Below, piece by piece: positions 1 to 64,000 of a DNA stretch of 64,000 nucleotides. The first letter of the stretch is position 1. Every line of letters begins with the position of its first letter. Under the pieces are notes generated by a model. It was not told the DNA's origin, did no database searches, and saw nothing but the letters and a program-made list of their open reading frames with translations. Both the position numbers and the translations under genes were made by a program. Source of the stretch: Marinobacter fonticola (GTDB lineage: Bacteria > Pseudomonadota > Gammaproteobacteria > Pseudomonadales > Oleiphilaceae); the NCBI RefSeq assembly GCF_008122265.1, contig NZ_CP043042.1:3844001-3908000 (forward strand), in the 5' to 3' direction.

Positions 1-57
1 CTTTCCAATATCACGACCTTGTTGGCCCGCGAAACCTCGAGAAGCTTCCGGCACTGA
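1..57 (+). CDS. Possible C-terminal end of a truncated gene
   Basis: The first frame stays open from the left edge to a TGA at 55-57 and would encode the last 18 residues of a protein that begins outside the window. So short a piece gives no family assignment, and an open frame of this length occurs by chance. It is listed only because no gene would otherwise account for the left edge. Confidence 0.15.
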   Translation, partial: LSNITTLLARETSRSFRH

Positions 58-420
58 GGGCGCCAGCCACATCCGGGTTACACATCGGCGCAGACTCTTG
101 CTCAAAAGACAACGATAGCCATAAACATTGTTTATAACTCTAACTATTTGAGCACGTAAAGTCTAATCAGATGTTTTTACAGGGTTTTGCCTCCTAGCGC
201 CCGGTGAGGCACTATGCAGGATGCCCGCGCGGAGAGCGGCGGCAAAAGGCCTGAGTGGCCAACCGTTAATCGTTTATGCTTCAAAATAACCAGGACCGTG
301 ATGACGACATTTAGGGAATGGCTCCCTCAACACCGCTATGCAACGCTTATCCGCACGGAGCTGCCTCATCGCCTCATCGTGCCCCGTTTGTTGCTTAAAG
401 TTTTGTTCACTAAAACTTTA
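58..420. other. Gap upstream of TPR protein
   Basis: No gene is recognised here. The AT-rich stretch around 118-180 could hold a promoter for the gene starting at 421, but no good -35/-10 pair stands out. An in-frame extension of that gene back to 214 is open, but it would precede an obvious signal peptide with about 69 unsupported residues, so it is treated as non-coding. Confidence 0.4.
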
Positions 421-1362
421 ATGCTCAAAACGACGTTCCTTGCAGCGACCCTATTCCTTGCCCTGACCGCCCCGATCTCCCTCGCTCAGACCGTGGAGCC
501 CGCCGAAGAGGAGGCGCCGACAAGCGCTGACGCCGAAGACGTACGCGAGCGCGTGAACGCCCTGGAAGAACCGCTCTATAACCCGTTCGTCGAACGCTAC
601 CTTCTTGACGAGGTCAAGATACTGCGTACCGAAATGCTGAACACGCGGGCCGAACTGATCGAGAAAGTGGTCGATAAAGAGCTCACTGTGGCGGACAAAA
701 CCATGTCCTACGCCACCGACACCGTGACCTACTTTTTCTACCTGATTGCCGGTGCCACCTCGATTCTCGTTGTCATCGGCTGGAACTCCATTCGCGATAT
801 GCGCAACCAGTTGCACAGCGTGGCCGAAAAACGGGTGAACGAACTGGTGGTGGAATACGAGAAGCGCCTGAAATTCATCGAGGAACAGCTGCAGCAGAAG
901 TCGGACATTATCAATCGGAACCAGGAAGAGATCGAACGCACCAACGAAGTGCACTCCCTATGGCTTAAGGCCAGCCAGGAAACGTCCCAGCAAAACAAGA
1001 TCTCTGTTTACGACCAGATTCTCGATCTGCGCCCGGACGACGTCGAGGCGCTCAGCTACAAAGCCGACGCGGTGCTGGAGCTGAACGAACCCCTATGGGC
1101 CATCAGTTTGTGCCTGCGCGCCCTCAAACTAGCGCCGGAAAACGGCCATGCCCACTACCAGCTGGCGTGCGCCTACGCGGAGATTGGTCGCTGGGAAGAC
1201 GCCATCAAAACCCTCACCAGCGCCATTGAAATGGGCGAGGCCTATCGTGACGATGCCTCGGTGGATCCAAGCTTCGATCGCCTGCGGGATTTCGACCAAT
1301 TCAAACAGCTGGTCAGTCCCGATAATCTGGATGACCCGGACCTGACACCGCCTTCGGCTTGA
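421..1362 (+). CDS. Membrane-anchored TPR-repeat protein
   Basis: A 313-residue protein of unknown specific role. It starts with a Sec-type signal peptide (about residues 1-22, hydrophobic core then SLAQ). A hydrophobic membrane segment follows at about 102-120, then a long charged helix likely to form a coiled coil (about 125-180), then at least two TPR-like helical hairpins (about 193-275) typical of protein-protein docking. The ATG at 421 is preferred because it begins the signal peptide; the frame is open further upstream. The gene stands alone ahead of the liv operon with a 200-base gap. TPR proteins of this shape usually scaffold envelope complexes, but no partner is visible here. The product name is structural, not functional. 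Confidence 0.6.
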   Translation: MLKTTFLAATLFLALTAPISLAQTVEPAEEEAPTSADAEDVRERVNALEEPLYNPFVERYLLDEVKILRTEMLNTRAELIEKVVDKELTVADKTMSYATDTVTYFFYLIAGATSILVVIGWNSIRDMRNQLHSVAEKRVNELVVEYEKRLKFIEEQLQQKSDIINRNQEEIERTNEVHSLWLKASQETSQQNKISVYDQILDLRPDDVEALSYKADAVLELNEPLWAISLCLRALKLAPENGHAHYQLACAYAEIGRWEDAIKTLTSAIEMGEAYRDDASVDPSFDRLRDFDQFKQLVSPDNLDDPDLTPPSA

Positions 1363-1566
1363 TACTGGCACGAACCCTGCCCGTTTCACGAACTTCGCGA
1401 CTTGAGTCGCTACCGGACAATTGCTTGGTTCTTCTTGCACCGTTTCTTGACAACGAAGAACGGGTGGTGTTTGTTTGTTGCATCGTCACGATTGGCATCG
1501 GCCCTTGTGACTGCATAAAAGATCAAAAAAATATTCTCAGAGATATCCAAGGCAGGACACACCAAC

Positions 1567-2679
1567 ATGAAAACCAAACTGAACAAGCTTGTTGTCGGGG
1601 TAGGCGCTTCTCTGGCCGTTATGGCCGCAGGTACGGCCCACGCCGAAATCAAAATCGGTATCGCGGGGCCGATGACCGGTGCTGTCGCTCAATACGGCGA
1701 CATGCAATTCTCCGGCGCTCGCATGGCGATTGAGCAAATCAACAAGAATGGCGGCGTGATGGGAGAAGAGCTTGTCGCGGTCGAACAGGACGACGTTTGC
1801 GATCCGAAACAGGCCGTCTCCGTAGCCAACAACATGGTCAACGAAGGCGTGCGCTACGTGGTGGGTCATCTGTGCTCCAGCTCCACGCAACCGGCGTCCG
1901 ACATCTACGAGGATGAAGGCATCCTGATGGTGACGCCGGCCTCCACCAGCCCGGCGATCACCGAGCGCGGCTACGAGCTGGTCTTCCGCACTATCGGCTT
2001 GGACAGCATGCAGGGCCCGGTGGCCGGCAACTACATTGTTTCGCAGAAGCCAGAGCGCGTTGCCGTCATTCACGACAAGCAGCAGTACGGTGAAGGGATT
2101 GCCAGCGCGGTCAAGTCCACGCTGGAAGACAAGGACATCAACGTGGTGATGTATGAAGGCGTCACCGCCGGTCAGAAAGACTTCTCTTCTCTGGTGACCA
2201 AGCTCAAGCAGGCCAATGTGGACTTCGTCTACTACGGTGGCTACCACCCGGAACTGGGCTTAATCCTGCGCCAGGCCGAACAGGCAGAGCTGGATGCCCA
2301 GTTCATGGGACCTGAAGGCGTGGGCAACAAAGATATCAATACCATTGCTGGCGGCGCGGCCGAGGGCCTGCTCGTGACCTTGCCACCGAGCTTCGACCAG
2401 CAGGCCGAGAACCAGGAACTGGTCGCGGCCTTCGAGGAAAAAGGGGAAGACCCCTCCGGCCCGTTCGTATTGACCTCTTACGCCGCCGTACAGCTGATTG
2501 CCGAGGGCATCGAAAAAGCCGAATCCAAGGATCCGTTCGACGTGGCCCAGGCCCTGCGCGAAAGCTCATTCGAGACGCCGATCGGCACGGTTGAGTACGA
2601 CAAATCGGGCGACCTGAAATCGTTCGAGTTCGTTGTGTACGAATGGCATTCAGATGGCAGCAAAACTCCGGTAAACTAA
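1567..2679 (+). CDS. livJ: Branched-chain amino acid ABC transporter, periplasmic binding protein
   Basis: Periplasmic substrate-binding protein (370 residues) of a high-affinity leucine/isoleucine/valine importer. Residues 1-26 form a signal peptide ending AHA, and the mature part begins EIKIGIAGPMTG, the usual start of the LivJ/LivK type I binding fold. Length matches the family. It captures substrate and delivers it to LivHM. The membrane and ATPase genes follow on the same strand, but a strong terminator lies directly after this gene, so the binding protein is probably made in excess over the membrane complex. The true substrate may be another branched or aliphatic amino acid or amide, because this family is broad. 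Confidence 0.9.
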   Translation: MKTKLNKLVVGVGASLAVMAAGTAHAEIKIGIAGPMTGAVAQYGDMQFSGARMAIEQINKNGGVMGEELVAVEQDDVCDPKQAVSVANNMVNEGVRYVVGHLCSSSTQPASDIYEDEGILMVTPASTSPAITERGYELVFRTIGLDSMQGPVAGNYIVSQKPERVAVIHDKQQYGEGIASAVKSTLEDKDINVVMYEGVTAGQKDFSSLVTKLKQANVDFVYYGGYHPELGLILRQAEQAELDAQFMGPEGVGNKDINTIAGGAAEGLLVTLPPSFDQQAENQELVAAFEEKGEDPSGPFVLTSYAAVQLIAEGIEKAESKDPFDVAQALRESSFETPIGTVEYDKSGDLKSFEFVVYEWHSDGSKTPVN

Positions 2680-2740
2680 GCACCGTTAAAAATCAGTAAT
2701 GGAAGCGAGAGTCGTGGCGCCATCGCCCGCGCTCTCCGCT

Positions 2741-2774
2741 AACACCTTCCCTCATAAGGGGAAGGTGTTTTTTT
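2741..2774 (+). terminator. Intrinsic terminator after livJ
   Basis: A perfect 10-bp stem (2742-2751 with 2759-2768) and 7-base loop are followed by a T run. It separates livJ from livH and fits partial termination inside the liv operon. Confidence 0.85.
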
Positions 2775-2884
2775 GGAACCCTGATTGCATTTCATGGATG
2801 TAAGCGTTTGAGCACTGCGCCACAAGCAGCTTTCCGTCCGTGTTAATGCAAACAGGGTTTTTCTATATCGGAGTTCCAAAAAAA

Positions 2885-3811
2885 ATGAACGATGTACTGT
2901 ACTTTCTCCAACAGCTCATCAACGGGCTGACGGTAGGAAGCGCTTACGCCCTGATCGCCATCGGCTACACCATGGTGTACGGCATTATCGGCATGATCAA
3001 CTTCGCCCACGGTGAAATCTACATGATCGGCGCCTATGTCTCGCTGATCGTGATCACCGGCCTGGCAGTAATGAGTCCGGCCTGGCTCCCCCTGGTCCTT
3101 CTTGTGGCCCTGATCTGTGCGGTAATCGTTTCCAGCTCCATGGGCTGGGCTGTCGAGCGCGTTGCCTATCGTCCCGTTCGCGGACAACACCGGCTGATCC
3201 CGCTGATTTCCGCCATCGGTATGTCCATCTTCCTGCAGAACTACGTCCACCTGGCTCAAGGCTCACGCAACATCGGCTTCCCGCTGTTGATCGAAGGCGG
3301 CCTGTCCCTCGGTGGCACTGAAGACGGTTTCCAGGCTTCATTGTCCTACATGCAGATTACGATTTTTGTCACCACACTGATCTGCATGACCGCGCTTTCC
3401 CTGTTCATCTCCCGGTCCCGCATCGGACGCGCTTGCCGTGCGGTGTCCCAGGACCGAAAAATGTCCAACCTGCTGGGCATCGACACTAACCGCATCATTG
3501 CTGCAACGTTCGTGATCGGCGCCGCTCTGGCAGCCGTCGCAGGTCTGTTGCTGGGCATGTACTACGGTTCCATCGATCCACTGTTTGGCTTCATCGCCGG
3601 CCTCAAGGCGTTTACCGCAGCGGTATTGGGCGGTATCGGCAGCATCCCCGGCGCCATGCTGGGCGGTCTCATCCTCGGCGTGGGCGAAAGTTTCACCGCT
3701 GGCTATTTGAGCAGCGAGTATAAAGATGTGGTGTCCTTCGGACTACTGATCCTCATCCTCCTGTTCCGGCCCACCGGCCTTCTCGGCAAACCGGAAGTGG
3801 AGAAGATCTGA
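2885..3811 (+). CDS. livH: Branched-chain amino acid ABC transporter permease LivH
   Basis: Integral inner-membrane permease that forms half of the LivHM translocation channel. It has 308 residues, the same length as E. coli LivH. The N-terminus contains the typical [20 protein letters not shown] and NFAHGE motifs, and multiple hydrophobic helices follow. The ATG at 2885 is chosen because a GGAG Shine-Dalgarno sits at 2870-2873 and the protein then matches family length; an in-frame ATG at 2840 lacks this support. The stop overlaps the start of livM, so the two permeases are translationally coupled. Confidence 0.92.
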
Positions 3812-5082
3812 TGGTTGCACAGAATTTCCGACACGCGCTGTTCTGCGCGTTCATCACACTGATTATCTCCTATCCGATCCTGGGGCTCGATTTGGTTGCC
3901 CAAGGCATCGATATCAAGCTGGAAGGCGGCGATACCTCCACGTTTATCGGCATCGCGCTGGCCGTACTGGCTGTCTTCCTGTTCCAGCTCTTCCGGCCGG
4001 CCGTCATGGGTGGTTTGAGCGCGCTCAAAACCATCAACCCGCTAGCAGACCGGGCCCCCATGCCCGAAGCCAAGCGCCAGCTGCTGGAAAAAGCCGTGAT
4101 CATGCTGATTGTCGTGGGCGCCCTGATCTGGCCGTTTATGGGCTCACGGGGCGCGGTGGACCTGGCGACTCTGGTACTGATCTACGTCATCCTCGCTCTG
4201 GGCCTGAACGTGGTGGTCGGCCTGGCGGGACTGCTTGATCTGGGCTACGTGGCCTTCTATGCGGTCGGCGCCTATACATTCGCGCTGCTGTCCCAGTATT
4301 TCGGCGTATCCTTCTGGTTCGCCTTGCCCCTCGGCGCTATCCTGGCCGCTGCTTTCGGCTTTGTACTGGGCTTTCCGGTACTGCGGCTGCGCGGCGACTA
4401 TCTGGCGATCGTGACTCTGGGTTTCGGTGAGATTATCCGGATTCTGCTGAACAACCTGACCTGGCTCACGGGCGGACCCAACGGCATAGGCGGCATTCCC
4501 GAACCCACCCTGTTCGGCATGGAATTCGGTCGCCGCGTCAAGGAGGAAGGCAACACCTCATTCCATGAAACTTTCGGTCTGGCCTATGACAGTACCGACA
4601 AAGTCATCTTCCTCTACTTGATCGCTTTGGTACTGGCATTGATTACCCTGGTTGTCATTCGCCGCCTGATCCGCATGCCTGTCGGCCGCTCCTGGGAGGC
4701 GCTACGCGAGGATGAGATCGCAGCTCGTTCACTGGGCCTGAGCCGGACCGGCGTGAAGCTCTCCGCGTTCACCATCGGCGCGTTCTTCGCCGGTTTCGCC
4801 GGTACCGTGTTTGCCTCCAAGCAGGGCTTTATCAGCCCGGAATCGTTTGTTTTCCTCGAGTCCGCCATCATTCTGGCCATCGTGGTGCTGGGCGGCATGG
4901 GGTCGCAGCTGGGCGTTATCCTCGCCGCTATCGCCGTGACCATCCTGCCGGAACTGGCACGTGAGTTCTCGGAATACCGCATGCTGATTTTCGGCGCCGC
5001 CATGGTGCTGATGATGGTCTGGCGTCCGCAAGGCCTGCTGCCCATGAGCCGTGTCCATATCAAACTCAAACAGCAGGAGTGA
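3811..5082 (+). CDS. livM: Branched-chain amino acid ABC transporter permease LivM
   Basis: Second inner-membrane permease of the Liv importer, 423 residues. The N-terminal third is an extension with extra membrane segments. The conserved core carries [18 protein letters not shown] and, towards the C-terminus, the EAA-like loop with the sequence [12 protein letters not shown] that contacts the ATPases. It starts in a 1-base overlap with livH (ATG sharing the last base of TGA). livG and livF follow within a few bases, giving a complete HMGF transport unit. Confidence 0.93.
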
Positions 5083-5088
5083 CCGAGC

Positions 5089-5844
5089 ATGCTTGACGTA
5101 CGCAATCTGTCCATGCGATTCGGCGGCCTGCTGGCTGTGGACCAGGTATCGCTGGACGTAAAGGAACGGGAAATCGTTTCCATCATCGGCCCCAACGGGG
5201 CCGGAAAAACCACGGTGTTTAACTGCCTGAGCGGCTTCTATCGCCCTACCGGCGGCCAAATCCTGTTCAAGGGTCAGGAGATCCAAGGCAAACCGGACTA
5301 CAAAATCTCCCGCCTGGGATTGGTTCGCACTTTCCAGCACGTGCGGCTATTCAACAAGATGACGGTGGTGGAAAACCTGCTGGTGGCCCAGAACCGTCAC
5401 CTGAACACAAATCTGTTTGCCGGCCTGATAAAGACCCCGGATTACCGCAAGCGGGAAGAAAAATCCTTAGAGCGCGCATCTTACTGGCTGGAACGGGTTG
5501 GTCTGCTGGAACTGGCCAACCGGGATGCCGGCAACCTGGCCTACGGTCAGCAGCGCCGTCTGGAAATTGCCCGCTGCATGGTCACCGAGCCCGAGCTGCT
5601 GATGCTGGATGAACCGGCAGCCGGCCTGAACCCGAACGAGACCCGCGAACTCAACGAGCTGATCATCAGCCTGAAGGAAGACTACTGCGTCTCCGTTGTG
5701 CTGATCGAACACGACATGAGCCTTGTAATGGGCATCTCCGACCGGATCAACGTCATCAACCAAGGCCGCCCGCTGGCCAGCGGGACGCCGGATGAAATCC
5801 GGCAGAACGATGACGTCATCAAGGCCTACTTGGGCGAGGAGTAA
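5089..5844 (+). CDS. livG: Branched-chain amino acid ABC transporter ATPase LivG
   Basis: Cytoplasmic ATPase that, paired with LivF, powers branched-chain amino acid import. The 251 residues show Walker A (GPNGAGKTT), a signature region with YGQQRRLEIARCM replacing the canonical LSGGQ (normal for LivG), Walker B (LLMLDEPAAGL) and the switch histidine in LIEHDMSLV. Start and spacing (6 bases after livM) indicate operon transcription. Confidence 0.93.
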   Translation: MLDVRNLSMRFGGLLAVDQVSLDVKEREIVSIIGPNGAGKTTVFNCLSGFYRPTGGQILFKGQEIQGKPDYKISRLGLVRTFQHVRLFNKMTVVENLLVAQNRHLNTNLFAGLIKTPDYRKREEKSLERASYWLERVGLLELANRDAGNLAYGQQRRLEIARCMVTEPELLMLDEPAAGLNPNETRELNELIISLKEDYCVSVVLIEHDMSLVMGISDRINVINQGRPLASGTPDEIRQNDDVIKAYLGEE

Positions 5845-5853
5845 GGATCAACC

Positions 5854-6555
5854 ATGCTGGTACTTGAAAACATCCATACCCATTACGGGAAAATCGAGGC
5901 GCTGCATGGCGTCTCGGTTGAGATCCAGAAGGGCGAGATCGTTTCGCTAATCGGCGCCAACGGCGCTGGCAAAACCACCTTGTTGATGACGGTGTGCGGG
6001 GATCCGCAGGCCAGTTCCGGGCGTGTACTGTTCGAGGACGAAGACATCACCCACAAACCGACGGCGGACATCATGCGCTCCGGGATTGCCATCGTGCCGG
6101 AAGGGCGACGCGTATTCCCGGGCCTGACAGTTGAAGAGAACCTGCACATGGGCGGTTTCTTCAATAGCAAGGCAGAAATACGTAAGAGTCAGGCCCACGT
6201 GTTCGAACTATTCCCCCGCTTGAAGGAGCGAATGCATCAGCGCGCGGGCACGATGTCCGGCGGTGAACAGCAAATGCTGGCCATTGGCCGCGCGTTGATG
6301 TCCAAGCCGAAGATGATCATCCTCGACGAACCCTCTCTCGGCCTGGCACCGATCATCATCAAGCAGATCTTTAGCATCATTGGCACCTTGCGCGACGAAG
6401 GCATCACCGTCTTCCTCGTTGAGCAGAATGCCAAGCAGGCATTGAAGCTGGCCGATCGGGGTTATGTGCTGGAAACCGGACGCATTCGCCTGGAGGATTC
6501 CGGCGAAAACCTGCTGGCCAACGAAGATGTACAAAAGGCCTACCTCGGCGGCTAG
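5854..6555 (+). CDS. livF: Branched-chain amino acid ABC transporter ATPase LivF
   Basis: Second ATPase of the Liv importer, 233 residues. Walker A is GANGAGKTT, the signature is MSGGEQQMLAIGRALM, Walker B is MIILDEPSLGLAP and the switch region is LVEQNAKQAL. It lies 9 bases after livG and ends the operon, because a GC-rich hairpin with a T tail follows at 6617-6646. LivG and LivF form the heterodimeric motor under LivHM. Confidence 0.93.
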   Translation: MLVLENIHTHYGKIEALHGVSVEIQKGEIVSLIGANGAGKTTLLMTVCGDPQASSGRVLFEDEDITHKPTADIMRSGIAIVPEGRRVFPGLTVEENLHMGGFFNSKAEIRKSQAHVFELFPRLKERMHQRAGTMSGGEQQMLAIGRALMSKPKMIILDEPSLGLAPIIIKQIFSIIGTLRDEGITVFLVEQNAKQALKLADRGYVLETGRIRLEDSGENLLANEDVQKAYLGG

Positions 6556-6616
6556 CGCCGTGCATCCTTCTACCCTCCGGATGACAGCGTCTTTCAGGAC
6601 GGGATAAAGCAAGCAC

Positions 6617-6646
6617 AAAAGCCGGGCCTCAAAACCCCGGCTTTTT
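6617..6646 (+). terminator. Intrinsic terminator of the liv operon
   Basis: An AAAAGCCGGG / CCCGGCTTTT stem (6617-6626 with 6636-6645) with T-rich end lies 60 bases after livF. Confidence 0.85.
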
Positions 6647-7003
6647 CTATGCCTTCCACGGCATGCTCCCAGCGTATGAATGAGCATTCTGCCCAGTGCA
6701 TATGGTAAGCACTCTGGCGAACACAACGGGAGAGCGACGACGGGCCGAGTCTTTTAGCGAAGTGAATTCATTGGATGAGGTGGCTAACTCTCTTTAAAGA
6801 ATATACAAGAGCACCGTATTTACTTTTTTATCCATACAATCAGTAAATTGAGCACAATGAACCATCGCGGCTGACGGATTATGTTCTATACTCGAGACAA
6901 CGGTCAGGTATCCGCGGCTGACGACCACCCGCGCGATCAAAAACGTCAGGGCCGTTAGTCATTGTTTTCACATCGATGATAAAACACGACAAGGAGTTGA
7001 ATA
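6647..7003. other. Gap between liv operon and DUF3015 gene
   Basis: No gene is seen. An 11-bp direct repeat CGCGGCTGACG occurs at 6866-6876 and 6913-6923, flanking a TATACT hexamer at 6887-6892 that could be the -10 of the next gene; the matching -35 is poor. The repeat pair could be an operator, but this is speculation. Confidence 0.3.
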
Positions 7004-7465
7004 ATGAAAAAATTGATCGCAGGTGCCATGCTTTTAGGCGCGTCCAGCCTTGCCTTCGCTCAACCGGGTTGTGGTGTAGGCGCCATGATCTGGAAGGGCC
7101 AGTCGGGTATTGCTCCGCATGTCCTGGCAGCGACCACTAACGGCACGTTCGGCAACCAGACCTTTGGCATGACCACCGGTACCCTGGGCTGTAATACCAA
7201 CGAGTCCGTTAAATCCATGGCCATGTACATGGACAGCAATATCGACAAGATCGCCCGTGATATGTCACGCGGCGAAGGCGAAAACCTCGACACCCTGGCT
7301 GTCTTACTGAACGTGGAGCAGAACGACCGCGCGGCGTTCCGCCAGCTGCTTCAGGACAACTTCGCAACCGTTTTCCCGTCTTCCGACACTACGTCTGACG
7401 AAGCGGTTTCCGCCATCGTTGCCCTGCTGGAATCTCACGCGTCATTCAGCAAGTACGTCGCCTAA
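7004..7465 (+). CDS. DUF3015 family exported protein
   Basis: A 153-residue exported protein of unknown function. Residues 1-19 are a signal peptide ending AFA. The mature part starts QPGCGVGAMIWKG, characteristic of the DUF3015 family, and contains a GTLGCNTNES segment, so two cysteines could pair in the periplasm. A strong AAGGAG ribosome site lies 8 bases before the start. The DUF4105/beta-barrel gene begins 85 bases downstream, so the two probably share a transcript. The family has no assigned biochemical role; the location suggests periplasm or outer membrane. Confidence 0.8.
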   Translation: MKKLIAGAMLLGASSLAFAQPGCGVGAMIWKGQSGIAPHVLAATTNGTFGNQTFGMTTGTLGCNTNESVKSMAMYMDSNIDKIARDMSRGEGENLDTLAVLLNVEQNDRAAFRQLLQDNFATVFPSSDTTSDEAVSAIVALLESHASFSKYVA

Positions 7466-7550
7466 TTCAGCGGCACAGGGATGAATCACGCACCAGGGAC
7501 GGTGCATCGACCGGCTTCGGCCATTCCCACCCTGATCGACTCGAGTCTAC

Positions 7551-9431
7551 ATGCACCGACATCTTGCGTCGGGGCGCGTGCCCCGCTTGTTCCTCGCATT
7601 ACTGGCACTCGCGCTAACCTGCCCGATTTTGGCCAACGAGCAGCTTAAGAACCTGGCCCAAGATCCAGCTTGGCTGACGCTGGGGCACTATCGGCCCGAT
7701 ACTCTGGGCTCCAGCTATACCTCGCAGGCGGACGATCCCGGCTTTTTTCTCAGCGCCGGTGGCAAAACATCGCCTTACGCCGAGCTCGTTGCCACGCTGG
7801 ACGCCATTCGCAAGTCCGGCGCCGGAGACCGCCATGCCCGCTGCCGTTTTCCAGCCCGGGACCGCTGGCTACGCGAACAACTGGATCTACCTCAAACCCA
7901 GGTCTCCTGCCCGGCCTTCGAGCAATGGGAGGAGACGCTGAATACGGAAACCGTCACCCTGGTGTTCGCCGCTTCATACCTTAATAGCCCCTCTTCCATG
8001 TTCGGCCACACGTTTATCCGTCTCGATCCGCCAAAAGTGGACGAGCAGGCCGACCTGCTGCTGGCGAGCACTATTTCCTATGCGGCTGACGCCGCCGCCC
8101 ACGACAGCGAGATCATGTTCGCCTATCGCGGCATCTTCGGCGGTTATCCCGGTATTACCACGATCCAGCCGTATTACGAGAAAATTCGGCTTTACTCGGA
8201 TATCGAAAACCGCGACCTGTGGGAGTATCGGCTCAACCTAACGCCGGAAGAGACCGGCATGCTGCTGGCGCATGCCTGGGAAATTCGGGGAAAGAACTTT
8301 GACTACTACTTTTTTGACGAAAACTGCGCCTACCGACTACTGGCGCTGATCGACGTTGCCCGACCGGGCACCCACCTGCTGGATGAAGTGAGCACACATG
8401 CCATCCCATCCGACACGGTGCGCTGGGTGGTGGATCATGACCTGGTAGCTTCGGTTCACTACCGGCCGTCCTCGGCAACGGTGGTCGAGCACTATATTGA
8501 CCAACTGCCACCGGATCACCGCACCCTGGCGGCCGATCTGGCGAGCGGGGATTTGAGTGTCAACGCTGAAGCCATCCAGTCGGTACCGCCGAAAGAGCGG
8601 GCCAGGATTTTGGATGCTACCTATGACTACGTGCGCTACCAGACTCAAGAGGAAGGGTGGTCCCGCGAGCGAGCCGCCCCGCTATCCTACGACCTACTGA
8701 GGGCCCGTAGCCGGATTGAGCAGTCGGCACCGTTGGCGCCACCGCCTGAACCGGCCGTTCGCGATGATCAGGGTCATGCTACGTTCAGGGCTAGTCTACT
8801 AGGCGGACGCCAGGGCGAACGCAATTTCACGCAGCTTACCCTTCGCCCGGCTTACCATGATGTGCTCGATCCACCCGAGGGCTATCGCCGCGGCGCCCAG
8901 CTGCAATTTCTGCGTCTCGATACGCGGCTTTACACCGACAATCAGGAATTTCAGGTCGAACAACTCACCGGCGTGGAGATCCGATCCCTCTCCGTACGCG
9001 ACCGCTTCTTCTCTCCGCTCTCCTGGCAGGTCGGCTTCGGGGGGCGGCGCAGTGAGATTGAATCGGACCAGCGAATCTTCACCCCCTACCTGGATGGCGG
9101 AGCCGGGTTTGGCTGGGCGCCGACACCCCAGAGCCAGCTCTTCGCCATGGCCACGGCCGACCTGGAGATCGACAACGATTTACCTAAGGGCTACGACGCG
9201 GCGCCCGGTGCCGATCTCGGCTGGTTATACCAAGGGCACCTTGTGAGCATCATCGGGGGCATCAAGACCAAAGCCTGGTTTGTTGGCGACGAGCACCGCG
9301 AAGACACCGCCTACGCCGAACTGAACTGGCATATCACCCGGGATTTTGGTCTGTCCGCCGGCTGGGAACGACAACATCACTTCGACAGGTATGAAACGGC
9401 ATGGCAAATCGGACTCAACGCCTACTTCTGA
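7551..9431 (+). CDS. DUF4105 (Lnb N-terminal periplasmic) protein with probable beta-barrel C-terminus
   Basis: A 626-residue exported protein. Residues 1-28 are a signal peptide. The DUF4105/Lnb_N core spans roughly 130-300, with conserved SMFGHTFIRL (149-158) and NFDYYFFDENCAYRLL (249-264), which present a His153/Cys259 pair that could be catalytic. From about residue 400 the chain alternates polar and aromatic residues as in transmembrane beta strands and ends in phenylalanine (NAYF), the usual signal for BAM insertion. I infer an outer-membrane protein with a periplasmic hydrolase-like domain. The hydrolase gene downstream overlaps its end by 31 bases. Function is unknown. Confidence 0.75.
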   Translation: MHRHLASGRVPRLFLALLALALTCPILANEQLKNLAQDPAWLTLGHYRPDTLGSSYTSQADDPGFFLSAGGKTSPYAELVATLDAIRKSGAGDRHARCRFPARDRWLREQLDLPQTQVSCPAFEQWEETLNTETVTLVFAASYLNSPSSMFGHTFIRLDPPKVDEQADLLLASTISYAADAAAHDSEIMFAYRGIFGGYPGITTIQPYYEKIRLYSDIENRDLWEYRLNLTPEETGMLLAHAWEIRGKNFDYYFFDENCAYRLLALIDVARPGTHLLDEVSTHAIPSDTVRWVVDHDLVASVHYRPSSATVVEHYIDQLPPDHRTLAADLASGDLSVNAEAIQSVPPKERARILDATYDYVRYQTQEEGWSRERAAPLSYDLLRARSRIEQSAPLAPPPEPAVRDDQGHATFRASLLGGRQGERNFTQLTLRPAYHDVLDPPEGYRRGAQLQFLRLDTRLYTDNQEFQVEQLTGVEIRSLSVRDRFFSPLSWQVGFGGRRSEIESDQRIFTPYLDGGAGFGWAPTPQSQLFAMATADLEIDNDLPKGYDAAPGADLGWLYQGHLVSIIGGIKTKAWFVGDEHREDTAYAELNWHITRDFGLSAGWERQHHFDRYETAWQIGLNAYF

Positions 9432-10267
9432 AACTTATGCTGCTGAGCTGGCTGGCAGCGGTGAGCGGCTGCTCCAGCCTGTTTTTTTACCCCGACAACA
9501 CGGTTTACATCACCCCAGACCGCCTCGAACTGGACTACCAGGATATCTACCTGGACACAGCCGACGGCGAGCGCCTGCACGGCTGGTGGATACCGGCGAC
9601 CACCGAAGCCAGCGGCACGGTCTACTTCCTCCACGGCAACGCCCAGAACATCAGTAGCCATTTACTGAACGTCGCCTGGCTGCCCAAGGAAGGCTACAAC
9701 GTGTTCATGATCGATTACCGGGGCTACGGGCAATCCACGGGTGCTCCGGATATCGAAGGCGCGCTACACGACTCTGAGATTGGCCTGCGCTGGCTAGTGG
9801 ACGCCAAGGCTGGCGAAAGCCCGTTTTTCATGCTGGGGCAAAGTCTGGGCGGCGGACTTTCCATCATGCTGGCCAGTGAGTGGGTACAGCGCGAAGAACA
9901 GCCTCCCCTGGCCGGCGTTATCCTCGACAGCGCCTTTGCCGGTTTTCGAGACATCGCCCGGGAAAAACTGGACGGTTTCTGGCTGACCTGGCTATTCCAG
10001 GCACCCCTGAGCTGGACAATTCCGGACGACTACGAGGGCATCGACCACATTGCCCGGATCAGCCCGGTACCGGTGATGATCACCCACAGCGTACGTGACG
10101 GCATCATCCCTTTTCATCACGGCCAGGACCTATACGACGCCGCCCGGGAGCCGAAACGATTCCTGCAAACGGACACGCCCCATGCGGGGACCTTTGTCAT
10201 CCCAGCCTACCGACAGGCGGTGATGGCGTTTATGGAGGATGCGGCGGGGGGCGAACACGACCAATAG
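9401..10267 (+). CDS. Lipoprotein alpha/beta-hydrolase
   Basis: A 288-residue alpha/beta-hydrolase probably anchored as a lipoprotein: a short basic-hydrophobic N-terminus ends in a lipobox AVSGC with the acylated cysteine at residue 24. The fold is marked by the oxyanion motif LHGN (about 78-81), nucleophile elbow GQSLGG (Ser148), an acid in VRDGIIPF and a histidine in TPHAGTF. It resembles the YfhR/BEM46-like serine hydrolases, whose substrates are mostly unknown. The start at 9401 overlaps the previous gene by 31 bases; an in-frame ATG at 9437 is an alternative that would still keep the lipobox. Confidence 0.82.
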   Translation: MANRTQRLLLKLMLLSWLAAVSGCSSLFFYPDNTVYITPDRLELDYQDIYLDTADGERLHGWWIPATTEASGTVYFLHGNAQNISSHLLNVAWLPKEGYNVFMIDYRGYGQSTGAPDIEGALHDSEIGLRWLVDAKAGESPFFMLGQSLGGGLSIMLASEWVQREEQPPLAGVILDSAFAGFRDIAREKLDGFWLTWLFQAPLSWTIPDDYEGIDHIARISPVPVMITHSVRDGIIPFHHGQDLYDAAREPKRFLQTDTPHAGTFVIPAYRQAVMAFMEDAAGGEHDQ

Positions 10268-10316
10268 CCACCCCCGGGAATAGGGGTAAACCTTATTCAG
10301 GACGAGTCAAGAGCAT

Positions 10317-10351
10317 AAAAAAAGCCGCCTCGCAAAGCGGGGCGGCTTTTT
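10317..10351. terminator. Bidirectional terminator between hydrolase gene and pnp
   Basis: A GCCGCC/GGCGGC stem flanked by A and T runs lies between two convergent genes, so it can end the hydrolase transcript on the plus strand and the pnp transcript on the minus strand. Confidence 0.85.
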
Positions 10352-10366
10352 CACAACGGGCCTAAA

Positions 10367-12481
10367 TCAGGCGCCGAAGTCGGTCGGCTGTTCGCCTTCC
10401 TTCACTTCCTTCATGGACAGCTTCACGCGACCGCGGTTGTCCACATCCAGCACCTTAACCAGTACTTCCTGGCCTTCGCTGAGTTCGTCGGTGACGTTCT
10501 CAATGCGGCGCTCGGCGATCTGGGAGATGTGCACCAGGCCGTCCTTACCCGGCAGGATGTTCACGAAGGCGCCAAAGTCGACAATGCGTTCAACCTTGCC
10601 TTGGTAAATCGCACCCACTTCGATCTCGGCGGTAATCTCCATGACGCGCTTCTGCGCTGCCTGGGCAGATTCCTGATTATCGGCGTAGATTTTTACGTTG
10701 CCGTCGTCATCCAGGTCGATAGACGCACCGGTATCGTCACAGATGGATCGAATCACAGAACCACCCTTGCCGATGACATCGCGGATCTTGTCCGGATGAA
10801 TCTTCATAGTGGTAATGCTCGGCGCCCGGTCAGACAGGCTCGAACGCGGCTCGGCGATCACCTTGGCCATCTCGCCCAAGATATGCTGGCGTGCATGATG
10901 AGCCTGCTCTAGGGCAACTTCCATGATTTCTTCGGTGATACCGTTGATCTTGATATCCATCTGCAGCGCAGTGATACCTGCTGAAGTACCGGCCACCTTG
11001 AAGTCCATATCGCCCAGGTGATCCTCGTCACCCAAGATGTCGGTCAGGACGGCGAACTGCTCACCTTCCTTCACCAGCCCCATGGCGATACCGGCGACGG
11101 GCGCCTTGATAGGCACACCCGCGTCCATCAGCGCCAGGCTGGAACCACAGACTGACGCCATGGAGCTGGAACCGTTGGACTCGGTGATCTCGGAGACTGC
11201 ACGAATGGTGTACGGGAATTCTTCGATGGTTGGCATGACCGCGGCAACACCACGCTTGGCCAGACGACCGTGACCGATCTCACGACGGCCCGGCGCACCC
11301 ACACGGCCGGTTTCGCCAACACTGTAAGGAGGGAAGTTGTAGTGGAATAGGAACGGGTCCTTTCTCTCGCCTTCCAGCGCATCGATAATCTGCATGTCGC
11401 GCGCGGTACCCAGGGTGGTAGTCACGATAGCCTGGGTTTCGCCACGGGTGAACAGTGCAGAACCGTGCGTGCTGGGCAGCACACCCACCTCGATCTCGAT
11501 CGGACGGACAGTCTTGTTGTCACGACCATCGATACGTGGCTTGCCTTCGATAACCTGACGACGAACGATGGCCTTTTCCAGCTTACCGAAGTAGGCCTTC
11601 ACTTCCTCTTCGGAAGGTTGACCTTCCTCCTCGCCAGCCAGCTTCTCGACAGCCTGACTGCGAATGTCGCTCAGACGGCCGTAACGCTCCATCTTGTCGC
11701 GGATACCGTAGGCATCGGTGACTGCGCTCATGAACTCGGCTTTGAGCGCGTCGGCAAGCGCCGTGTTCTCCGCTTCAGCCTGCCAGTTCCAGCGTGGCTG
11801 ACCCGCTTCAGCAGCCAACTCGCGGATTGCAGCGATTGCAGTTTGCATTTCCTGATGGGCGAAAAGCACGCCACCCAGCATCTGGTCTTCGGTCAGGCCT
11901 TGAGCTTCGGACTCGACCATCAGCACGGCGTCTTCGGTACCGGCCACGACCATGTCCAGGCTGGAGCTTCCCAGTTGTTCAAAGGTCGGGTTCAGAAAGT
12001 AACCCTGCTCTTCAGTGAAACCGACACGAGAGGCGCCTACAGGGCCTTCGAACGGTACGCCAGACAGAGCTAACGCCGCTGAAGCCGCCAGCATACCCGC
12101 GATATCCGGATCCTGGGTCTTGCTGGAAGACATGACCGTACAGACGACCTGAACTTCGTTCATGAAGCCTTTCGGGAAAAGCGGACGGATCGGGCGGTCG
12201 ATCAAGCGTGATGTCAGGGTTTCTTTTTCCGAGGGGCGGCCTTCGCGCTTAAAGAAACCACCAGGAATACGCCCAACGGCGTAAGTCTTCTCGAAGTAGT
12301 TGACGGTCAGCGGGAAGAACGGTTGACCCGGCTTGGCTTCCTTTGCCGCGACAACAGTACCCAGTACCGAGATATCGTCGATAGTCACCAGTACAGAACC
12401 AGTAGCCTGACGGGCAATGCGGCCCGTTTCGAGGGTGACGGTCTTGCCGCCTAGTTCAAATGTCTTTTTTACCGGATTCAC
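10367..12481 (-). CDS. pnp: Polyribonucleotide nucleotidyltransferase (PNPase)
   Basis: Phosphorolytic 3'-5' exoribonuclease of 704 residues, central to mRNA decay and a degradosome partner. Two RNase PH-like domains fill the first 540 residues or so ([23 protein letters not shown] in the first; [14 protein letters not shown] and [14 protein letters not shown] in the second). A KH domain with VIGKGGSVI and a C-terminal S1 domain ([13 protein letters not shown]) follow. The start codon is GTG (12481-12479), with a good AAGGAG 5 bases upstream; no better ATG is near. The leader carries a long stem-loop (12622-12680), as expected for RNase III processing and PNPase autocontrol in E. coli. rpsO lies upstream on the same strand. 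Confidence 0.96.
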
Positions 12482-12621
12482 GGTAACTCCTTACTCGTTT
12501 TCGCATCGCTGCAATGAATAATTGCAACGTCGATAGTTGAAATTGAATGTGCAAATGGCCGGAGCCACTTGGTTCTGCGGCATGGAGGCGATCGGAGTGC
12601 GGGACTTACCGGACTGAAAGC

Positions 12622-12680
12622 TAACAGGCTGTTGGAAATCGTTCCGGCTATGGAAGCTAACGACTTTCAACAACCTGCTA
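12622..12680 (-). promoter_or_regulatory. Stem-loop in pnp leader, candidate RNase III site
   Basis: A 19-bp stem (12625-12643 with 12659-12677) pairs with only one mismatch and two G-U pairs in the pnp transcript, around a 15-base loop, and can extend by a few pairs. It lies about 140 bases before the pnp start. In E. coli a comparable leader hairpin is cut by RNase III and then used by PNPase to repress itself; the same use here is inferred. Confidence 0.6.
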
Positions 12681-12734
12681 ATGTTCGGGCTTTCATCACT
12701 GACCGGCGCGTCGAAAACAGTTCCTGATACCCTT

Positions 12735-12764
12735 CATGTCAATAACTTGCATGTCAATAACTTG
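12735..12764 (-). repeat. Perfect 15-bp tandem repeat with two TTGACA hexamers upstream of pnp
   Basis: The unit CATGTCAATAACTTG occurs twice without mismatch. Read on the minus strand each copy contains a consensus -35 hexamer TTGACA (12752-12757 and 12737-12742). The following -10 regions are weak, so this is only a candidate pnp promoter. It may also simply be a slippage duplication. Confidence 0.55.
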
Positions 12765-13153
12765 CCAACTATTTCCCAGCTATCTTTACCAACTATTTTC
12801 GCAAACTATTGTTGTAAACCATCTGTGTAAACCAGGGTGCCTGATTGTCGCCGGCGGGACTGTTTTTGCCGGCGGGTCTACCGGGCCTGGAAACAACATG
12901 CTGTCTTGCACTTAAGGTCGGCAGAGTCGGCTTCTTTCCAGGTGATCCACTCCGGTATTACCAGATCTGGCCTGGGCTTTTAAGCTGGGCAGTACAGCGG
13001 GCGAGAAAACTGCCTGGAGAGCTTTCGCTCTCCGGACAGCACCGGCAAATGCGCTGCTCGCCTTGCCCGATTAAAATCGAGAGCTGATAACTCCGATTGG
13101 AATCGAGGACTGACAACATCTTTGCCGATGCAGAGATTGTCGCGATCAGACGA

Positions 13154-13423
13154 TCAACGACGCAGACCGAGACGCTTGATCAGGTCGATATACCGATCCG
13201 CGTTCTTCTTCTTCAGATAGTCCAACAGTTTACGACGCTGGTTAACCATCCGAATCAGACCACGGCGGGAATGGTGATCCTGCTTGTTGGTCTTGAAGTG
13301 ATCTTGCAGCTTGTCGATGTTGGCACTCAGAAGAGCAACCTGCACTTCCGGAGAACCGGTATCACTGTCACCCTGCTGAAAATCCTTGACGATCTGTGAC
13401 TTCTCTGTGGCAGTCAACGCCAT
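13154..13423 (-). CDS. rpsO: 30S ribosomal protein S15
   Basis: An 89-residue primary 16S rRNA-binding protein of the small subunit platform. The sequence has the family features [32 protein letters not shown] and RRKLLDYLK, and the usual length. It lies between truB and pnp, the standard gammaproteobacterial order. A GAGGTGA ribosome site precedes the ATG. In E. coli S15 represses its own mRNA through a leader pseudoknot; the leader here has a small hairpin but the mechanism cannot be read from it. Confidence 0.97.
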
Positions 13424-13512
13424 AACTCACCTCATTACTTGCGATGCCAATGATTCGGCCGAACCGCGCATCTCTACAGTCCGGCTAGAGACCGAATACG
13501 GCTTTGGCCGAT

Positions 13513-14421
13513 TCAGTCCTGCTTGACCAGACGCCGGGGTGCAACCTCGCCATCTGGTAACTGCTCACCCAACCCGAGAAAACGATCGCCTCCGAAAAGG
13601 CGGACCCACCCAGGTGGATGACCCGACATTTTAACGGGTTGTCCGTTCAATATCGATACAATCTGCGCATCCTGGAGCATTAATTTAGGAAAGTCCGCGA
13701 GCGCGGTTTCAACCGGAATCAGCAACGGGTCCAGAGACTCGCCCGCTTCCCGCAACTGTTCCAATGCACTGACCTGGCTCGCCTGATCGAGGCCAAAGCC
13801 CGCTGCACACGTTCGTCGCAAGCTGGTAACGTGAGCGCCGCACCCCAAGGCTTGGCCGATGTCCTCCACCAGGGAGCGGATATAAGTACCCTTGCTACAC
13901 GTGACAGCAATCTCGAACCGGTCACCCTCGAATCCGACCAGATCCAGCGCATGAATGGTCACTGGCCGCGCGGGGCGCTCGACCTCGATTCCCTCTCGGG
14001 CATACTCATACAGCGGCCGCCCCTTGTGCTTAAGCGCCGAGTACATGGAAGGCACCTGTTCGATATTGCCGCGAAATGCCGCCAGCACGCTCTCCAGCGT
14101 CTCGTGGGTGAGGTCTGCCGGTATCGCTTGTTCGGCCATAATCCGGCCATCGCTATCGCCACTATCGGTGACCACCCCCAGCTTGCCCACGGCCACGTAG
14201 GACTTATCGCTGTCGAGCATGAGCTGGGAAAATTTAGTCGCTTCCCCAAAGCATAGTGGCAGGACACCGGTGGCCAGGGGATCCAGGCTTCCGGTATGGC
14301 CGGCCTTCGCAGCACCGTAGAGCCGCTTGACCTGTTGCAGCACCCCATTCGACGTGACGCCCTGTGGCTTGTCGACAATCAGGATACCGTTAACGTCACG
14401 TCCTCGACGCCGCCGACTCAA
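13513..14421 (-). CDS. truB: tRNA pseudouridine-55 synthase TruB
   Basis: Makes pseudouridine 55 in the T-loop of almost all tRNAs. The 302 residues contain the catalytic motif [14 protein letters not shown] with Asp47, plus [15 protein letters not shown] and the C-terminal PUA-like region ending VAPRRLV. The start is TTG at 14421: it aligns exactly with the MSRxRRGRD start of E. coli TruB, and a GGGGAG ribosome site lies within the end of rbfA. The TTG overlaps the rbfA stop (TTGA), so translation is coupled. Confidence 0.95.
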
Positions 14422-14825
14422 CCCTCATTCTCCCCACTATCCGGGCCGACCACAGGCTTCTTGCCCACGGCCTGGTTGATCAGGCTGTCGATCCGGCGGC
14501 TTTTGCCGCCCAGGGTATCGAAATGAAAACGCAGCTGGGGAACAACGCGCAATTTCATGGCTCGGCCGAGCTGGGTGCGAAGAAAACCGGCGGCATTGCG
14601 CAAAACTTTGAGCGAATCGCGCACGCGCTCATCGTCTTCGCTCAGTTCTTCAGCGGTCAGTAAGGAGATATAAGCGTCGGCATAGCCGAGATCCCGGCTC
14701 ACTTTGACGTCATTAATAGTCACCATGCCCAGGCGGGGATCTTTGATTTCCCGCTGCACCAGCAACGCCAACTCTTTCTGGATCTGATCGGCAACCCGTT
14801 CTACACGGCTGAACTCTTTCGGCAT
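14418..14825 (-). CDS. rbfA: 30S ribosome-binding factor A
   Basis: Late-stage 30S assembly factor needed for 16S 5' processing and cold adaptation. The protein of 135 residues begins [20 protein letters not shown] and contains the KH-type core with [21 protein letters not shown] and a C-terminal LRFHFD segment. The ATG at 14825 with CAGGG upstream is preferred; the open frame extends upstream without support. It overlaps truB by 4 bases and lies downstream of infB in the same operon. Confidence 0.94.
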
Positions 14826-14980
14826 GTTTACGCCCTGTCGATGGAGCGCCCGCGAACAATGGTTTCGCCGGTCTCCTGGTGAAGCCAAAGTATGTGGACA
14901 AACTCAAGTATTCGATCTGTCACGTATGCGATAGATCAAAGAATGTCATAAACCTACGTATGGGCCTGCTGAAATGCACA

Positions 14981-15001
14981 GCGCCCCGGGAGCCGGGGCG
15001 C
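14981..15001. other. GC-rich hairpin between infB and rbfA
   Basis: A perfect 9-bp inverted repeat GCGCCCCGG / CCGGGGCGC with a 3-base spacer lies in the infB-rbfA gap. Neither side has a proper T run, so it is not a clear terminator. It may be an attenuator, an RNA processing site or an mRNA-stabilising hairpin. Confidence 0.45.
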
Positions 15002-15034
15002 GTGTCTTTTCAGGCTGGGCTTTCGTCTCGCGGA

Positions 15035-17572
15035 TCAGCTCTCGAGCTGACGCTCGACTCTTACCCGATCGAAGACCTCGATCTGATCGCCAACCTTGAC
15101 GTCATAACCCTTAACGCCAATCCCGCACTCAATCCCTTTCTTAACTTCCGGCACGTCGTCCTTGAAGCGGCGCAAGGATTCCAGCTCACCTTCAAAGATA
15201 ACCACGTTATCGCGCAGGACACGGATTGGTTTGTTACGGAAAACGCTGCCTTCGGTCACCATACAGCCAGCGACCTGACCGAACTTGGGCGAGCGGAATG
15301 TATCCCGTACGTCGGCGATGCCCACGATGTCCTCGCGGAACTCCGGCGCCAACATGCCGGTCAGGGCTGCTCGCACATCATCGATCATGTTATAGATGAT
15401 GCTGTAGTAGCGCAGATCGATGCCTTCCTGTTCCACCAGCCGCTTGGCCGACGCATCGGCACGCACGTTGAAACCGAAGATCACCGAGCTTGTGGCAAGC
15501 GCCAGGCTAACATCGGTCTCGGCAATACCGCCAACGCCGGAAGAGACGATCTTGACCTGAACTTCCTCGTTACCGATGTCCTGAAGCGCCTTGGTAATGG
15601 CTTCCAGCGAACCGCGCACGTCGGTCTTGAGCACCACATTGAGAGTCTTGACCTCGTCCTTGCCCATGTTCTCGAACAAGTTCTCAAGCTTGGCCGCCTG
15701 CTGGCGCTGCAAGCGCTGTTCACGCTCACGCTTCTGACGGAACTCAGCCAGCTCTTTCGCTTTGCGCTCATCGGCCACAACGAAGAACTCATCACCGGCA
15801 TCCGGCGTACCGTTCAGACCCAATACTTCAACGGGAATGGATGGACCAGCTTCTTTCACCTGGTCGCCAGTTTCGCTCATCATCGCCCGAACCTTACCGA
15901 AGTAGGCGCCGGCGACCAGCATATCGCCCTGACGGACGGTACCATTCTGAACCAGGATCGTCGCTACGGAGCCACGGCCCTTCTCCAGACTGGACTCGAC
16001 CACCACACCGGTACCCGGTGCTGTAGGAACGGCTTCCAGCTCGAGAATCTCCGACTGCAGCAGGACCGCTTCCAGAAGATCGTCGATCCCCTCGCCAGAG
16101 TGCGCCGACACCGGCACGAACTGGACGTCACCGCCCCAGTCCTCTGGGATCACGTCCATACCTGACAGTTCGTTCTTGATCCTGTCAGGATCCGCCTGCT
16201 CCTTGTCCATCTTATTGATCGCCACTACCAGCGGAACACCCGCAGAGCGTGCGTGGTTGACCGCTTCCTTGGTCTGCGGCATAACACCATCGTCAGCCGC
16301 AACCACCAGAATAACGATATCCGTGCTCTGGGCGCCTCGCGCACGCATGGCTGTAAAAGCCGCGTGCCCCGGAGTATCCAGGAACGTGATCATGCCGTGG
16401 TCGGTCTCGACATGGTAGGCGCCAATATGCTGGGTGATGCCACCAGACTCGCCAGCAGCCACTTTGGTACGGCGAATGTGGTCCAGCAACGAGGTCTTAC
16501 CGTGGTCGACGTGGCCCATTACACTGATAACCGGGGCCCGTCTGACTTTATCGCCCTCAAAGGAAATCCCGCTAAGCACTTCCTCCTCGAACGCATCCTC
16601 GCTAGTCGTCCTGGGTTTGTGACCCAATTCTTCGGTCACCAGAACTGCGGTTTCTTGATCCAGCGGCTGGTTGATCGTCGTCATGACGCCCATATTCATC
16701 AGCGTCTTGATCACGTCGGCGGCTTTGACAGCCATCCGCTGCGCCAGATCACCCACGGTAATGGTTTCCGGAATTTCTACTTCACGCACCATAGGCTTGG
16801 TCGGCTTCTCGAAAGCGTGTCTTTTTTGCTTGGGTTTCTTTTTGGCCCGCAAAGGCTTGCGCAGGGTGGTTTCCTCTTCGTCTTCCGTGAGGGCCACCGG
16901 CTCTACCGGGCGGTTGCGTGGACCACGATGGCCGGCCGATTTTTTCTTCGGCTTGCCGTCCTCGACCTCCTCCGGACGTTCACGCACTTTCTCTTTCTTT
17001 TTCTTAGGCTTGCGGTCCTTGGAATTCTCTTCGTCAGCCGGCGGAATGGGCATATCCTCCAGCGCTGGCTCAGGCACAACCTCATCCTCAACCGGCTCTT
17101 CGATAGCCGCTTCTTCTGGCTCAGGAGCAGACTCCGCGTCAGGCTTAGCCTCCTCGGCTACCGACACTGTCTCCTCAGGTGCCGTAGGTTCGCTGACCTC
17201 CGGCTGAATCGGTGTTTCCTGCGGTGCCTCTTCCGCTACGAGTGTTTCTTCAGATTCCTGCTGGGGCGTCTCGGTCCGCTTGATGTAAGTCCGCTTTTTG
17301 CGGACTTCCACGTTAACCGTCTTGGCGCGGCCAGCACCGCTGCCCGCCTTCAAGGTCGTCGTGGTTTTTCGCTTGAGCGTGATCTTGCGCGGATCGGCAT
17401 CGGATTCGCCGTGGTTTTTGCGCAGGAACGCCAGCAGTTGCTGCTTTTCATCGCTGCTGACAGCATCATTCTCAGAACGGGCTTTCAGGCCAGCCTCTAC
17501 GATCTGGCGCAGCAAGCGGTCCACGGGAGCGCCTACGTCATCGGCCAGCTGTTTTACAGTTACTTCAGCCAT
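15035..17572 (-). CDS. infB: Translation initiation factor IF-2
   Basis: GTPase of 845 residues that places initiator tRNA on the 30S subunit and drives subunit joining. It has an N-terminal IF2_N domain (1-50), a long charged Glu/Lys/Pro-rich linker (about 100-260), a second IF2_N domain (about 265-315), and the G domain with GHVDHGKT (353-360), DTPGH (399-403) and NKMD (453-456), then the beta-barrel and C-terminal fMet-tRNA binding domains. An AGGAGGA ribosome site lies directly upstream. It follows nusA by 18 bases. Internal starts producing shorter IF-2 forms are known in E. coli and could exist here. Confidence 0.97.
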
Positions 17573-17590
17573 CTGGTCCTCCTCTCCCGA

Positions 17591-19084
17591 TTATTCCTGG
17601 TCCTGGAACCAGGGCGCACGTGCGGTCATGATTAACTGGCCCGCGCGCTCTTCATCCATATCTTCAATTTGCATGAGATCGTCGACGGACTGTTCTGCCA
17701 AATCGTCCATCGTACGAATACCCATTCCAGCCAACTTAAAGGCCAAGGAACGATCCATGCCATCCATACTCAGCAAATCATCTGCCGGCTCGTTGCCCTC
17801 CAGGGCTTCCTCACTGGCCAGCGCCTGATTCAGCAGACGATCTTTGGCCCGGCGGCGCAGTTCGGTCACTGTGTCCTCGTCGAAGCCTTCGATTGCCAGC
17901 ATTTCATCCATGGGAACGTAGGCCACTTCCTCAAGAGAAGTGAACCCCTCCTCAATCAGGAAGCCCGCCAGCTCCTCATCAACATCGAGGTTTTCAGTAA
18001 AATTATTCAGCAAGCGATTATATTCCTGTTCCTGCCGCTCCCCCGCTTCCTCCTCGGTCATGACGTTGAGCGTCCAACTGGTCAACTCACTGGCCAGACG
18101 GACATTCTGCCCATTGCGACCAATGGCCTGCGCCAGGTTGTCCTCGGCAACAGCCACTTCCATGGTTTGGCGATCTTCGTCCATAACGATGGAAGCAACT
18201 TCCGCCGGCGCCATGGCATTAATCACCAGTTGGGCCGGGTTGTCGTCCCAAAGCACGATATCGACACGCTCGCCACCCAGCTCATTAGACACTGCCTGAA
18301 CCCGTGAACCACGCATACCCACGCAGGCGCCAACCGGATCAATGCGACGATCATTAGTTTTGACCGCAATCTTGGCACGCGAGCCCGGGTCACGAGCCGC
18401 GCCACGAATCTCGATCAGCTCCTCGGCGATTTCCGGCACTTCGATGCGGAACAACTCGATCAACATGGCGGGATTGGTCCGACTCAGAATCAACTGCGGA
18501 CCGCGATGGTCTGTGCGGATTTCCAGCAGCAGCGCGCGCACTCGATCGCCCATGCGGAAGGTTTCACGCGGAATCAATTGATCCCGGGGTAAAAGTGCTT
18601 CGGCGTTAGCACCCAGATCAACAATAACGTTGTCGCGGGTGACTTTCTTGACGGTACCGGAAACCAGCTCGCCTACTCGATCGCGGTAGCTGTCGACGAT
18701 CTTCATCCGCTCGGCTTCGCGAACTTTCTGGAAAATGATTTGTTTGGCGGCCTGAGCGCCGATACGACCGAAGGATACCGACTCCACTTTTTCCTCGTGG
18801 ACGTCGCCCGGCTGCAAACTCGTATCGATCTCTTCGGCTTCCTGCATGGTCAATTCGGTGCCCAAGGCCGGTACAGCCTCGTTGTCGACGACCAGCCAGC
18901 GGCGGAAGGTTTCGTATTCGCCGGTTTTGCGGTCTATCTGGACGCGAATATCCGCTTCCTCTTCTTCATAACGTTTCTTGGCTGCTGTAGCCAGGGCAAG
19001 TTCGATGGCCTCGAAAATGACCTCTTTTTCCACGCCCTTCTCATTGGAGACGGCTTCAACTACCAGCAAGATCTCTTTACTCAT
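17591..19084 (-). CDS. nusA: Transcription termination/antitermination factor NusA
   Basis: RNA polymerase-associated elongation factor of 497 residues that modulates pausing, intrinsic termination and rRNA antitermination. The N-terminal polymerase-binding domain is followed by an S1 domain ([20 protein letters not shown]), two KH domains ([16 protein letters not shown] and [12 protein letters not shown]) and two acidic C-terminal helix-hairpin repeats ([14 protein letters not shown] and [14 protein letters not shown]) that regulate RNA binding. It sits between rimP and infB. In E. coli NusA controls its own operon through leader terminators, and two such terminators lie upstream of rimP here. 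Confidence 0.97.
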
Positions 19085-19127
19085 CAGATTGCCCTGCCCT
19101 TAACCCTTAGACTTGCAGTCAAACGAT

Positions 19128-19589
19128 TTACTTAAAAACCGGAACGATATTGGCTTTGTCGATACTGTCGATGGGAAGCAGATATTCGTGGTCATCCACG
19201 ATAACAATGACATCGCTTCCTTCGATTCCATTGAGGAGTCCCTCAAACTTCCGACGCCCCTCGAACGCCATACGCAGGCGAACACGAACCCTATGACCCG
19301 CCCAGGCCTCATACTGCGCAAGATAGAAAAGCGGGCGGTCCATTCCCGGCGAAGACACTTCCAGCGTGTACTCAGTTTGGATCGGATCTTCTACATCCAG
19401 CACACCACTGACCTGCCGGCTTACCGTCTCGCAGTCCTCAACGCTGATACCATTCTCTGTATCTTCGATGTAGACCCGAAGAACTGACTTGTGGCCCTGA
19501 GAGTGGAATTCAATCCCCCAACAGGCATAACCCAAGCCTTCGATTACCGGGACCAGGATATTTTCGAGTTGCTTTACCTTGGCTGACAA
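19128..19589 (-). CDS. rimP: Ribosome maturation factor RimP
   Basis: Assembly factor for the 30S subunit, 153 residues, with the family motifs [38 protein letters not shown] and the C-terminal KANIVP. I place the start at a TTG (19589-19587) with GGAG 11 bases upstream. No in-frame ATG exists near the N-terminus, the resulting [20 protein letters not shown] matches the family, and length equals E. coli RimP. Any start further upstream would run into the terminator at 19711-19740. It is first in rimP-nusA-infB-rbfA-truB. Confidence 0.9.
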
Positions 19590-19710
19590 ATTGCTGCCAT
19601 CTCCGCTGTTCTGGGAGCCGCATAGCTCCTGGATCGTCTCTGCGCACCCTTCTAGGCTTCCAGAGCCATTCAGAGGCTCCTTGCTTTGCAAAAACCAGTT
19701 TCGCACAAAC

Positions 19711-19740
19711 AAAAAAAGGGCCTGTATCTCAGCCCTTTTT
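19711..19740 (-). terminator. Intrinsic terminator in the rimP leader
   Basis: AAAAAGGGC/GCCCTTTTT stem (19713-19721 with 19732-19740), 10-base loop, followed on the minus strand by a T7 tract. It lies 120 bases before the rimP start and about 170 bases after a strong promoter. It may be an attenuator for the rimP-nusA-infB operon. Confidence 0.75.
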
Positions 19741-19775
19741 CAAGCAATCGGGCCCTTGCGCCAGGCCCCTGAACC

Positions 19776-19798
19776 AAAAAACCCCTAATAAAGCGGGG
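19776..19798 (-). terminator. Terminator-like end of the candidate small RNA
   Basis: A short CCCC/GGGG stem (19782-19785 with 19795-19798) is followed on the minus strand by six T residues. The stem is short, so termination may be partial. Confidence 0.5.
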
Positions 19799-19907
19799 CC
19801 TTCTGAAGTCGTTGCGTGCCAGAAGCGTTTGAACCGCGACGCTTCCGCCGACAGACACCTGGCCTGTCTGAGCGGGTTCGGCTTACGCCGATGCCCACTG
19901 CAATAAT
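19776..19907 (-). ncRNA. Candidate small structured RNA or operon leader upstream of rimP
   Basis: A stretch of about 132 bases starts at a near-consensus promoter and ends at a T6 tract. It can form a long interrupted hairpin (19847-19857 pairing with 19865-19882: GCCGA/TCGGC enclosing CAGACA/TGTCTG) and a second hairpin (GAAGCG 19822-19827 with CGCTTC 19840-19845). No open frame with a ribosome site and no tRNA fold is seen. Its place corresponds to metY in the E. coli metY-rimP-nusA operon, but no initiator tRNA is present. It may be an independent sRNA or the leader of rimP-nusA-infB. Confidence 0.45.
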
Positions 19908-19913
19908 CGCCGG

Positions 19914-19942
19914 AGTATAAGGACGCCGACAAGACTGGTCAA
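19914..19942 (-). promoter_or_regulatory. Sigma70 promoter directed at rimP side
   Basis: TTGACC (19937-19942) and TATACT (19914-19919) on the minus strand with an ideal 17-base spacer. It lies just after the tRNA-Leu terminator, so it starts a new transcript. Confidence 0.75.
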
Positions 19943-19951
19943 GGACTGACC

Positions 19952-19982
19952 AAAAAAAACGGCTTGGTATTCCAAGCCGTTT
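19952..19982 (-). terminator. Intrinsic terminator after tRNA-Leu
   Basis: Perfect 11-bp stem AAACGGCTTGG/CCAAGCCGTTT with a 4-base loop and a T8 tail on the minus strand. It begins 6 bases after the encoded CCA end of the tRNA. Confidence 0.92.
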
Positions 19983-19988
19983 CAATAA

Positions 19989-20073
19989 TGGTGCCGAAGG
20001 CCGGACTCGAACCGGCACGGCTTACGCCACTACCCCCTCAAGATAGCGTGTCTACCAGTTCCACCACTTCGGC
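19989..20073 (-). tRNA. tRNA-Leu (anticodon GAG)
   Basis: 85-base class II tRNA reading GCCGAAG at the 5' end and pairing with CTTCGGC, followed by A and encoded CCA (19989-19991). The anticodon stem CTATC/GGTAG encloses a loop with GAG, and a long variable arm precedes the T-arm GGTTCGAGTCC. It closely resembles E. coli leuU, which also lies just downstream of secG. It begins only 7 bases after the secG stop, so it must be cut from a joint transcript. Confidence 0.95.
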
Positions 20074-20080
20074 AATAACC

Positions 20081-20512
20081 TCACTCAAGCTCAGGAAGTG
20101 AATTGTCACTTCCGGTCTTCGATTCTTCATTCGCAGCGCCTTCCGAATCAGAAGAGCCTGCTGGCGATCCTTCCTCAAGCGCCGGCGTCGATTCTTCAGC
20201 AGGCACACCTTCCTCGGTGGCCGAACCGCCGTGCTGAACGCTCGGAATGCCGGTCTGACCGGCAACTTCCGCGCGCTGCTTGGCAAAAACTGCCAATGTA
20301 AAACTTGTCACAAAGAACAGGACGGCTAAAAAGGTCGTTACACGGGTCAAAAAGCTACCGCTACCTTGACTACCGAAAACCGTCTGAGATGCACCGCCAC
20401 CAAAAGCAGCACCTGCGTCCGCGCCCTTGCCCTGCTGAATCAGAACGAGACCCACCAGCGCCACCGCAATCACGACGTGCGCAACGACAACCAGTGTTTC
20501 CATCCAATCCAT
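20081..20512 (-). CDS. secG: Protein translocase subunit SecG
   Basis: Small inner-membrane subunit of SecYEG that aids SecA-driven export. The 143 residues contain two membrane helices (about 4-24 and 55-75) separated by LIQQGKGADAGAAFGGGASQTVFG, the family signature, followed by a long acidic Ser/Glu-rich cytoplasmic tail that makes it longer than E. coli SecG (110). The ATG at 20512 has a GAGAG ribosome site 7 bases upstream. It follows tpiA by 11 bases and precedes tRNA-Leu. Confidence 0.95.
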   Translation of the reverse strand: MDWMETLVVVAHVVIAVALVGLVLIQQGKGADAGAAFGGGASQTVFGSQGSGSFLTRVTTFLAVLFFVTSFTLAVFAKQRAEVAGQTGIPSVQHGGSATEEGVPAEESTPALEEGSPAGSSDSEGAANEESKTGSDNSLPELE

Positions 20513-20523
20513 AAAAAACTCTC

Positions 20524-21270
20524 TTAAAACGCCTCGCAAATGGCGAGGAAATCTGACGCCTTCAAGGAAGCGCCGCCGATCAGTCCGCCATCGATATCCG
20601 GCTGGGCGAACAACTCAGCCGCATTATTCGGCTTAACACTACCGCCATAAAGCAAGGACAAATCCTGCGCCGGAGCGCCCATCTCAGCGAGCACGCTGCG
20701 CATGGCACCATGAACGGCCTGAGCATCTTCCGCCGTTGCGGTTTTCCCTGTACCGATGGCCCAAACAGGCTCATAGGCAACTACAATGTGCTTCCAGTCG
20801 CTTCCGGACACGCCCTTTAAGGCTTCCTTCAGCTGCGCGCTGACAACATCAACTGCCAGCCCCGCCTCTCTCTGATGCAAGGTCTCGCCCACACAGAGAA
20901 TCAAATTCAGCTTAGCGGCCAGCCCTTGGCTGACCTTATCCGCAATCACCGCATCGGTTTCACCGAACAGTTCGCGGCGCTCGGAATGACCGACGATGGC
21001 AAACCGGCATCCGGAATCAGCGGCCATGCCAGCCGAAATCTCGCCGGTGTAGGCTCCCTCGCCCCAGGGCGCAATATCTTGCACACCGAGCCAGGCTCTC
21101 TCGCCGACGAGCTGTTGAACCCTCGCGATATATAGAGCGGGAGGAATAATAACAACCTCCACGCCATTATCAAGCTTCGCCAAGCCTTCTCGAACCTCGC
21201 CGACCAAGGCGTCAGCCAAGTCGTTCGATCCGTTCATCTTCCAGTTGGCAGCTACAATTTTGCGTCGCAT
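20524..21270 (-). CDS. tpiA: Triosephosphate isomerase
   Basis: Glycolytic enzyme interconverting dihydroxyacetone phosphate and glyceraldehyde 3-phosphate, 248 residues. Catalytic lysine is in AANWKMNG near the N-terminus, the histidine in VGHSERRELFGE, and the glutamate in AYEPVWAIGTGKTA. The phosphate loops LYGGSVKPNN and GLIGGASLK are intact. The ATG at 21270 begins the homologous sequence; a longer open frame upstream is not used because a clear promoter sits at 21299-21327. It is the first gene of tpiA-secG-tRNA-Leu. Confidence 0.96.
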   Translation of the reverse strand: MRRKIVAANWKMNGSNDLADALVGEVREGLAKLDNGVEVVIIPPALYIARVQQLVGERAWLGVQDIAPWGEGAYTGEISAGMAADSGCRFAIVGHSERRELFGETDAVIADKVSQGLAAKLNLILCVGETLHQREAGLAVDVVSAQLKEALKGVSGSDWKHIVVAYEPVWAIGTGKTATAEDAQAVHGAMRSVLAEMGAPAQDLSLLYGGSVKPNNAAELFAQPDIDGGLIGGASLKASDFLAICEAF

Positions 21271-21298
21271 CAACAGCCCTCTATTCAAGGGAGGGCGA

Positions 21299-21327
21299 AC
21301 TATACAGCAGTCCTCAAACGGACACAA
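21299..21327 (-). promoter_or_regulatory. Sigma70 promoter for tpiA-secG-tRNA-Leu
   Basis: TTGTGT (21322-21327) and TATAGT (21299-21304) on the minus strand with a 17-base spacer, about 25 bases before the tpiA start. Confidence 0.75.
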
Positions 21328-21516
21328 CCTGAAGAGAGGGGGAGCAAACAATTCGCCCACCGGATCGCGCTTGTGCCTATATACGAGTGCCTGTATCAAT
21401 GCACCAGCGGGCACGACCCACTCTCCAACCCCTCTTCACCTGACTTCGACCCCAGGGGTTACCTGGCCTCGATTCCAGGGGCTGAACCTGCACAGTTAAC
21501 GCCCTCAATAACGTAT

Positions 21517-22863
21517 TTAACCCGCAGGGGAGCCTTTCACTACGTCCGCCAGCTTTTTCGCCCAACGGTGCATTTCCGCTTCGTCCTGACCCTCGGTCAT
21601 CACCCGGATCAACGGCTCGGTTCCCGACGCCCGTAGCAGAACCCGTCCGGTGGCACCCATTTCTTTCTCTGCCACAGCCACCGCCTCAGCAATATCCGGA
21701 CGGGACAGTGGATCAAAACGCTGGTCGACACGGACATTGATCAAAACCTGCGGCAAGCGGGTCATTTCATGGCGCAGCTCGGTAATCGAGCGCCCGGAAC
21801 TCCAGGACGCCAGCAGCACCTGTAGTGCGGATACGATGCCGTCCCCGGTTGAAGTACAGTCGCGCACCACCAAGTGCCCCGAGCCCTCGCCGCCGAGATG
21901 CCAACCGTTGGCAACCAGCCGCTCCATCACGTAGCGGTCACCCACCTTGGCCCGTTCGAACGGTATGCCTTTCTCTTTCAACGCCAGCTCGACCCCCAGG
22001 TTGGTCATCAAGGTGCCGACGACCCCGCCTTTTAAGCGCCCTTCGATCTGACGCTGCGCGGCAATGATGAACATTAACTCATCGCCGTCGATCACCGAAC
22101 CGTCACGGTCGATCATCAGCACCCGGTCACCGTCGCCATCAAAGGCAATACCGAGATCTGCATTGCCCTCCAAGACTTTTTCGCGGAGGGTGTCCAAATG
22201 GGTGGAGCCAACCTTTAGGTTGATATTGAGACCGTCTGGCGACGCACCCAGCACAGTGACGCTGGCGCCAAGCTCCCGGAATACTTTGGGCGCCACATGA
22301 TAGGTGGCGCCGTGAGCACAATCCAGGACGATACGCTTGCCCTCTAACGTGAAGTCGTTCGGCACGGTGCTCTTGCAAAACTCCACGTAGCGGCCCGGCG
22401 CATCATCGACCCGCGAAGCCTTACCCAGCTCTCCCGGCGCGCAGACATCAATCTCGCGTTCGAGCCAAGCTTCAATTTCCGCCTCCACACTGTCATTCAG
22501 CTTGGTACCTTGGGGCGAGAAAAACTTGATGCCATTGTCATAGTGCGGGTTGTGCGAGGCACTGATCACGATACCCGCCGATGCGCGGAAGGTACGCGTC
22601 AGATAGGCAATGGCGGGCGTTGGCATCGGTCCAAGCAATGACACATCCACGCCTGCCGCGGAAAGCCCGGCTTCCAGCGCTGACTCGAACATGTAACCGG
22701 ACAGCCGGGTGTCCTTGCCGATAATCACGCGATTGCGCTGCCCGTCTTGCTTGAATACCTGGCCGGCGGCCCAGCCCAGCTTAAGCATAAAGTCCGGCGT
22801 GATTGGTGCCGAACCGACACGACCGCGAATACCGTCCGTTCCAAAATACTTACGTTCACTCAT
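21517..22863 (-). CDS. glmM: Phosphoglucosamine mutase
   Basis: Converts glucosamine-6-phosphate to glucosamine-1-phosphate for peptidoglycan and LPS precursor synthesis. The 448 residues start [11 protein letters not shown]; the active-site serine that must be phosphorylated is Ser103 in SASHNP; the metal loop is [12 protein letters not shown] and the sugar-binding loop GGEGSGHL; phosphate binding is by [12 protein letters not shown]. It overlaps folP by 8 bases, the arrangement seen in E. coli. Confidence 0.97.
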
Positions 22864-23686
22864 TGAATAGCACCCTTAGTGCAGCCACCACTTTGACGGC
22901 GTCTACAGTTTCCTTAACATCATGCACCCGAAGAATCGCGGCGCCTTTCATAGCCGCTATTGTCGCGACTGCAAGACTTGCCGGCAACCGCTCGGAAACA
23001 TCACGCCCGGTAATTTCGCCCAGCATGGATTTGCGCGACATTCCCACCAGCAAGGGATAACCGAGAGCCCCGAGCTGCTCCAGCGCATCTAGCAACTGGA
23101 GGTTGTGCTCAAGGGACTTGCCGAAACCGAACCCTGGATCGAGAATCAGCTTTTCCGATGGAATGCCCGCGTCCTTCGCCGCGGCTACGCGGGCCATCAG
23201 AAAGGCCGTCACCTCGGCCTTCACGCTGTCGTATTGCGGGCGCCGCTGCATCGTGCCGGGCTGTCCTTGCATATGCATCAGGCAGACAGGCAGGCCTGTA
23301 GTTGCCGCCGCATCTAAAGCTCCCTCACGCTGCAATGCGCGCACATCGTTAATTAACCCCGCCCCCAGCCTTGCCGTATGAACAATAACCTCAGGCGTAC
23401 TGGTATCTACAGAAATAGCCACATCGAGACGCTCATGGATCGCCTCGACCACCGAGCACACCCGATCAAGCTCTTCCTGTACGGTGACCTCGGCCGCCCC
23501 GGGACGGGTTGACTCCCCACCGACGTCGATAAAGGCTGCCCCCTCCCGTACGAGGCGCTCCGCCTGGGCCAACGCGGTATCCAGGCGATTAAATTGGCCG
23601 CCATCGGAAAAGGAGTCCGGCGTTACGTTGACGACGCCCATGACTTGAGGTTGCGACAAGTCAACCGTATGCCCTGCAAAATCCAT
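22856..23686 (-). CDS. folP: Dihydropteroate synthase
   Basis: Condenses p-aminobenzoate with the dihydropterin pyrophosphate in folate synthesis and is the sulfonamide target. The 276 residues contain [15 protein letters not shown], the pABA/pterin loop [21 protein letters not shown] and the C-terminal RVHDV. The ATG at 23686 is 10 bases from a GGAGG site; a GTG two codons earlier is possible but too close to that site. Couples to glmM downstream. Confidence 0.95.
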
Positions 23687-23821
23687 TTTCACTTCGCCTC
23701 CACCTCTCTATCGGAGGAACCCGATAGCCACCCACAAAGCGGCGCCTTATGATTCAGAGCCGCCCCGCGGCCTGCTCGAAGCCAAAATCGCCCCTTCTGC
23801 TCGCACCAACCTGCAAAAACC

Positions 23822-23850
23822 AAAAAAAACGCCGCCCCGTGGGACGGCGT
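23822..23850 (-). terminator. Intrinsic terminator after ftsH
   Basis: An ACGCCG-type GC stem (left arm from 23829, right arm to 23850) is followed on the minus strand by a T8 tract. It separates ftsH from folP-glmM. Confidence 0.85.
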
Positions 23851-23901
23851 CTGACTTGACATTCAGGTTACGCTTTTAGCATCCGATTAAACGCCAGACC
23901 T

Positions 23902-25854
23902 TTAGTGCTCGCCGGCCGGGCTGCCGATGCCGTCACCCGGACGACGGCCACTGTCCGAATCACCAGCTGGCCTTGCCACCGGCTCAGGATCATCGCTGGA
24001 CGCGTTACCGCCCGCACTTGGTCCGTTCCACCCTTGGGGTGGACGCGGCGTTTTGCCCGCCATAATGTCATCGATCTGGTGGCGGTCAATGGTCTCATAG
24101 CGCATCAGCGCATCGGCCATCATTTCCAGCTTGTCGCGGTTTTCGATCAATAGACGGCGTGCCGTTTCGTAGCAGTCGTCAATGATTGAACGCACTTCCT
24201 CATCGATGCGCTGAGCAGTCTCCGGCGAGTACACCGTATGACTTTGACCTGCCGAGCGACCCAGGAACGGCTCTTCACTGTCGGTATCGTACTGCAGCGG
24301 GCCCAGCTTCTCGGACAACCCCCAGCGAGTCACCATATTGCGGGCCAGACTGGTCGCACGCTCGATATCGTTGGAAGCCCCGGTTGTCACACCCTCGAAG
24401 CCAAGGGTCAACTCTTCGGCAATACGGCCGCCGAACAGGCTACAGATTGAGCTGACCAGGTAGCGCTTAGAGTGGCTGTACCTATCCTCTTCCGGCAGGA
24501 ACATGGTGACACCCAATGCTCGGCCGCGCGGAATAATACTGACCTTGTACACCGGATCGTGCTCCGGCACGAGACGCCCGACGATGGCGTGACCGGATTC
24601 GTGATACGCGGTATTGAGCTTTTCTTTCTCGTTCATGACCATGGATTTGCGCTCGGCGCCCATCATGATCTTGTCTTTGGCCAACTCAAGCTCTTCCATA
24701 GATACCAGCCGCTGGTTGCGACGTGCTGCGAACAGCGCTGCCTCGTTTACCAGGTTGGCCAAGTCAGCACCGGAAAAGCCGGGCGTGCCGCGGGCAACAA
24801 GCTTGGGATCTACACCATCGGCCATCGGAACTTTCTTGAGATGGACCTTCAAAATCTGCTCGCGACCAACAATATCCGGCAGATTGACCACGACCTGGCG
24901 ATCGAAGCGACCCGGACGAAGCAACGCAGGGTCCAGCACGTCCGGACGGTTCGTGGCTGCGATGACAATGACGCCTTCGTTGCCTTCGAAACCATCCATT
25001 TCCACCAGCAGCGCGTTCAGGGTCTGCTCGCGCTCGTCGTGCCCACCACCCAGGCCAGCGCCACGGTGACGGCCGACGGCGTCGATCTCATCGATAAAGA
25101 TGATGCACGGGCTCTGTTTCTTGGCCTGCTCGAACATGTCACGCACACGGGATGCGCCCACACCTACGAACATTTCCACAAAGTCCGAACCGGAAATCGA
25201 GAAAAACGGTACCTTGGCCTCGCCGGCAATCGCCTTGGCGAGAAGGGTTTTACCCGTGCCGGGAGGCCCGACCATCAGCACACCCCGGGGAATGCGGCCA
25301 CCCAGGCGCTGGAATTTGCTTGGATCCCGCAGGAAATCCACCAGCTCCTTGACGTCCTCTTTAGCTTCGTCGACACCGGCAACATCAGAGAAGGTCGTCT
25401 TGATCTGGTCTTCGCTCATCAGGCGAGCCTTACTCTTACCGAACGACATGGGGCCTTTGCCGCCCCCACCGCCTTGCATCTGTCGCATGAAAAAGACGAA
25501 CAGTGCAATGATGATCAAGATCGGGAACGATGCCACCAGCAACTGAGTCCAGATGCTCTGACGATCCGGCTCCTTGCCGACAATCTCGACGTTGTTGGCC
25601 AGTAGATCATCCATCAGCTTGTTATCGGGGACCTGCGGACGAATCGTCTCGAAGCGGCCGTTGTCTTCACGCACCCCCTGAATTTCAAGCCCGTCGATAG
25701 TGACCTGCTTGATTTGTCCCTGCTGCACCATCTGTACAAACTGGGAATAATTGACTTGCTGCCCCGTCGTAGTCGGCGAGAAGTTTTGGAAAACCATCAG
25801 CAAGACGGCTGCTATTATCAGCCAGAGAACCAGATTTTTAGCCATATCGTTCAA
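23902..25854 (-). CDS. ftsH: ATP-dependent zinc metalloprotease FtsH
   Basis: Inner-membrane AAA+ protease that degrades sigma32, LpxC and damaged membrane proteins. Two membrane helices (about 6-25 and 105-125) flank a periplasmic domain; the AAA module has GPPGTGKT and [10 protein letters not shown], the second region of homology [21 protein letters not shown], and the zinc site HESGH. The 650-residue reading starts at TTG 25854, which has AGGTGA 6 bases upstream; the ATG at 25845 (MAKNLVLW) is an alternative but 15 bases from that site. The C-terminal tail is Pro/Gly/Ser-rich. Confidence 0.96.
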
Positions 25855-26042
25855 GGATCATCACCTGTGAATGTACGGGCCACACGCTCGGCGCAACCCC
25901 GAAGAAAATGCCCGGCCTCCTACCGAAACACTCCCTTTTTACCAACCTTACATCAATTGTACGCTCCACCACTAGCAATGGTGCAGTATGGTTAATACGC
26001 AGTCACCGAACCGCCAGCCTTACTGCCAAGCGAGGTAAGCCG

Positions 26043-26666
26043 CTATTCACCCTTAAAGCCCCGACATACTTGATAAACCTCCCGAGAGCGGGACCGGGAC
26101 GCGCCCGGCTTGCGGCTCACCACTGAGCGAAAGTTCACCTTCATGTCTTGCAAGAGGACATCAAACCCCTCCCCCTGAAAAACCTTAGCCACAAATACGC
26201 CGTCGACCTTTAACACCTGCTTCGCCATATCCAGCGCCAATTCCACCAGATCCATGGCCTTGGGAATGTCCACGGCAGGCATACCACTCATATTGGGGGC
26301 CATATCGGAGATTACAACGTCTGCCCGCGCATCGCCGAGGACCTCCAACAGCGTATCCAGCACCGACTGGTCGGTGAAGTCGCCCTGTACGAAGTCGACT
26401 CCGGCAATAGGGTTCATCTCCAGGACGTCGCTTGCGACTACACGGCCTTTATGTCCAACCCGGTCCATTGCCACCTGAGACCACCCACCAGGCGCCGCTC
26501 CCAGGTCCACCACAAGCTGCCCTGGCCGGAGAAAACGATCTTTGTCGTCCAGCTCAATCAGTTTGTAGCTTGCCCGGGACCGATAACCATCAACCTGAGA
26601 ACGTTTGACATACTCATCGTCAAAATGTTCTTTCAACCAGCGTTTGCTGGATTTGGAACGCGCCAA
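26043..26666 (-). CDS. rlmE: 23S rRNA 2'-O-methyltransferase RlmE
   Basis: Methylates U2552 in the 23S A-loop during late 50S assembly. The 207 residues contain the SAM motif [24 protein letters not shown] and KVFQGEGFD, with the K-D-K-E catalytic set implied by these. The start is taken as TTG at 26666 ([15 protein letters not shown]), with GGAG 7 bases upstream and the family N-terminus; the frame opens upstream at a GTG without ribosome site. ftsH lies 188 bases downstream, the conserved rlmE-ftsH order. Confidence 0.93.
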
Positions 26667-26748
26667 AACATTTCTCCACGGAGGCAACACAACATGAACG
26701 ACTATGCGTTGCTTAGTAATACGCGGTGACAGCCACCTGGCGCCCCGC

Positions 26749-26774
26749 CTAACGGATACGATCTAACGGATACG
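26749..26774. repeat. Two copies of a 14-bp tandem unit in the rlmE-yhbY gap
   Basis: CTAACGGATACG occurs at 26749-26760 and 26763-26774. It lies between divergent genes and overlaps the likely rlmE promoter area. An operator or a slippage duplication are both possible. Confidence 0.6.
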
Positions 26775-26786
26775 TAGTGACAGCAA

Positions 26787-26815
26787 TTCAACGTACGCCG
26801 GGCTGCTGCTACAAT
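26787..26815 (+). promoter_or_regulatory. Candidate sigma70 promoter for yhbY
   Basis: TTCAAC (26787-26792) and TACAAT (26810-26815) with 17-base spacing, about 95 bases before yhbY. The -35 is imperfect. Confidence 0.5.
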
Positions 26816-26910
26816 GTGCCGATTACACCCGAACAATCACAAATTATACGGGATAGCGCCGTCACCTGCTGCCCGATAATTTTAAATCGCTTTCATAAAG
26901 AGACTGAATT

Positions 26911-27222
26911 ATGAGCCTGTCGCCGGAACAGCGCCGGGAGTACCGCGCTATTGCCCACCATCTCAAGCCGGTCGTCATTATCGGCGATAAAGGCTTGAGC
27001 GAAGGCCTGCAGCAGGAACTGGACCGAGCCCTGAACGACCATGAACTGATCAAGATCAAGGTTGCCAGCCCGGACCGCGACGAGCGCCGCGAAGCCATTG
27101 AGGCTCTGTGCGCCGGATCCGGCGCCGAGCTGGTGCAGATGATCGGCAAAGTTGCCATCATTCTGCGCCGTGCAAAAGAGCCCAACCCCAAGCTCTCCAA
27201 CCTCCAGCGCCATAAGTCCTGA
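26911..27222 (+). CDS. yhbY: RNA-binding protein YhbY (CRM domain)
   Basis: A 103-residue single CRM-domain protein associated with 50S precursors. The GxxG-type RNA-binding loop reads IGDKGLSEG, and the chain starts LSPEQRREYRAIAHHLKPVV, typical of YhbY. It is divergent from rlmE, another 50S biogenesis gene, the usual gammaproteobacterial setting. It ends at a bidirectional terminator shared with greA. Confidence 0.93.
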   Translation: MSLSPEQRREYRAIAHHLKPVVIIGDKGLSEGLQQELDRALNDHELIKIKVASPDRDERREAIEALCAGSGAELVQMIGKVAIILRRAKEPNPKLSNLQRHKS

Positions 27223-27240
27223 AGCCTTCCGGGCACGAAC

Positions 27241-27268
27241 AAAAAAGCCGGCAAGCGCCGGCTTTTTT
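27241..27268. terminator. Bidirectional terminator between yhbY and greA
   Basis: AAAAAAGCCGGC/GCCGGCTTTTTT forms a perfect 12-bp palindromic stem with a 4-base loop between convergent genes. Confidence 0.95.
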
Positions 27269-27284
27269 GCGCATCACGAAAGTG

Positions 27285-27764
27285 TCAAAGGTGCTCGACA
27301 GTTTCGATCTCGTACTCAACGGTTCCCGACGGCACACGTACCGCGACAACGTCCCCTTCGCTCTTGCCAATTAAAGCCCGCGCGATCGGTGACGATACGG
27401 ACAGCTTGCCGGCTTTCACGTCCGCCTCGTCTTCGCCACAGATCTGATAGCTGACTTCCTCGTCAGTATCGGCATTGATCAACTTGACGGTCACACCAAA
27501 GATCACTTTCCCGGTATTTTCCATCTTGGTCACATCGATGACCTGAGCGGCCGACAGCTTGCCCTCGATTTCCTGAATGCGGCCTTCGATAAAACTCTGC
27601 TGCTCTCGCGCCGCGTGATATTCCGCATTTTCTTTCAGGTCGCCGTGTTCACGCGCTTCCGCGATGGCCGCGATAACCCGGGGGCGATCCTCGCTCTTGA
27701 GCTTTTTGAGCTCCTCGCGCAGACGCGCTTCACCGTTGATTGTCATCGGCACTCGATTGTTCAT
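27285..27764 (-). CDS. greA: Transcription elongation factor GreA
   Basis: Rescues backtracked RNA polymerase by stimulating transcript cleavage. The 159 residues contain the N-terminal coiled coil with the acidic tip ([20 protein letters not shown]) and the C-terminal FKBP-like domain ([16 protein letters not shown]). The ATG at 27764 is preferred, with AGGA inside the end of carB; a TTG three codons earlier touches the carB stop. It follows carB by 5 bases, so it belongs to carA-carB-greA. Confidence 0.96.
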
Positions 27765-27769
27765 AGCGT

Positions 27770-30700
27770 TCAAATTCCTGCGTGTAAGTCCTGGAGTCGG
27801 CGCACCGTCCGCTCCGGTCCGAATTTAATGGCACGACAGAATGCCTCGCCACCAGCCAGGGTCGTGGTGTATGTCACTTTGTGCTGCAAGGCGGACTGGC
27901 GAATCTGGGCCGAGTCGGAAATAGCCTTGCGCCCTTCTGTCGTGTTGATAATCAACTGGATCTGACCGTTTTTGATGGAATCGACAACATGCGGACGTCC
28001 TTCACGAACCTTATTCGCCCGATCCACCTCGATACCGGCCTCACGCAGTGCCTTTGCGGTACCGGTGGTTGCCACCAGACGGAATCCGGCATCGATCAGG
28101 TCACGGGCAACCTTGACGGCACCGCACTTGTCCACATCCCGCACCGATATAAAGGCTGTGCCCTTTTCCGGCAGACGTTCACCGGAGGCCAGCGCGGCCT
28201 TGGCAAAAGCTTCGTCAAAGCTATCACCCAATCCCATGACCTCGCCGGTCGATTTCATCTCCGGGCCGAGGATGGGGTCGACCGCAGGGAACTTGTTAAA
28301 CGGGAAGACGGATTCCTTCACCGCATAATACTTGGGCACCACCTCTTCCGTGAAGTTCTGATCCACCAACGAGCGCCCGGCCATGCAGCGAGCCGCGACT
28401 TTAGCCAAGGAAACGCCAATGGCCTTGGAGACGAAAGGTACGGTCCGGGATGCCCGAGGATTCACTTCGATGACGTAGACGGCATCGTCCTGCCAAGCCA
28501 ACTGGACGTTCATCAGACCCACTACTTCCAGCTCGATGGCCATGCGGCGCACGGTTTCGCGCATCTCGTCCTGCACCGCCTTCGGCAGCGTATAGGGCGG
28601 CAACGAACAGGCGGAGTCGCCCGAGTGCACACCGGCCTGTTCGATGTGCTGCATGATGCCGCCGATCACAACGTCTTTTCCGTCACTGACTGCATCGATA
28701 TCCACTTCGATGGCCGCATTGAGAAAATGATCCAGCAGCACAGGACTGTCGTTGGAAACCAGCACGGCATTGCGCATGTAGCGCACCAGCTCCTGCTCGT
28801 CGTAGACAATTTCCATGGCGCGCCCACCCAGCACGTAGGACGGGCGAACTACCAGCGGGTAGCCGATTTCACGCGCCGCCGTCACGCCTTCCTCGTGACT
28901 GCGCACGGTCGCGTTATCCGGCTGACGCAGATTGAGACGGTTGATCATCTGCTGGAAGCGCTCGCGGTCTTCGGCACGATCGATCGCATCCGGCGTGGTG
29001 CCGATAATCGGCACACCCGCCGCCTCCAGGCCGCGCGCCAGCTTCAGTGGCGTCTGGCCGCCAAACTGGACGATCACGCCCTTGGGCTTCTCGATATTCA
29101 CGATCTCCAGCACGTCTTCGAGAGTAATCGGCTCGAAGTAGAGGCGATCGGACGTATCGTAATCCGTGGAGACGGTCTCCGGATTGCAGTTGATCATGAT
29201 GGTTTCGTAACCGTCCTCGCGCATGGCGAGAGCGGCATGGACACAACAGTAATCGAACTCAATGCCCTGGCCGATCCGGTTCGGCCCACCACCGATGACA
29301 ATGATCTTCTCTCGGTCGGACACGTCAGACTCGCACTCCTCCTCATAGGTGGAGTACATATAAGCGGTATCAGACGCGAATTCGGCAGCGCAGGTATCGA
29401 CGCGCTTGTAAACCGGGCGGATGCCCAAATCATGACGATGCTTGCGCAAGCTCGCTTCGGAGATGCTCAGCAGCTTAGCCAGGCGCGCGTCGGAAAATCC
29501 CTTGCGCTTGAGGCGGAACAAGGTGGCATGATCGATGTCGGTTTTACCGGCAGTCTTGAGCGCGGCTTCCTCACGGATCAAGTCCTCAATCTGGACGAGG
29601 TACCAGGGATCCACATTGGTATGACGATAAACCTCGTCCACCGTCATTCCGGCGCGAAACGCATCGCCGATATACCAGATACGCTCCGCACCTGGCACGT
29701 TCATTTCCTGGATCAGGGTTTCGCGGCCATTGTCAGTGTCGACATCGACCATCTCCTCGAAGCCCTCGGAACCCACTTCCAGGCCACGCAGCGCTTTTTG
29801 CAGAGATTCCTGGAAGGTCCGGCCAATTGCCATCACCTCACCGACAGACTTCATCTGCGTCGTCAGGCGAGCATCCGCCTGCGGAAATTTCTCGAAGGTA
29901 AAGCGGGGAATCTTGGTAACGACGTAGTCAATGCTGGGCTCGAACGAGGCCGGCGTGATGCCGCCGGTAATATCGTTCTGCAACTCGTCCAAGGTGTAAC
30001 CCACGGCCAGCTTGGCCGCGACCTTGGCAATGGGGAAACCCGTGGCCTTTGAGGCCAACGCCGACGAGCGTGAAACCCGCGGATTCATCTCAATGACCAC
30101 CATGCGGCCGGTTTCCGGATGGATACCGAACTGCACGTTGGAACCGCCTGTTTCCACACCAATTTCACGCAGCACCGCCAGGGAGGCGTTGCGCATGATT
30201 TGGTACTCTTTGTCAGTCAGGGTCTGCGCCGGCGCCACAGTGATCGAGTCGCCGGTATGAACACCCATGGCATCGAAGTTTTCGATGGCACAGACGATGA
30301 TGCAGTTGTCCTTCTTGTCGCGGACAACCTCCATCTCGTATTCCTTCCAGCCGATCAGGGACTCGTCGATCAGTAGCTCGTTCGTTGGAGAGAGATCGAG
30401 ACCGCGGGCACAGATCTCCTCGAATTCGTCACGGTTGTAGGCAATACCGCCGCCGGAACCACCCATAGTGAAAGACGGGCGGATAATGCAGGGGAAGCCG
30501 ATACTATCGAGAACCCGAAGGGCTTCTTCCATGGTATGCGCGATGGACGCGCGCGGGCACTCCAGGCCGATGGACTTCATCGCCTTATCGAAGCGCTCCC
30601 GGTCTTCCGCCTTATCGATGGTATCGGCATTGGCACCAATCATTTCTACGCCGAACTCATCCAGCACACCGTGCTTTTCCAGGTCTAGCGCGCAGTTCAG

Positions 30701-30985
30701 CGCGGTCTGCCCGCCCATGGTCGGCAACAAGGCGTCCGGCCGCTCCTTCTCGATAATCTTGGCGACTGTCTTCCAGGTAATGGGCTCGATGTAGGTGGCA
30801 TCGGCCATGGCCGGGTCGGTCATGATGGTGGCAGGATTGGAGTTCACCAAAATAACGCGGAAGCCTTCTTCCCGCAGCGCCTTACAGGCCTGAGCCCCGG
30901 AGTAGTCGAACTCGCATGCCTGCCCGATCACGATGGGCCCGGCGCCCAGGATCAGGATGCTTTTGATATCAGTACGTTTTGGCAT
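27770..30985 (-). CDS. carB: Carbamoyl-phosphate synthase large subunit
   Basis: Makes carbamoyl phosphate for pyrimidines and arginine from bicarbonate, ammonia and two ATP. The 1071 residues are two homologous ATP-grasp halves: the first starts [21 protein letters not shown], the second [20 protein letters not shown]. Both show the metal-binding NPR motifs ([18 protein letters not shown] and [18 protein letters not shown]). The C-terminal MGS-like regulatory domain begins near GTAFISVRD and binds effectors such as UMP and ornithine in relatives. carA lies upstream. Confidence 0.98.
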
Positions 30986-31057
30986 TTCGTAGTAAACCTG
31001 TCAGCAGCTTAAATCAGTCTTCAGCGCGTACCGCGTCGGTGCGGCGATCCAAGGCCC

Positions 31058-32200
31058 TCAGGCCGTCTTGGAGGCTGCCCCTTCGTCCATCAACCGGATG
31101 AAGGTATCGAACAGCGGCGCCACGTCGTGGGGTCCCGGACTGGCTTCCGGGTGGCCCTGAAAGCTGAAGGCCGGTCGATCTTTCCGACGAATTCCCTGTA
31201 GAGTGCCGTCAAACAGAGACTTGTGGGTCGCGATGAGGCTGTCGGGCAGGCTGGACTCATCCACCGCAAAACCGTGGTTCTGGCTGGTAATCATCACAGT
31301 GCCGTCTTCCAGATTCTGTACGGGATGGTTGGCACCGTGATGGCCATGCCCCATCTTCAGGGTCTTGGCCCCACTGGCCAGCGCCAGCAACTGATGACCT
31401 AGGCAGATACCAAACACAGGGACCTCAGTCTCGAGGATGTCGCTGATGGCCTTGATGGCGTAGTCGCAGGGCTCGGGATCACCGGGGCCGTTGGACAGAA
31501 AAACACCATCCGGATTCATTGCCAACACCTCGGCTGCCGGCGTTTGGGGCGGCACTACGGTAATGTCGCAGCCACGGGACGCAAGCATACGCAAAATATT
31601 CAGCTTGATGCCGTAATCGTAGGCCACCACACGGTACGTGGGCGCAGCCTGCTCACCGTAACCGTCCACCAGGCTCCAGGCCGTCTGGTTCCATTTATAA
31701 CTGGTTTTGCTGCCGGTTTCCTTGGCCAAATCCATGCCCTTGAGTCCCGGAAAAGCACGCGCCAGCTCCAGTGCTCGCTCTTCCGTGGCCTCCGCACCGG
31801 CCACAATAGCACCGTTCTGCGCGCCCTTATCACGCAGGATGCGTGTCAGGCGGCGAGTATCTATACCGGCGATGCCGACCACATTGCTGTCACGCAGATA
31901 GACATCCAGAGGCCGTGTCTGGCGCCAGTTACTGGCCATCAACGGCAGGTCGCGAATAATCAGTCCGGCTGCCTGAATCCGATCGGACTCAACGTCCTCT
32001 TCGTTGACCCCGGTATTGCCGATGTGGGGGTAGGTCAGCGTGACGATCTGGCGGACATAGGATGGGTCTGTCAGAATTTCCTGATAGCCGGTCATGGCGG
32101 TATTAAACACGACCTCGCCACTGGTTTCGCCGTCAGCGCCGATGGCGATTCCTTTGAACAGGCTACCGTCTGCGAGTGCAAGGATTGCGGGTGTACTCAA
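31058..32200 (-). CDS. carA: Carbamoyl-phosphate synthase small subunit
   Basis: Glutaminase subunit that feeds ammonia to CarB. The 380 residues contain the N-terminal domain with [20 protein letters not shown] and a class I amidotransferase domain with nucleophile cysteine in GICLGHQL and histidine/glutamate in [11 protein letters not shown] choose the TTG at 32200 because it gives the family start [13 protein letters not shown] and has AGGA 8 bases upstream; the ATG five codons earlier has no ribosome site. A promoter and terminator-like attenuator lie in the 240-base leader. Confidence 0.95.
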
Positions 32201-32341
32201 GGCTTGTATCCTCATCGAGTGGCGTATCGTTAGTTCCGAATCGGGCCTTCCCGCTCCGCAGCCGTACACTACACATACAGGCACACGAGAACAGGCGACC
32301 TCAACGTCACGAACAGGAACGCAAGCGCAAATTCAGGTCGC

Positions 32342-32377
32342 AAAAAAGCGAGAGGGAGATTTATCACTCCGTCCCGC
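32342..32377 (-). promoter_or_regulatory. Terminator-like attenuator in the carAB leader
   Basis: An 11-bp stem (32348-32358 with 32367-32377; one mismatch and one G-U in RNA) with an 8-base loop is followed on the minus strand by T6. It lies about 60 bases after the predicted transcript start and about 140 bases before carA, so it can only act on carAB transcription. Pyrimidine or arginine control by attenuation is the likely purpose, by inference. Confidence 0.6.
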
Positions 32378-32444
32378 TCTTTCGTTGCTAGCTTTTTCAA
32401 ACTAAGCCGTTTTCAAACCACGCTTGGTGCAGTTAAACCGTCCC

Positions 32445-32473
32445 ATTGTAGAAAATTCGAGCTTTTCTGTCCA
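32445..32473 (-). promoter_or_regulatory. Sigma70 promoter for carAB
   Basis: TGGACA (32468-32473) and TACAAT (32445-32450) on the minus strand with a 17-base spacer. The transcript would begin near 32438. Confidence 0.7.
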
Positions 32474-32520
32474 CGAGAAAAGCCGCGAACGGACGGTATA
32501 TCCGCGACGGACTAAAGAAC

Positions 32521-34511
<1,991 letters not shown>

Positions 34512-34614
34512 GTTCCGATACCCATTTCAGACTCCATCTGGTCAGGAGCCTTGTGACTACTTTCAATCGCAACCGCCCGCAAACGGACGTCTGCAATTTA
34601 TGATTCCATCAAAC

Positions 34615-34652
34615 GAGCAAAACGCGGGAAGCAAGCCCCCCGCGTTTTGCTC
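34615..34652 (-). promoter_or_regulatory. Perfect 14-bp hairpin in the dnaK-dnaJ gap
   Basis: GAGCAAAACGCGGG (34615-34628) pairs perfectly with CCCGCGTTTTGCTC (34639-34652) across a 10-base loop, 22 bases after dnaK. No T run follows, so full termination is unlikely. It could protect the dnaK message or lower dnaJ expression relative to dnaK. Confidence 0.65.
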
Positions 34653-34673
34653 ACTCTCATGAAGACTCCGCGC

Positions 34674-36599
34674 TTACCGCTTGTCTTCGTCTTTCACTTC
34701 TTCGAACTCAGCGTCAACCGCGTCGTCGCCGCTGGACTTGGCGCTTTCCTGGCCTTCGGCCTGGTCACCTGCCTGCTCGGCTTGATCAGCGTACATCTTC
34801 TGCGCCAGTTCGGATGAAGCTTCGGTCAGCTTCTGGGTCTTCGCTTCGATGTCGTCCTTATCATCACCTTTCAGCGCCTCTTCAAGCTCGCTGATGGCGG
34901 TTTCGATGGACTCTTTCTCCTGCTCGGACACCTTATCGCCCGCCTCGGAGAGCGTCTTGCGCACGGCGTGGATCATACCATCGCCCTGGTTGCGCGCCTG
35001 CACCAGCTCTTCGAACTTGCGATCTTCCTCGGCATTCGCCTCGGCATCCGCGACCATCTTATCGATCTCGTCGTCGTTCAGGCCGGAAGAGGCCTTGATG
35101 ACGATGGACTGCTCCTTACCGGTTGCCTTGTCCTTGGCGGACACGTTGAGAATACCGTTGGCATCGATGTCGAAGGTGACCTCGATCTGCGGTACGCCAC
35201 GGGGCGCCGGTGGAATGTCAGCCAAGTCAAAGCGGCCCAGCGACTTGTTCTGGGTCGCTTGCTTGCGCTCACCCTGAACCACGTGAATGGTTACCGCAGT
35301 TTGGTTGTCATCCGCAGTCGAGAAGGTTTGCGACTTCTTGGTCGGAATCGTCGTGTTCTTCTCGATTAGCGATGTGGACACACCGCCCATGGTTTCGATG
35401 CCCAGGGTCAGCGGGGTCACGTCCAGCAGCAGTACGTCTTTAACGTCACCTGACAGAACGGCCGCCTGGATGGCCGCACCCATGGCGACGGCTTCATCCG
35501 GGTTCACATCCTTACGCGCTTCCTTGCCAAAGAAGTTCTTAACCTTTTCCTGAACCTGCGGCATGCGCGTTTGGCCACCGACCAAGATCACTTCGTCGAT
35601 TTCGCTGCTGTCCACACCGGAATCAGCCAGAGCGATCTTGCAAGGCTCGAGACTGCGATCGACCAAGTCTTCCACCAACGCTTCCAGCTTGGCCCGGGTC
35701 AGCTTGACGTTCATGTGCTTGGGACCGCTCTGATCTGCCGTGATGTATGGCAGATTGACATCCGTCTGCTGGCTGCTGGACAGCTCGATCTTGGCCTTCT
35801 CAGCCGCCTCTTTCAAACGCTGCATCGCCAGTGAATCACCACGCAGGTCGATGCCACTGTCTTTCTTGAACTGGTCCGCCAAGAACTCGATGATCTTCAT
35901 ATCGAAGTCTTCACCACCGAGGAAGGTATCGCCATTGGTGGCCAGTACTTCGAACTGATGCTCGCCGTCAACGTCTGCGATCTCGATGATGGAGATATCG
36001 AAGGTACCGCCACCCAGGTCGTATACAGCGACCTTGCGGTCACCGCTTCTCTTATCCAGGCCATAAGCCAACGCGGCCGCAGTGGGCTCGTTGATGATTC
36101 GCTTGACCTCGAGACCGGCGATCTTGCCGGCATCTTTGGTGGCCTGACGCTGGCTATCGTTGAAATAGGCCGGAACGGTAATAACCGCTTGAGTGACCTT
36201 CTCGCCAAGATAATCCTCAGCGGTTTTCTTCATCTTCTTCAACACTTCCGCAGAAACCTGCGGCGGCGCCATTTTCTTGCCTTTCACTTCAACCCAAGCA
36301 TCACCGTTGTCCGCGCTGGCAATCTTGTAGGGCACCATCTTGATGTCTTTCTGAACGACGCTGTCTTCAAAGCGACGGCCAATCAGACGCTTGATGGCGT
36401 ATAGGGTATTGTTCGGGTTGGTCACCGCCTGACGCTTGGCTGACTGACCGACCAGCGTTTCACCCTCTTCGGTATACGCGATGATGGACGGCGTCGTGCG
36501 ATCGCCTTCCGCGTTCTCGATCACCTTGACCTTGTCGCCATCCATGATGGCTACACAAGAGTTGGTGGTCCCCAGGTCGATACCAATAATCTTACTCAT
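34674..36599 (-). CDS. dnaK: Chaperone protein DnaK (Hsp70)
   Basis: ATP-driven Hsp70 chaperone, 641 residues. The ATPase domain begins [14 protein letters not shown] and contains [24 protein letters not shown] and GGQTRMP. The substrate domain has [13 protein letters not shown], and the tail ends in the [12 protein letters not shown] motif. A GGAG ribosome site lies 7 bases before the ATG. It sits between grpE and dnaJ in a sigma32-controlled operon. Confidence 0.98.
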
Positions 36600-36687
36600 T
36601 GAATGACTCCAGTTCCTGTAGCTGCTGATCTGCTTCGCTTGCGAATAAATTCTTGGGTTCGATCGGCTTAATTACCGTTTAATGCCT

Positions 36688-36715
36688 ATATTGGCTCGGA
36701 CCGCTCGTTTTCAAG
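36688..36715 (-). promoter_or_regulatory. Weak sigma32-like promoter before dnaK
   Basis: CTTGAAA (36709-36715, overlapping the grpE stop codon) and a CCAATAT element (36688-36694) are 14 bases apart on the minus strand. The -10 matches the CCCCATAT consensus only partly, so this is a possible secondary heat-shock promoter for dnaKJ. Confidence 0.35.
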
Positions 36716-37397
36716 CCTGTTCGTCAATTTTTGCTGAATCATCGGGACGAGCGACCACGACCATAGCCGGGCGTACCAAGCGCTCGTTCAAGGTGTAACC
36801 CTTCTGAATGCATGCGACGACACTATTGGGCTCGGCATCGGGCGCCGGCACCATGGACATGGCTTCGTGGAGCTGAGGATCGAATGGCTCACCCACGGGA
36901 TTGACCTGTTTCACATTGAACTTTTCGAGACTGTTCATGAACAGGTTGAGTGTCATCTCCGCACCTTCTCGAATGGAGGCAACGACCTCATCGGAAGACG
37001 TCTTGCCTTCGGTGCTTTCCACCGCCTTTTCCAGGCTATCGGCTATCGGCAGCAGTTCCTTGACGAACTTCTCAAGCGCAAATTTGCGAGCCTTATCCAC
37101 ATCAATCTCGGCGCGGCGGCGCACATTCTGCATCTCCGCCTGAGTCCTCAACACCAGCTCCCTCTGCTCGGCCACCTGTCCCTGCAGCGCCTCAAGTTCA
37201 CCGGCTTCCCGATCGCCCTGATCGTCTTCCGGCTGCTTCGACTGCGCCTGGGGCTCGGCTTGCTCGGCCTTCTCGGAGCCGGCTTCGGGCTTGCGCTCGC
37301 TGCCTGCGCGTCCGCTTCTCGCCGGGTCGAGAGCATCCTCAGGAACCGCTTTCAGCTCGTCCTCGTTGTGTTCTTTGCGGGTGTCTTCTGCGCTCAT
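36711..37397 (-). CDS. grpE: Nucleotide exchange factor GrpE
   Basis: Releases ADP from DnaK. The 228 residues are unusually long at the N-terminus, with about 85 residues rich in Glu, Gln and Ala before the family coiled coil ([21 protein letters not shown]). The beta-wing domain at the C-terminus has [12 protein letters not shown] and [19 protein letters not shown]. First gene of grpE-dnaK-dnaJ, read from a near-consensus sigma32 promoter at 37462-37490. Confidence 0.96.
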
Positions 37398-37461
37398 CAG
37401 TCAACTCCTGATCAATCATCTCAGACGGGCGAAACCGCCCTTATCCAATAGCTTGCCAGCG

Positions 37462-37490
37462 ATATGGGGATCAGCCGGAACGCTTTCAAC
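37462..37490 (-). promoter_or_regulatory. Sigma32 heat-shock promoter for grpE-dnaK-dnaJ
   Basis: GTTGAAA (37484-37490), 14-base spacer and CCCCATAT (37462-37469) on the minus strand match the sigma32 consensus (CTTGAAA, CCCCATnT) at all but one position. It lies 65 bases before grpE. Confidence 0.85.
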
Positions 37491-37530
37491 CGTTGCCTAT
37501 CGATTAACGCTACGCCGTCCATGTTTTTGC

Positions 37531-37559
37531 TTGCATCGCGAAATTTCACTGTATATATT
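37531..37559 (+). promoter_or_regulatory. recN: Sigma70 promoter of recN
   Basis: TTGCAT (37531-37536) and TATATT (37554-37559) with a 17-base spacer; the -10 lies inside the first LexA box, so LexA would block polymerase. Confidence 0.6.
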
Positions 37560-37585
37560 CACAGCTACTGTATATTTGAACAGAT
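37547..37585 (+). promoter_or_regulatory. Two tandem LexA (SOS) boxes upstream of recN
   Basis: CTGT-N8-ACAG occurs at 37549-37564 and again at 37568-37583, each with AT-rich centres as in consensus SOS boxes, 19 bases apart (about two turns). They cover the recN -10 and start region. Multiple LexA sites before recN are also known in E. coli. Confidence 0.9.
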
Positions 37586-37665
37586 CGACGCACTTAAACC
37601 GATCACAGCGCTCACCCCGAACAACCGTCTTGCACCACGGAAGCGCCAGGAAACCGGAGTCCACC

Positions 37666-39345
37666 ATGCTGAATCAACTGATCGTCGCCAATTACGCCAT
37701 TGCCGAGCGCGTCGAACTACAGTTCCGCCAGGGCATGACCACCCTGACCGGGGAAACCGGTGCCGGCAAATCCATCGTTCTCGACGCGCTCGGCCTGGTA
37801 CTGGGTGGCCGTGCCGACGCCGGCGCAGTCCGGCATGGCGCCAAGCGCGCAGACATCACGGCCAGCTTCGACGTCAGCCGCATTCCAGAAGCCCAACTTT
37901 GGCTGGAAAATCATGATCTCGATGACGAACACGAGTGCATCCTGCGCCGCGTGATCAGCAAGGACGGTCGTTCCCGCGCCTACATCAATGGCCAGCCCTG
38001 CCCGCTGGCCGACCTGCGCGAGCTGGGCGGTATGCTGATGGACATCCACAGCCAGCATCAGCACCAGTCCCTACTACAGAAAGACACTCACCGCAAACTG
38101 CTCGACGAGTTTGCCGGCGCAGAGAAACTGGCGGAAGCAACCCGCACAGCCTGGAAACAATGGCACAAAACCCGTCAACGTCTGAGTGAGCTTCAGTCCT
38201 ACAAGGATGAAAACGAAGCCCGCCTGCAACTGCTGCGCTATCAAGTCGAAGAACTGGACGGCCTGGCTTTGGGCGAGAACGAACTGACCGAACTGGAAAA
38301 CGAGCAGGCCCAACTCGGCCATGCAGAAACCGTCCTGCGCAATTGCCACCAAGCGTCTTTACTCTGTAGCGAAGACGAACCCAGCGCCGCCTCCCTGGTC
38401 CAGCAGGCCCTACAGCAATTGGAGCAACTACCGGTCGAGATCCCACAACTGGCCGACACTCTCCAGATGCTTAACGAAGCCCAGATCCAACTCAGCGAGG
38501 CAGGCAACAACCTTCGGCATTTCATCGATGACTACGAAGCGAACCCCGCTCGACTGGAAGAAGTTGAAACACGACTGAGCACAATCTACGACCTGGCACG
38601 CAAACACCGGGTCACTCCGGAAACCCTCGGCGAACTGCACACTCAACTGCAGTCCGAACTGGATGAACTGGACGGCGGTGAAGGCAGCCTGGAAAAGCTG
38701 GAAGCCGATGTAGAGACGTTTCGCGATGAATGGCAGGCGCAGGCTGATGCCCTTACCGGAAAACGGGAGAAAGCGGCGGCGGAATTGGACAATCGCATTG
38801 CCGAGGAACTGGCTCAGCTGAGCATGCCCTCCGTGCAATTCGTCACCCGCCTGGCCCGGCAGGAAAAAGCCGAACCTGCGCCCACGGGCAACGAAGACAT
38901 CGAGTTCCTGATCAGTGCCAACCCGGGCCAGCCCGCGCGCGCGCTGAGCAAGGTGGCCTCAGGCGGCGAGCTGTCTCGAATCAGCCTGGCGATCCAGGTG
39001 GTTGTCGCCCAGACGTCCACCATTCCCACGCTGGTTTTCGACGAGGTGGATGTGGGTATCGGCGGCGGTACAGCAGAGGTGGTCGGACGACTGTTACGCC
39101 AGCTAGGTCAGAACGGCCAAGTACTGTGCGTAACGCACCTGCCACAGGTTGCCGCTCAAGCGCACCAGCACCTTTTCGTCAGCAAGTTCAGCGAGCAGAA
39201 CGCCACTTTCTCACGCATCGAGACGCTTAACGACGATGGCCGGGTGCGCGAGGTCGCTCGCATGCTCGGTGGCGTAGACATGACTGAACAAACCCTGGCT
39301 CATGCCCAGGAAATGGTCCAAAAAGGCCAGGCTACCCACCATTGA
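37666..39345 (+). CDS. recN: DNA repair protein RecN
   Basis: SMC-like ATPase involved in double-strand break repair. The 559 residues have Walker A GETGAGKS (29-36), a long coiled-coil middle, the ABC signature ASGGELSRISLAIQ and Walker B LVFDEVDVGIGG near the C-terminus. The ATG at 37666 has GGAG 8 bases upstream and gives a length near E. coli RecN (553). Tandem LexA boxes show SOS control. A terminator follows at 39417-39444. Confidence 0.97.
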   Translation: MLNQLIVANYAIAERVELQFRQGMTTLTGETGAGKSIVLDALGLVLGGRADAGAVRHGAKRADITASFDVSRIPEAQLWLENHDLDDEHECILRRVISKDGRSRAYINGQPCPLADLRELGGMLMDIHSQHQHQSLLQKDTHRKLLDEFAGAEKLAEATRTAWKQWHKTRQRLSELQSYKDENEARLQLLRYQVEELDGLALGENELTELENEQAQLGHAETVLRNCHQASLLCSEDEPSAASLVQQALQQLEQLPVEIPQLADTLQMLNEAQIQLSEAGNNLRHFIDDYEANPARLEEVETRLSTIYDLARKHRVTPETLGELHTQLQSELDELDGGEGSLEKLEADVETFRDEWQAQADALTGKREKAAAELDNRIAEELAQLSMPSVQFVTRLARQEKAEPAPTGNEDIEFLISANPGQPARALSKVASGGELSRISLAIQVVVAQTSTIPTLVFDEVDVGIGGGTAEVVGRLLRQLGQNGQVLCVTHLPQVAAQAHQHLFVSKFSEQNATFSRIETLNDDGRVREVARMLGGVDMTEQTLAHAQEMVQKGQATHH

Positions 39346-39416
39346 ACGCCAAGGCGACGGAGCATTGCCGTCGCCCTAACCGAGCATTTCCCCTACGCTC
39401 AAACCCCGAGCGTTGC

Positions 39417-39444
39417 CTGAGGCAGGCCTTCCTGCCTCCTTTTT
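39417..39444 (+). terminator. Intrinsic terminator after recN
   Basis: GAGGCAGG/CCTGCCTC stem (39419-39426 with 39431-39438), 4-base loop and T5 tail. Confidence 0.88.
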
Positions 39445-39690
39445 AACGTCCTTGATTCGTGATTGCCCATTCGCATTAGACTCTATAAGCAAGCGAGCAA
39501 TAATTAAGCAAGCAAGCAATAATAAAGTGCCGCTCAACATCAGGAGAGATCACCCAAAAATACGGGCAGAGAACGAATCGGAAGGACGATCAACAATTAG
39601 AGGGGAGGGACGAACAAACAGGAATACAAATGCCCATGGACCTTGCAGGTGCCCCACAGGCATTCTGGAAGAAGAATCTGAGACTAGAGA
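39445..39690. other. recN-fur gap with 19-bp tandem repeat
   Basis: No gene is seen between the recN terminator and fur. It contains two copies of a 19-bp unit beginning AAGCAAGC (39487-39505 and 39506-39524, 17 of 19 identical) inside an AT-rich patch. The rest shows nothing recognisable. Confidence 0.5.
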
Positions 39691-40104
39691 TCAGCGCTTC
39701 TTCATCGGCCTTACATAGAGAATCAGGCTGTGATCGACAATTTCGTAGCCGTGCTCCTCGGCGATCTTACGCTGACGCTCTTCGATCACTTCGTCAACGA
39801 ACTCGACCACCTCACCCGTCTCGGTACACACCATGTGGTCATGGTGATCGTCACGGGCCATTTCGAACACGGCGTGGCCGCCCTCAAAATTGTGGCGCAA
39901 GACAAGACCGGCCGCCTCGAACTGGGTGAGCACACGGTATACCGTGGCCAAGCCCACGTCATCACCGGCTTCCAAGAGTTTTTTGTAAACATCTTCTGCG
40001 CTTAGATGATGCTCATTGGAGCTCTCGAGGATATTGAAGATCTTGACCCGAGGCAGGGTCACCTTGAGACCGACCTTGCGTAATTCAGCGTTTTCGGATG
40101 ACAT
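39691..40104 (-). CDS. fur: Ferric uptake regulator Fur
   Basis: Iron-dependent repressor, 137 residues. The winged-helix domain reads GLKVTLPRVKIFNIL and DVGLATVYRVLTQFEAAGLV; metal ligands are in HHLSAEDVY, GGHAVFEMA and HHDHMVC. Like Pseudomonas Fur it has a single cysteine in this last motif and lacks the structural CxxC zinc site of E. coli Fur. The ATG at 40104 gives the family N-terminus. It is divergent from bamE, the conserved pseudomonad fur/omlA pair. Confidence 0.96.
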   Translation of the reverse strand: MSSENAELRKVGLKVTLPRVKIFNILESSNEHHLSAEDVYKKLLEAGDDVGLATVYRVLTQFEAAGLVLRHNFEGGHAVFEMARDDHHDHMVCTETGEVVEFVDEVIEERQRKIAEEHGYEIVDHSLILYVRPMKKR

Positions 40105-40120
40105 GCTGCTGTTTCGCTCT

Positions 40121-40148
40121 TTGGTGAACTGTCTGGTTCCGTTATGAT
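40121..40148 (+). promoter_or_regulatory. Sigma70 promoter for bamE
   Basis: TTGGTG (40121-40126) and TATGAT (40143-40148) with a 16-base spacer in the fur-bamE divergent region, about 70 bases before bamE. Confidence 0.6.
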
Positions 40149-40226
40149 AGCCAGCGCAGAGACGGCTGACCAAACGTTTTGCCCGCCGTCGGGCAAGCAC
40201 TCCAAGATAGAGGATTTCACCCCCTG

Positions 40227-40553
40227 ATGCAAAAGCTCGCTGCCCTACTCTCCCTTGTCCTCCTGGCCGGTTGCGTATTCCCGGGCGTGTACAAGATCAA
40301 CGTCCAGCAAGGAAATATTGTCGACGACGAAGCACTTGGCCAGCTGGAAGAAGGCATGCCCAGAAACCAAGTCCATGCGATCCTGGGGACACCCATCATG
40401 CTCAACCCAGTCGACGACTCTCGCGAGTATTATACGTATACGTACCAAAAAGCCGGCGGCGAAATAAAGGAGCAGCGGGTCATCGTTTACTATGAGGCCG
40501 ATAGCTATTTGCACTACGAGGCACAGCTACTTGAGGAAACGCCAGCCTACTAA
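40227..40553 (+). CDS. bamE: Outer membrane assembly lipoprotein BamE
   Basis: Small lipoprotein of the BAM complex (108 residues). Signal peptide ends in the lipobox LLAGC (Cys16). The mature chain has VQQGNIVDDEALGQLEEGM and the conserved GTPIMLNP, as in BamE/SmpA/OmlA. It is divergent from fur and the promoter overlaps the fur regulatory region. Confidence 0.95.
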   Translation: MQKLAALLSLVLLAGCVFPGVYKINVQQGNIVDDEALGQLEEGMPRNQVHAILGTPIMLNPVDDSREYYTYTYQKAGGEIKEQRVIVYYEADSYLHYEAQLLEETPAY

Positions 40554-40625
40554 TGCACGAGTGCCCTTAGAACTATCGACACAGCATAGGACCATCAGCA
40601 CCGGCCCGTGCGCTACGTATCCGTT

Positions 40626-40919
40626 TTATGTCTTTTTACGAGCCCGGTTGAGCCGGGCCTGTTTCGGATCGATCTTCAAGGGCCGGTAGATTTCCACACG
40701 GTCGCCGTCCCGTAATTCATAGCTCTTAGGGCCTTTGATAACCTTGCCAAAAATACCCATATCAGAGGCTTCCGGATCAATCTCGGGAAAAAGACTGCAG
40801 ATCGCCGATTTCAATACCGCATCGTAAGCACTGGCCCCTTCGGCCACTTGGAGCGTGCAGATTTCCTGCCTCTCCGGTGTAGCGTACGCCACTTCAACCC
40901 GAATCATGCCCTCGCTCAT
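40626..40919 (-). CDS. ratB: RnfH family ubiquitin-fold protein (RatB)
   Basis: A 97-residue UPF0125/RnfH protein with a beta-grasp fold. Conserved segments are IRVEVAYATPERQ, the FGKVI stretch and ELRDGDRVEIYRPLKIDPKQ. It is the partner encoded with RatA and overlaps ratA by 4 bases. Its molecular role is not settled; the older RatAB toxin-antitoxin idea is disputed. Confidence 0.9.
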   Translation of the reverse strand: MSEGMIRVEVAYATPERQEICTLQVAEGASAYDAVLKSAICSLFPEIDPEASDMGIFGKVIKGPKSYELRDGDRVEIYRPLKIDPKQARLNRARKKT

Positions 40920-41362
40920 CGCGCTCCACTTCCGTAGACGTCATGGGCACGCTGGCAAAACGCATCCACCATCGTATTGGCTGCCTGACTGAAAACCCGG
41001 CCGAATGTCATGCGGGCAAGGGAACCTGAAAATTCGAAATTCAGACGCAGGATGACCTTGCACGCGCCCTCGTCCAATGCCAGAAACTCCCAGGTGCCGC
41101 CCAGATTCCTGAACGGACCCTCGACCAACGACATGCGGATTTCGCTCGGCGATTTCAGGCGATTTCGTGTGGTCAACCTATGACGTACGCCCGAACGGGC
41201 AACGTCAATCGATGCGACGATTTCGGATTCGTTTTCCTCGTGAATCTCCGTACTGGCGCACCAGGGAAGAAAATCAGGGTAGCGACCGATATCGTTGACC
41301 AGATCGTACATTTGTTCGGCGGAGTGCCAGACCAGGGCTGACTTTTCGATGACGTGGGCCAT
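40916..41362 (-). CDS. ratA: RatA, START/SRPBCC-domain protein
   Basis: A 148-residue START-like protein related to Coq10. It has LVNDIGRYPDFLPWCAS and EGPFRNLGGTWEF. Homologues were proposed to bind 50S subunits and block 70S formation, or to bind ubiquinone-like lipids; which applies here is unknown. It lies upstream of and overlaps ratB; in many gammaproteobacteria smpB is divergent from this pair, whereas here an NSS transporter gene intervenes. Confidence 0.9.
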   Translation of the reverse strand: MAHVIEKSALVWHSAEQMYDLVNDIGRYPDFLPWCASTEIHEENESEIVASIDVARSGVRHRLTTRNRLKSPSEIRMSLVEGPFRNLGGTWEFLALDEGACKVILRLNFEFSGSLARMTFGRVFSQAANTMVDAFCQRAHDVYGSGAR

Positions 41363-41419
41363 GCGGTCGTAACTGAACCTGAAAGTGAGAGAATGTGAGT
41401 CGGACGGTCGCCCGGCAAA

Positions 41420-43102
41420 TCAGACGCTATGGTAAAGCATATCGCCGTCCGATGGGCCGGGATCACCCTCAACGCCTGCTGGATTGGCCTGACGGGGCGA
41501 TCCAGACCTATTGGCGCCGGGCGCCCGGTCCTCGGAACTTTGATCGTCCGGCACAATATCCGGCATTTCTTCCGGCAGTTCAATTTCCGGCGCGGAATCG
41601 GGCCTTGGCTGTTCCGGGGACGTCCTCTCTTCGCGCTGATCGTCGTCGCGCCGATCGCTCATATGGCACCAGAAGGGCTCATTTTCGTCATGACGTGGCT
41701 GCTCGGCGTTACAAAGGGAAGTGCCGGACTGGATTGCATAATGGATACCGATGTACAGGATGGCGGCTGGCAGCAGCAAGCGAATGACCCAATGCCAGAG
41801 GAGTCGAGCCAGGCGGGGGCTGCGCCCCAGTAACCTATGGGCCAGACGATCCGGCAGAGCCCAGCCGGCAAAAAAGGCCAGCAAAACACTCACGATGGGA
41901 ATGAGGAACGTGCTCGTCACAAGCTCGATCCAGCGATAAGGCGTCCCGCCAAGGACACGGATATCTGCCCAGGCGTTGAACGAGAGCAGACTCGCCAAGC
42001 CAAGCAACCAAGCCGCAAACCCGACGACAAGCACACTCCAGCCGCGAGGCGAGGCGATGCGTTCCTGTAGCCAGCCAACCGCCGGCTCCAGCAGTGCGAT
42101 GGACGAACTCCAGGCCGCCAGTACGATGGTGACGAAAAAAGCCGTCGTGACAAACTGCCCGCCCGGCATACTGGCCAAACTTTCCGGCAAGGCCAGAAAC
42201 ACTAGACTGAAGCCCTGCATTGGATCCGCACCCGCGGGCAGGCTGCTGAACACAAAGGTATAAATCACAAGCCCGGCCAGGATCGCGATCAACGTATCCA
42301 TCAGCGCCACAGCTAATACCGAGCGCTTCAGGGGTGTCGTCGGAGCCGAGTAGGCGCCAAACACGATCAGCACGCCCGTGCCCAGCGACAGTGTGTAAAA
42401 AGCATGCGTCAATGCCATGCGTATGCTGTTGAAAGACACCTGTTCAGGACGCATCTGCAGGATGAAATCAGCTGCAGCCTGGACGTCGCCGTGGCGCACG
42501 CCGAACACGAAAAGTCCTAGCAACAGCAACACAAACGTTGGCATCACGAACCGGAAAGCCCGTTCCAGCCCGTAGTGAACGCCCTGCATCGAGGTGGCCA
42601 CCACCAGCATCAGGAAGAACGCATGCCAACCCATGAATTCACGGTAGTTCTCCGGCTGCTGCACCAGGGCTGTCAGCAGTCCGGCCAGCTTCTCGGGAGA
42701 CGCACCGTCCAACCGGCCATAGGCCGCATAAAAGACGTAGGCCAGGCAGATGCCGCCGATCACGGCATAAAAAGACAAGACCAGGAAGCCCGCCAGAACG
42801 CTGAGCCGTCCACCCCAGATCCAGCGCGAGGGTTGTTGCGCTTCTCGCGCGAGCTCGTCGACCGCCAGCACCGCGCCATGACGGGCACCGCGGCCGATAA
42901 TGGATTCGGTCAGCATCAAGGGCAGCGTGAGGACAAGCAGGCAAGCCAAATAGAAGAGAATGAAGACGCCGCCGCCGTTTTCACCGGCCAAATGCGGAAA
43001 GCTCCAGAGGTTGCTCAGCCCAACGGTGGCACCGATCGTGGCCCAGAAATAGGTGGTTCGGTGCGACCAGGCGCCAACCGGGGTTTGATAACGACCTAGC
43101 AT
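41420..43102 (-). CDS. Sodium-dependent transporter (NSS/SNF family)
   Basis: A 560-residue inner-membrane secondary transporter of the neurotransmitter:sodium symporter family. The first helix has the sodium-site ATIGATVGLSNLWSFPHLAGENGGG, and about 12 hydrophobic segments follow. Substrate is probably an amino acid or related osmolyte. The last 90-100 residues are a hydrophilic, proline- and acid-rich cytoplasmic tail not normal for the bacterial family. The ATG has an AGAGG site 9 bases upstream. Confidence 0.88.
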   Translation of the reverse strand: MLGRYQTPVGAWSHRTTYFWATIGATVGLSNLWSFPHLAGENGGGVFILFYLACLLVLTLPLMLTESIIGRGARHGAVLAVDELAREAQQPSRWIWGGRLSVLAGFLVLSFYAVIGGICLAYVFYAAYGRLDGASPEKLAGLLTALVQQPENYREFMGWHAFFLMLVVATSMQGVHYGLERAFRFVMPTFVLLLLGLFVFGVRHGDVQAAADFILQMRPEQVSFNSIRMALTHAFYTLSLGTGVLIVFGAYSAPTTPLKRSVLAVALMDTLIAILAGLVIYTFVFSSLPAGADPMQGFSLVFLALPESLASMPGGQFVTTAFFVTIVLAAWSSSIALLEPAVGWLQERIASPRGWSVLVVGFAAWLLGLASLLSFNAWADIRVLGGTPYRWIELVTSTFLIPIVSVLLAFFAGWALPDRLAHRLLGRSPRLARLLWHWVIRLLLPAAILYIGIHYAIQSGTSLCNAEQPRHDENEPFWCHMSDRRDDDQREERTSPEQPRPDSAPEIELPEEMPDIVPDDQSSEDRAPGANRSGSPRQANPAGVEGDPGPSDGDMLYHSV

Positions 43103-43536
43103 TCAAGGAGCCTCTGAATAATTCATGCAGCAATTCTGCGGCGCCTCTGAAAAAGAACATCCTGTGGCAGGAGCGCAAGAAGCGAGGCATACCTTGCGGT
43201 AGCCGTGAGCTTGATCGCGTCGCGATTTTCCACAGAATGGACTTTTACCGAGACGCCCTGGCTTTCAGGGCACAACCTGGAGCAGGCACCAGCGATCCGT
43301 TCATGCAGTGGCCAGCCTCTCTGCGGGCACGACCGAGCGTTATCGTCCCGAGGCTCCGAGGAGTCCAATTCCACTGGCATTGTAGCCGAAACCTGTCGCC
43401 GCAATAACCCATTGAGCCAGCAGACGGCGCGCACCCGTGACCCGGTTTGCGGAACTGAGCTACAATGCTGCGTTTCGCCGGGCGGACAGCGATCCCCGAT
43501 CCGCCGACGCATTCCCGATTCACAGATCAGGCACCC
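43103..43536. other. Gap between NSS transporter and smpB
   Basis: This 430-base stretch has no gene that I can support. It carries a 16-bp sequence CAAGGAGCCTCTGAAT (43104-43119) shared with the rimP leader, a nearby partial copy, and the smpB promoter at 43437-43466. Open frames on both strands lack ribosome sites and family features; it may be a decayed gene. Confidence 0.4.
43437..43466 (+). promoter_or_regulatory. Sigma70 promoter for smpB
   Basis: GTGACC (43437-43442) and TACAAT (43461-43466) with an 18-base spacer, 70 bases before smpB. Confidence 0.5.
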
Positions 43537-44019
43537 ATGAGCAAGAAGAAACCCGGTACAGGCAGTAGCACGATCGCGCTGAACAAAAAGGCCAAGCACG
43601 AGTACCACATCGAAGAACGTTTCGAAGCAGGTCTCGCCCTGCTGGGCTGGGAGGTCAAATCCCTACGCGCTGGCAAATGCCAGCTGGTGGACGCTTACGT
43701 TCTGCTCAAGGGCGGCGAAGCCTTTCTGCTTGGCGCCCACATCACGCCGCTCATCGCAGCATCCACCCACGTTATCGCCGATCCGACACGAACCCGTAAG
43801 CTGCTGCTTCACGCCAAGGAAATCAGCAAACTCATCGGCGCGACTCAGCAACAAGGCCACACCTGTGTTCCACTCGCCCTGTACTGGAAGAAAAACAAGG
43901 TGAAATGCGAGATCGCTATGGTGAAAGGCAAAAAGCAGTACGACAAACGACAAACGGAAAAAGAGCGGGACTGGAACCGCCAGAAGCAGCGGGTCTTGAG
44001 GGAAGTCAACCAAAGCTGA
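43537..44019 (+). CDS. smpB: SsrA-binding protein SmpB
   Basis: Binds tmRNA and brings it to stalled ribosomes for trans-translation. The 160 residues match E. coli length. Motifs include [41 protein letters not shown] and the basic C-terminal tail ([20 protein letters not shown]) that mimics mRNA in the decoding channel. Its RNA partner, ssrA, is encoded 1.7 kb downstream. Confidence 0.97.
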
Positions 44020-44171
44020 GGGGGACAAGCTCCGAAATCCCGTCGCCTATAGCATCACTTTTATCGCCTGCACCATGGATCTATACTACTGCGCTCCGGG
44101 TGGGTACGTGCCCTGAGCCTGCAGTCTGACTCGGCGATCTCATCCTCTCAAACATGGAAGAAGAGAGGCTT

Positions 44172-45605
44172 ATGACTCGTTCAAGAACACCGATGACATC
44201 TGTTGACCGCTCCTGGTTGCGGATGGAATCTCCAGAAAATCCAATGATGATCGGCGTCGTCCTGGTGTTCGACGAGCCCATTTCAATAGTGCGTTTACGC
44301 CAAGTGCTCGACGAACGATTCCTACGCTTTCGCCGGTTTCGTCAAACCGTCGCCCATTCCGGCGACCGCACCTACTGGCAGGACGACCTTTCGTTCGATC
44401 TGGACAACCACATCCAGATCATCGCATTACCCGGCAAGGCCGATCAGCATGCGCTGCAGTCGCTGGCCAGCGACCTGAACAGTGCGCCGCTGAACCCCTT
44501 TCGTCCGCTGTGGCAGATCCACTATGTGGACAACTATCAGGGTGGCTGCGCGCTCGTCATACGCATTCATCACTGCATTGCCGATGGCATCTCGCTGGTG
44601 CGCGTACTCATGGCCCTAACCGACGACGCCCCCGGCCGGCACCTGCATTCGGTGCCCAGCGTGGAGCATCAGCGGGAAACGCGCTGGGAACGTCTGCGTC
44701 GTGGCGCGAGGGAGCTGCGGCACAGCGCGGCGACAGGAATCGAGCAGCTCGGCTATTTCCGCAAAAACGTGCAGGACAAGCCCTCCTATGCGCTCAAGCT
44801 GTTGCGCACTGGCGGCCAAATTGGCATGGAATGCGCCAAGCTGGCACTGGCCCCTGCTGATCCACCGACTCTGCTGAAGGGCTCGCTCACCGGCCGCAAG
44901 CGTGTTGCCTGGGCCGAACCTCTCCCCCTCAAGGACGTTAAGGACACTGCTAGAGCGCTCAAAGGCACCGTCAACGATGTACTGATGACAGCTGCCACCG
45001 GCGCCATTCATCAGTATTTGGTCGACCAGAATGAGACACCGCCGGACTGCGGCATTCGGGTTGCGGTACCGTTCAATTTGCGCCCTCTACGCCAACCGGT
45101 GGAAACGCTGGGTAATCAATTCGGGCTGGTGCTGGTACCTCTACCGGTGGATGTCGTGTGCCCGCGCATGCGCTTCCGCCAAGTGCAAGATCACATGAAC
45201 CGGCTCAAACGCTCCTGGCAGGCGCAGGTCACCTATAGCCTCCTGGACTTGTTTGGACGAGGCCCGGACATCCTTGAGCGGCGTGCGCTGCACCTGCTTA
45301 GCCGGAAGGCTTCAGCGGTGCTGACCAACGTACCAGGCCCGCGCAAGCACGTTTACCTGGCCGGAGCCAAACTGACCCAACCGATGTTCTGGGTGCCGCA
45401 GACCGGCGGCATTGGTATCGGCTTGAGCATTTTCACCTACGCGGACACGGTTCAATTCGGCATTATCGTCGACAAGAATCTGGCCGTGGACCCGGCGCGG
45501 GTGATGGATGCCTTCTCCCAAAGCTTTGCCGATCTACAAAGCGTCGCTGGCAAGCCGGGCACCTATCCGCAAGTAGAGCGTCGTAGAGCGGCCGCCTCCG
45601 TTTAA
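44172..45605 (+). CDS. Wax ester synthase/acyl-CoA:diacylglycerol acyltransferase family protein
   Basis: A 477-residue WS/DGAT-family enzyme that would esterify fatty alcohols or diacylglycerol with acyl-CoA to make storage lipid. The active-site motif HHxxxDG reads HHCIADG (133-139), preceded by NPFRPLWQ. The C-terminal DUF1298 domain contains LTNVPGPRKHVYLAG. The ATG at 44172 is 5 bases from GAGAGG. Marinobacter carries several such genes, and some paralogues have little measured activity, so the product name is family-level. It separates smpB from ssrA. Confidence 0.88.
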   Translation: MTRSRTPMTSVDRSWLRMESPENPMMIGVVLVFDEPISIVRLRQVLDERFLRFRRFRQTVAHSGDRTYWQDDLSFDLDNHIQIIALPGKADQHALQSLASDLNSAPLNPFRPLWQIHYVDNYQGGCALVIRIHHCIADGISLVRVLMALTDDAPGRHLHSVPSVEHQRETRWERLRRGARELRHSAATGIEQLGYFRKNVQDKPSYALKLLRTGGQIGMECAKLALAPADPPTLLKGSLTGRKRVAWAEPLPLKDVKDTARALKGTVNDVLMTAATGAIHQYLVDQNETPPDCGIRVAVPFNLRPLRQPVETLGNQFGLVLVPLPVDVVCPRMRFRQVQDHMNRLKRSWQAQVTYSLLDLFGRGPDILERRALHLLSRKASAVLTNVPGPRKHVYLAGAKLTQPMFWVPQTGGIGIGLSIFTYADTVQFGIIVDKNLAVDPARVMDAFSQSFADLQSVAGKPGTYPQVERRRAAASV

Positions 45606-45672
45606 TGGCCGGGCCTGGCTTCACGCGCAAAAGGCGATAAGAGCAAATACGGAGTCAGCCCACGATTTAAGC

Positions 45673-45703
45673 CTTGAAGTCGTAGGCTTCAGCCCCATAT
45701 ACT
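45673..45703 (+). promoter_or_regulatory. Overlapping sigma70 and sigma32 promoters of ssrA
   Basis: Sigma70: TTGAAG (45674-45679), 18-base spacer, TATACT (45698-45703). Sigma32: CTTGAAG (45673-45679), 13-base spacer, CCCCATAT (45693-45700). The two share the -35 bases, and both would start transcription within about 5-10 bases of the mature tmRNA end at 45714. Confidence 0.75.
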
Positions 45704-45713
45704 CTCTTCAAAG

Positions 45714-46078
45714 GGGGACGACATGGCTTCGACGCCGGTTGCAAACCCTTGGGTGCATGTCGAGATGGCAGCCAATCTCGTTAATCCAAAGCTGCATTCA
45801 AATAGTCGCAAACGACGAAAACTACGCACTAGCAGCGTAAGCTGCTAGTCGTCCTGACTGGGGTGCCTGTAACCCAGAAGCAACACCTCAGGACGTCATC
45901 GCTTACAGGATGCTCTATCAGTCAGAGCTCACTGGCTGATGGCTAAGATATAAAGAGCTCGCCTCTTGCGCCCTGACCTTCGGGCCGCTTGAGGTTAAAT
46001 TAATAGAAGGAAGCTAAGCATGTAGATCTCAAGGCAGAGTACTGGCGGACGCGGGTTCGATTCCCGCCGTCTCCACCA
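45714..46078 (+). ncRNA. ssrA: Transfer-messenger RNA (tmRNA)
   Basis: 365-base tmRNA. The acceptor stem GGGGACG pairs with CGTCTCC, followed by A and encoded CCA at 46076-46078; the T-arm is GCGGGTTCGATTCCCGC. The resume codon GCA at 45808 opens a tag frame ending at TAA 45838-45840 that encodes ANDENYALAA, whose LAA end targets products to ClpXP. Upstream AGTCGCAAACGACGAAAACTA matches the E. coli region. It releases ribosomes stalled on broken mRNA with SmpB. A terminator follows. Confidence 0.97.
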
Positions 46079-46086
46079 CGATCCTT

Positions 46087-46116
46087 AAAAAGCCTCTGAT
46101 TTTCAGGGGCTTTTTT
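46087..46116 (+). terminator. Intrinsic terminator of ssrA
   Basis: GCCTCTGA/TCAGGGGC stem with flanking A and T runs (46092-46099 with 46103-46110, T6 tail), 9 bases after the tmRNA CCA. Confidence 0.9.
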
Positions 46117-46180
46117 ATTCCCGGCGGAAGCTCACTACTCACTGGAACGCACATTCGCTGTGAGGCGCAAACCGAGGTAC

Positions 46181-46209
46181 AAAAAAGCCGCTGAACGACA
46201 GCGGCTTTT
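46181..46209 (-). terminator. Intrinsic terminator for the small unknown gene at 46240
   Basis: GCCGCTG/CAGCGGC stem (46187-46193 with 46199-46205) with a T6 tract on the minus strand and a T4 on the plus strand. Confidence 0.85.
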
Positions 46210-46239
46210 CGATAACCTGAACACATGCGCTGGCGAGAC

Positions 46240-46506
46240 TTAGAAATTCTCGCAGCGAGCAAACGTTTCCTCGGGATGAGGTGCGTCGATAGCCTGCGCC
46301 TCGTGCTCCTGAAGCTCCTCTTCGATTCCAGCCGTTATTTCTTCCAGCAGCGCCAAACCCTGCGCATACGACAAGCCCACCTGGAAGAGTTCTCCGTTCG
46401 GCTCGACCACGATGTGGTATTCGCGTGTCACTTCGCCGTTTTCGCGGACGACTGAAATCTTCATCAGCTTATAACCGCTGATGTCCTTCACCACCATTGC
46501 AGGCAT
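46240..46506 (-). CDS. Small protein of unknown function
   Basis: An 88-residue cytoplasmic protein with no family I recognise. The ATG at 46506 has GGGGAG 7 bases upstream, and a terminator follows the stop, so expression is credible. The chain looks like a beta meander (about 4-45, with repeated charged turns) followed by an acidic helix (LALLEEITAGIEEELQEHEA) and an acidic tail ending ENF. It lies just after the ssrA terminator on the opposite strand. Function unknown. Confidence 0.65.
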   Translation of the reverse strand: MPAMVVKDISGYKLMKISVVRENGEVTREYHIVVEPNGELFQVGLSYAQGLALLEEITAGIEEELQEHEAQAIDAPHPEETFARCENF

Positions 46507-47059
46507 ACTACGCTCCCCTCTCAATAACCTGACAGTTGAGCAGTTTGCCACCACTCCTCCCTCTTGTGTGTAGTGTTTTGAAATGCAATTGTTTTCCCCA
46601 TTTCACATTTTTCACGAAGGCTAACGGTGGGGCACTTTATGCAACATAAAGCCGCAAATTACTGCCTTGTTTTGCCATGCAAAACGCGCATTCCGTATGC
46701 GGTATTCCAATGGATGGAGACGAGCTTGCGAGGTGGAAAACGGGACGTTTGCAGGAGGGAATCTGCACCAGATTCAGGCCGAAGAACGCTCCAATACGCC
46801 GACTAACGAGACATCGGTTACAGAGCTACCGATCCGGCTTACAGATTATTACGATCATTCGGAGAAAAGCGGAGCAGCTTAAGCCGTAAACCAACGCAAA
46901 CGACCAGCACCACAGTCTACTCGTCCGTGGACCCGGAGAAACCCGAATCTCAGCTGCTCGAATTGGCTACCCCCACCTACGTTCGCGCCTCTTAAGGGAC
47001 AGATCACAGTCGCGCTGACAGGCGACGAACGTGTGTTGAGGGACACTGGCAGCCACCGT
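46507..47059. other. Gap between two small unknown genes
   Basis: About 550 bases with no supported gene. A perfect small inverted repeat CTTTATG/CATAAAG (46635-46651) lies in an AT-rich, promoter-like section. An open frame on the plus strand (about 46677-46889) would give a basic 70-residue protein but has no ribosome site. Confidence 0.4.
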
Positions 47060-47314
47060 TTACCCTTCGCTGTATAGCCCTACCGTCTTGCGGTCGATCA
47101 GTTCGCCATCAGCGTCGTACTCGAAATACCCGAAGAAGCTGTCTTCCATTGCCCAGGCATTAAACCGGGCAATCAGGTTGCCTTCCCCGTCGACGAGTTG
47201 GAAGTTTTCAGCTTCGTAGGTGGTCGCCCGCTCAGGATCGGGCTCGGAATCGAGGTGGACCAAGTGATGGCCTTCAGGAATGCGGATGCTTCTCTTGAGT
47301 TGCTGCTCAATCAT
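47060..47314 (-). CDS. Small acidic protein of unknown function
   Basis: An 84-residue acidic protein with a very strong ribosome site (AAAGGAGG, 5 bases before ATG), so very probably real. It reads as paired beta strands with turns (LVDGEGNLIARFNAW, EYDADGELIDRKTVGLY); no signal peptide or membrane helix. I do not recognise a family. It lies between the ssrA region and chrA and is not obviously in an operon. Confidence 0.7.
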   Translation of the reverse strand: MIEQQLKRSIRIPEGHHLVHLDSEPDPERATTYEAENFQLVDGEGNLIARFNAWAMEDSFFGYFEYDADGELIDRKTVGLYSEG

Positions 47315-47469
47315 GATCGCCTCCTTTTAACGCATGAGTCGTTGTGCTCAAACGTTGATCAGTAAGCGACGTTAAACCATTTAACGCGGCTCGACAATCA
47401 AACTTCTTGAGCCCAGCAAAAAGATTCTCGCTGTCATATTTTCCTCATATTTCACTGTCATACTGCGGC

Positions 47470-48639
47470 TCAGGCGACCGATATCAGCAGCCCGCCTGCC
47501 GCCGATACTACCACCACAATCCACGGTGCCACTTTCCAGACGGTCAGCATGACGAAGCAAACCAGCGCCAGAGCAAAGGCGCTAGAGCCCGTGATGGCGG
47601 CGGTCCATACCGGGTCGTAGAGAGCCGCGCCAAGAATCCCCACGACCGCTGCATTTGTCCCGCGCATCAGCGCCGGAGCCCAGGCGTTCTGCCGCAAGGA
47701 TGCCCAGTATGGCAAGACGCCAACCAGCAGCAAAAACCCGGGTACGAAGATAGCCACCAAGGCGACTAGAGCCCCGGAAACGCCACCGAGAAGCGTGCCG
47801 AGGTACGCGGAAAAGGTGAAGAGTGGCCCCGGAACCGCCTGCGCCGCACCATAGCCAGCGAGAAAGTCACCGGCGCTCATCCAGCCCGAACGCACCACTT
47901 CCGATTCCAGCAAGGGCAGTACCACATGCCCTCCGCCAAAAACCAGCGCACCGGCGCGATAGAACACGTCGAATAGGTCTATCAGCCGGGACGGTGCTGC
48001 CGAGGCCAGCACGGGTAAACCTATCAGCAAGAGGACAAACGCCACCAAAGCGAGGATGCCGACCCGGCGAGTCACCGGATGAGCAATATCCCGGGCTGCT
48101 TCAGCCACTCCGCTTCGGCAGAAGCTATAGCCCGCTATCGCTCCAGTAAGAATGGCAAACACCTGTCCGCCCGGGCCACCAAAGCCGACCACAATCAACA
48201 CTGCAAGCACGGCAATGGCCGACCGTGTGCGATCGGGACACAGGCTGCGCGCCATACCCCATACCGCCTGAGCGACAATGGCAACCGCAACGATTTTCAG
48301 GCCGGACACAACGCCCTGTCCAATGGTGTTGTCCAAGGCAAAACCGACACCGGCCAACACGGCAAGCAGAATCGCGGACGGCAGGGTGAACGCCACCCAG
48401 GCCGCCAATGCACCCGCGTAGCCGCCCCGGAGAAGGCCGATGGCAAAACCCACCTGACTGCTGGCCGGCCCCGGCAAAAACTGACATAAGGCGACAATAT
48501 CGCCGTAGGCCGCGTCACTCAGCCAACGGCGGCGTTCGACGAACTCCGTTCGAAAATAGCCCAAATGAGCGATGGGGCCGCCAAACGACGTCAGACCCAA
48601 CATTAGGAAGGCGCGGAAAATTTCTGCACATCGCCGCAA
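47470..48639 (-). CDS. chrA: Chromate efflux transporter ChrA
   Basis: A 389-residue long-form CHR-family membrane protein that exports chromate. Each half has a copy of the family motif (LTSFGGPIAHLGYFR and CQFLPGPASSQVGFAIG in the first; VFGGGHVVLPLLE and YGAAQAVPGPLFTFSAYLG in the second). The start is TTG at 48639 with GGAGG 5-6 bases upstream; it gives the expected N-terminus and no ATG is closer. No chrB regulator is adjacent. The true substrate could be sulfate-like rather than chromate. Confidence 0.9.
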   Translation of the reverse strand: MRRCAEIFRAFLMLGLTSFGGPIAHLGYFRTEFVERRRWLSDAAYGDIVALCQFLPGPASSQVGFAIGLLRGGYAGALAAWVAFTLPSAILLAVLAGVGFALDNTIGQGVVSGLKIVAVAIVAQAVWGMARSLCPDRTRSAIAVLAVLIVVGFGGPGGQVFAILTGAIAGYSFCRSGVAEAARDIAHPVTRRVGILALVAFVLLLIGLPVLASAAPSRLIDLFDVFYRAGALVFGGGHVVLPLLESEVVRSGWMSAGDFLAGYGAAQAVPGPLFTFSAYLGTLLGGVSGALVALVAIFVPGFLLLVGVLPYWASLRQNAWAPALMRGTNAAVVGILGAALYDPVWTAAITGSSAFALALVCFVMLTVWKVAPWIVVVVSAAGGLLISVA

Positions 48640-48966
48640 GACGGCCTCCGGAAATACGTCGCTTATTCGACAGGCGGGTAGCGGCTACTCGCAGCTTGGT
48701 TAGAGAGCATCAGCTCTGACCTGCAGAGCGATTCAGTCGCCAACGACAAAAAATCTCTTGGGAATTAAAGCAAAAAAATGGCCGGTCAAAAGCCGGCCAA
48801 AAGTTTCACAGTGTAATAACAGAAGACTGACACGCATCTCAGATGTCATTTGTTCAGCTTAGAGCGGCGACCATTTCAGTTTCATGACACAAGCCTCGTT
48901 CGAGGTTCGACGGTCGCAACCGAGGCCGGTCGTGAGCTCAATACGCCATAAATCAGGGAGAAAGGA
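48640..48966 (-). other. Gap between chrA and copper chaperone gene
   Basis: No gene is seen. It holds the terminator of the upstream copper chaperone gene (48772-48799) and the likely chrA promoter region. Confidence 0.5.
48772..48799 (-). terminator. Intrinsic terminator after the PCu(A)C gene
   Basis: TGGCCGG/CCGGCCA stem (48779-48785 with 48793-48799) followed on the minus strand by a T7 tract, 170 bases after the stop of the copper chaperone gene. Confidence 0.8.
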
Positions 48967-49461
48967 CTAATGCTCATGAGCGGACATGGCCTCCGAAGAT
49001 CCTGGGCCATGCTCAATCCGGACGTCCAGTTCGATGTTGTCCTGTTGAGCGAATTTCAGCGTCAGCGGGAAGCTTTTGCCTTCTTTTAGCGGCTCGTCGA
49101 GATTCATCAGCATCACGTGATAGCCATTCGGCTCAAACCGCACGGTTTCACCGGGCGCGATTTCCAGACCGCCCTCTACGGCGCCCATACGTAGGGTGCC
49201 GCCCTCTTCCCGGGTCTGATGCATACTGGCCATATCGGTTATTGGCGTACTGATACCTTCGAGGATTGCAGCCCTGTCGCCGTGGTTACTGATAACGAAA
49301 TAGGCGGCGCCATTGATAGGCTTCACCGGCGGCGTAGGCCGGGCCCAGGGCTGGTCGACCTGGATGCCCTGATGGTGGGATTCATGCGCCATCGCACCTG
49401 ACGCCGTCAGAATGGCATACGTCAACATCATGGATATCATAATGCGTGTCGCTACTTGCAT
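48967..49461 (-). CDS. Periplasmic copper chaperone PCu(A)C
   Basis: A 164-residue exported copper-binding protein of the PCu(A)C family, implicated in delivering copper to the CuA centre of cytochrome oxidase. After a signal peptide (about 1-25, ending AMA) the domain shows the H-M...HxM-type ligand set in MASMHQTREEGGTLRMG and GYHVMLMNL. Met and His richness at the C-terminus (SAHEH) could add a site. GGAGG precedes the ATG. No Sco gene is adjacent. Confidence 0.9.
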   Translation of the reverse strand: MQVATRIMISMMLTYAILTASGAMAHESHHQGIQVDQPWARPTPPVKPINGAAYFVISNHGDRAAILEGISTPITDMASMHQTREEGGTLRMGAVEGGLEIAPGETVRFEPNGYHVMLMNLDEPLKEGKSFPLTLKFAQQDNIELDVRIEHGPGSSEAMSAHEH

Positions 49462-49585
49462 AGATTGCCTCCGGAAATCCGTTCTGCTCCAATGCTAGAA
49501 CCTTAGCATGGCAGTGGCCATTCGACTCCCGAGTTCAACCATCACCTTTAGAGATATTGCCTTTGGAGGCATTACAGAAGGGCGA

Positions 49586-49735
49586 GGAGTGGAAGGCGGC
49601 GCTGACAACACAACCGGTCATTTTTGCTTGCCAAAAATAGCGGAGGGTGCTTGCCAAAAATAGCGGAGGGTGCTTGCCAAGATCTACGGAGGGTACTTGC
49701 CAAAAATAGCGAAGGGCGCTGGCGCCCTCCACTCC
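49586..49735. repeat. Tandem array of four 23-bp units flanked by inverted repeats
   Basis: Units starting GCTTGCCAAAAATAGCGG occur at 49626, 49649, 49672 and 49695 with exact 23-bp period; the first two are identical, the third and fourth carry a few changes. The array is bounded by an imperfect 13-bp inverted repeat (49586-49598 and 49723-49735) and the right end has a perfect palindrome GGGCGC-TG-GCGCCC (49714-49727). No protein is encoded. It is not CRISPR: there are no spacers. Confidence 0.85.
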
Positions 49736-49777
49736 ACGCGCGTTGCCAGCTCATTGGCAACTTACTTTCAGGGCCCG

Positions 49778-49984
49778 TCAGGCGGCCCGGCATCGCAGCC
49801 GCTTTATCATTTCATTGGCCGCCGAATAGCTGGTCAGTGCCCGCAGATAACTTTCCACTGTGGAAAGATAAGTACAGGTTAACAACGTGCCTTCTCCGTC
49901 GATCAAAACCTTGAATTCCGTGGGTCGGTCCGTGTGCTTATCGGCAAAAACCTGAATCGGGCCTTCGCTGAGTAACAGCTCCAT
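49778..49984 (-). CDS. Small protein of unknown function
   Basis: A 68-residue protein starting at ATG 49984 with GGAGG 7 bases upstream. It has alternating strands (QVFADKHTDRPTEFKVLID) and a C-terminal helix ending in basic residues (MIKRLRCRAA). No signal peptide or membrane helix. Not recognised. It lies between the 23-bp repeat array and the VOC gene. Confidence 0.6.
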   Translation of the reverse strand: MELLLSEGPIQVFADKHTDRPTEFKVLIDGEGTLLTCTYLSTVESYLRALTSYSAANEMIKRLRCRAA

Positions 49985-50108
49985 AACAGCGTCCTCCGGT
50001 ACAACGGATGGGGCGGCTGACGTCATCAGACGCCTACTACTAATGTAGCATGCGGGAATTATCTGTCAGGCACATTGACATAGGTTATGACGCAACAGAA
50101 GAAGGGCC

Positions 50109-50195
50109 ATGTCCGTGTTCAAACCGCTAGGTGTGGACGATGAGAGTGTGAACGATGAGAGGGCGTCCGATCTGCTTGCACAGATGCCGGGCTAA
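50109..50195 (+). CDS. Possible 28-residue small ORF ending in a hairpin
   Basis: ATG at 50109 with AAGGG just upstream opens a frame of 28 codons (MSVFKPLGVDD... to QMPG) whose TAA lies in the loop of a GC-rich hairpin with a T4 tail (50184-50208). An in-frame 15-bp tandem duplication (50131-50145, 50146-50160) gives VDDES and VNDER. It could equally be chance, since the promoter is unclear. Confidence 0.25.
   Translation: MSVFKPLGVDDESVNDERASDLLAQMPG
50131..50160. repeat. 15-bp tandem repeat
   Basis: GTGTGGACGATGAGA and GTGTGAACGATGAGA lie head to tail (14 of 15 identical). Confidence 0.8.
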
Positions 50196-50208
50196 GGCCC
50201 GGCATTTT
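50184..50208 (+). terminator. Strong hairpin upstream-side of VOC gene end
   Basis: ATGCCGGGC/GCCCGGCAT (9 bp, 4-base loop) with T4 on the plus strand. On the minus strand there is no T run, so it would end a plus-strand transcript, or act as a stabilising hairpin for the VOC mRNA. Confidence 0.55.
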
Positions 50209-50220
50209 CTGGCCCAAAGT

Positions 50221-50592
50221 CTAGCCAAAGTGAAAGAAGGCAACTTTGTTGCCATCAAGATCGTGGATGTAGGCGCCGTAAAATCGATCCGCAATACGCT
50301 GTCCCGGCTCGCCTCCACACGTCGCACCCAGATCGATAGCCTTGCGGTAGCAGTCATCCACGGCTTCTTTCGATCCCGGTTGAAACGCAACCATGTTGCC
50401 GTTGCCCGGCTGGTTGGGTTGCTCGTTGTGGGGTGTACAGACCGCCAGCATGGGTTCGCTCATGCGCTTGCCGATAAACGCAATGCGCCCCATATCCATG
50501 AGCACTTTGCCTCCCATGTCGGCTAACAGGTTGCTATAGAAATCCTTGGCCCGTTCCATATCGCTGACGCCGATCGTGACGTATCCAATCAT
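50221..50592 (-). CDS. VOC family (glyoxalase/dioxygenase-fold) protein
   Basis: A 123-residue protein of the vicinal oxygen chelate fold: the N-terminal MIGYVTIGVSDMERAKDFYSNL and C-terminal FYGAYIHDLDGNKVAFFH are typical. This superfamily includes glyoxalases, dioxygenases and antibiotic-binding proteins; the substrate cannot be read here. ATG at 50592 with GGAG 9 bases upstream. No linked pathway genes. Confidence 0.85.
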   Translation of the reverse strand: MIGYVTIGVSDMERAKDFYSNLLADMGGKVLMDMGRIAFIGKRMSEPMLAVCTPHNEQPNQPGNGNMVAFQPGSKEAVDDCYRKAIDLGATCGGEPGQRIADRFYGAYIHDLDGNKVAFFHFG

Positions 50593-50773
50593 GAGTCGTG
50601 CTCCTTTTGTGTGTCCCATTGCCGATTTTCAGCGGTGTCGACGCGTAGAGTCGCCCTTTCGAGAAGCAGCATACGTTAAGGGAGTCGAAGCAGGCCAGCT
50701 TCGAGAATTCGCTTGCCGGCGAAGAAAAACTGACTAAAATGCGCGCAACCTGCTCATCGCCAGACGTACCTTG

Positions 50774-51586
50774 ATGTTCATATCCTTTGATATCTTCCGC
50801 ACCCTCGGCTTTCCCGACACCCGCGTCCTAAAGCCCGAGCAAATGTTTGCCGAGAAAGAATTGCTGCGTAGCGCGGACTGGGTACTATTTCCCGAATATT
50901 GGCAGCTCAACGCGCTGGTGCACGGATTAAAGTGCCGGGTCTTCCCAAGCATAGCCAGTTATCAGATCGGTCATAACAAGATCGAAATGACCCGCGCCTT
51001 TCAAATGCTGGTACCCGGCCACACCCCGTTTACCGTCATTGAAGCTAACGGGCCTCAAGAGCGGGAAAAGATCTGGGACACGCTGCCACTGCCGTTTGTC
51101 GCCAAGTTGCCGCGTGCGAGCATGGGTGAAGGTGTTTGGCTGATCGAGAACCGGGCCGACTGGCAACGCTACTGCGAGCGCACCGACGTGCTCTACGTCC
51201 AGGAATACCTACCTATTGACCGGGACCTACGCATCGTCGTCATCGGCTACCGTGTGGTCACGGCTTACTGGCGTCATCAAGCCGAGCAGGGTTTCTACAA
51301 TAACGTGGCCAAAGGCGGCCGCGTGGAGCATGGGCCAGTCCCCAAAGCGGCGACCGATCTCGCTCTGCGCGTTGCCCGGGAGCTTGGCGTCGATCACGCC
51401 GGTTTCGATGTGGCCATGGTGGGCGGGCACCCGTACCTGCTGGAGTTTAATCGCCTGTTCGGCAACCAGGGCCTGCAAGGTGGCATGCTGCGTGAGGCCA
51501 TCCTCGACTACCTACAGCGGGAGGCCTCTCCCCAGGACCCGGACGGACCACCTCCGCCCCAGGAGCTGTTCCCCATCGCGGTCTGA
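50774..51586 (+). CDS. RimK-like ATP-grasp protein
   Basis: A 270-residue ATP-grasp enzyme of the RimK group, which typically ligates amino acids to a carboxylate or forms peptide-like bonds. Seen here are the ATP-binding PFVAKLPRASMGEGVWLIEN, VQEYLPIDRDLRIVVIG (RimK-like DxR loop) and the metal-binding LLEFNRLFGNQG, where the usual ExNxxP is ExNRLFG. There is no ribosomal protein or peptide substrate gene adjacent, so the substrate is unknown. A TTG just upstream of the ATG is an alternative start. Confidence 0.75.
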   Translation: MFISFDIFRTLGFPDTRVLKPEQMFAEKELLRSADWVLFPEYWQLNALVHGLKCRVFPSIASYQIGHNKIEMTRAFQMLVPGHTPFTVIEANGPQEREKIWDTLPLPFVAKLPRASMGEGVWLIENRADWQRYCERTDVLYVQEYLPIDRDLRIVVIGYRVVTAYWRHQAEQGFYNNVAKGGRVEHGPVPKAATDLALRVARELGVDHAGFDVAMVGGHPYLLEFNRLFGNQGLQGGMLREAILDYLQREASPQDPDGPPPPQELFPIAV

Positions 51587-51901
51587 ACGATGGAGCCTCT
51601 GGATAATGCCAGGCTGCGCGTTTTGCGTGGCCTGTACATTATTGTCAAACCCGTCTCGTATAGCCTAGAAAGCCCTTAAATTGAGGCACCCAGCCAACCA
51701 ACCTAAGGGATTGTGCGTATCTACGTTAATGATTCGAGAAGTTATATATGAGCGTTTGGATGGATCCGGCCTTCCGGTTGGGATGACCAAACCGCTCCAA
51801 TTGCCCTCTGCGGGAACCGAGGCTTGTGTAGCTGCCTAATCTTTCCGCTATACTCTGGCGCTTATCCATAATCAAGTGACGAAAAACACAGGGAACCCCT
51901 C
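51587..51901 (+). other. Gap before RND efflux genes, with candidate promoter
   Basis: No gene is seen. It contains GGAGCCTCTGGATAAT (51592-51607), resembling sequences at 43107 and near 19668, and a possible promoter TTGTGT (51824-51829), 19-base spacer, TATACT (51849-51854) for the RND genes. Confidence 0.45.
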
Positions 51902-53035
51902 ATGCGCACCGCGTCCCGCTTTGCCATTGTCATCGTTGTTCTGGTGGTCGTTCTTGGCGGCATTTTCGGTTATACCTTCCATCGATTCGGGAAAATGCAG
52001 GAGCAAATGTCCCAGCCCCAGCCGCCCGCTATTGTAGAAGCGACAACCGCCCAGAGTGACACCTGGATCCAGGCCATCAAAGCCGTCGGCAGCATTACCG
52101 CCATTAATGGTGTCGAGATTGCCAATGAAGTGGCCGGGGTGGTTGAATCCGTTGGCTTCGAATCGGGCGACCGGGTAAAGAAGGGCGACACCCTGTTGCG
52201 GATGGATACGTCTACCGACGAGGCGGCACTCCGGACCCAGCGGGCCGACGCGCAACTGGCACAACAGCAGTTCGACCGAAATGCAAACCTGCTGCCCAAG
52301 CGCGCGGTGTCCCAGGCTCAATACGATGAAGCTAAGGCTAACATGGAAGCGGCACAGGCCCGCGTGAACGAAGCAGAGGCCCAGCTCCAGAAGAAAGTTA
52401 TCAAGGCCCCGTTCGATGGCACGCTGGGCCTGCGCCTCGTGGATCAGGGGCAATACCTGGGTGTCGGCACCTCAATCGTCGAGATCAACATGCTGGACCC
52501 GATCTACGTCGACTACACCCTCCCTGAAAAAGAACTAGCCAACGTCGATGTGGGACACGATGTCATCGCCACCGTCGCCGCCGTGCCCAACAAGTCCTTC
52601 CGCGGCAAGGTCAGCGCTATCAACAGCTCGGTTAACCCGCAAACACGCACGGTCCGCATCCGCGCCACCCTGCCCAACCCGGAGCAGGCGTTGCGGCCAG
52701 GCATGTTCGCGACGATCCAGACCGTTCGCCCGGAAGACCGCGACGTGGTGACCTTACCGCGTACCGCCATCTCTTTTAATACGTACGGCGACTTCGTTTA
52801 CGTCTTAAAGAAGAACGATCAGGACCAACTGGTAACCGAGCGCCGTGGCGTGGAAACCGGGGGAACCCGAGAAGGTCGCGTGGAGGTCACCCAGAACCTG
52901 GACGCCGGCGAACGAGTTGTCGCCACAGGCCTGCTGCGACTGCGCGCCGACCAGCCGGTCAAGCTCGCGTCGGAAGAGGACACCTCATCATCCGCGAAAC
53001 CGGGTGAATCCAGTGGCGGGGAGGCCGGCAACTGA
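51902..53035 (+). CDS. RND efflux periplasmic adaptor (membrane fusion protein)
   Basis: A 377-residue adaptor linking an RND pump to an outer membrane channel. One N-terminal membrane helix (about 9-27) anchors it in the inner membrane. The lipoyl-like halves are at GVVESVGFESGDRVKKGDTLLRMD and VIKAPFDGTLGLRLVDQGQYL, with a helical hairpin between (residues rich in Ala/Gln/Glu), and a beta-barrel domain follows. The 1-base overlap with the next gene shows coupling. It resembles MexH/AcrA-type adaptors. Confidence 0.93.
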   Translation: MRTASRFAIVIVVLVVVLGGIFGYTFHRFGKMQEQMSQPQPPAIVEATTAQSDTWIQAIKAVGSITAINGVEIANEVAGVVESVGFESGDRVKKGDTLLRMDTSTDEAALRTQRADAQLAQQQFDRNANLLPKRAVSQAQYDEAKANMEAAQARVNEAEAQLQKKVIKAPFDGTLGLRLVDQGQYLGVGTSIVEINMLDPIYVDYTLPEKELANVDVGHDVIATVAAVPNKSFRGKVSAINSSVNPQTRTVRIRATLPNPEQALRPGMFATIQTVRPEDRDVVTLPRTAISFNTYGDFVYVLKKNDQDQLVTERRGVETGGTREGRVEVTQNLDAGERVVATGLLRLRADQPVKLASEEDTSSSAKPGESSGGEAGN

Positions 53036-56000
53036 TGCGTTTCACGGACATATTCGTACACCGTCCTGTCCTGTCGACGGTTGTCAGTCTGCTGATCCTA
53101 TTGCTAGGTGTACGCGCCGCCATGGATATGGAAGTGCGCGAATACCCGCAGCTGGAGAGCACGACCGTCACGGTGACCACCGCCTATCCCGGCGCCAGCT
53201 CGGACCTGATCAAGGGCTTTATTACCACGCCCTTGCAGCAGGCCATCGCCGAAGCCAGCGGCATCGACTACCTCACATCTACCAGCTCCCAAGGCACGTC
53301 GACCATCGAAGCCCACATGGAGCTGAACTACGACGCCAACGCCGCGCTGGCGGAGATCCAGGCCAAAGTGGCCAGTCAGCGCAACGTGCTGCCGGAAGAC
53401 GCCCAGGACCCGGTAATCACCTCCACCACCGGTGACAGCACGGCGCTGATGTACATCGCCTTCTACAGCGAAACCATGCCGGTGCCGCGAATCACCGACT
53501 ACCTGACCCGCGTGGTTCAGCCCAAGCTCCAGGCTCTCTCCGGCGTGGGCAAGGCCGAACTGCTGGGACGAACCTTCGCACTGCGGGTTTGGCTCGATCC
53601 GCAGCGTCTGTCGGCGGTCGACATGACCGCCAGCGAAGTGGTTCAAGTTCTACTCAATAACAACTACCAGGCCGCAGTTGGCAACACCAAGGGCGAATTG
53701 GTCCAGATCAGCCTCACCAGCGATACGGATGTGGGCAGCCTTGAGCAATTCCAGGACCTGGTCATTAAAGAATACGAAGGCTCGCTGATCCGGCTGCAGG
53801 ATATCGCCCGAGTCGAGCTGGGTGCCGAAAGCTACGAGAACCTGGCGCTCTACAAAGGCCAGCCGTCCACCTACGTCGCCATCGAAATGTCCCCTGGGGC
53901 CAATCCGCTGACGGTCGCGGAGCTGGTCAAGAACGAGCTGCCGGGCATCGAAGCCCAACTGCCGTCCGAACTCAAAGTGGAACTGCCGTACGACGCCTCC
54001 GAGTTTATCGAGGATTCCATCAACGAAGTGGTTCAGACGCTGGGCGAAGCGATCATCATCGTTCTCGTGGTGGTTTTCCTATGCCTCGGCTCCTTGCGGG
54101 CTGCGATCGTCCCCTCTGTGGCGGTGCCGCTATCGATTGTTGGTGGCGCCTTTATCATGCTGATGCTCGGCTACTCACTGAACCTGATGACGCTGCTCTC
54201 CATGGTTCTCGCCATCGGCCTGGTGGTGGACGACGCGATCATCGTGGTGGAAAACGTCCATCGTCACATCGAGGCGGGTGAATCCAAATTCGATGCCGCA
54301 ATCAACGGCGCGCGTGAAATGGCCACGCCGATCATCGCGATGACCACGACCCTGGTGGCGGTCTATGCACCCATCGGTTTTATGGGCGGCTTGGTCGGCT
54401 CGCTGTTCACCGAGTTCGCCTTCACTCTGGCCGGCACGGTGGTGATTTCAGGCATCGTGGCGCTGACGCTCTCGCCGATGCTATCGGGCAAGGTGCTCAA
54501 ACCTCACGGTCAGCCGACCAAGTTTGAATCCAAGGTAGAGAACTTTTTCAACGGCTTGGCGAACGGCTATAGCCGGGCGCTGGCTTCAACCCTGGAAACA
54601 AAGTCGGTCACCATTTTCTTCGCCTTGGTGCTGCTGGTATCGATCTACGGCATGGTCTCACTGAGCCAGAACGAACTGGCGCCGAACGAAGACCAGGGCA
54701 TCCTGCTGTTCCAGGGTACCGGCCCGCAGACATCGACCTTGGATTACCTACAAAAGTACGGTGCCGAGATGCAGTCCTTGATGGAAGAGCTGCCCGGCTA
54801 CGACGAGACCTTCATGCTGCTGGGCGTCACCAGCCCCAACGCCGTCTTTGGGGGCTTCAAGATGAAGCCCTGGAGCGAGCGAGAGGTATCCCAGTTCGCG
54901 GTCCAGCCGCAGTTACAGCAAAAACTGCAACAGGTCACCGGCTTGCAGACCGCTGTTTTCCCGATTCCGGCCCTGCCCGGTTCCAGTGGCGGCCTGCCGT
55001 TCCAGTTCGTGATTACGACCGGCGCCAGCTATGACCAACTGGACGGCGTGGCGGACCAGCTACTGGGCAAGGCGATGGAGAGCGGTAACTTCATGTTCGT
55101 GCGCAAGTCGATCGAGATCGACCGGCCGATCACGACCATCAAGGTGGACCGGGATCGCGTAGCGGATTTAGGTCTGTCCATGCAGGACATCGGTCAGGCG
55201 ATGTCGAGCATGCTCGGCGGCGGCTACATCAACCGCTTCAATATGGAAGGCCGCTCTTACCAGGTCATCCCCCAGGCCGAACGCTATGCCCGGGAGGATT
55301 TGGAAAAGCTGAACGAGTACTACATCCGTGCGGACTCGGGCGAACTGGTGCCGCTCTCCAGCGTTATTACCTTCGAGGAAGGTGTGGAGCCGTCCCAGCG
55401 CACCCAGTTCAACCAACAGAACTCGCTAACGCTGGAAGGCATTCCCATTGTGCCGATGGGCCAGGCCATCGATTCCTTGACCCAGGCCGCAGACGAGATT
55501 TTCCCCCAGGGCTTCACCTACGATTTCAAAGGGGATTCCCGCCAGTACGTGCAGCAAGGCAGCGCGTTGGCTGTGACGTTCTTCCTGTCCCTGTTGGTAA
55601 TCTACCTTGTACTCGCGGCGCAATTCGAAAGCTGGCGTGACCCGTTTATCATCCTGGTCTCGGTCCCCATGTCGGTGGCCGGTGCCATGGCGTTTATCGT
55701 GACCGGCTTCACCACCATGAACATCTACACCCAGGTGGGCCTGATCACCCTGATCGGCGTGGTGTCGAAGAACGGTATCCTGATCGTGGAGTTCGCCAAT
55801 CAGCTTCAACACGACAAGGGGCTGAATAAGCTGAAAGCGGTTATCGAGGCGTCGTCCATTCGCCTGCGCCCGATCATCATGACGTCACTGGCGCTGATCG
55901 TGGCCATGGTGCCGTTGTTGATCGCAGTGGGGCCGGGTGCTCAGAGCCGGTTTGCTATCGGCCTGACCATCGCGACCGGACTGGGGATCGGTACGTTGTT

Positions 56001-56106
56001 CACGCTGTTCGTACTGCCGGCATTCTATGTGCTGCTGGCGAAGGACCATAACGCCAGCCGGGACGAAGGCGCCAAGGCAAACGCCGAACCTGCGCAGTCT
56101 CCCTAG
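53035..56106 (+). CDS. RND multidrug efflux transporter (inner membrane pump)
   Basis: A 1023-residue HAE-1 family proton-driven drug pump. It has 12 membrane helices with two large periplasmic loops, the helix-4 motif GLVVDDAIIVVENV with the proton-relay aspartates, and a C-terminal GVVSKNGILIVEFAN. It shares one base with the adaptor stop. No TolC-like gene is adjacent, so the outer channel must come from elsewhere. Substrates cannot be deduced. Confidence 0.95.
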   Translation: MRFTDIFVHRPVLSTVVSLLILLLGVRAAMDMEVREYPQLESTTVTVTTAYPGASSDLIKGFITTPLQQAIAEASGIDYLTSTSSQGTSTIEAHMELNYDANAALAEIQAKVASQRNVLPEDAQDPVITSTTGDSTALMYIAFYSETMPVPRITDYLTRVVQPKLQALSGVGKAELLGRTFALRVWLDPQRLSAVDMTASEVVQVLLNNNYQAAVGNTKGELVQISLTSDTDVGSLEQFQDLVIKEYEGSLIRLQDIARVELGAESYENLALYKGQPSTYVAIEMSPGANPLTVAELVKNELPGIEAQLPSELKVELPYDASEFIEDSINEVVQTLGEAIIIVLVVVFLCLGSLRAAIVPSVAVPLSIVGGAFIMLMLGYSLNLMTLLSMVLAIGLVVDDAIIVVENVHRHIEAGESKFDAAINGAREMATPIIAMTTTLVAVYAPIGFMGGLVGSLFTEFAFTLAGTVVISGIVALTLSPMLSGKVLKPHGQPTKFESKVENFFNGLANGYSRALASTLETKSVTIFFALVLLVSIYGMVSLSQNELAPNEDQGILLFQGTGPQTSTLDYLQKYGAEMQSLMEELPGYDETFMLLGVTSPNAVFGGFKMKPWSEREVSQFAVQPQLQQKLQQVTGLQTAVFPIPALPGSSGGLPFQFVITTGASYDQLDGVADQLLGKAMESGNFMFVRKSIEIDRPITTIKVDRDRVADLGLSMQDIGQAMSSMLGGGYINRFNMEGRSYQVIPQAERYAREDLEKLNEYYIRADSGELVPLSSVITFEEGVEPSQRTQFNQQNSLTLEGIPIVPMGQAIDSLTQAADEIFPQGFTYDFKGDSRQYVQQGSALAVTFFLSLLVIYLVLAAQFESWRDPFIILVSVPMSVAGAMAFIVTGFTTMNIYTQVGLITLIGVVSKNGILIVEFANQLQHDKGLNKLKAVIEASSIRLRPIIMTSLALIVAMVPLLIAVGPGAQSRFAIGLTIATGLGIGTLFTLFVLPAFYVLLAKDHNASRDEGAKANAEPAQSP

Positions 56107-56154
56107 TCACCCTGAACGAATAGTCACGCTGATCGAATAGTCACGCTGAACGAG
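56104..56154. repeat. Three 17-bp tandem repeats after the RND pump stop
   Basis: TAGTCACCCTGAACGAA, TAGTCACGCTGATCGAA and TAGTCACGCTGAACGAG lie head to tail at 56104, 56121 and 56138. The first contains the pump's TAG stop codon. No function is apparent; it precedes a terminator. Confidence 0.9.
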
Positions 56155-56170
56155 CAGCGGGCTCAAGAAA

Positions 56171-56197
56171 GGGGCCCAAGAAAAGGGCCCCTTTTTT
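56171..56197 (+). terminator. Intrinsic terminator after the RND genes
   Basis: GGGGCCC/GGGCCCC (56171-56177 with 56185-56191) with a T6 tail; the minus strand has a weaker T tract, so it may also serve amyA. Confidence 0.9.
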
Positions 56198-56270
56198 GTT
56201 TTTACAGCTTGAATTGCCGCGGCCTTGAGACAGGGATGAGTCCCAAAGGCCGCCTACTTGTCCATCCAAT

Positions 56271-58004
56271 TCAGAAACTGCTTGAAGCCGTCACGGTGCT
56301 ACCCGCGCTTTGCCCTGCCAGAGCATTATTCGCCCCACCCTGCCAGACAAGCTGCTGGTCGGGGTCGCTCTCGCTACGCTTGATGCATTTCCACTCCGCG
56401 GCGGTATCCGGCGGGATCTCAACGGTACCGGTCCAGTTTGGGTAGTTGTCGGCAGACAGCATGATGGCCGAAGCCGGATTCCAATTGCCCAATTCGCCGG
56501 TGCTGCCGGTCACGTACACGCTCTGCCCCGTGACCGTAGTGCCATTCCGGCACTCAAAATTCACCGTTACCTGGCTGCCGGTCTCGTTGCCTGGGCCACC
56601 GGCATCACCGCCGCCATCGCAAGGCGCACCCACATGCAACGCCGCTGCCTGCATGGCGGGGACGTTCAGATTTATCTGCCCGCCCGACACGGTAATACAG
56701 GCACCGTCTCCCGCGACATTCTCGTAGCTGCCATCCGGCAGACCCGTGGCGAAGCTGCGATTAAGCGCGCCACCTTCGCGGTTGATCGCCACGAAGCCAC
56801 GGTCGCCACGGCCAAAGGCAATCTGATCGTTGCCGTTGTCCCACCAATTGCTGACTCCGGTCCCCTCGGTTGCATTCCGGAAGGCCACCATGTTGGCGAT
56901 GGAGGACCAGCGGTGTTCACAGATCCACGCGCCGCCACATTGGGCGGTGCCATTCTGATAGACCGGTGACGCCGGCGGTCCTTGGTCGCCGCCCGAAAAC
57001 GCATAGCTGGACATCACCTTGGGATAGCCGTATGGCCAGGCCAGCATGAACACGTTGGCGAGGTTGTACAGCGCGCCGTCCTTGTAGGTGAGCACATTGC
57101 TACCACCGGCACCGTGGCCGCGCTGGTTATCGTGATTGTCGGTGAACACCACAGCCCGTTGGCTGCCGATAAAGCCCCAGTTCTCGCCAAACTGATTCAG
57201 GTTGCTGAGTTGCTGGTTCTTGAACACATCACCGATAGAGGCGCTGTAGCGAAACTCGGTCACGTCGGCCTGACCGGTGTACTCCGAAGCGCTGACCGCC
57301 TCGCCCCCCAGGTCGATTACTTCTTGAAAGGCATACAGATTGCCGTTCACCCGGCCGAGAATGCCGGCGATATCTCCCGGTGACATATGCTTGGCGGCGT
57401 CAATACGCACGCCCTTCACGCCCAGGTTGACCATGGTGTTGAGGTAGTCGGCGATGGTCTGCTGCACGTAGTTGTCGGCCGTATTCAAGTCCGGCAATCC
57501 CACCAACTGGCAATTGCGCACCCGCCAGGCATCGCCCGCATAGTCACCGCTGTTAATCGTGCAGGGACTGTGGAAATCCTGGCGGCTATACATCGGATAG
57601 CTCATGCTGCCGGCATCGTAACCGGAGCCCGCCGTACCGGTGCCCGACCCCGCCGCCGTATGGTTGATCACCGCATCGGCGTAGACATCGACACCCACGG
57701 CGTTGCAGCGTGAGACCATGTTGGCGAAATCAGCCGCATTACCGCTGCGGCTGAGCAACTGATAACTCACCGGCTGGTACCGGGTCCACCATTGACTACC
57801 CTGGATATGCTCTTGCGGCGGCGATACCTGTACCGCAGAAAAGCCCTTAGGCCCCAGAAAGCTCTCGCATTCCTCGGCGACATCGTTCCACGACCACTCG
57901 AACAGATGCACGAAGGCGCCCGCCTGAGCCTGGGACGCAGGACCGAGCAACAGCAATGAGGAAGCGACGGCAGCTAAGGCATGCCCTTGGTTGATTACTT
58001 TCAT
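56271..58004 (-). CDS. Secreted alpha-amylase (chloride-type GH13) with CBM20
   Basis: Exported 577-residue starch-degrading enzyme. A signal peptide (about 1-28) precedes GAFVHLFEWSWNDVAEECE, very like the cold-adapted amylase of Pseudoalteromonas haloplanktis. Catalytic residues are Asp202 (GVRIDAAKH), Glu228 (FQEVID) and Asp292 (DNHDNQRGHG). Arg200, Asn290 and Lys329 (YGYPKVMSSY) match the chloride ligands of that enzyme, so chloride activation is expected. A Gly-rich linker leads to a C-terminal starch-binding CBM20 (GQSVYVTGSTGELGNWNP). ATG at 58004 has duplicated AAGGAG sites upstream. Confidence 0.93.
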   Translation of the reverse strand: MKVINQGHALAAVASSLLLLGPASQAQAGAFVHLFEWSWNDVAEECESFLGPKGFSAVQVSPPQEHIQGSQWWTRYQPVSYQLLSRSGNAADFANMVSRCNAVGVDVYADAVINHTAAGSGTGTAGSGYDAGSMSYPMYSRQDFHSPCTINSGDYAGDAWRVRNCQLVGLPDLNTADNYVQQTIADYLNTMVNLGVKGVRIDAAKHMSPGDIAGILGRVNGNLYAFQEVIDLGGEAVSASEYTGQADVTEFRYSASIGDVFKNQQLSNLNQFGENWGFIGSQRAVVFTDNHDNQRGHGAGGSNVLTYKDGALYNLANVFMLAWPYGYPKVMSSYAFSGGDQGPPASPVYQNGTAQCGGAWICEHRWSSIANMVAFRNATEGTGVSNWWDNGNDQIAFGRGDRGFVAINREGGALNRSFATGLPDGSYENVAGDGACITVSGGQINLNVPAMQAAALHVGAPCDGGGDAGGPGNETGSQVTVNFECRNGTTVTGQSVYVTGSTGELGNWNPASAIMLSADNYPNWTGTVEIPPDTAAEWKCIKRSESDPDQQLVWQGGANNALAGQSAGSTVTASSSF

Positions 58005-58010
58005 TGTTAG

Positions 58011-58030
58011 CTCCTTGAGCCTCCTTGAGA
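58011..58030 (-). repeat. Duplicated ribosome-binding site upstream of alpha-amylase
   Basis: CTCCTTGAG(C/A) occurs twice in tandem (58011-58020 and 58021-58030), so the mRNA carries two AAGGAG sequences; the proximal one is 6 bases from the ATG. Confidence 0.6.
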
Positions 58031-58259
58031 GGCTCTTCTTGTATTTGTTTTGGGGAGCATCCAACTGCGCAATTCATCACGCACGAGCAGCTGATGAATC
58101 ATGGATTCCCATGTGCAACGTGCGCTGAACGGGGATTAACCAACAACCTCCTTCAAGACGCAAAAAAGGGGCGTAGCAAGGGGGCGTATCGGAGACAGAG
58201 CGCTCATTAACGCTGCCGGACAGCTTTGAGTCGCCGAGGGAAAACAGGGGGGGAAAGAA

Positions 58260-58288
58260 GACCCACGGCTTTAAAAAGCTGTGGGTCC
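58260..58288 (-). terminator. Terminator-like hairpin after mqo
   Basis: A near-perfect stem (ACCCACGGCTTT with AAAGCTGTGGGT) lies just after mqo. Its minus-strand tail is CTTCTTT rather than a clean T run, so termination strength is uncertain. Confidence 0.5.
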
Positions 58289-58294
58289 GAACAA

Positions 58295-59791
58295 CTAGCG
58301 GGGACGCAATTTGTCTAATTTTAGGGTCGACAGTGTGCGGGAACGAACGTCGTTCAGCAGTTCCGCATCGTCGACCAGCGATTGACCGTAAGACGGGATC
58401 AGCTCGCGCATGCGCGCCTGCCACTCCGGCGATTTGATGCGCTCGGGGAAACAGCGTTCGACGACGTCGACCATCGCGTTCACCGCAGTGGATGCGCCGG
58501 GCGAGGCGCCTAACAAGGCGGCCAGTGAGCCATCCTTCGCCGCGACGATCTCGGTACCGAATTCCAGTTTGCCGCGACCGTCAGCCGACTTCTTGATGAT
58601 TTGCACCCGCTGGCCCGCTTCGCGCAAATGCCAATTCTCCGCCTTGGCATCGGTGAAGAAGTCGCGCAGTGCCTCCATTCGATCCTCGTGAGACTGGAAA
58701 GCCTCCTTGATCAGGTAGCGGGTCAGATCCATGTTGCTCTTGCCCACCTGCATCATCGGCACAATATTCCCACCTTTGACCGATGAGAACAGGTCCATGA
58801 CTGACCCCTGCTTGAGGAACTTGGTGGTGAAGCCGGCAAAGGGACCGAACAATAGCGCCGGTTCGCCGCCAATGATGCGGGTATCGAGGTGCGGCACCGA
58901 CATGGGCGGTGCACCGACCGGCGCCTTGCCGTAGACCTTGGAGTAGTGCTGCTTGACCACCTCCGGGTTCTGGCACACCAGCCATTGACCGCTGACCGGG
59001 AAGCCGCCATAGCCTTTCGCTTCGTCGATCTCGGATTTCTGCAGTAGGGGCAAGGCCGCGCCACCGGCACCAATAAAGACAAAACCCGCCTCAATTTTCT
59101 TGATTTCGCCGGAGTTTTCGTCCTTTAGCCGCACTTTCCAGCGGCCATTATCACGCCGGGCGAGCCGTTTCACCGAATGGCTCAACAGCACGTCGAAGTT
59201 AGGCTCTTTGCTGAGCCACTCGACCATGTTGCGGGTCAAGGAACCGAAATCCACGTCCGAGCCATGCTCGACCCGGGTCGCAGCGACCGGCTGCATCGGG
59301 TCGCGATTCTGGATGATCAGCGGCATCCATTCCTTTAGGGTTTCGGGGGACTCGGTATAGCGCATGTCCTTGAACAGATGATGCTTGCTCAGCAGTTCAT
59401 GGCGCTTACGCAGGTAAGCGACGTTATCTTCACCCCACACGAAACTTTGGTGCGGCGTAGCGTTAATGAACTGGGCCGGGTCGGGCAAGGCGCCCTGCTC
59501 CACCAGATAGGACCAGAACTGCAGCGAGACTTCGAAGGCTGCATTGATGGTCAGCGCCCGTTCGATCTGAACGCTGCCATCTTCGGTTTCCGGGGTGTAG
59601 TTCAGCTCGCAGTAGCCGGCATGACCGGTCCCCGCATTGTTCCAACCGTCTGTGCTTTCATGGGCCACGTGATCGAGACGCTCTACCATGACGATGTCCA
59701 GGGACGGATCTAGCTGCCTGAGCATCATGCCGAGGGTAGCGCTCATGACGCCACCGCCGACCAGCACGACATCTGCCTGTCTTGCAGTCAT
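58295..59791 (-). CDS. mqo: Malate:quinone oxidoreductase
   Basis: Membrane-associated FAD enzyme oxidising malate to oxaloacetate and passing electrons to quinone, a TCA-cycle step. The 498 residues start with the dinucleotide motif VVLVGGGVMSATLG and contain ESTDGWNNAGTGHAGYCELNYTP and SLLGASPGASTA-like C-terminal sequence (ALLGASPGASTAV), which identify Mqo rather than other FAD oxidases. AAGG precedes the ATG. It is divergent from nhaD across a 280-base gap. Confidence 0.95.
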   Translation of the reverse strand: MTARQADVVLVGGGVMSATLGMMLRQLDPSLDIVMVERLDHVAHESTDGWNNAGTGHAGYCELNYTPETEDGSVQIERALTINAAFEVSLQFWSYLVEQGALPDPAQFINATPHQSFVWGEDNVAYLRKRHELLSKHHLFKDMRYTESPETLKEWMPLIIQNRDPMQPVAATRVEHGSDVDFGSLTRNMVEWLSKEPNFDVLLSHSVKRLARRDNGRWKVRLKDENSGEIKKIEAGFVFIGAGGAALPLLQKSEIDEAKGYGGFPVSGQWLVCQNPEVVKQHYSKVYGKAPVGAPPMSVPHLDTRIIGGEPALLFGPFAGFTTKFLKQGSVMDLFSSVKGGNIVPMMQVGKSNMDLTRYLIKEAFQSHEDRMEALRDFFTDAKAENWHLREAGQRVQIIKKSADGRGKLEFGTEIVAAKDGSLAALLGASPGASTAVNAMVDVVERCFPERIKSPEWQARMRELIPSYGQSLVDDAELLNDVRSRTLSTLKLDKLRPR

Positions 59792-60075
59792 TATTTTTCT
59801 ACCTTAATCCGATGATCAAAACGGAGTTCAGGGAACCCCCCGATAAATGCTCTATCGCTGCACCCCCTCTGCTACGGGCTTGTCCAGGGATTCCTCGGAT
59901 GGGGCACGATTATCCGTTTTTTTGGCGCAAGATGAAATTGCCTAGAGCAATCGTCACAGAACTCGCGTGACCGAGGCAAAGATGCCAGTGGCCGCTGCCG
60001 GACCCCGGGGAGTAAACTCCTCGGCTGCTTTCACACCTGTTCTATACGTAACAGCCTTCGGATGGTTTGTCCCTT

Positions 60076-61323
60076 ATGCATTGGTTGGATATTACGCTGG
60101 TCAGCTTTGCCGTTCTGGCCTTGCTGGGCGTCATCTTCGAAGAAGTCACCCACGTCAACAAAGCAAAGGTCACCCTGTTTTTCGGTACTCTGTCTTGGTT
60201 GCTGCTATTCATCGGCAGCGAGTCTCCAGCGCAAACGCAAGCGGTCTCGCACGGCTTGGCGGAAAGCATCTCGGAAATTGCCGGACTCTGGCTGTTTCTG
60301 GTGGCGGCCATGACTTTCGTGGCCTATCTGAACAAGAAAGGCATGATCGAGAACCTGATCTATCTGATCATGCCCAAACGGATCAAAGAGAACCACCTCC
60401 TTCTGCTGACAGGGCTGTTCTGCTTCGTTTTCTCGTCTCTGGCGGACAACATTACCGCCACACTGGTGTCTTGCGCGCTGATCCTCTCTCTACATCTGGA
60501 CAGGAGAAAGCAGATCAGGTTCATCACGCTGGTGGTTTTCGCGGTGAACTCCGGCGGCGTCGCCCTGATCACGGGCGATGTCACCACGCTGATGATCTTC
60601 CTGGCCGATAAGGTGGAAATCCTCACCCTGCTAGCGTTGTCGTTACCTGCCGCCTGCGGTGTGTGCCTGCTGGCGCTGTTGCTGTCCCGCGGCATGACGG
60701 ACGAAGTGGCGCTGGTGCATGACCGCAACGAGGTGCGCCGGGTGGATATCGTTATTGCCGGACTTTTCCTGCTGACGATTGTCTCGACCATCGTCTTTAA
60801 CGTGCTGTTTCAGGTTCCGCCGATGCTGATGTTCCTGTTCGGATTGTCGGTGATGTTCCTGATATCCCGCTTTTTCAGCTCGGATTCCGACCTGGATCCG
60901 ATTCTCGAATATATCCGCACCATCGAATTCGAAACCCTGCTGTTCTTCCTGGGCATCCTGCTGATCGTCGGCATGCTCAAGGAAATCCAGGCCCTGGGCA
61001 GCTTCGTTGCCATCTACGACGTTCTGCCGCCGCTGGTAGCCAATTATCTCATGGGTATATTCTCGGCGATTATCGACAACGTGCCTCTGACGGCTGCGCT
61101 ACTGAAGGCGGGTATCGAGATGTCCCCAAGCGAGTGGCTGGGACTGACCTATGCGGTGGGTGTGGGCGGCTCGCTACTGGTGATTGGCTCGGCTGCCGGC
61201 ATCGTCGCCATGAGCAAGATCCCTGGTCTCACGTTTGCCAGTTACCTGCGCTACAGTCTGTGGCTACTGGTGGCTTATACGGTGGGTTACGCGGGCGTAT
61301 ACGTCCTGGGCATGTTTCTTTGA
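60076..61323 (+). CDS. nhaD: Sodium/proton antiporter NhaD
   Basis: A 415-residue inner-membrane antiporter of the NhaD (ion transporter superfamily) type, important for sodium extrusion in haloalkaliphiles and marine bacteria. About 12 hydrophobic helices; conserved DNITATLVSCALILSL and DNVPLTAALLKAG carry membrane acidic residues typical of the family. The ATG at 60076 is used; an in-frame TTG three codons upstream is too near the GGATGG ribosome-like site. It points to a saline habitat. Confidence 0.92.
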   Translation: MHWLDITLVSFAVLALLGVIFEEVTHVNKAKVTLFFGTLSWLLLFIGSESPAQTQAVSHGLAESISEIAGLWLFLVAAMTFVAYLNKKGMIENLIYLIMPKRIKENHLLLLTGLFCFVFSSLADNITATLVSCALILSLHLDRRKQIRFITLVVFAVNSGGVALITGDVTTLMIFLADKVEILTLLALSLPAACGVCLLALLLSRGMTDEVALVHDRNEVRRVDIVIAGLFLLTIVSTIVFNVLFQVPPMLMFLFGLSVMFLISRFFSSDSDLDPILEYIRTIEFETLLFFLGILLIVGMLKEIQALGSFVAIYDVLPPLVANYLMGIFSAIIDNVPLTAALLKAGIEMSPSEWLGLTYAVGVGGSLLVIGSAAGIVAMSKIPGLTFASYLRYSLWLLVAYTVGYAGVYVLGMFL

Positions 61324-61423
61324 ATGGCGGCGGATAACCGTCTGCTCGGCTATAGTCGAGGTCATAAGCGAGCAAAGAAAAAGCATTATCCCTGATGCCG
61401 GGAATGCTAAACGCGGAGTGACT

Positions 61424-62062
61424 ATGGAACTATTACTCTTGGGCGCCACCGGCGCCGTCGGACGTGAAGTGCTGGACATGGCACTGGCCGACCCGTCGGT
61501 GTCGCGAATCACCGCGCCGACGAGGCGGGCGCTGCTCCCGCACGACAAGCTGCACAACCCGGTATTGGATTTCGACAAGGGGCTGCCCGATGCCGATTGG
61601 TGGCACGCAGACGCCCTCGTTTCCTGCCTGGGGACCACCATACGCAAGGCCGGTGACCGGGCGGCCTTCCGGCGTGTGGATCACGACCTGATTCTGATGT
61701 GTGCCCACCGCGCCAAAACCCAGGAAACACCGGTTATGGTGCTGAACTCATCAGTAGGCGCCAATCCGCGGAGTCGGAATTTTTATTTGCGTACCAAGGG
61801 CGAAATCGAGAAATCCCTGCAGAAACTGGCTTTCGAGCGGTTAGTGCTGGTGCGTCCGTCGCTGATCGATGCGCAACGGGACGAGCCCCGGCTGGCTGAA
61901 CAGGTGAGCTTGTTAGCCAGCCGTTTGATGCGCCCCCTGACGCCAGCGCGTTACCGGCCCGTGACGGCACGGCACATCGCCGATTGCCTGTTGCGGGCCA
62001 CTCGGGGCGATGCCGGCGTGTCGGTTATCGAATCCGAAAAGATCCGATCCGCCGGCGCCTGA
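61424..62062 (+). CDS. NAD(P)-binding Rossmann-fold protein (atypical SDR)
   Basis: A 212-residue protein with an N-terminal Rossmann nucleotide motif LLLGATGAVGREV and HTATIP2/YwnB-like sequence (LVSCLGTTIRKAG, NSSVGANPRSRNFYLRTKGEIEKSL, VRPSLI). The YxxxK-like segment reads YLRTKGE. Such proteins act as NADPH-dependent reductases or regulators with no assigned substrate. ATG at 61424 has GGAG 6 bases upstream. It ends 3 bases from the convergent msrB stop. Confidence 0.85.
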   Translation: MELLLLGATGAVGREVLDMALADPSVSRITAPTRRALLPHDKLHNPVLDFDKGLPDADWWHADALVSCLGTTIRKAGDRAAFRRVDHDLILMCAHRAKTQETPVMVLNSSVGANPRSRNFYLRTKGEIEKSLQKLAFERLVLVRPSLIDAQRDEPRLAEQVSLLASRLMRPLTPARYRPVTARHIADCLLRATRGDAGVSVIESEKIRSAGA

Positions 62063-62065
62063 AGA

Positions 62066-62494
62066 CTAGGCCTCCTTGGCTTCGAACACCATTGCGATGG
62101 AGTTCAGGCAATAACGCTGCCCGGTAGGCGGCGGGCCGTCCGGAAAAACGTGCCCCAGGTGGCTGTCGCAACGCGGACAACGGATTTCCGTTCGCGCCAT
62201 CCCCATGCTGATGTCTTCCAGGTAACGGATGTGGTCTGGATCGTAGGGGGAGAAGAAGCTGGGCCATCCGGTGCCGGAATCGAACTTGTGCTCGGAGCTG
62301 AACAGCGGCAGCTCGCACAGCCGGCAATGGTAGGCGCCGCTTTGCTTGTTATCCAGCAAGGTGCCGCAGAAAGGTTGCTCGGTGCCGTGGTCGAGCAGAA
62401 TCCGGCGCTCGTCCTCGCTCAGGCCGGCAGCCCGCTTGTCGATCTCTGCCTTGGACAACGGGGTGAGATCGTATCCCGCTTCAGATGTGGACAT
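62066..62494 (-). CDS. msrB: Peptide methionine (R)-S-oxide reductase MsrB
   Basis: Repairs the R isomer of oxidised methionine. The 142 residues have the catalytic cysteine Cys129 in RYCLNS and a zinc site of two CxxC pairs (Cys57/60 CRLC and Cys106/109 CPRC), plus GTGWPSFF. AGGAG lies 9 bases before the ATG. msrA is upstream on the same strand with a 67-base spacer full of tandem repeats, so the two are probably cotranscribed. Confidence 0.95.
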   Translation of the reverse strand: MSTSEAGYDLTPLSKAEIDKRAAGLSEDERRILLDHGTEQPFCGTLLDNKQSGAYHCRLCELPLFSSEHKFDSGTGWPSFFSPYDPDHIRYLEDISMGMARTEIRCPRCDSHLGHVFPDGPPPTGQRYCLNSIAMVFEAKEA

Positions 62495-62508
62495 GGCTTA
62501 CGCTCCTG

Positions 62509-62560
62509 GTAACTGACTCTTGTAACTGGCTTTCGTAACTGACTGTCGTAACGGGCTTTC
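62509..62560. repeat. Four 13-bp tandem repeats in the msrA-msrB spacer
   Basis: GTAACTGACTCTT, GTAACTGGCTTTC, GTAACTGACTGTC and GTAACGGGCTTTC lie head to tail from 62509. They fill almost all of the spacer; spacing of msrB from msrA therefore depends on repeat number. Confidence 0.9.
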
Positions 62561-62561
62561 A

Positions 62562-63209
62562 TCAAGCCTGGTCGTCGTTGAATTCAGGTTTCAGCCGGTC
62601 GCCGAAATTGTCACGCAGCTTTTCCATTTTCGGCGCGGCTACCGCCATCACATACGGTTGGTATGGATTGCGGGCGGCAAAGTTCTGGTGATAGTCCTCG
62701 GCCGGGTAAAAGGCCTCCAGCGGTTCTAGCGTGGTGACCACCGAATCGCCAAACACGCCGGATTCGTTCAGTTTGCGGATATAGGCTTCCGCCACCTGGC
62801 GCTGCTGCTCGCTCTCGTAGAAGATCGCCGACCGGTACTGGGTACCGCGATCATTGCCCTGGCGATTGAGCTGGGTGGGATCGTGGGCAACCGAGAAGAA
62901 GATACGCAACAGCTCGCCGAAGCTGGCCTTGGCTGGATCGTAGCGCACCTCGATGACCTCGGCGTGCCCTGTTGTACCGCTGCAGACACTCTCGTAATTG
63001 GCGGTTTCCGCCGACCCGCCGGCATATCCGGAGGTCACCGCGCTGACGCCGTCGACCGCCAGGTACACGGCCTCGGTGCACCAGAAACAGCCGCCACCCA
63101 GAACCGCCCGCTGCTCGCCGGCTTCCGCCGGTACGTCCAGATCGTCATCCGGTGCCGGAAAACGGCTACGGGGGACGTTCATACCCGGTATATCACAAGA
63201 CTGGCTCAT
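62562..63209 (-). CDS. msrA: Peptide methionine (S)-S-oxide reductase MsrA
   Basis: Repairs the S isomer of oxidised methionine. The 215 residues contain the catalytic GCFWC motif (Cys41), TSGYAGGSAETANYESVCSGTTGHAEVIEV, FFSVHDPTQ-like FFSVAHDPTQLNRQGNDRGTQYRSAIF and the C-terminal FYPAEDYHQNF. GGAGG precedes the ATG. The N-terminus is about 30 residues longer than the shortest MsrA proteins. It leads msrA-msrB. Confidence 0.95.
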   Translation of the reverse strand: MSQSCDIPGMNVPRSRFPAPDDDLDVPAEAGEQRAVLGGGCFWCTEAVYLAVDGVSAVTSGYAGGSAETANYESVCSGTTGHAEVIEVRYDPAKASFGELLRIFFSVAHDPTQLNRQGNDRGTQYRSAIFYESEQQRQVAEAYIRKLNESGVFGDSVVTTLEPLEAFYPAEDYHQNFAARNPYQPYVMAVAAPKMEKLRDNFGDRLKPEFNDDQA

Positions 63210-63447
63210 GCTACCTCCACGATGAAAAGACGTTCCGAGGGCGTTTCAGCGCCCTGTTCGATAGGCCATTTTCGCCCTTATCACCCTGATTTACCAATAC
63301 GACGTGAACTTGGATCAGGTCGTTGGTGTGCGGCTTGGTCAATCAGTCGCATTTACTGTGCTCCGTCACCGGCTCATACTTGGGAAATATTTCTGACATC
63401 GACGTCAAGGTTCCGGTTTACGCCGGGGTCAAAGCAAGGAGCGGAGA

Positions 63448-64000
63448 ATGACGCAGGTCGCCCCTGAACCGCAACATGACGACGAGCTTCTGGCATACCG
63501 TCTGTCCCTCAGACTCGGACCCGTGCATGCACGTCAACGGCTGGGTATCGAGCGCGAATTCGAGACGCGGCTGATCGATCGCGAAGGCAATTTCTGCCAT
63601 CTCGAGAAATGGTACTCCATCCACGGCGTCATTCGCGGCTGTCTGCGCATGGCTGGCCTGCTGGGCCGGGCGCGGGCCAACGCCCGGCGTATACGCACGG
63701 TGGACCATCGCTTCGTACTACAGGATCTACCGGAAGCCTTGGAGGGTTTTCGCATTCTGCAGTTAACCGATCTGCACGTCGATATGGATGCCGAAGCTCT
63801 GGACGCGATGGTCCAGCACGTATCCACGCTGGATTACGACCTGTGCGTGCTTACCGGAGACTACCGCAAACTCACCTGGGGCCCGATCGAAGCCAGCCTG
63901 GAAGGCATGCGCCGGCTGCGCAACGTGATCAAGGGCTCGCCCCTGGCCGTATTGGGAAATCACGACAGCATTCGCATGCTACCGGCGCTGGAGGATATGG
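63448..64000 (+). CDS. Metallophosphoesterase (partial at right edge)
   Basis: The frame from ATG 63448 (AAGGAG upstream) runs off the window after 184 residues. A calcineurin-like domain starts near residue 100 with the metal-binding TDLHVD (Asp108, His110), LTGDYR (137-140) and LGNHD (169-173). The first 95 residues are an N-terminal region without recognised motif. Relatives include YkuE-like phosphodiesterases; substrate and length are unknown because the gene is cut. Confidence 0.85.
   Translation, partial: MTQVAPEPQHDDELLAYRLSLRLGPVHARQRLGIEREFETRLIDREGNFCHLEKWYSIHGVIRGCLRMAGLLGRARANARRIRTVDHRFVLQDLPEALEGFRILQLTDLHVDMDAEALDAMVQHVSTLDYDLCVLTGDYRKLTWGPIEASLEGMRRLRNVIKGSPLAVLGNHDSIRMLPALEDM

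Follow-up and report, generated by a model that had tools for sequence, protein, structure and literature searches.

We regard it as fairly probable that the region between the tRNA-Leu gene and rimP of Marinobacter fonticola is a cis-acting, and presumably NusA-responsive, attenuator leader that carries a lineage-specific 5′ module and would release an RNA of ~130 nt at the first of its two terminators, T1. Among the readings that we weighed, attenuation is the most likely, and a small RNA acting in trans comes next. The feature had originally been noticed in a sequence-only reading of the window (the whole 64,000-nucleotide stretch of DNA that was analysed), and it is real and correctly placed.

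Organization of the leader

The region is read on the minus strand, in the order secG, tRNA-Leu(GAG), its terminator, a promoter, a structured RNA, T1, hairpin P5, T2, rimP, nusA, infB, rbfA and truB. The upstream neighbour, tRNA-Leu(GAG) (19989–20073; predicted by ARAGORN and scoring 48.7 bits with the Rfam tRNA model), is followed by its own terminator, which the terminator scan identified as a 12-bp stem with a T-run (19956–19983; −18.3 kcal/mol). The sequence-only reading had placed a near-consensus promoter just after this terminator, and the promoter scan recovered it: TTGACC-N17-TATACT at 19914–19942 has 10 of 12 consensus matches and a G+C-rich discriminator (CCGGCG), and would start transcription at about 19907. 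Promoter-like sites are above the shuffle rate between 19300 and 20500 (two against 0.4, sd 0.6), and the terminator-like sites of the same interval, T2 and the tRNA-Leu terminator included, number four against 1.7 (sd 1.3). The −35 region lies inside a near-palindrome, GGTCAGTCCTTGACC (window 19937–19951), which is present even in family genera with unrelated leaders; in locus L052 its arms are kept and its centre is changed, and its left arm is changed in some Marinobacter.

Downstream of the promoter, the segment 19907–19775 (133 nt) folds with −58.3 kcal/mol (z −4.74), and none of 200 shuffles was equally stable. Alternative structures remain when the window is folded alone. The hairpins of the structured RNA are P2 (19871–19899; −17.3 kcal/mol), identified by folding and covariation, P3 (19850–19868), a near-invariant 7-bp stem with a 5-nt loop identified by folding, alignment and pattern scan, and P4 (19818–19849), again identified by folding and covariation. 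In the window fold they are enclosed by a weak closing helix, P1 (19812–19903), in which UUGC (19903–19900) pairs with GCAA (19815–19812); P1-like helices appear in some folds of related leaders. The sequence-only reading had drawn two stable hairpins here. The stable structure is real, but the boundaries were wrong: 19847–19882, taken for one hairpin, actually joins P3 to the 3′ strand of P2 and to the first part of P4, and 19822–19845, although a real pairing, is only the inner part of P4 (19849–19818).

The T6 end that had been recognized at 19776 is that of T1 (19776–19804; CCCC..GGGG, −12.0 kcal/mol). Its 9-nt loop puts T1 outside the limit of the terminator scan, and the pairing of its helix is seen in the alignment. 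Hairpin P5 (19750–19768; GGGGCC..GGGCCC, −11.9 kcal/mol) lies between T1 and T2, and its GGGGCCTGGCG is seen repeatedly across the leader alignment. T2 (19711–19741; GGGC..GCCC with T7, −14.5 kcal/mol), directly before rimP, is the second intrinsic terminator of the earlier reading and was found again by the terminator scan. That reading also had rimP starting with TTG, which holds, but the start most likely lies at 19589 and not at the ORF start 19712, because the similarity to RimP sets in at residue 42 of the translation of 19709–19128 and because TTG-TCA-GCC-AAG or a close form occupies the site equivalent to 19589 in many relatives. The gene so defined encodes 153 aa (19128–19589; NCBIfam NF000927) and precedes nusA (17591–19084; TIGR01953) and infB (15035–17572; TIGR00487). 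The leader DNA has a single match in its own genome by DNA search and no match in the plasmid and phage collections. Elsewhere in the window, a tmRNA gene at 45714–46078 encodes the tag ANDENYALAA.

The three-hairpin module and its relatives

DNA search matched all six of the six genomes of the window's genus, its own included, and at E ≤ 0.01 it matched 136 of 163 family genomes, a count that includes matches around the promoter and terminator only. We took 90 loci from 90 family genomes (L014–L103) and oriented 89 of them by tRNA-Leu, which was not found in the one dropped (L023). The leader could be parsed in 86 of these 89; L048, L053 and L102 did not match the parsing patterns, P3 being nevertheless visible by eye in the latter two. 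The P3 motif is present, with up to three substitutions, in 75 of the 86 parsed leaders. Another four (L057, L060, L061 and L065) are laid out alike but have a diverged P3, one (L069) has a loop insertion, and six (L044–L047, L050 and L051) have 5′ parts unrelated to the others. In these six, which come from other family genera, the gap is occupied by leaders of a different kind that also look structured; for the four that were scanned (L044, L045, L050 and L051) Rfam returned nothing but tRNA at E ≤ 1. In seven Marinobacter leaders (L080, L092, L093, L096 and L098–L100) the T1 loop is extended by a long additional sequence that looks like a hairpin.

The 80 leaders that were left when those with unrelated 5′ parts had been set aside were aligned, and 65 were kept at <95% identity. 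Our main alignment, A1, is a sequence-only MAFFT alignment of 52 of the 53 leaders shorter than 165 nt (L076 was left out). The sequence-only reading had named conserved pairing in relatives as a check, and P2, P4 and T1 do covary over these 52 leaders. The P2, P3, P4 and T1 helices were hand-written on A1 from one row, a definition that leans towards these sequences, and were compared with slid partners and with 500 shuffles, which do not keep relatedness. Paired cells amount to 87.5%, against 82.2% (sd 0.4) in the shuffles and 39.7–54.5% with slid partners; 148 cells are changed on both sides (74.5, sd 6.4, in shuffles; 47–91 when slid), and 21 pairs show double-sided change (15.2, sd 1.2, and 11–19, respectively). 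None of the five covariation measures was reached by any of the 500 shuffles, which ignore relatedness.

Double-sided changes occur in 11 of the 12 pairs of P2, in five of the nine pairs of P4 and in five of the ten pairs of the T1 helix, with 70.4%, 92.1% and 99.0% of cells paired, the low value of P2 probably reflecting a variable loop misplaced by MAFFT. Among 26 disjoint pairs of near relatives, 126 of 152 changed cells are still paired, against 73 of 107 with partners slid by −1 and 60 of 101 with partners slid by +1; the true structure and the −1 slide are separated by this paired share only, as double changes alone number 19 and 20. Covariation and the paired share of changed cells in near relatives together support P2, P4 and T1 as RNA helices. 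P3 behaves differently, with no double-sided change in its eight pairs, three of which never vary, and 93.3% of cells paired; its helix rests on near-invariance and single-sided changes. A leader peptide is unlikely, because the loops of P2 and P4 vary in length.

Our searches located the three-hairpin module in Marinobacter, in the window's genus, in Tamilnaduibacter and in a single MAG. A covariance model built on A1 gives 79.3 bits to the window and 70.1 to L052, both of which are in its training set, 56.3 bits to L049, which is outside it, and at most 24.3 bits to the 30 other loci given. In a sample of 390 genomes of the order, matches at E ≤ 0.01 were obtained, under strict filters, in at least 113, many of the weaker matches spanning the terminator end alone. 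Among the matches listed, 17 genomes reach 65 bits, all of them family members from genera g1 and g11, and the best score outside the family is 29.4 bits. In a collection of named genomes the exact P3 pattern occurs at 79 loci, of which 77 are in genomes labelled Marinobacter, one in Tamilnaduibacter salinus (L197) and one in an Actinomycetota MAG (L188), where the model score is 20.7 bits and RimP was not found. RimP lies 188–262 nt downstream of the pattern match in 76 of these 79 loci; the exceptions are L188 and two loci (L204 and L221) in which P3 is near the end of the fetched stretch. Rfam scans of the window gave no match above threshold to the module, and a literature search, in which most subscription papers were out of reach, returned no paper on such an element. 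We propose the module as a candidate new RNA family, which seems to be undescribed.

The close association with rimP, together with the single DNA match in the own genome, argues against a role in trans, in which an abundant RNA of ~130 nt ending at T1 would regulate other mRNAs or bind a protein, P3 being the active part of this RNA and rimP merely sharing its promoter. We consider this unlikely, although it would be consistent with the compact structure and its terminator end, with the near-invariance of P3 as opposed to the sequence drift in P2 and P4, and with a promoter that looks like those of stable RNAs. The rimP leader is also named among attenuator-derived ProQ-associated sRNAs in the accessible part of an earlier report (PMC5391140), but the own genome has no ProQ match, and a ProQ-bound sRNA was rejected on this ground.

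The metY slot and the conserved core

The sequence-only reading had assigned the leader to the position of metY while finding no initiator tRNA in it, and both statements are borne out. ARAGORN predicts no tRNA between tRNA-Leu and rimP, and the Rfam tRNA model has no match there at E ≤ 5 or E ≤ 10. In another order sample, of 115 genomes, RimP was detected in 110, four of which belong to the family. Upstream DNA was taken from 40 of the 106 non-family genomes; the 40 represent 23 families and are mostly those with the better RimP scores. In 30 of these 40 wider-order gaps ARAGORN places a tRNA-Met before rimP, and every one of the 30 has an anticodon arm of the initiator type, GGGNTCATNACCC, a hallmark of initiator tRNA. 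Five of the ten gaps without tRNA-Met have no tRNA at all, two of these (L263 and L279) being cut by a contig end. By the same program, tRNA-Met is found in none of 112 family gaps, that is, the 89 described above and 23 of a second family set (in which L124 is also without tRNA-Leu, and from which L130, a partial match, was left out).

The own genome has two initiator-type tRNA-Met genes in a region at 2.90 Mb. In this region (L112:1576–2340) the two genes, intact and with anticodon CAT, are interleaved with five degenerate, chimeric tRNA-like copies of ~129 bp, whose exact diagnostic pattern was found in the own genome only, among 61 family genomes searched. In other families, decayed tRNA-Met-like copies can be recognized by eye in the metY slot of L280, L282, L279 and L268; in L280, one intact tRNA-Met is followed by three near-identical degenerate repeats of ~82 bp.

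One could imagine that the module itself is a relic of metY, a decayed and remodelled initiator tRNA without a role of its own. Its position in the metY slot, the weak closing stem and the GGTTCAAA stretch in P4 of the window copy, and the decayed tandem copies in the same slot elsewhere, as in L280, could be read in this way. However, GGTTCAAA is missing from the five other members of the window's genus, and descent of the module from a tRNA was rejected on the absence of any Rfam tRNA match in the gap of the window at E ≤ 10. Moreover, the compensatory changes in P2 and P4 indicate present constraint, so that covariation largely refutes the relic, which we consider very improbable.

What is shared more widely than the module is the arrangement around it. 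Counted by pattern and without a shuffled control, T2 occurs in 89/89 and 23/23 gaps of the two family sets and in 27/40 order gaps, T1 in 63/89, 21/23 and 37/40, and a promoter, by a lenient −35/−10 pattern, in 89/89, 15/23 and 23/40. By eye, many of the 26 gaps of the first set without the T1 pattern have a long or altered T1, and leaders of genus g4 seem to lack it. The family genera without the module, which make up the second set, keep T1, T2 and often a promoter-like site at the frequencies just given, and leaders of genus g3 have ~30 nt only before T1; the module would therefore not be needed for the basic attenuator. On these pattern counts across family and order gaps, the predicted conserved core is the terminator tandem, accompanied in most cases by a promoter; to this core, one lineage that has no metY in the slot has added the three-hairpin module.

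Probable attenuation at the head of the nusA operon

The accessible text of Naville and Gautheret (2010; PMC2965389) ranks the rimP-leader (RF01770) as the most ubiquitous attenuator and describes it as a GGGc..gCCC terminator with a T-run, 4–130 nt before rimP, preceded in several Gammaproteobacteria by an upstream terminator with the inverse motif, CCCg..cGGG, and a potential antiterminator. In that text its discoverers report having found no larger conserved element, propose NusA as the regulator and put forward RimP feedback as a hypothesis. RF01770 is also reported in Piscirickettsia, in the part of the source at hand (PMC5955585). The window leader resembles the rimP-leader in its tandem terminators before rimP, in the succession of CCC..GGG and GGG..CCC, in the T-runs, and in position and gene distance. 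T2 (19741–19711) ends 121 nt before the TTG at 19589, and T1 (19804–19776) reads CCCCG..AGGGG, with an a in place of the c before GGG. It differs in having an extra conserved three-hairpin 5′ module, in that no single antiterminator was found, and in its RF01770 score of 21.2 bits, which does not reach the gathering score of 47, so that we do not file it as a member of RF01770. Among 16 other loci 10 match RF01770, all below the gathering score: L052 has 25.3 bits, and nine of nine further loci, four of which carry metY, have 29.8–38.5 bits. A match at E ≤ 1 is absent in six of seven loci scanned (L044, L045 and L048–L051), among them L049, which has the module. By sequence, structure and position, the T1/T2 half of the window leader is built like a known element; the three-hairpin half is the candidate new family.

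For E. coli, the accessible parts of the respective papers report two terminators, t1 and t2, upstream of rimP, with transcripts that rise when NusA termination is reduced (PMC6511841), and RNase III cleavage between metY and rimP (PMC5371410). A rimP fusion has lower expression in a Rho mutant, again according to the accessible part of the source (PMC7815308), so that other controls of rimP exist. As far as these texts describe it, the E. coli metY-rimP-nusA-infB leader shares with ours the slot at the head of the operon, the upstream promoter, the two terminators before rimP and the downstream genes, and differs in that the window has no tRNA and a three-hairpin RNA where metY sits. In addition, the E. 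coli leader is reported to be processed by RNase III and controlled by NusA. The sequence-only reading had offered two alternatives, that a novel structured sRNA takes the place of metY or that this is the NusA-responsive leader of the operon, and each holds in part. A covarying structured RNA does occupy the metY slot, but 'leader' fits it better than 'free sRNA', because T1 and T2 are built as in the rimP-leader attenuator and because the element stays beside rimP (76 of the 79 named loci).

We calculated the upstream pairing of the T1 5′ arm in 58 of the 65 leaders, the seven without a T1 pattern being left out. Its mean probability is 0.65, and it exceeds 0.5 in 46 of the 58. The best partner is P2 or the 5′ end in 20 leaders, the AGUUCUUGCAAC stretch in 18, P3 in 12, P4 in seven and elsewhere in one; partners differ between leaders, and no single conserved antiterminator was found among the 58. 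A GUUCUU hairpin that would block T1 fails by eye where T1 begins with AAAAGGCCCC or AAAAAGCCCC. Pairing of the P3 loop (GCCAGG) with CCUGGC downstream of T1, which would make a pseudoknot, was rejected on L057, L060, L061 and L065, in which the loop changes and the downstream site stays. GUUCUUGCAACA, which could be read as boxA-like, is missing from the window.

Under the attenuator reading, the promoter predicted from the sequence would start the leader of rimP-nusA-infB-rbfA-truB near 19907, and RNA polymerase would first make P2-P3-P4 and then meet T1, P5 and T2. Some of the transcripts would be terminated, at ~130 nt by T1 or at ~195 nt by T2, and the rest would continue into rimP-nusA-infB. 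By analogy with E. coli, NusA may strengthen this termination and limit its own operon. In the Marinobacter lineage the initiator tRNA gene that many relatives have at this position is absent, and the three-hairpin module fills its place. The module most likely stabilizes the released 5′ RNA and/or offers the near-invariant P3 as a binding face for the protein that sets termination, for which NusA would be the first candidate; this role of the module is the least certain step of the proposal.

Structured protein-binding leaders and attenuator-derived sRNAs are known kinds of RNA element, and the window leader has in common with them a structured 5′ RNA, an intrinsic terminator end and a translation-related operon; it differs from them in that it yielded neither a known binding motif nor any rRNA mimicry. 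This bears on an autoregulatory leader in which P3 would be the binding site of an operon product other than NusA, such as RimP or IF2. A conserved hairpin in a variable scaffold is reminiscent of protein-binding leaders, and RimP feedback is the hypothesis put forward, in the accessible text, by Naville and Gautheret (2010; PMC2965389). However, the longest sense match of P3 to the own rRNAs is 7 nt for 16S and 8 nt for 23S, lengths at which rRNA mimicry by P3 was rejected, and we regard such a leader as improbable. In the complementary sense, P3 matches 9 nt of the own 16S and 10 nt of the 23S rRNA, and the stretch before T1 matches 9 nt of the 16S; with many comparisons and no null, this is probably chance.

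Besides the attenuator reading, which we continue to favour, we tentatively consider that an undescribed RNA family of Marinobacter and its kin took the initiator-tRNA slot with a function of its own, whether through a P3 that senses NusA or another operon product or as a stable RNA of ~130 nt acting in trans. If only the attenuator matters, the module would still be a candidate new RNA family for annotation. As a tRNA slot that appears to have been refilled by a different structured RNA, with a large, conserved and covarying module in place of metY before the attenuator terminators, the leader would lend itself to comparative work on how termination in the nusA operon is set.
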